Below, one piece after another: positions 1 through 20,158 of a DNA stretch of 20,158 nucleotides. The DNA comes from a virus. The notes below the pieces were generated by a model. That model was given only the letters and a program-made list of their open reading frames with translations. It did not search any database and was not told where the DNA came from. The position numbers and the translations under genes were made by a program. The stretch is taken from positions 1 through 20,158 of the IMG/VR virus record IMGVR_UViG_3300000235_000034. One strand, 5' to 3'. Positions within the stretch are counted from its first letter, which is position 1. Each line of letters begins with the position of its first letter.

Positions 1-982
1 GGTTTGCAATGCAAGTGCCATACATAACATCCAGAACATCGGTGTCAGGTAAGTGAAGCCATTTTTTATAAGTCGCGTAAACTTCAGCGGGGGAAATAAA
101 TTCACCCTTCAATTCTGTAAGCGGGTCTTTTTTCTTCTTGAACACGCTTGCGGTTCCTTCAGCACCTTCACCTTGCGGGGGCTCAACTTCCATCATGCCA
201 AGAAGAACTTCAAGGGTTTTCCCTTCTTTCATAAAATCGCGAACATCGAATTTTTCAACGGTTCCTTCATTCCAGTGCAAATACAAAACTTTACTTGCAA
301 CGGTTGAAAGAACATTGTGCGCTTTGTTAGCGCCTTCACGCCCAGCTTTGTCATTGTCATAAAAACAATAAACTTCTTTGCCCCTGAAAAGGGAAGCCCA
401 TTCTTGTTTAAAGATATTTGCACCAGTCACCGCAACAACACAAACTTCGCCTCCCCATTTGTGAGAATCAAGAAGTTGGTGCATTGCTACTTTGTCCCAT
501 TCACCTTCACAAATAAAAACCTTGTCAAAATCATTCAAATCTTCCCAACCCCACAAACCAACATTGCAACCACTTGTTGAAAGTGTTTTCTTGTCTTTGT
601 ATATGCGCAAATCTTGAACGGTTTTTTTGTCAGCGGAAACAATGGGAACTAGAAATGCGTTTGAAACTGGATTAAACACAACACCAAGTTTTTTCAAAAC
701 ATCAATGTTCAAACTTTTTTCTTCCGCAAGCGGTTTTAAAAAATTTTTATTTGTTTTTGTGACTTCAGAACATTCTTCAAGAACACGTCGAAGAAAAGTT
801 TGATAACCGCCTTTCACCCCGCAAACCTTACAATCAAAAGTTTTCTTTTCTTTATTTGCATAGAATTTTTCTGAAGCATTGCAAAAAGGGCAGTCTGCAA
901 CCGCTTGTGTGTCTGTTTCTTTTAAAAAGTCAACCCCGTGTTGGTGCATGAACACAAGTTCTTTAGGTGTTTTAATTGTCAT
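1..982 (-). CDS. DNA primase-helicase, N-terminal part (zinc finger + Toprim), runs off window
   Basis: Primase of the replication module, probably a primase-helicase. The frame opens at ATG 982 and stays open to base 1, so 327 residues are visible and the C-terminus is missing. Near the N-terminus are two Cys pairs, CPFC (about residues 31-34) and CKVC (about 51-54), forming a primase-type zinc finger. A Toprim domain follows, with the conserved Glu in FICEGEWDK (about residue 159) and the DxD motif in CFYDNDKAGREG (about 208). The last visible segment, HLPDTDVLDVMYGTCIAN, resembles the lead-in to a helicase domain, which would lie outside the window. The start has an AAGGAA ribosome binding site and overlaps the polymerase stop as ATGA, which suggests translational coupling. 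Primase function is well supported; the helicase part is inferred. Confidence 0.88.
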   Translation of the reverse strand, partial: MTIKTPKELVFMHQHGVDFLKETDTQAVADCPFCNASEKFYANKEKKTFDCKVCGVKGGYQTFLRRVLEECSEVTKTNKNFLKPLAEEKSLNIDVLKKLGVVFNPVSNAFLVPIVSADKKTVQDLRIYKDKKTLSTSGCNVGLWGWEDLNDFDKVFICEGEWDKVAMHQLLDSHKWGGEVCVVAVTGANIFKQEWASLFRGKEVYCFYDNDKAGREGANKAHNVLSTVASKVLYLHWNEGTVEKFDVRDFMKEGKTLEVLLGMMEVEPPQGEGAEGTASVFKKKKDPLTELKGEFISPAEVYATYKKWLHLPDTDVLDVMYGTCIAN

Positions 983-3033
983 TGTAAAGGATTCCTTTTC
1001 TTTGGTTGTGTTTCAAGTTCTTTTGCATTTGCCCAACTTGTTCTTGTTTTCTTCCATTCTACTTCAAGGGGAACTTTCAATTCCTCAAATGTTGTCATAA
1101 GATAGGAAGAACACTCAAGAAATTCGGTTTCCCTTTCTGCAAATAAGTCAGGGAAGTGTATAATATTTTCATCATGTATTGAAAGATTCAAAACTACTTG
1201 GTCAGCGTGAGTTGCCTGAACAAGAAAATTTTTCTTGCATTCTTCAGCGCTCCAGCCATTTCTTATTTCAATTTGTGGAACCGCGTTGAATTCTGTCTCA
1301 TAATATCCTATCAATCTTGTTTGACCGCGCTTCAGTATTTCACCAGCGGTTCCCTGAATTTTATAGTTGGCTCCAGCAAATGCTTCTGATTTTCTAACAA
1401 ACAACTTTCTTCCAAAGGAAGTTGTCACAAATCCATTTGCGCGAACTTCTGCAATTGTGTTGTCAGCGAAGTATGAAATTCTTGGAAGCTTCTTTCCAAA
1501 ATTTGTGTGTGCGCCTATTCTTTGTCCATGATCTAAACCAACCAAGCCTTTTGTGACCGCTTCAAATTGTCCACCATAAGCACGCCCGAAACCGTAATTC
1601 TTTGCCCCGTTTCGCATTTGCTTTTTTATTTCTTTAAGCTTCCAGCCTTTCGGATTGTTTTCAGAACGGGTTTCTTCTTGAACACGCTTAGCCCAATCGG
1701 GAAGTTTGAAAATGCAACCTCCTTTTTCAGATTGTTCAACCAACCAATTTATTTCTTCCCAATTATCGCCATAAAGATACTTACATGAAACCCCATGCAT
1801 ATCAATATCTTTTTGGAGCGCTTCAACAAGTTCAGGCTCACCGCAAGCTTCAACAATCAATCGCATTTCAATACCCGCATAATCAACAAGGAACATTGTT
1901 GCATTTGACCTTGAAATGAAACAACGCCTTGCGGGAATAGAATAAATTGTTCTCACACTTGTTTCTTTGGCAACATTTTGAAGGTTTGGTTCCGAAACAC
2001 TTTGTCTTCCGGTGGTTGCCTTGTTTGTGTGTATTGTAGGGTGAACAATGTTGTTTTCATCTGCAAAGTCAATATAGGATTCCATGTTTCCAAGTCCAGT
2101 TGTAAACGCCCTATATTGAAGAACCAAATCAGCAATTTCACCAACTTCACCTTCTTTTTCCCTAAATTCCATCATGGCATCTTTTCCGCTGGAATCAGCC
2201 CCGCTTTCAGTTCTTCTTGTGACGGGCATTTTTAAAGTTTCATAGAACAACTTTGAAACTTGTTTAGAAGAACCAAAATTCAATTCACCAATTCCATATT
2301 CAGTTTTTTTCTTCTGAAGTTTTGCAAGCCTAAAACGCAATTCAGTTTTCATCTTCTTTGTTGCGTTCTTGTCAAGAAGCAAACCGAAATGTTGCATTTT
2401 AATACCAACATTTAGCATTTCAAGTTCATTGTTGTAGCACTGAAGCAAGGCTTCATTCTTGCACACTTTGGGGAACCATAAGCGCCAAAGCAATATTGTT
2501 CTTTCACCGTCTGCAATTTGATACGGTTCCATAATTTCAACGGGGGCTTCTTCATAAAATACGCGCCCAACTTGTGAAGGCTTACAGCCAAGAAGTTTTG
2601 CTTCTTCCGCGATTCGTTTCTTGCTCCATTCATTTAAAATTTTATCTGCAACATTGTCATATTTGAAAATCCATGAAGTTAAATAATCAAGCGCGTGTGA
2701 TGATGAAAGGTTTTGTGCGATTTGTGAAAGTATCATTGTATCTTGCCATTGCGTACAAGAGTGAACAAACACCGTATTCTTCACAAATTGCATTTCAAAC
2801 TTGGCATTGTGACAAACTACATAAAAGCGGGGGAATTCAAAGATTTGTTTCAACCGCTGAAGGGAAAGCAAAGGGTTCTTTCCGTCTTTTCCATCCAAGC
2901 GCCAAACAATAGATTCACCTTGAATGTTAGTTTCAACAAATGCAAAGATTGAATCTTTCAGCGGGTCAAGTCCAGTTGTTTCGATGTCAAACGCAATTGA
3001 ATCTTCAGCATTGAATTCAACTTCTTCATTCAT
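979..3033 (-). CDS. polA: Family A DNA polymerase with 3'-5' exonuclease domain
   Basis: Replicative phage DNA polymerase of the Pol I family, 684 aa. The N-terminal proofreading domain shows Exo I FDIETTGLDP (D16, E18), Exo II CHNAKFE (74-80) with Glu where Asp is usual, D98, and Exo III YQIAD (Y171, D175). The polymerase domain has TGRQSVSEPNLQN (341-353), motif A VDYAGIEMR (D384), motif B with R474, K478 and Y480 in RNGAKNYGFGRAYGG, and motif C SIHDE (H620, D621, E622). Motif A reads DYAGIE rather than the common DYSQIE, but the catalytic Asp is kept. No 5'-nuclease domain is present, which is usual for phage enzymes. ATG 3033 has a GAAGG ribosome binding site. The gene follows the hairpin at 3094-3124 and overlaps the primase start by 4 nt. 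Confidence 0.95.
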   Translation of the reverse strand: MNEEVEFNAEDSIAFDIETTGLDPLKDSIFAFVETNIQGESIVWRLDGKDGKNPLLSLQRLKQIFEFPRFYVVCHNAKFEMQFVKNTVFVHSCTQWQDTMILSQIAQNLSSSHALDYLTSWIFKYDNVADKILNEWSKKRIAEEAKLLGCKPSQVGRVFYEEAPVEIMEPYQIADGERTILLWRLWFPKVCKNEALLQCYNNELEMLNVGIKMQHFGLLLDKNATKKMKTELRFRLAKLQKKKTEYGIGELNFGSSKQVSKLFYETLKMPVTRRTESGADSSGKDAMMEFREKEGEVGEIADLVLQYRAFTTGLGNMESYIDFADENNIVHPTIHTNKATTGRQSVSEPNLQNVAKETSVRTIYSIPARRCFISRSNATMFLVDYAGIEMRLIVEACGEPELVEALQKDIDMHGVSCKYLYGDNWEEINWLVEQSEKGGCIFKLPDWAKRVQEETRSENNPKGWKLKEIKKQMRNGAKNYGFGRAYGGQFEAVTKGLVGLDHGQRIGAHTNFGKKLPRISYFADNTIAEVRANGFVTTSFGRKLFVRKSEAFAGANYKIQGTAGEILKRGQTRLIGYYETEFNAVPQIEIRNGWSAEECKKNFLVQATHADQVVLNLSIHDENIIHFPDLFAERETEFLECSSYLMTTFEELKVPLEVEWKKTRTSWANAKELETQPKKRNPLQ

Positions 3034-3093
3034 CTTCTAACCTTCTTAAATTTAGGGGGTGAGACTGCATACAAAAAATATTTTGGGAATGAA

Positions 3094-3124
3094 AAAGCGG
3101 GGTTCTTTCTGTGAACCCCGCTTT
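3094..3124 (-). terminator. Rho-independent terminator-like hairpin between DUF669 gene and polA
   Basis: A perfect 12-bp stem (arms 3094-3105 and 3113-3124) with a 7-nt loop. On the minus strand the stem is followed directly by TTTTTC. It lies 20 nt past the stop of the DUF669 gene. It could attenuate or end transcription before the polymerase-primase pair; a promoter for that pair would then be expected in 3034-3093, but I see no convincing one. Confidence 0.7.
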
Positions 3125-3143
3125 CATGGGAACGGCTGAAGAA

Positions 3144-3971
3144 TTACTTCTTCTTTTTCTCAATTGTCTTCTTTGGCGCTGGTTTCTTGTATTCCAAACC
3201 AACACGGTCAAACAATTCTTGTTCTTCTTCACTCATATCTTCAGCGGCGAATTCGTATTCACCAAGCGCTTCCTTCAGCGCTTCAAGGTCAGCACCTTCT
3301 TCAAGGTCAGCACCGCCTTCAGTCGCAAAGGTCTTCAAAGCTTCAAGGTCTTTTTCAGCCTGAACTTCTTCTTCAGACTTTTCAACAAGGTCTTTTTCAG
3401 CCTGAACTTCTTCTTCAGACTTTTCAACAACTTCTTCTTTCTTCTTGCGGGCCATCTTGCCCTTTGGCGCTGGTTCTTCCTTTGCGGGGGCTTCAGCCTT
3501 CTTGTTCTTCAAGCCTTCAGGCTTCTTGTCAAGCTTTCCAGCACCTACGCCTTGCGGAACATCTTCAGGTTGAATCAAGTTAACCTTGTGATTCGGGAAA
3601 CCATTCTTGTAAGAAAGCTCAAGAACCAAACCAAACTTGTTTTCAACAAGTTCCTTGACCGCATCTTCAATTTGATCAAATTCTGGAAGTTCGATTTCCA
3701 TGTCCTTGAAGAATTGCTTGACCTTCCACGGGTTCCAACCATTCTTTCCTTCAAACATCAAGTTAAGGAACACCAAGCGCCCAACAAGCTTTTCATCTTC
3801 GGCTTCAAGAATCTTCAAGGATACTGCAAGCATCCAAAAATCCGCTTGTGACTGTTTCACTTCAGCCTTGTTGAAAATTGTGACATATTCACCCGCTGGA
3901 ATGTCTTCAAAGTCATTGCCCTCATCCCAAGAATGAGTTCCGGCATATTGAGCAAATTTTGATTGTGCCAT
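3144..3971 (-). CDS. DUF669-family phage protein with acidic repeat tail
   Basis: A 275-aa protein. Residues 1 to about 130 resemble DUF669 phage proteins: DFEDIPAGEYVTIFNKAEVKQSQ, then a LVGRLVFLNLMF segment and a WNPWKVKQFFKDM helix. These proteins sit next to Sak4-type ATPases in phage recombination/replication modules and are suspected ssDNA-binding partners; their exact role is not established. The C-terminal half is low complexity: a Lys/Ala/Pro linker, then very acidic Glu-rich sequence containing a tandem 14-aa repeat (VEKSEEEVQAEKDL twice) and a GADLE duplication, then a basic KKTIEKKKK end. Acidic tails are typical of ssDNA-binding proteins that recruit partners, which fits but does not prove such a role. 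ATG 3971 follows an AAGGAAAAA ribosome binding site. Confidence 0.75.
   Translation of the reverse strand: MAQSKFAQYAGTHSWDEGNDFEDIPAGEYVTIFNKAEVKQSQADFWMLAVSLKILEAEDEKLVGRLVFLNLMFEGKNGWNPWKVKQFFKDMEIELPEFDQIEDAVKELVENKFGLVLELSYKNGFPNHKVNLIQPEDVPQGVGAGKLDKKPEGLKNKKAEAPAKEEPAPKGKMARKKKEEVVEKSEEEVQAEKDLVEKSEEEVQAEKDLEALKTFATEGGADLEEGADLEALKEALGEYEFAAEDMSEEEQELFDRVGLEYKKPAPKKTIEKKKK
3344..3430 (-). repeat. 42-bp tandem repeat (two copies) inside the DUF669 gene
   Basis: Two essentially identical 42-bp units beginning at 3344 and 3386. The period is a multiple of three and encodes the 14-residue acidic unit VEKSEEEVQAEKDL twice. In-frame copy-number change here would only lengthen or shorten the acidic tail. 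Confidence 0.85.
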
Positions 3972-4026
3972 TGTCTTTTTCCTTCTGTTTGTTTTGTTGC
4001 GGGGTTGTTGTTTAGGTTGAAATAAA

Positions 4027-4878
4027 TCAACCCTTCTTTTTAAGGAAGCCTAGTTTTTTCACACCGGAAGAAGTTGTTTCTTCTTCGGGTGCAAAAGATT
4101 CTTCTTGTTTGTTGTTGAACGCTTCCACAATATTTGCATAAGCTTCAACTTCACTTTTCCCCATTGGGATTTTGTGAACGGGTTTGCCATCCAACGCAAT
4201 AAAGTTCTTTGCACAACGAGTTCCACAAATCACTTTTTCGTCACCACGAATTTGCAAGAAGCGTTCACTTCCTGCATAATGATAATATGCAATCGTATCA
4301 ATCACACCCGCAAAAAATGCTTCAGCTTGACCACTCAAAGCGGGTTGAATTTGTTGGTATTTTCTTCCTGAGCGGGTTTCGACTTCTTTCAGAGTATCAT
4401 GCGCCAAAATGACGGTTCCCAAATCCAAAGACATTGCACGCAAACAAGTTCCCTGGAATTCCTTCTTTACTTTGTCCCATCCTTTTCCATAACCTTCATC
4501 TGAGGGGTGAACCATTTCATTCTTTTCACAAACATACTCCATGCACCTATCAAACGCAATTGCACCCGTATCAATCACAAGCGTTTGGAACTTGTGTTCT
4601 CCTCCTGTGAGTTTGTCAATTGTTTGTTTGAAGTGCGCCCAAGAAGGCATTGGCATTTGAAACATCTTCAGCGCCTTTCCACCCGCTTCAAACATAAGCG
4701 AGAGCGCTTTTGGGAATTGGCTTGACAAAGACGTTTTTCCAATCTTCTTTTCACCGTAAATCAACCAAGTATAATCACCGATCGAAGAAGAAGGTGTTGA
4801 AAGTTCAGTTGGGAGTTCAATTTCAATTTCCGCATCAATGTTCTTTTTGCGCTTCAACAAGCTTTTTGCTTCAGCCAT
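4027..4878 (-). CDS. RecA/Sak4-like phage nucleotide-binding ATPase (AAA_24 type)
   Basis: A P-loop ATPase of the phage nucleotide-binding (AAA_24/Sak4-like) family, 283 aa from the chosen start. It shows Walker A GEKKIGKTS (about residues 42-50), Walker B TLVIDT (Asp about 103) and a later hydrophobic strand TVILAH before a polar motif, the compact RecA-fold layout of Sak4-type annealing proteins. These act with ssDNA-binding proteins in recombination-dependent replication. ATG 4878 is preferred over the upstream TTG 4929 and ATG 4899 because AAGGTGG precedes it at good spacing. It overlaps the end of the MazG frame by 8 nt. The C-terminus is a Glu-rich and then basic (KKLGFLKKKG) tail. Next to DUF669, as usual for this module. 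Confidence 0.85.
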   Translation of the reverse strand: MAEAKSLLKRKKNIDAEIEIELPTELSTPSSSIGDYTWLIYGEKKIGKTSLSSQFPKALSLMFEAGGKALKMFQMPMPSWAHFKQTIDKLTGGEHKFQTLVIDTGAIAFDRCMEYVCEKNEMVHPSDEGYGKGWDKVKKEFQGTCLRAMSLDLGTVILAHDTLKEVETRSGRKYQQIQPALSGQAEAFFAGVIDTIAYYHYAGSERFLQIRGDEKVICGTRCAKNFIALDGKPVHKIPMGKSEVEAYANIVEAFNNKQEESFAPEEETTSSGVKKLGFLKKKG

Positions 4879-5002
4879 TGCTTCCACCTTCAAGAACATT
4901 GCGTCCAAGTTCAAGGTTGCGGTTTTCAAAATTGGTCAGCGTGAATTTTTCAGGATAACGCACACGCAACTTTGTAATGTTCTTTTCCTTGGTGTCACTC
5001 AT
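4871..5002 (-). CDS. MazG-like C-terminal fragment (43 aa if translated alone)
   Basis: ATG 5002 opens a short frame encoding MSDTKEKNITKLRVRYPEKF and a further 23 residues, ending at TGA 4871-4873. The content is the C-terminal helix and tail of MazG-like proteins, so it is best read as the continuation of the 5005-5253 frame. It has no good ribosome binding site of its own. The last bases overlap the start of the Sak4-like ATPase, as expected if the original MazG gene ended here. Confidence 0.5.
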   Translation of the reverse strand: MSDTKEKNITKLRVRYPEKFTLTNFENRNLELGRNVLEGGSNG

Positions 5003-5004
5003 AT

Positions 5005-5253
5005 TCAAACCAAGTTTTCGTGAACCATTGCAATGAACCAAAGCGCATCATCCAATTCGCCTTGAATGTTGGTTTGGTCAAGTTGCTTCCCGTAAATGAA
5101 AGACTTCTTCAGCTGGTTTGCAAGTTCCCCAATTTCGTCTTGAAGCTCAAGAACAGCGTGAAGCAAATCCCGTTGTTCAGGTGTCAAGAAAAGTTCTTCA
5201 GGCACAACACAAGTGCGCACCGCCAATTTTTGATATTCATTGTCATTCATCAT
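5005..5253 (-). CDS. MazG-like pyrophosphohydrolase, N-terminal catalytic fragment
   Basis: An 82-aa open frame as the sequence stands. It matches the all-alpha MazG-like NTP pyrophosphohydrolase fold: NEYQKLAVRT at the N-terminus, helix LLHAVLELQDEIGELANQLKK, then YGKQLDQTNIQGELDDALWFIA. The metal-binding ExxE/ExxD set is present (E40, E43, E66, D69). Such enzymes hydrolyse (d)NTPs to monophosphates and are common in phage replication operons. The frame stops right after MVHENLV, where the family normally continues for another 40 or so residues; those residues occur in the next frame (see the pseudogene entry). Two ATGs (5253 and 5250) follow an AAAGGAAAG ribosome binding site. Confidence 0.75.
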   Translation of the reverse strand: MMNDNEYQKLAVRTCVVPEELFLTPEQRDLLHAVLELQDEIGELANQLKKSFIYGKQLDQTNIQGELDDALWFIAMVHENLV

Positions 5254-5564
5254 TCTTTGCTTTCCTTTGTTTTAAGATTCAATTTCAATCTTGCCTTCAC
5301 CAGTTGGAACAATTGCGGAACAATTGCGGAACAAGTCACTTCAACATTTCCATTTTCTAAAATCTTGAAGAAGTTCTTTGTGCCATTCTTGCCGTCAACA
5401 ATTATGCTTGGAGTGTTTAGTGAAATATAAGTGTTTTTATTCCCCGCAAACATCTCGAAAGTTCTTTTTGTGGTATCTTTTGCAGTTTGTGAAACTTCTT
5501 TGTTTAATGAAAGAACTTTTTGCTTTTTTGTGAAAGTTTTCTTTGGGCTTCTTTTCAAAATCAA
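5250..5564 (-). CDS. Hypothetical protein with frame-altering 11-bp duplication near its 3' end
   Basis: Up to 104 aa, not recognised. The N-terminus is Lys-rich; the middle (MFAGNKNTYISLNTPSIIVD, then GKNGTKNFFKILENGNVEVT) looks like a small beta-rich domain. The start is uncertain: the frame is the same as that of the upstream nuclease, separated only by its TGA. TTG 5564 lacks a ribosome binding site, and the first ATG is at 5453. Near the end an 11-bp tandem duplication (5306-5334) shifts the frame, so the present C-terminus is QLFQLVKARLKLNLKTKESKE-like and runs to 5250. Without one copy the protein would end ...SAIVPTGEGKIEIES at TAA 5272-5274, just before the MazG ribosome binding site. 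The shorter end looks more natural. Confidence 0.55.
   Translation of the reverse strand: MILKRSPKKTFTKKQKVLSLNKEVSQTAKDTTKRTFEMFAGNKNTYISLNTPSIIVDGKNGTKNFFKILENGNVEVTCSAIVPQLFQLVKARLKLNLKTKESKE
5306..5334 (-). repeat. 11-bp tandem repeat, about 2.6 copies
   Basis: On the plus strand GGAACAATTGC occurs at 5306-5316 and 5317-5327, followed by GGAACAA at 5328-5334. The unit is not a multiple of three and lies inside a coding frame, so gain or loss of a copy changes the C-terminus of the protein. Confidence 0.9.
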
Positions 5565-5579
5565 GAAGGAAGGAAAGGT

Positions 5580-6650
5580 TCATTGATTGCCCCCTAAAAG
5601 TTCAGGTGAAATTTTCTCACGCTGGAAGAAGGAAGGGTTGCCTTTTATACAACCTGAAGCACACGCTTCTAAATAGTCGCAAGGAAACGCCCAGTCATCG
5701 AAACAACTTGAAAGGTTGCGCAAAGGTTGTTGTTGTTTTTGATGCAAGTCAATAATGCGTTGAAATATTATCTTCAATTCAAGTTGGAATTCCCCCATTA
5801 ACCTATGATCGAAAGGAACCAACCAACGCTTAAAATAATGGTCATAATCTTTTCTTACTTCCTTTCTAAAACGCGCACTGAATTCTTTCATTGTTTCAGT
5901 GGGCTTGCGCTTTGTGTATGGCTTTCTAATCACATTGTACAGGGTTTGTTCAGGATAGGAACCAAAGGCTTCCTTCCATGCAAGCGCATAGTATAGCGTT
6001 TGAAAGTCTAAAGGAAGACGCGTTTGTATTCCTTCGACATCAATTTTCCCTTTAGTTTTGTGTTCCATCAAAGTAGTTTTTCCGTCAAGAACAATTCCAC
6101 GGTCAATTTTTCCGACTGCACGCACATCAAAGAACGAAACGCTGAATTCCTTTTCATTGAAAAGTGTTTCATGTTCTGTGAAGTCACTCTCATAGAAGGT
6201 GAAATATTCATCAAGCAACACGGGAATCAATGCTTTGTAATCCTGAACTTTATTTTCTGCAAGCGTGAAAGTTCTTTCATTGGAATCAATGATTGAATCA
6301 ACCGCTTCACAAAGTTCTTCATAGGAAGGTTTTACACCGCTTGAATAAACCAAATCAAGAATTTCGTGAACGGTTCCACCAAACCCATATTTATCAATTT
6401 CATCATTCTTCTTTTCCCAACGGTTCAAAGAAAGAATTCCCTTGCGTTCACAAGCAAGGAAGTTCTGAAGCAATGATTGTGTGATCCCAACACCATCTTT
6501 TCCAAATAGTTTCAACGCTGAAGGAAAGCGCAAACTGGAAACTTCAAATTGATAAACCTTTTCAGGTTCAACTTTGCTTGCGTTTGAATTTGCGCTTGAA
6601 GGGCTTTTTCTTTGAAACTGTTTTTTCTTTATGAACTTCTTTTTCAACAT
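5580..6650 (-). CDS. RecB/Cas4-like PD-(D/E)XK exonuclease with Fe-S-type cysteines
   Basis: 356 aa from ATG 6650. Motifs of the RecB-like nuclease family appear in order: GGTVHEILDL (His about residue 95), EKEFSV, VGKIDRG (Asp about 183), LMEHKTKG (E196, K198: the D-ExK core) and QTLYYALAW (Gln about 217). One Cys lies early in FLACERKGIL (about 67) and four late in CFDDWAFPCDYLEACASGC (about 316, 324, 330, 334). This is the arrangement by which Cas4 and AddB-type nucleases bind a 4Fe-4S cluster. It probably processes DNA ends in recombination. ATG 6650 is chosen over TTG 6680 because AAGGAAA precedes it. The first ~25 residues are very basic and overlap the upstream Cys-rich gene by 83 nt. 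Confidence 0.85.
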   Translation of the reverse strand: MLKKKFIKKKQFQRKSPSSANSNASKVEPEKVYQFEVSSLRFPSALKLFGKDGVGITQSLLQNFLACERKGILSLNRWEKKNDEIDKYGFGGTVHEILDLVYSSGVKPSYEELCEAVDSIIDSNERTFTLAENKVQDYKALIPVLLDEYFTFYESDFTEHETLFNEKEFSVSFFDVRAVGKIDRGIVLDGKTTLMEHKTKGKIDVEGIQTRLPLDFQTLYYALAWKEAFGSYPEQTLYNVIRKPYTKRKPTETMKEFSARFRKEVRKDYDHYFKRWLVPFDHRLMGEFQLELKIIFQRIIDLHQKQQQPLRNLSSCFDDWAFPCDYLEACASGCIKGNPSFFQREKISPELLGGNQ

Positions 6651-6855
6651 AACCAAATTTCCTTTTTTGAATATCGGCAATCATTCCGTGAACTAGGGGG
6701 CAACCAAACTTTGTGCAATAGTTTCCTTTGTACTCAAAATCAATTGGGTAAATTCCCGCACGGTTGCACCCGCCTTTGCAAATGCAACCTTCATATCTAT
6801 CTAGTTTCAAATAGCGTTCACGCTCTTGAAGGAGGTTTGCTGGTGCGTGCTTCAT
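6568..6855 (-). CDS. Cys-rich putative zinc-binding protein
   Basis: 95 aa from ATG 6855, which overlaps the stop of the tiny membrane gene as ATGA. A Cys cluster lies in the middle: CICKGGCNRAGIYP and then YCTKFGCPLVH, a spacing that could bind a metal. The C-terminus is extremely basic (KKKPFKRKFKRKQS). Function is not recognised; a small nucleic-acid-binding protein is a reasonable guess only. The frame stays open further upstream to a TTG at 6954, but that stretch is the membrane gene read in another frame. The 3' 83 nt also encode the start of the nuclease in a different frame, both products being Lys-rich there. Confidence 0.6.
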   Translation of the reverse strand: MKHAPANLLQERERYLKLDRYEGCICKGGCNRAGIYPIDFEYKGNYCTKFGCPLVHGMIADIQKRKFGYVEKEVHKEKTVSKKKPFKRKFKRKQS

Positions 6856-6983
6856 TTGGTCAGCAATTCCCAAAGAAAAGAAAACAGGTTTTGGCCGTTC
6901 TTTGAAAATAGAACGGCAAGAATGACAAAAATTGTCATGGAACAAATCAAACAAATTATTCCAGCAACAAGAAGAATGTTCAT
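6852..6983 (-). CDS. Small single-span membrane protein (43 aa)
   Basis: A short gene in the gap after the 87-aa hypothetical protein. ATG 6983 lies one base past the preceding TGA and follows an AGGGGG ribosome binding site at good spacing. It encodes a strongly hydrophobic segment, MNILLVAGIICLICSMTIFV, extending to about residue 26, followed by a short polar/aromatic tail ending FLWELLTK. The stop overlaps the next start as ATGA. Good ribosome binding site, tight packing and a clean membrane span support it as real. Function is unknown; it lies among replication genes, so superinfection control or membrane attachment are only possibilities. Confidence 0.7.
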   Translation of the reverse strand: MNILLVAGIICLICSMTIFVILAVLFSKNGQNLFSFLWELLTK

Positions 6984-6984
6984 T

Positions 6985-7248
6985 TCAACCCCCTTCTTCC
7001 TTTCTTACAAAAAGAAGTTGAACAAGTTCAGTCAAATGTTTGTCAAGTTCATCACAATGATATTCAAAGCGCTCAATTTCGCTTTCACTGAAAAGTTTCT
7101 TTGCATACCTTTCAAAGCTTGTGAACTTGACTTCAACACCTTCCTTGCAATCTTCAAATGAAAGTGAAATTTCATTGTTGTGAAGTCCGTTGAAGTTTGT
7201 GAATTCAAGAACAAAACCTTTGAATTTGAAATTTGCCCGTGTTCCCAT
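6985..7248 (-). CDS. Hypothetical protein (87 aa)
   Basis: Not recognised. The N-terminal half looks beta-rich (ANFKFKGFVLEFTNFNGLHN, then EISLSFEDCKEGVEVKFTSF). The C-terminal half looks helical and charged (ERYAKKLFSESEIERFEYHC, then DELDKHLTELVQLLF). No membrane span or catalytic motif. The ATG at 7248 overlaps the RuvC stop by one base (TAATG), and the stop is one base before the small membrane gene, so it is co-transcribed and probably translationally coupled. Confidence 0.7.
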   Translation of the reverse strand: MGTRANFKFKGFVLEFTNFNGLHNNEISLSFEDCKEGVEVKFTSFERYAKKLFSESEIERFEYHCDELDKHLTELVQLLFVRKEEGG

Positions 7249-7796
7249 TAGAATTTCACCCCCATTGTAAACAACATCAAACCGATTGCGTCAATGGAAT
7301 GATTGTTGCGCACCTTCAGCGCTTGCGGGAAAGCTTTTTTTATTCTTCTTCCACAAACATCTTTTGAAAGTGTTCCCTTCCAAATGATAGGTTCCACAAC
7401 AACAAATTCCCGTTCAATTCCAACAAGAATATATTCCAGCGCAATCAAAAGTGCGCCCACTTGGTACGCAAGTTTTATTGTTGCGCCTGAATCAGTTGCA
7501 ACGCTTTTCTTTCCTTTGAAATTTGAAACGCCTTCAATCACAACCTTCACGGGAAGCTTGTGTTGCTTGTGAAGTTCTTTTATTTGTCTTCCAAGAACTT
7601 CAACCTTGTCAGCGGTGAACAAAATCATTTCTTGGTTTGTGTCAGCGGTGGCTTGATTCAAACAACCGTGAAAAAATTCACTTATGTTTTCACTTTCACC
7701 AAGAAGAATTTGCGTTGTGTTTCGTTTAGGAACAACACCGATTGAAAAACCCGTGTGAATTCCAGCATCAACCCCAACATAAATGCAAGGCTTCAT
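7248..7796 (-). CDS. RuvC-like Holliday junction resolvase
   Basis: A 182-aa RNase-H-fold resolvase of the RuvC type. All four acidic/His positions are visible: D10 in YVGVDAGIHTGFSIG, E88 in VKVVIEGVSNF, and H166 and D169 in NNHSIDAIGLML. WKGTLSKD (about 139-146) matches the usual W-x-G-x-x-x-K stretch. RuvC-like phage enzymes cut branched DNA during recombination and before packaging. Length is close to bacterial RuvC (about 170-175 aa). The start overlaps the upstream stop as ATGA. It sits with the SNF2-type helicase, the RecB-like nuclease and the Sak4-like ATPase in one operon, which supports a recombination role. Confidence 0.9.
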   Translation of the reverse strand: MKPCIYVGVDAGIHTGFSIGVVPKRNTTQILLGESENISEFFHGCLNQATADTNQEMILFTADKVEVLGRQIKELHKQHKLPVKVVIEGVSNFKGKKSVATDSGATIKLAYQVGALLIALEYILVGIEREFVVVEPIIWKGTLSKDVCGRRIKKAFPQALKVRNNHSIDAIGLMLFTMGVKF

Positions 7797-8080
7797 TGAA
7801 CGCCTTCTTTCATCTTGGTTTCAGCAATTTCAATCGCTTTGTCAGCAATGCGTTTCTTCATTTGAGCAACAAAGAAGTTCAGCCAATTGGAAAGAAAGAA
7901 CTTGTCAGTTTTTCCAGTTTGTTCAAGTTCTTTTTGAAGGCGCAAAAATTCTTCAATGCGGTCAAGCGGTTTGAATTTCATTTGGCCATTGAATTCAACA
8001 ACTTCAACAATTCGTTGCTTCAAATCGTTTGGTGTTGGCAAAAACTTTGCCTTGCGTCTTTGTGTGCGGTTCAACTTCAT
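7793..8080 (-). CDS. Hypothetical helical protein (95 aa)
   Basis: Not recognised. It starts with a basic stretch MKLNRTQRRKAKFLPTPNDL and continues with predicted helices rich in Lys and Glu, including DRIEEFLRLQKELEQTGKTD and a C-terminal helix VAQMKKRIADKAIEIAETKM. No membrane span. ATGA junctions on both sides tie it to the 71-aa coiled-coil gene upstream and the RuvC-like gene downstream. Confidence 0.7.
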   Translation of the reverse strand: MKLNRTQRRKAKFLPTPNDLKQRIVEVVEFNGQMKFKPLDRIEEFLRLQKELEQTGKTDKFFLSNWLNFFVAQMKKRIADKAIEIAETKMKEGVQ

Positions 8081-8292
8081 TTGGTTGCTTCCTTTTGTTT
8101 GTGTTCAGAATATTTCTTTGAAGGGTTTGCAATGCTGAAGCGTGCGTTCAAGCGGTCAATTATGACTTGCCTGAAGTCACAAAGTTTTTCAAACTTTTCC
8201 TTTTCCCGCTTTATGTGTTCAAGATTCATTTCCAGCCTTTCAGCGTGGAGAATCAATTCTTGATTGCTCATTTCAAAAAGTTCTTTCCTCAT
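8077..8292 (-). CDS. Small coiled-coil protein (71 aa)
   Basis: Not recognised. Residues 5-50 form one long charged helix with coiled-coil heptads (LILHAERLEMNLEHIKREKE, then KFEKLCDFRQVIIDRL); the tail is basic and polar. Both the start (with the helicase stop) and the stop (with the next start) are ATGA overlaps. Could be an oligomerising accessory factor; nothing more can be said. Confidence 0.7.
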   Translation of the reverse strand: MRKELFEMSNQELILHAERLEMNLEHIKREKEKFEKLCDFRQVIIDRLNARFSIANPSKKYSEHKQKEATK

Positions 8293-9608
8293 AGTCTTTT
8301 CATTATCCTTTGTTGTGATTCAAGTCTTCCCCGTTTCATTTTCATGTTGTCCATAATGTCATAATCAATTTTATTCTTGCGCACAAGAAAAATTGAATCA
8401 ACATTCCTTTTTGCAACTGAAGTGATTCTTTGGCGTGCTTGGTCATAAATTGACCAGCGCTCAGGAAGTGAAAACCAAATTTGAATATTTGCCTTGTTCA
8501 AGTTTGAACCAGTATCAAGGCAAGTTGGGTTTGCAACAATGATTCTTGTTTCTGAACGCTGGAAGGAACGCACAACTTCAGAACGCTTTTCTTTTTTGAT
8601 TTCACCGTGAACAACACCAACGGAAACATCAAGAAGTTTTTCAAGGTTCATTGCAATCATTTCAATTTCATCAACAAACACGCACCAAATCACAAGTTGT
8701 TCATCTTTCAAATCAACGGCAACAAGTTCATTTATTCTATTTAGTTTTCCATAGTCAACAACTTTGCCGTTGAAGATTCCACCGCAAAGGCGCTTCAGCC
8801 ATTGGTATTTTGCGGAATCATAAAGCGTTGAAACATCTTCCCCGTCAATTTCTGTTTTCAGTTCCTTTTTCAATTCGGAATAAATGCGTTCAAATTCAGG
8901 GTTTGTTGTTTCGCAATACAGAACCACGGGGTCAATTATTGTTTCCAGTCCAACATCTTTTCTTTTTAGTATAAAGGCGTTTTCTTTTAGTGTCTGCAAG
9001 AACGGGGTTCTGAAATCACGCTTGAAATCATATTTGAAACCACATAGTTGAAGAAATCTTTTTTTGAATTGCCAAAAATCACGCACCGCAAGAAGTGAAG
9101 GATTCACAAAAAGCATTTGTTGTATATAGTCAATGTCATCTTCAGGGTTTGGGGTTCCAGTTGCGCAAATTCTCACGGGAACATTTCTGAAGTTCTTCAC
9201 AAAGAACTTTGAAACTTTTGAACTTGGGTTTTTTATTTTATGAGATTCATCAAGAACAATTGCTTCCCAATCTTCAGCAACAACTTCCTTTCCAAGTGAA
9301 CGGTTTGCTTCATAGTTAAGAAGGAAATATTTTGCTTGTGATTGCTTCAACAATTTTATTCTTTTTTCTTTCGCGCCCGAAAGAAGAACAAACGCTTGGT
9401 CTTCGTTGGTCAATTCATCTTCCCAAGAATCAAGTGCGGAACCCGTTGAAATTATTAAAATCTTAGAACAGCCAAGCTTGCGCAACGCCCTAATGATTGA
9501 AAGCGTTTTTCCTAAACGCATATCAACAAAAACAAGCGCAAGCTTGGTTGAAACTATATATTGAATCAATCGGTTTTGGTATTCTCTTGCACGTTTGAAA
9601 ATTCGCAT
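8289..9608 (-). CDS. SNF2/DEAD-like superfamily 2 helicase
   Basis: 439 aa from ATG 9608. It shows helicase motif I VDMRLGKT (about residues 28-35, with Arg where SNF2 proteins usually have Gly), motif II DESHKIKN (about 120-127), motif III ATGTP (about 149-153), and a C-terminal RecA lobe with IIVANPTCLDTGSNL and QARQRI as motifs V and VI. This is the compact SNF2-like architecture common in phage replication operons, probably acting on branched or protein-bound DNA. Motif VI reads QARQRITSVAK, lacking the second Arg of the usual QxxxRxxR; whether this affects activity is unknown. The start overlaps the previous gene by 43 nt. The frame extends to 9665, but that part reads as shadow sequence. 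Confidence 0.88.
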   Translation of the reverse strand: MRIFKRAREYQNRLIQYIVSTKLALVFVDMRLGKTLSIIRALRKLGCSKILIISTGSALDSWEDELTNEDQAFVLLSGAKEKRIKLLKQSQAKYFLLNYEANRSLGKEVVAEDWEAIVLDESHKIKNPSSKVSKFFVKNFRNVPVRICATGTPNPEDDIDYIQQMLFVNPSLLAVRDFWQFKKRFLQLCGFKYDFKRDFRTPFLQTLKENAFILKRKDVGLETIIDPVVLYCETTNPEFERIYSELKKELKTEIDGEDVSTLYDSAKYQWLKRLCGGIFNGKVVDYGKLNRINELVAVDLKDEQLVIWCVFVDEIEMIAMNLEKLLDVSVGVVHGEIKKEKRSEVVRSFQRSETRIIVANPTCLDTGSNLNKANIQIWFSLPERWSIYDQARQRITSVAKRNVDSIFLVRKNKIDYDIMDNMKMKRGRLESQQRIMKRL

Positions 9609-9841
9609 AGGTTCACCAATCGGTTTTCTAAATCTTGTACAATTGCGATCAACATACCAACACACAATTCAGGTTTTGCTTTCACGGCAAGGTTCAATGT
9701 TGCTTTTCCATTTTCATCAAATGAAACACAATAAAAATTCTTTGCATTTTTTAAAGCTTCCCGTGCTTCTTCACGGGAAGATTCAAATTTTTCATTGAAT
9801 TCTTTTTCATTGAATTCTTCAATTGAAGATTGTTCTTGCAT
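9566..9841 (-). CDS. Hypothetical protein (91 aa)
   Basis: Not recognised. The N-terminus has a duplicated acidic unit (EEFNEKEFNEKFESSREEAR); the middle is beta-like (NFYCVSFDENGKATLNLAVK) and a short hydrophobic helix follows (LCVGMLIAIVQDLENRLVNL). Perhaps a small two-layer domain. The ATG overlaps the H1-like gene stop by one base (TAATG) with GGAG about 10 nt upstream. The 3' end overlaps the helicase start by 43 nt. Confidence 0.65.
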   Translation of the reverse strand: MQEQSSIEEFNEKEFNEKFESSREEAREALKNAKNFYCVSFDENGKATLNLAVKAKPELCVGMLIAIVQDLENRLVNLCEFSNVQENTKTD

Positions 9842-10578
9842 TATTTGCGAACTCCAAGCGCGTGCTTTTCTTCAATTGTCAACTTGTTTTTTGGAACAAG
9901 TCCTTTCCCCTTTACCTTGAAAAGTTTTTCAACCTTCTTCCCTTCAGCGTTCACAAGTCTTCTATAATGGTTTACAATAATCAAATCGACACGCTTTTCA
10001 GGGTGTTTTTTCAAAACCTTTGCAATTATTTCTTCATCTGTAAATTGTTTTTCCAACAACAAATCACAGATAAGTTGTGACATTTTTCCACTTCCCTTTG
10101 TTGGGATGCCATTTTTTGAAGGTGTAGGAATCGCTGGTTTCTTCACAAGCGCCTTTTTGGGGGCTTCAGCGGTCTTTTTTGGAGCTGGTGCAATCTTTGC
10201 CTTCACAACTGGTTTTTTGGCTTCCAGCGCATTCTTTGCGGGGACTGGAACGGTTTTCTTTGTTTCAGGTTTGTTTGCAACGGTTTTCTTTGCTTGGGAA
10301 GCCTTTTTTGGGGCTTCAACTTTCTTTTCCGCTGGTTTCTTTTCCGCAACAATCTTTGCTGAAGCTTCTTTTTTTGCTTCAGGTTTCTTTGCTTCAGGTT
10401 TCGCGGTTGTAACCTTCACAACTGGTTTTGTTTCGGGAACCTTTGCAACCGGTTCTTTGCGCTCCAATTTCTTTTTTGGGGCTGGTTCAATGGTTGTTTC
10501 TTTCGCAACCGCTGGAAGGGAAGCTTCGACCGCTTGAACGGTTTCTTTTTCAGTCGTGGTTTCATGCATTGTATTCAT
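9841..10578 (-). CDS. Histone-H1-like Lys/Ala/Pro-rich protein with C-terminal folded domain
   Basis: 245 aa from ATG 10578, preceded by AAGGAA. Residues about 20-160 are low complexity, built from Lys, Ala, Pro, Val and Thr with irregular repeats such as AKPEAKKPEAKKEASAK and AEAPKKALVKKP, much like the tails of histone H1 and bacterial H1-like proteins (HctB, AlgP). Residues about 163-245 look folded: MSQLICDLLLEKQFTDEEII, then AKVLKKHPEKR, then VDLIIVNHYRRLVNAEGKKV. That is plausibly a winged-helix-like DNA-binding unit, with a basic end. Likely DNA-binding or DNA-compacting; a host-chromatin target is also possible. The homology is compositional only, so the functional call is inference. 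The longer frame to 10707 is rejected because it overlaps a small upstream gene. Confidence 0.7.
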   Translation of the reverse strand: MNTMHETTTEKETVQAVEASLPAVAKETTIEPAPKKKLERKEPVAKVPETKPVVKVTTAKPEAKKPEAKKEASAKIVAEKKPAEKKVEAPKKASQAKKTVANKPETKKTVPVPAKNALEAKKPVVKAKIAPAPKKTAEAPKKALVKKPAIPTPSKNGIPTKGSGKMSQLICDLLLEKQFTDEEIIAKVLKKHPEKRVDLIIVNHYRRLVNAEGKKVEKLFKVKGKGLVPKNKLTIEEKHALGVRK

Positions 10579-10585
10579 TTTTTTC

Positions 10586-10738
10586 TCATTCCTTGTTGTT
10601 TGATTCTTGTTTTTGTTTTTGTTTTGTAAACTCGTTTTTAAATTCTTCACTTGCAAGAAAGTTCTCCATATCTTGCCAAGAACAACATTCAAAACGATAG
10701 TTTGCACCCGCTAAAGTTATTTTATTTTTTCGCAACAT
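10586..10738 (-). CDS. Small hypothetical protein (50 aa)
   Basis: A short open frame filling the space between the XRE-like and H1-like genes, from ATG 10738 (or ATG 10750, 54 aa) to TGA 10586-10588. The product is MLRKNKITLAGANYRFECCS and then a helical, charged C-terminus ending in KQKQKQESNNKE. It overlaps the upstream stop by a few codons and ends 7 nt before the next ATG, fitting the tight packing of this operon. The ribosome binding site is weak and no family is recognised, so it may be spurious. Confidence 0.45.
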   Translation of the reverse strand: MLRKNKITLAGANYRFECCSWQDMENFLASEEFKNEFTKQKQKQESNNKE

Positions 10739-10994
10739 TGTTTTTCTCATTGAAAGGTTTTACAGTTTTTGCAACTTGTGCAAACAGCTTGAACAATTCA
10801 GGGTTTGAAAGAATCACTTTCATAGCAAACGAAATTGGCAATTGTCCAGTTTCAACTTTTGAAATGAATGAATAGGTTTGTTGAAATATTGCACTAAATT
10901 CTTCACGGGAAACATTTAGTTCACTTCTTGTTTTAAGAACACAATGGTTCCAATCAAGAATTTTCTTTTTGTCATCTTTTATTTTTAATTGCAT
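10722..10994 (-). CDS. XRE/Cro-like helix-turn-helix protein
   Basis: 90 aa from ATG 10994, preceded by GGGGG; a longer frame to 11012 is less likely. Residues about 24-50 fit an XRE-type helix-turn-helix: LKTRSELNVSREEFSAIFQQ followed by TYSFISKVETGQ, with the S-x-E-x-F and I-S-K-x-E-x-G pattern of the family. It is short and has no dimerisation or cleavage domain, so it resembles Cro or a small regulator rather than a full CI repressor. The start overlaps the membrane protein gene by 10 nt. It might act on the intergenic region around 12139-12537, but that is inference. Confidence 0.65.
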   Translation of the reverse strand: MQLKIKDDKKKILDWNHCVLKTRSELNVSREEFSAIFQQTYSFISKVETGQLPISFAMKVILSNPELFKLFAQVAKTVKPFNEKNNVAKK

Positions 10995-11275
10995 AATCTT
11001 ATGAACCCCCAAACAATAACAATTTGAGTAGAAGAAAGAAGTGTGAACATTGACATTGAAGAAGCAACAATGACCTTCTTGAATCCTTTTTTATCACTTG
11101 GCAACGAATAACCGCTTTCAATTCTTGTTTGAAGCTTGAAAACTAAATATTCATCTTCAGTAATAGAATTTACTTGCTTCAATTCTGAAAAGACTTTATA
11201 AACAACATAAAGCGACCAGCCCCCAATAAATAATGAACAAATCAACAGAAGTGCTTTCAACAATAATATTTCCAT
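10985..11275 (-). CDS. Two-span membrane protein (96 aa)
   Basis: Not recognised. From ATG 11275, preceded by AAAGGA at good spacing. A first membrane span lies at about residues 4-25 (LLLKALLLICSLFIGGWSLY), a charged loop with EDEYLVFKLQTRIES in the middle, and a second span at about 70-92 (ASSMSMFTLLSSTQIVIVWG). Two spans and this length would fit a holin or a superinfection protein, but it lies in the early operon, far from the endolysin. The frame extends to a TTG at 11356, which lacks support. Confidence 0.65.
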   Translation of the reverse strand: MEILLLKALLLICSLFIGGWSLYVVYKVFSELKQVNSITEDEYLVFKLQTRIESGYSLPSDKKGFKKVIVASSMSMFTLLSSTQIVIVWGFIRLCN

Positions 11276-11381
11276 TTTTATTTTTCCTTTTTGTTTGTTT
11301 GTGAAAAGTGCGGGGTTCCCCCTGACAATACACCAAAAGAAGGTTAGAAGGTGCAAGCAACATTAGGGAACCGCTTAAACC
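11276..11381 (-). other. Short non-coding gap with weak promoter-like and dyad sequence
   Basis: About 106 nt between the 147-aa gene and the membrane protein gene. On the minus strand TTGCAC (11351-11356) and TGTATT (11327-11332) are 18 nt apart, a weak sigma70-type match (3/6 and 4/6). Just after it is the tight dyad GGGGAACCCC. GGTTCCC/GGGAACC elements at both ends could pair over a long loop. An internal promoter is possible but unproven. Confidence 0.25.
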
Positions 11382-11825
11382 TTACATTTCAAATTTTGGC
11401 AACATTCCCTTTTCGTGCAAAACTTTTCTGTCAGCGACAACCAAAGGAAGAAGTTGTTGGTAAATTTGCCGTTCAACTTGTTCAGCAAATTCTTTTGCAT
11501 ATCGCATTGCGTCAATATTAGCAATTTCACCCCGAACCCTGAAGCGGGAACCAGCAAGTTGAATTTCAGTCACCCTCAAAGAAGGTTGTTCGGGGTCTTG
11601 GGAAACCCGTTCAACGCTTGTATTCTTTCCGCAAGTAAGATTGGAAAATTTTTCTTCCAAGTGCGCTTTCATTGTTGCAAAGTCAAACAAAGAACGCTGA
11701 AGGGAAGCTTCAACTTGTGACCGTCTTTTGAATTCAATATATAAACGGTTTTCGTGAAGATAATGTTGTTCTTCAAGCAGTGCAAGCATCTTGCGCTTTT
11801 GACTTCTTCCAAATCGTTTAGACAT
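11382..11825 (-). CDS. Hypothetical basic/helical protein (147 aa)
   Basis: Not recognised. The N-terminus is strongly basic (MSKRFGRSQKRKMLALLEEQ), followed by a long helix likely to form a coiled coil up to about residue 65. A beta-like central part (LRVTEIQLAGSRFRVRGEIA) and a C-terminal helix (AKEFAEQVERQIYQQLLPLV) follow. AAGGAAAG precedes ATG 11825, which overlaps the previous gene by 8 nt. The basic N-terminus could bind nucleic acid, but this is only a guess. Confidence 0.7.
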   Translation of the reverse strand: MSKRFGRSQKRKMLALLEEQHYLHENRLYIEFKRRSQVEASLQRSLFDFATMKAHLEEKFSNLTCGKNTSVERVSQDPEQPSLRVTEIQLAGSRFRVRGEIANIDAMRYAKEFAEQVERQIYQQLLPLVVADRKVLHEKGMLPKFEM

Positions 11826-12138
11826 TTTTCACTTTCCTTGCGGTTGGAAGCTTTTCCAGCAATTCAACAAGTTCTTTCTTCCGGCCAAGTGCAAGACTGC
11901 TGAAGTTCAGCAATTCCTTTTCAGAATAAACCGCTTTCAAACAAACACCTGAAGCAAGCAACCAAAGAATTCCATCACCACGCTTTTCATAATCCTTGCG
12001 CAACACCGCGCGGGAATGATACTTTTTTCCAACATTCACATTGTATTCAACAGAATCAAATTTGTGTTCAGTTGTGTCAAGTTCTAAAGTTCTCATTGTC
12101 ATTCTTCTTTCTTGTGTGGAGCGTTTCATTGCGTTCAT
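11818..12138 (-). CDS. Hypothetical protein, first gene of the early operon (up to 106 aa)
   Basis: Not recognised. The core reads TLELDTTEHKFDSVEYNVNV, YHSRAVLRKDYEKRGDGILW, and a helical C-terminus rich in Lys and Leu. Four ATGs (12138, 12129, 12102, 12096) could start it. The upstream ones lack a good ribosome binding site and lie on a predicted transcription start, while AGAAAGAAG lies before the last two, so translation may begin at 12102 or 12096. It is the first gene after the 400-nt intergenic region. Confidence 0.65.
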   Translation of the reverse strand: MNAMKRSTQERRMTMRTLELDTTEHKFDSVEYNVNVGKKYHSRAVLRKDYEKRGDGILWLLASGVCLKAVYSEKELLNFSSLALGRKKELVELLEKLPTARKVKNV

Positions 12139-12144
12139 GTTGTA

Positions 12145-12173
12145 ATAATACCTTTCTTTTTCACAATACGCAA
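12145..12173 (-). promoter_or_regulatory. Candidate sigma70-type promoter of the early operon
   Basis: On the minus strand TTGCGT (12173-12168) and TATTAT (12150-12145) are 17 nt apart; the -10 matches 5 of 6 consensus bases and the -35 three. The predicted start would be at about 12138, on the first ATG of the next gene, which favours one of its internal ATGs. A plausible but unproven promoter. Confidence 0.35.
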
Positions 12174-12236
12174 ATAAAAAACAACTTTTTCAAGTTATTT
12201 TTCAAAAAGTCGTGAACAAGTTGTTGGCAGATTGAC

Positions 12237-12277
12237 TTTTGTATGAATTTTGTGTGTTTCGTAAATGGTCGGGGGGT
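12237..12277 (+). repeat. Left arm of imperfect 41-bp inverted repeat
   Basis: Plus-strand arm, gap-free match to the reverse complement of 12368-12408 at 34 of 41 positions. Conserved blocks are TTTTGTATGAA at the outer end, TGxGTGTTTxG in the middle and AAATGGTxGGGGGGT at the inner end. Confidence 0.85.
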
Positions 12278-12367
12278 CAAATCTTCTTTCTTCCATCTTA
12301 TTTATTGATTGTATGATTAGAAAAAATATTGGTTAGGTGATATAAACCACCATCACACAAAGAAAAC

Positions 12368-12408
12368 ACCCCCCTACCATTTTCAAAACACTCATTTTTC
12401 ATACAAAA
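12368..12408 (-). repeat. Right arm of imperfect 41-bp inverted repeat
   Basis: Minus-strand arm, paired with 12237-12277. The inner 15 bases match at 14 positions and the outer 11 are identical; the 15 between are less conserved (9 of 15). Block-wise conservation without gaps suggests two protein-binding sites in opposite orientation rather than a stem-loop RNA. Confidence 0.85.
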
Positions 12409-12490
12409 ACCACTTTGTGCAAAAACCCGCAAGGAAGCGTTTTAAGCCCTTCAAAGTATTGGGTGCGGTCTTTGTACCAAAGAAACAAGA

Positions 12491-12511
12491 AAACCCCCTT
12501 TTTGGGGGTTT
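12491..12511 (-). terminator. Rho-independent terminator of the late operon
   Basis: A perfect 8-bp stem (AAACCCCC / GGGGGTTT) with a 5-nt loop, 26 nt past the endolysin stop. On the minus strand it is followed by TCTTGTTTCTTT. The hairpin is symmetric enough to work in both directions and would shield the early region from late read-through. Confidence 0.8.
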
Positions 12512-12537
12512 GTTTAGGGAAAGAAACGGTGTTTTGG

Positions 12538-12996
12538 TCAGCCTTCACCCGCAACGCTGGAAGAAGCAAAGTTCAATTCATTCTTTGGGTCAACAATCAA
12601 GCGCCCAAACTTCCACGGGTCACCCTTCTTTGATTTCACGCCAAACCAAAAAGCGGGTTCCTTGCGCAAATCAAGGTGGAAAGAATATCCTTCCCCGTTC
12701 CAGTAAATTCCAACACCGAGAAACCCCGCTTTCACCGCTTGCTTAAAAACCCAATACGGGTCAGCACTGGAAGCAAGGAAGAAATCAACCGCTTCACCTT
12801 TGGGGTGGAATTCGCTTTTGTGGTTCCCCGTTGTGATTCCGTTGTGAAGCAACTTGATTTTGATTTCAATTGCTTTTCTGAAATTCACAAAGCGTTGGAA
12901 CAAAGCGAAAGAAACTTCTTCCAGCTTTGCACCCGTTGCTTCAATTTCTTTCTTTGAAAAATATGGTTCAAGTTGTTTGCATTCTTTTTCAGTCAT
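12538..12996 (-). CDS. M15-family peptidase endolysin
   Basis: A 152-aa single-domain peptidoglycan peptidase of the M15 (D-Ala-D-Ala carboxypeptidase/L-Ala-D-Glu endopeptidase) group. The zinc-site pattern is visible: SEFHPKGEAVDF (S61, H64, G67, D71), matching SxHxxGxAxD with one extra residue after Ser, and SFHLDLR with H107. A GFLGVGIYW segment precedes the second motif, as in the family. No signal peptide or cell-wall-binding domain, so it would need a holin or other membrane damage to reach the wall. Single-domain endolysins are typical of phages of Gram-negative hosts. AGGTG precedes ATG 12996. Last gene of the late operon, directly before the terminator. Confidence 0.85.
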   Translation of the reverse strand: MTEKECKQLEPYFSKKEIEATGAKLEEVSFALFQRFVNFRKAIEIKIKLLHNGITTGNHKSEFHPKGEAVDFFLASSADPYWVFKQAVKAGFLGVGIYWNGEGYSFHLDLRKEPAFWFGVKSKKGDPWKFGRLIVDPKNELNFASSSVAGEG

Positions 12997-13004
12997 TGTT
13001 GCAC

Positions 13005-13877
13005 CTATATACCGACAAACTTTGGCTCAAGTTTCACGCCGAAATCAATGTTGCTTGCATAGCAAGTTGTGGGGGCATCACTTCTAAATCTTACACCTAA
13101 AGAAGTTACACCAGCGGGAACTTCAAAGAATAAAGAACAAGAAGAAGACTGTTCAATGAACCCAACATCAACGGTCATTCCACTTTGCCCAGTAACAAGA
13201 CAAGAACTCTTGAAAGATTCACCAAGGGCCTCATATATTGAATCGTCGGTTTGATCAACGATTACAAGTGAGGAATAATGAGCTTTATTGAACCGCAATT
13301 GCGCGTTCAAATTTACAGAACACAACCAAGAAGTTGCCCCTGAAGGCAAGGCTGGAATTGCGGTTTGCAAGTCTGCAATTGTTTGAACTGAATCCACAAT
13401 TGCGGAGTGAAATTTATTTGACATTCTTGGCAGAACTGAATTGTTCAGCTTAACAAGTGAAACCGCGCTTGCTGCAATCTTTGTTTCAGTCACCGCCCCC
13501 GCCAAAATTTTTGTTGAAGTCACCGCGTCACTAGCAATTTTTGGTTCCGTCACTGCAAGGTTTCCGAGTTTTGCACTTGTCACCGCAAGATTCAAAATTT
13601 TTGCAGTTGTGACCGCATCACTAGCAAGAGCGGTTGCACCAATAATTCCCTTGGTTGTAATGGCTTGCCACAGTTGACCCCAATTGCCCGTGTGGTCATC
13701 ACTTGCGGTTGCGTTCAATGCCATTCCAGCGTTTTCAATCACAATTGCAATTTCTTCTTGCACCGCATTCATAAATTCAGCGGGGAGCCTTGTTGCCTTT
13801 TGTGTTGGTGGAATCGCTGAAGCAAAGCGCCTTTTTCCGCTTTCAATTTTATAGTCTTCGCCTTGCGTTCTATGCAT
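13005..13877 (-). CDS. Tail fibre/spike-like protein with decapeptide repeats
   Basis: 290 aa. The N-terminal part contains LPAEFMNAVQEEIAIVIENA (31-50), a segment often found in phage fibre and tail-spike proteins. Residues about 85-145 are six decapeptides of the type xxAVTxxKIx, a fibrous beta repeat. The C-terminal 140 residues, with two Ser/Cys-rich strands, form a likely receptor-binding or decoration domain. ATG 13877 has a strong GGAAGGA ribosome binding site lying across the patatin stop. Ends with TAG 9 nt before the endolysin gene. Probably a second receptor-binding component beside the large fibre; alternatively a short virion decoration fibre. Confidence 0.7.
   Translation of the reverse strand: MHRTQGEDYKIESGKRRFASAIPPTQKATRLPAEFMNAVQEEIAIVIENAGMALNATASDDHTGNWGQLWQAITTKGIIGATALASDAVTTAKILNLAVTSAKLGNLAVTEPKIASDAVTSTKILAGAVTETKIAASAVSLVKLNNSVLPRMSNKFHSAIVDSVQTIADLQTAIPALPSGATSWLCSVNLNAQLRFNKAHYSSLVIVDQTDDSIYEALGESFKSSCLVTGQSGMTVDVGFIEQSSSCSLFFEVPAGVTSLGVRFRSDAPTTCYASNIDFGVKLEPKFVGI
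13443..13625 (-). repeat. Decapeptide-coding repeat region in the second fibre gene
   Basis: Six 30-bp units coding for SDAVTTAKIL-, NLAVTSAKLG-, NLAVTEPKIA-, SDAVTSTKIL-, AGAVTETKIA- and ASAVSLVKLN-like decapeptides. The DNA repeats the GTCACCGC-type block on the plus strand. The units have diverged, so this is a structural protein repeat, not a recent expansion. Confidence 0.8.
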
Positions 13878-13878
13878 T

Positions 13879-14781
13879 TTATCCTTCCTTTGTGAAAAAG
13901 TTCAGTTGTTCACGGGTCTTCAAAAATTCTCGTTCCCAAATGTTTTTGATTTGTTCCAAGTTGTTTGTTGCATCCAAAGCATAATCTTCACCTTTGAACA
14001 AGTCAGGAACAATTGCAAGAAAATTCTTGTTGTTCATAATTCGTTTCAAATAGAAGTTTGTACTTTCTTCATTTCCAACGGTCAGGAATTGAAGCAAGAC
14101 GGGAAGCCATTGTGCTTTCAAAAAGAAATTTACTTTGTTGTTGCGTGCAATAGTTCCTGAAGTTCCGATTGAAAGAAGTGAATAATCTTCTTCCTTCTTT
14201 CCTTCAAGGTGCATCATTCCACACAAACCAGCAAGGGAAGGATTGTTTGCCCAAAGTCCACCGTCAACAAATGTTCCCTTGATTCCAACCTTCTTTCCTT
14301 CAGCGGGTGCAAAATAAGTTGGTGTGCTCATTGAAGCAAGCACCGCAAACCAAAGCGGAATGTTTGGGGTTTGGTCAATGCTGAACACTTCAGTTTTGTC
14401 TTCTGTGACATTGGTCACGGGAATGAACAAAGGCTTCAATTGTTTCCTTGTGAAGTCATCATTTCCAAAGACTTCCTTGAAAAGACCTTCAGCATATTTG
14501 GAAGAATAGGTGTTTGCCTTGTTCAGTCCAGAAAAGAAACCTTCCTTTGTGAAAATCTTCTTTGTGTGCGCGCGGAACAAATAAACAATTTCAGTTTCAT
14601 TCATTCCGCAAGCAAGACAAGTTGCAACGATTGAACCAACTGAAGTTCCAGCAAATGCAATTGGGAGCGTTGAAGCGCTGAACGCTGAAAGGGAAGCGCA
14701 TTGTTCAAGGTATCTTGCAACCCCAAAGCCCCAAACGCCCCCGCCATTGATTGAAAGAATTATGTTCTTGCGTGCATTCAT
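13879..14781 (-). CDS. Patatin-like phospholipase
   Basis: 300 aa from ATG 14781, preceded by AAGGG; the frame runs on to a TTG at 14802. All patatin motifs are present: oxyanion hole NGGGVWGF (about residues 12-19), nucleophile elbow AGTSVGS (Ser about 47) and the catalytic Asp in VDGGLWANNP (about 173). ASMSTPTYFAP also matches the family. Such enzymes hydrolyse acyl chains of membrane phospholipids. No signal peptide, so it acts in the cytoplasm or as a virion part. It lies between tail-fibre genes and the endolysin, and starts 4 nt after the coiled-coil gene. Likely roles are membrane disruption at lysis or modification of the host envelope at entry; the choice is inference. Confidence 0.85.
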   Translation of the reverse strand: MNARKNIILSINGGGVWGFGVARYLEQCASLSAFSASTLPIAFAGTSVGSIVATCLACGMNETEIVYLFRAHTKKIFTKEGFFSGLNKANTYSSKYAEGLFKEVFGNDDFTRKQLKPLFIPVTNVTEDKTEVFSIDQTPNIPLWFAVLASMSTPTYFAPAEGKKVGIKGTFVDGGLWANNPSLAGLCGMMHLEGKKEEDYSLLSIGTSGTIARNNKVNFFLKAQWLPVLLQFLTVGNEESTNFYLKRIMNNKNFLAIVPDLFKGEDYALDATNNLEQIKNIWEREFLKTREQLNFFTKEG

Positions 14782-14785
14782 TGTT

Positions 14786-15214
14786 TCAGCCCTTATCTTC
14801 AAGAAGTTTCAAAACGGTTGTGACTTGCGAAATAGTAATTTCAACAGAATGCACAATGTCCTTCACTTCAGAAATTGCTAAACGCAACTTGTCAAATTCT
14901 TCCCGTTGAAGTTGATTATCTTCCCGTGAATGTTCCCGCATTTTTGCAAGGTCTTGTTCAATTGCCTCAATTCGCTTCCCATATACACCAACTGAAACGC
15001 CAATTCCCGCAACAACGGCTTCTTGTTTGCAAACGCATTCATTGGGAACCTTCTTTGAACTGGTTGAAGTTTGTGTGTCATTTTCTTTTTCTTTTTTGAA
15101 TGAAGTAACGGTTGCACGCACAACAGTTTCAGCAAGTTTGGTCACAAGAACACCCAAACCCGCTGAAATGGAAGCAAGACCAACAAGAGCATCATTTGAA
15201 AATTCTTGTGCCAT
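14786..15214 (-). CDS. Hypothetical coiled-coil protein (142 aa)
   Basis: Not recognised. The N-terminus is moderately hydrophobic (DALVGLASISAGLGVLVTKL), a second Ala/Gly/Val-rich stretch follows a Ser/Thr/Lys linker and two Cys (CVCKQEAVVAGIGVSVGVYG), and the rest is a charged helix with heptads up to a VTTVLKLLEDKG end. It might be a membrane-associated lysis protein; two weakly hydrophobic stretches plus a coiled coil recall hemolysin-like XhlA, but the match is loose. Position between the fibre genes and the patatin and endolysin makes a lysis role possible. A GAAAGG ribosome binding site precedes ATG 15214. Confidence 0.6.
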   Translation of the reverse strand: MAQEFSNDALVGLASISAGLGVLVTKLAETVVRATVTSFKKEKENDTQTSTSSKKVPNECVCKQEAVVAGIGVSVGVYGKRIEAIEQDLAKMREHSREDNQLQREEFDKLRLAISEVKDIVHSVEITISQVTTVLKLLEDKG

Positions 15215-15235
15215 TAAAGAAACCTTTCCCTTTGT

Positions 15236-15643
15236 TCAGTTGTCAGGTGTAAAAGTGTGAATCTTCTGTGAAATTGGGTCACGCACGCACAACTTGCTTG
15301 AATAAAGATCAAAGAACAAGTTGACATTACCTGAAGAATCTTTTGCAAGGTATGAAATTCCCTTTGCTTTGTGATATTCACAATAAGCATTGGTAAAAAA
15401 TTCAACCGCCTCATTTTGATTCTTCGCAATGTCATCAATTTCAAAAGAAATTTTTTCTTCTGGAATCAATGCAACAAGAAGCGTTGAATTTTCTGGTTGA
15501 ACAATTGCACCGCAAAGAAGTCTTTGTTCGGGTGTTGCGGTCAATGTATCAATCTGAAGAACTTCACCAAATCCAAGAATGAATTCAGGAACATTCAAAA
15601 CCTTCAATGAAGTGTTTGTTGTGTTTCTAATTGTGACTTTCAT
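15236..15643 (-). CDS. Hypothetical late protein (135 aa), possibly fibre-associated
   Basis: Not recognised. It is beta-rich at the N-terminus (MKVTIRNTTNTSLKVLNVPE, then FILGFGEVLQIDTLTATPEQ) and has a helical middle with SFEIDDIAKNQNEAVEFFTN. ATG 15643 lies directly after the fibre stop (TAAATG), with GGAG about 9 nt upstream inside the fibre gene. The position suggests a fibre partner or chaperone, but no tail-fibre assembly motif is seen. Confidence 0.65.
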   Translation of the reverse strand: MKVTIRNTTNTSLKVLNVPEFILGFGEVLQIDTLTATPEQRLLCGAIVQPENSTLLVALIPEEKISFEIDDIAKNQNEAVEFFTNAYCEYHKAKGISYLAKDSSGNVNLFFDLYSSKLCVRDPISQKIHTFTPDN

Positions 15644-17416
15644 TTATTCAATCTCCATATTGACAATCAAGCGGTCAATGCGTGAAATTTGTGAGTTGTC
15701 AGCGTTCCAACCAGCAACAGGCGCAACGGTAACACCGTAAAGTTTTGCAACATCAAGTTCAACATTCAAACCAACCAAGCGCCCTTCAACAATTGAGTTT
15801 GTTCCACCTGAATTATTTTGAACATTTGCTTGGTATGTTGAAGAAACTTGAATTGTGTATGTTCCAACCAATACATGATTTGCATTGTCAATTTGAACTT
15901 CCCAAAGTTGCAACTTGAAGAAAGAAGGTGAAATGACTGAATCACCGTTTGTTCTTCCCTTCACACCAAAGAATGAAAGTGAAATCATTTTTGTTGCTGG
16001 TTTGGAAATGCGAATTGGTGAAAGCGCACCGTTTGCATAGGCATTGTTATTCACGGTTGATTTGTCACCGCCTGAAACATTTCCGTTTCCATTCAAGGTC
16101 AAACAATTTGCGGGGTTCCCGTATGTTGGTGCGGAACCTTCACCACAATTCGCACCAAAATTTTGTAATCTGAAAACGCGCAAATCTGAAGGTGGTGTTC
16201 CAGTCGCGGAAATTTGTATTAAACCGTTTGGAAGTTCTTCAAATACTACATTTGAACCCGCAACAAATTTTGAACTTAGCTTCAAATGCCAGTCATCACC
16301 TTCTTCTTCAATTGCTTCAACCAATACACCAAAACCACCTTCAAGCTTTGCTTCCAAGAAATCAGGGGTTGCGTCTGAAGAATTTGTTTTCACGGTGTAG
16401 GTGTCTGAAGAAGAACTTGAAAGATTCACAACAACGGGGGCAATTGGAATTTCTGCAAAAGTCACAATATTTTGTGCGATCTCAATTCCATCAAAACAAC
16501 TTGCACGCAAATACATATTGAAAGTTGTGGTTGCGAAAACCGCACGCAACTGGATTTTTCCTTGATAGTAGCCAGTGGTGAAAGTTGGAGCTTCACCTTT
16601 TACGGTTAACAAAACAATTCTTCCTTGGTGATTGGTTGATTGTTGGAAAACACCAAAAATCATTGGTGCATTTTGAGCGCTTGAAATCTCAAACAAAACC
16701 GTGCTTGCACTTCCATTTACTTCAAACAAATCGACAACGGTTGCTGGAAAAACCGCTTTCCCTTCTTGTAAATACTTTGAACCAGTAATCGAATCAACAT
16801 ATTGTTTTGTGACAAGGTGCGCGTTTTGTGTTGGTGTAGCTCCAGCAACGGGAGCGGTGAAAGCGCGCAAACCATTTGCCAAAATATATTGCGTGTGGTC
16901 ATCAGCTCCAAGGTTGGCCAGTGCTGAATGGGAAATATTAGAAGGGTCAACTTCAAGTTCATTGTTTACTACTTTCAAAGAAGAACCAAACAAGAATGAA
17001 AGTTCTTGTCCATTTAAAGCAAGCGGTTTCCCGTCCGTTTCAGAAAGAACAAGCGGGGGGTGAAGATTTTCTTTTTCAAATAGTGTAACATGGAACCGTT
17101 CAGTTGAAGAACCGCCCTGTAAACCGCTCATTTCGTTATGTTCGGGAATATCGCTTGCGCTTAAACTTCCCGCAACAATATTTCCTTGGGCATCAACTTT
17201 TGCTGGTCTTGTTCCAGCACCAACAAGATTTGAAACGCGCATTGAAAAAACAAGTGCGGGTTTGTTCTTTGCAAGCCAACGAGAAACTTCACCAGTTGAA
17301 TCTTTTCCTCCCCACATCCTAATTCCCAAATCTGAATCAATGTTTGGTTCACAAGCAATTTGGAGAAGTCCAACTGCTTCAAGTGTTGAATTTATGCGTA
17401 CAAGTTTGATTTCCAT
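15644..17416 (-). CDS. Tail fibre protein
   Basis: 590 aa, the largest late gene in the window. It contains fibre hallmarks: PEHNEMSGLQGGSSTERFHV (91-110), SHSALANLGADDHTQYILAN (162-181), GLRAFTAPVAGATPTQNAHL (182-201) and LVTKQYVDS (201-209). These HxxLxxLxxDDHxQY and HLVTKxYVD motifs are shared by many phage fibres. The N-terminal ~60 residues probably attach to the baseplate. The C-terminal half is Ser/Thr/Asn-rich and beta-like, as expected for a trimeric fibre carrying the receptor-binding tip. ATG 17416 has an AAGGAAAG ribosome binding site. Follows gp48 as in Mu-like tail operons. Confidence 0.8.
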   Translation of the reverse strand: MEIKLVRINSTLEAVGLLQIACEPNIDSDLGIRMWGGKDSTGEVSRWLAKNKPALVFSMRVSNLVGAGTRPAKVDAQGNIVAGSLSASDIPEHNEMSGLQGGSSTERFHVTLFEKENLHPPLVLSETDGKPLALNGQELSFLFGSSLKVVNNELEVDPSNISHSALANLGADDHTQYILANGLRAFTAPVAGATPTQNAHLVTKQYVDSITGSKYLQEGKAVFPATVVDLFEVNGSASTVLFEISSAQNAPMIFGVFQQSTNHQGRIVLLTVKGEAPTFTTGYYQGKIQLRAVFATTTFNMYLRASCFDGIEIAQNIVTFAEIPIAPVVVNLSSSSSDTYTVKTNSSDATPDFLEAKLEGGFGVLVEAIEEEGDDWHLKLSSKFVAGSNVVFEELPNGLIQISATGTPPSDLRVFRLQNFGANCGEGSAPTYGNPANCLTLNGNGNVSGGDKSTVNNNAYANGALSPIRISKPATKMISLSFFGVKGRTNGDSVISPSFFKLQLWEVQIDNANHVLVGTYTIQVSSTYQANVQNNSGGTNSIVEGRLVGLNVELDVAKLYGVTVAPVAGWNADNSQISRIDRLIVNMEIE

Positions 17417-17437
17417 TTTTACTTTCCTTGTGTTTCG

Positions 17438-18157
17438 TTAAGCCCAAACAATGTTCAAGTGTGCGGGTTTGGATTTTTCAATTTCGCTTTTCATCAGTTC
17501 TTCGTTTCCCGTACCTGAAACTATTGTAAAAACAACCGCTGAAGTTTGTCCTGAATCATTCAATCTTGAATCAACTCTTGAACCGATATTCCAAGGGTCA
17601 ATTCCAACGGGAGCACAATAAAAAGGCTCTGAAATGCCACTTCCCGAATTGATTGTAATTGTGAACCCAAATACAGAAGCATATTGAATAAAAAATTCAG
17701 CAAACAAACCAACACTCGCATCAGAATAAACAAGCGCATGACAAGCTTGTTGCCTTTCTTCCAGCGTTGCACCTTCAGGGGGAACAATATCAAGCAAACG
17801 TTCCCAATCTTCAAGAAGAACTTCAGCGTTCCCCGCAATGCTTTCTTTCAGGATAAACAAACCAGCGGAATCAATGCGTGAAAGTTCACTTGCGAACGCT
17901 GAAAAGAGAATTCCCAAGAAGCCCGTGGAAGGTTGTGTGTCTTCAGGTGTTGCAATTGTATCTTGAACAACATTGGAAGAACTTGTTGAATCATTCCAAG
18001 TTGTAGGTGAAAGAACGGAATCTTGAAAAAGATTGGTTGCAATCTTATTTATTTTGAAACCCCAAATGATTCCTTTAGGCAACAAATGACGGAACATCCC
18101 CAAGTATTCTTGGGAATCGTATTTCTTCACGGGAACAAAACCTTCGAGTGATTGCAT
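17438..18157 (-). CDS. Mu gp48-like baseplate/tail protein (DUF2313)
   Basis: 239 aa. The N-terminal YLGMFRHLLPKGIIWGFKI and the later DWERLLDIVPPEGATLEERQ segment, the latter typical of DUF2313/YmfQ proteins (Mu gp48), place it in the baseplate wedge. It starts at ATG 18157, overlapping the gp47 stop by one base (TAATG). The order gp45-gp46-gp47-gp48-fibre is that of phage Mu and many myoviruses. The C-terminus is Cys-poor and contains a beta-like region ending in SKPAHLNIVWA, also typical of the family. Confidence 0.85.
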   Translation of the reverse strand: MQSLEGFVPVKKYDSQEYLGMFRHLLPKGIIWGFKINKIATNLFQDSVLSPTTWNDSTSSSNVVQDTIATPEDTQPSTGFLGILFSAFASELSRIDSAGLFILKESIAGNAEVLLEDWERLLDIVPPEGATLEERQQACHALVYSDASVGLFAEFFIQYASVFGFTITINSGSGISEPFYCAPVGIDPWNIGSRVDSRLNDSGQTSAVVFTIVSGTGNEELMKSEIEKSKPAHLNIVWA

Positions 18158-19272
18158 TAGGTGAATTCCGCAAAAGTGATTGTTCCAAGTTTTGCCAAAT
18201 CAAAACCCGTCATTTGTATGTCACCGTAAAAAGCACCGCTTCCTTCAGAGAAATAAACAACTTCAATGTTGTTTGCACCCGTGGAATAAACCGCTGAATT
18301 TATATGACTTTTCAGAATGGCTCCAGAAGGCACGCTTTCAGCAATGAATAAAGCATCCAAAGCTTCTTGCACCTTTGTACGAATTCCAATATCATTGAAC
18401 GGTTCAAGTTTAATATATGGGGAACACAACTTCACAACAGGATTGATTGCGGTTGCAACAACTCCAAGCGGTTTCTTTGCGTCAATGTTTGTTTGAACTT
18501 CGGCAAGCGTTGTCGGTGAAAGAATGCCAAATGAAGGAGTTGTGCAAACAACACCAACGGTCCCCGTTCCATTCCAATTTTCAAACACCCAAGCAAGACC
18601 AACACCAGAAACTTCTTTTGCCCAAGCAATATAATCTGAATCCCTTCCACCTGAAGGGGGCTTTCTAACTCTTGCGACAATACGAATTCTTAATTCGTCG
18701 TCGGTTTCTTGTTCAACACCGCCTGAAGGTTTTTCAGTATTATAAATTTCTGAATTGTTGATTCCTGAAATCGGTGTCTCTAAAGTCAATTGAAGCGTTG
18801 GGGTTTGTTCATTGTAATTTCCAGCAACACCACTTTCAAGCGCTTCAATTGGAATGATCGCATAATACACGCCTTGCGTTGTGATTATGGTTCCTAGTTC
18901 ACTTGTTTGATACTTTTGACCCAATGAAGTAGAAACAACGGTCCCTTGTGGAATCGCCGTTCCAAGTATTCCCCAAAACACCGCTTTCCCTTTTGCTTTT
19001 GTTGCGGGTTTCTTTGTAATTCCGTACAAATACCCAATGCGTTCAAGCCAATCTTTTTCAGCGGTGTCAGCAAAGATTTGTTTGGACAAATATTCAATAT
19101 ATCCATACAAAATATAAACCGCACCGCTGAAGACGGTGACCAGAATTGAAAGAAGACTTTCCCGCAAAATACGAACACGGGTGGTTTGTGTGCTATTCTG
19201 TTTTATTCTTGTTTCCAAGTCAGCCCTCACACGGGAATAAATATCTTTGATTGTCGGTTTTTGATACGGCAT
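18157..19272 (-). CDS. Mu gp47-like baseplate J protein
   Basis: 371 aa from ATG 19272, which overlaps the gp46 stop (TGATG) and follows GGGGG; a GTG one codon earlier is also in frame. Baseplate_J features: helical start PTIKDIYSRVRADLETRIKQ, AEKDWLERIGYLYGITKKPA, then the beta domain with GTAIPQGTVVSTSLGQKYQT, and a GGVEQETDDELRIRIVARVR segment with PSGGRDSDYIAWAKEVSGVG. These are standard for the wedge protein that builds the baseplate core. Confidence 0.92.
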   Translation of the reverse strand: MPYQKPTIKDIYSRVRADLETRIKQNSTQTTRVRILRESLLSILVTVFSGAVYILYGYIEYLSKQIFADTAEKDWLERIGYLYGITKKPATKAKGKAVFWGILGTAIPQGTVVSTSLGQKYQTSELGTIITTQGVYYAIIPIEALESGVAGNYNEQTPTLQLTLETPISGINNSEIYNTEKPSGGVEQETDDELRIRIVARVRKPPSGGRDSDYIAWAKEVSGVGLAWVFENWNGTGTVGVVCTTPSFGILSPTTLAEVQTNIDAKKPLGVVATAINPVVKLCSPYIKLEPFNDIGIRTKVQEALDALFIAESVPSGAILKSHINSAVYSTGANNIEVVYFSEGSGAFYGDIQMTGFDLAKLGTITFAEFT

Positions 19273-19751
19273 CACAAGCCCCCAAACATTTGTTGTTTCC
19301 AGTTGTAGAAATATTGAAAGAAAGTATTTTGACCAGTTGAACCAACTACAAACACTTTTATTGTGAAAGTTTTTGGGTCAGTTCTTTCAGCCTTCACTTG
19401 AATTTCGTTTGCAATCCCGTCTTTGGTCATCCAATCAAGCGCTTCCTTTGTGTATTGTTCCAACAAAGGAATGACATTTTGCAAACTCTTTTCCCTTCCC
19501 AATGTCCAAAGCTTTGAACCAATGCGGAACCCCCGCAAGTCATCACCAAACCAACCGCCAAGATATTCTTTCAACTTGGTTGCTTCTTCAGGTGTTGCCC
19601 GTCTGTCAGAAAAAAGAGAAATCAAAATTGCGGTTTCAAAACCTTCATCACTTTTCAAATCAAGAACTTCATTGTTTGAAAGAATGTCTGGTTGAATGTC
19701 AGCAAAATCAAGTTCAGTCAAATAGAAATGAATATCACCTTTGAAATCCAT
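19272..19751 (-). CDS. Mu gp46-like baseplate wedge protein
   Basis: 159 aa from ATG 19751. Phage GP46 family signs: an ILISLFSDRRA stretch, KLKEYLGGWFGDDL (the R/GGWxGD motif), and SKLWTLGREKSLQNVIPLLE. The frame runs on to 19787, but that would overlap the gp45 gene; ATG 19751, 2 nt after the gp45 stop with GGGGG upstream, is preferred. It connects the central spike hub to the gp47 wedge in Mu-like baseplates. Confidence 0.9.
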   Translation of the reverse strand: MDFKGDIHFYLTELDFADIQPDILSNNEVLDLKSDEGFETAILISLFSDRRATPEEATKLKEYLGGWFGDDLRGFRIGSKLWTLGREKSLQNVIPLLEQYTKEALDWMTKDGIANEIQVKAERTDPKTFTIKVFVVGSTGQNTFFQYFYNWKQQMFGGL

Positions 19752-19753
19752 AA

Positions 19754-20158
19754 TCAACCAACCCCCGCTGAAGTTTGACCAGCACAAGTTCCCGTTCCCG
19801 TTGCTGGAACAACTTGTGCGGTTCCCGTGAATGGGTGTGTATGACTGGAAAGCTTCACCGTTCCCGCACTTGCGGAAACTTCACCTTGCGCTTCAATGTC
19901 CGAAGTTGCCGTGACTTTTCCAGTCACAACACAATCACCCGAAATTTCGGTTTTGGCTTTCAACATAATAGACTTTCCTGAAGCGGGTGACAATTCAATT
20001 GAACCGTCATCTTTCAAATATACCTTTTGCCCAAACTTTGAATAAATACAAACTTCACCCGTTTTCAAGTTTTTAATTCTGAAGGCTGAAGAACCAACCC
20101 GCAAAATGACCGCATTTGATTTTGAACCCGCAACGCTTGCAACAAGCGCTTCAGAATT
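19754..20158 (-). CDS. Mu gp45-like baseplate spike/assembly protein V, C-terminal part
   Basis: The frame is open up to the window edge, so the 5' end is missing and 134 residues are visible. They form repeated short beta-strands (FRIKNLKTGEVCIYSKFGQK, then VYLKDDGSIELSPASGKSIM) followed by a beta-helix-like region with TEISGDCVVTGKVTATSDIE, and end with SSHTHPFTGTA, the HTH-type tip motif seen in membrane-piercing spikes that bind iron. It is the trimeric needle at the tail tip. A TTG at 20104 is not needed as a start because the frame continues. Confidence 0.85.
   Translation of the reverse strand, partial: NSEALVASVAGSKSNAVILRVGSSAFRIKNLKTGEVCIYSKFGQKVYLKDDGSIELSPASGKSIMLKAKTEISGDCVVTGKVTATSDIEAQGEVSASAGTVKLSSHTHPFTGTAQVVPATGTGTCAGQTSAGVG

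Follow-up and report, generated by a model that had tools for sequence, protein, structure and literature searches.

An intact patatin-like phospholipase gene lies in the late operon of the viral record IMGVR_UViG_3300000235_000034, and we propose that its product is a late-expressed cytoplasmic phospholipase or acyl hydrolase that serves as an auxiliary lysis protein, additional to a holin. We put the probability of this reading at roughly 55%. The window, meaning the whole stretch of DNA analyzed here, is the entire virus record of 20,158 bases, which is classed as probably a fragment. Help in breaking the host membrane at exit is probable for this enzyme because the same enzyme sits in the lysis gene sets of several unrelated phages. 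An earlier note on this DNA had offered several roles for the patatin, namely, lysis, disruption of the outer membrane, carriage in the virion, and conflict biology; lysis, which is partly supported, is the best supported of them.

The patatin gene and its late operon

The patatin gene (13879-14781, minus strand) begins with an ATG preceded by an AAGG-type ribosome-binding sequence and runs without an internal stop for 300 aa; there is also an in-frame TTG farther upstream (14802). Its product belongs to the Pfam patatin family PF01734, which it matches with 79.9 bits (cut-off, 27.7; E 3.6e-22). The gene had been described as complete and its three motifs as intact, and both statements hold. 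N12-GGG-VWG, G45-T-S47-V-G49, and D173-G-G are all present, although the oxyanion motif reads GGGVWG, with a Trp where nearly all relatives carry Arg or Lys. The protein also keeps G13-15, G45, S47, G49, F77, D173, G174, P181, S204, and D270, which are all the columns invariant across 30 aligned patatins. An AlphaFold2 model made from 30 sequences reached a pLDDT of 88.9, and in fold comparison at least 290 of its residues were aligned, with Z scores of 33.5 to patatin-17 and of 32-33 to CapV-type lipases (33.1 to one of them). The likeness to potato patatin-17 (PDB 4pkb, 1oxw) comprises the fold, 22% identity, and the Ser-Asp dyad, here Ser47/Asp173, whereas the Trp in the oxyanion motif and the gene context set the window patatin apart. 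The whole 300 aa form a single patatin domain, and neither the model nor the fold comparison revealed a tail-anchoring domain. Sequence and model together confirm a real patatin-fold hydrolase, for which acyl hydrolase activity is predicted from the kept catalytic residues.

A DNA-pattern search with window residues 13-18 found GGGVWG in only one other viral contig, L005 (6843-7691). The patatin of L005 is also the nearest relative of the window patatin (31-33% identity; tree support, 93). Close relatives of the patatin, the likely endolysin, the baseplate J protein, and the 142-aa protein described below were not found in viral contigs. The patatins of the window and of L005, L016, L028, and L051 all match PHROG 25573, which is listed with unknown function.

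Every recognized gene of the record lies on the minus strand. The late part opens, in reading order, with a spike-position protein and three baseplate proteins: a Mu Gp46-like protein (19272-19751; PF07409, 1.4e-25), a baseplate J-like protein (18157-19275; PF04865, 1.8e-56), and a Mu Gp48-like protein (17438-18157; PF10076, 6.5e-10; PHROG baseplate wedge, 1.8e-16). A 590-aa protein in fiber position (15644-17416), without a family match, follows. Between this large gene and the cassette lies that of a 135-aa protein without a family match above the cut-off (15236-15643). Then come the 142-aa protein (14786-15214), the patatin, a tail-fiber protein (13005-13877; PHROG tail fiber, 9.7e-13), and the likely M15 endolysin (12538-12996). 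A terminator-like hairpin just 3' of the latter (12491-12511, minus strand), which is a consensus match only, would mark the end of the late operon. A second block past the hairpin encodes DNA polymerase A, an SNF2-type helicase, an AAA_24 ATPase, a PD-(D/E)XK nuclease, a single-strand-binding protein, a MazG-like protein, and a RuvC-like resolvase, and this gene content identifies the record as that of a phage. The stretch 12140-12530 between the two blocks is non-coding; an imperfect inverted repeat of 50 nt within it (12228-12277 / 12368-12417) may be a site of regulation or replication.

Within this late tail/lysis operon, the patatin gene is packed at near-zero spacing: 4 bases separate its start from the 142-aa gene upstream, and the fiber gene begins 1 base past its stop. 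The earlier note had placed the patatin between fiber genes and the endolysin. This is correct downstream, where the fiber gene separates the patatin from the likely endolysin, but the upstream neighbor is the gene with a transmembrane (TM) segment and a coiled coil.

The 12538-12996 product matched annotated M15 endolysins by tblastn (E 1e-3) and, when aligned to them, keeps the HxxGxAxD and HxD zinc-ligand motifs; the endolysins matched are themselves Peptidase_M15_3 proteins (4e-21). Taken alone, the protein falls short of the Pfam M15 model. Its single-sequence structure model was poor (pLDDT, 57.6), and the fold search gave no usable match. An M15 endolysin is the likely identity of this protein.

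The 142-aa protein has one N-terminal hydrophobic segment (residues 10-28; hydropathy, 1.79) and a charged (33%), heptad-patterned, coiled-coil C terminus. Family-profile and sequence searches with it returned no database relative and no match to a known holin family, and one Lys lies within the hydrophobic segment, so that the term holin-like is a guess from topology for this candidate. With such a candidate immediately upstream of the patatin, the previous statement that no holin is evident becomes doubtful. The companion statement on spanins stands, as none was seen in the fragment. Genome-wide absence of a holin or spanin cannot be claimed, since the record is probably a fragment. A 97-aa open reading frame on the minus strand (10985-11278), with hydrophobic segments at both ends, is an alternative membrane-protein candidate; it lies past the late terminator, in another transcription block, and was for that reason not adopted as the holin.

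Patatins beside lysis genes in other phages

A patatin-based lytic cassette was proposed previously for Wolbachia phage WO, in which the neighbor of the patatin was called holin-like on account of its N-terminal TM segment and charged coiled-coil tail (PMC9203015). For the WO patatin, a role in entry or in exit was left open (PMC3173496). As in WO, the window patatin lies at the border of the tail module beside a small protein (less than 150 aa) whose N terminus carries a single TM segment and whose C terminus is a charged coiled coil, and the patatins of the two phages are about 27-29% identical. Because of the Lys in its segment, the 142-aa protein does not fully match the uncharged TM segment of the WO type. 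Moreover, it showed no BLAST similarity to the WO holin-like protein, and the likeness is thus one of form, which does not imply kinship. The window further differs from WO in having a likely M15 endolysin, whereas WO has no conserved endolysin. WO also adds an ankyrin protein; no ankyrin gene was seen in the window, where the proteins around the patatin gave no Pfam ankyrin match. The idea put forward for WO is already known, and the window is a variant of it with a wall-cutting enzyme. In the open-access literature searched, we found a lysis role for a patatin proposed for phage WO only, no account of the spread of patatins to other phages, notably crAss-like ones, and no biochemical or genetic test of any phage patatin met here; unseen reports may exist. 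An analogy, and only that, is offered by LysB of mycobacteriophages, a lipolytic enzyme of the lytic cassette that is needed for efficient release (PMC5707550). LysB is likewise encoded with lysis genes and acts in the last step of lysis, but its substrate, mycolyl-arabinogalactan, is unrelated.

The viral scan returned 80 patatin loci, about eight of which are WO-type. A CD-NTase-like gene lies near the patatin in 11 of the 80; these loci are CBASS systems in prophages or mislabeled contigs. A verified endolysin (by Pfam or PHROG) was found beside the patatin in at least nine groups, none of which has a CD-NTase. The endolysins are of diverse types: GH19-like (L016), GH24 (L033 and L028), GH108 (L048 and L053), amidase/glucosaminidase (L051), amidase (L065), M15 (L069/L074), and CHAP (L045). 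Spacing is looser, at 134-501 bases, in L045 and in L059/L069/L074, to which we give little weight. A proximity test was carried out on the 50 records that were left after CBASS-like, WO-type, and duplicate loci had been sorted out by eye. Five of seven endolysins of families PF00959, PF05838, and PF01510 lay at most 1.5 kb from the patatin (probability under uniform placement, 6.6e-5), the lysozymes of L060 and L068, which lie away from it, being counted against.

One of these contigs, L028, shares the synteny of the window, Mu-type baseplate genes included: baseplate J, Gp48 position, fiber, chaperone position, patatin, a one-TM protein, and lysozyme. On the tree, the lysis-linked patatins are scattered, and at least six changes are forced on well-supported branches; the linkage of patatin and lysis genes therefore arose repeatedly. 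More than half of the viral patatins have no recognized lysis neighbor, and some occur in other contexts (L014 and L173). A viral patatin clade (L055, L084, L027, L030, and L017) lies near tail-fiber-like genes, with several members preceding a DNA-methyltransferase-like gene. Related patatins in L049, L056, and L063 lie just 5' of a conserved 665-675-aa gene that resembles a podovirus portal.

The clearest arrangement was that of a crAss-like pair, an assignment tested for L016. L016 (8794-11526) and L033 (8894-11397) encode, head to tail, a lipoprotein with a C-terminal TM segment, which is the topology of a u-spanin, followed by a holin, the patatin, and the endolysin. The L033 holin matches a PHROG holin (6.6e-5). 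In both, the patatin gene overlaps its upstream neighbor by 14 bases and the endolysin gene by 1-4. The two patatins are 60% identical; the holins and the endolysins have no significant similarity. These comparisons indicate that the patatin slot outlived the exchange of its holin and endolysin neighbors. The crAss-like patatin is an addition to the holin and not its replacement, and a spanin-like gene is also present.

CBASS lipases and rival explanations

The kinship to CBASS effectors to which the earlier note had drawn attention is real at the level of the sequence family. Indeed, the PADLOC profile of CBASS phospholipase effectors matches the window patatin at E 7.4e-44, its fold agrees over the full length with that of CapV, a cGAMP-activated phospholipase (PDB 9kh6, 9jeh, 8zr9; Z 32-33; 24% identity), and most loci of its closest bacterial relatives (50 of 80) have a linked CD-NTase. 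However, it scores 123.5 bits against the NCBIfam CBASS_lipase model (NF041079), below the cut-off of 200; no SMODS CD-NTase was found in the whole record; and on the tree it falls outside the CD-NTase-linked part. Most CBASS-specific positions also differ: in place of CapV F6, K7, K134, Q237, S238, and R256, the window patatin has N, I, S, N, E, and A, respectively. The comparison used residues conserved in CD-NTase-linked CapVs as a stand-in for those of the cGAMP pocket. On this evidence, the window patatin is not a CBASS effector or CapV. A role in conflict biology, in which a phage CapV homologue would sense or sponge CBASS signals or act as an abortive or competitor-excluding effector, draws on the same family kinship and is highly improbable in view of these differences; the late-operon place would also be ill suited to an early counter-defense gene.

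Two further explanations start from the position of the gene. The patatin might be a virion component that sits on the tail or baseplate and, as a lipase, alters the host envelope during entry, as would befit a gene between fiber-type genes and downstream of baseplate genes, and the choice between entry and exit is also undecided for WO (PMC3173496). We consider this unlikely, since a protein taken up by one patatin domain has no domain to anchor it to a tail and since the crAss-like patatin is wedged between holin and endolysin and not between fibers. It might instead be an accessory (moron) gene at the tail/lysis border, of varied use, for example, in host physiology or against competing phages, and with no direct part in lysis. 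The scatter of patatins across unrelated phages and contexts, with many viral copies lacking a lysis neighbor, speaks for such a gene, but a patatin gene whose start and stop overlap holin and endolysin genes, and which was kept while both neighbors were exchanged, is atypical of a free-standing moron, and we hold this explanation, too, to be improbable. Against the lysis role itself stand the majority of viral patatins without a recognized lysis neighbor, the fiber gene that parts the window patatin from the likely endolysin, the topology-based guess behind the holin-like label of the 142-aa protein, the frequent presence of accessory genes at the tail/lysis border, and the oxyanion Trp, which is unusual for patatins.

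Proposed role at lysis

If the patatin is an auxiliary lysis protein, it would, having no signal peptide, accumulate in the cytoplasm late in infection. There it would attack phospholipids of the host membranes, the inner membrane first and other membranes after the holin step. The released fatty acids and lysophospholipids would then finish the collapse of the membranes while the endolysin opens the wall. The patatin would work alongside the holin, and it may also take on or support a spanin-like function in the window phage, whose fragment shows no spanin gene. It had been suggested beforehand that such a lipase could replace or help a holin. Help is favored by the late operon, the holin-like partner, the likely endolysin two genes on, and the recurrence of patatins in lysis cassettes, whereas replacement is disfavored because a holin-like gene adjoins the patatin here and the crAss-like patatin directly follows a holin.

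More broadly, we tentatively suggest, as a proposal that could well go either way, that phage lysis proteins include, in addition to holins, endolysins, and spanins, a further recurrent class, the patatin phospholipases. Unrelated tailed phages, crAss-like ones included, would have drawn these on several occasions from the CapV/PNPLA pool, the window phage being one case. Wolbachia, the host of WO, is hard to manipulate; patatins inside complete holin-endolysin(-spanin) cassettes, in phages with ordinary wall-cutting enzymes, make the lysis idea testable. The patatins of lysis cassettes also suggest a function for PHROG 25573, and they suggest that one lipase fold may be used both by bacteria, for suicide in CBASS, and by phages, for exit.
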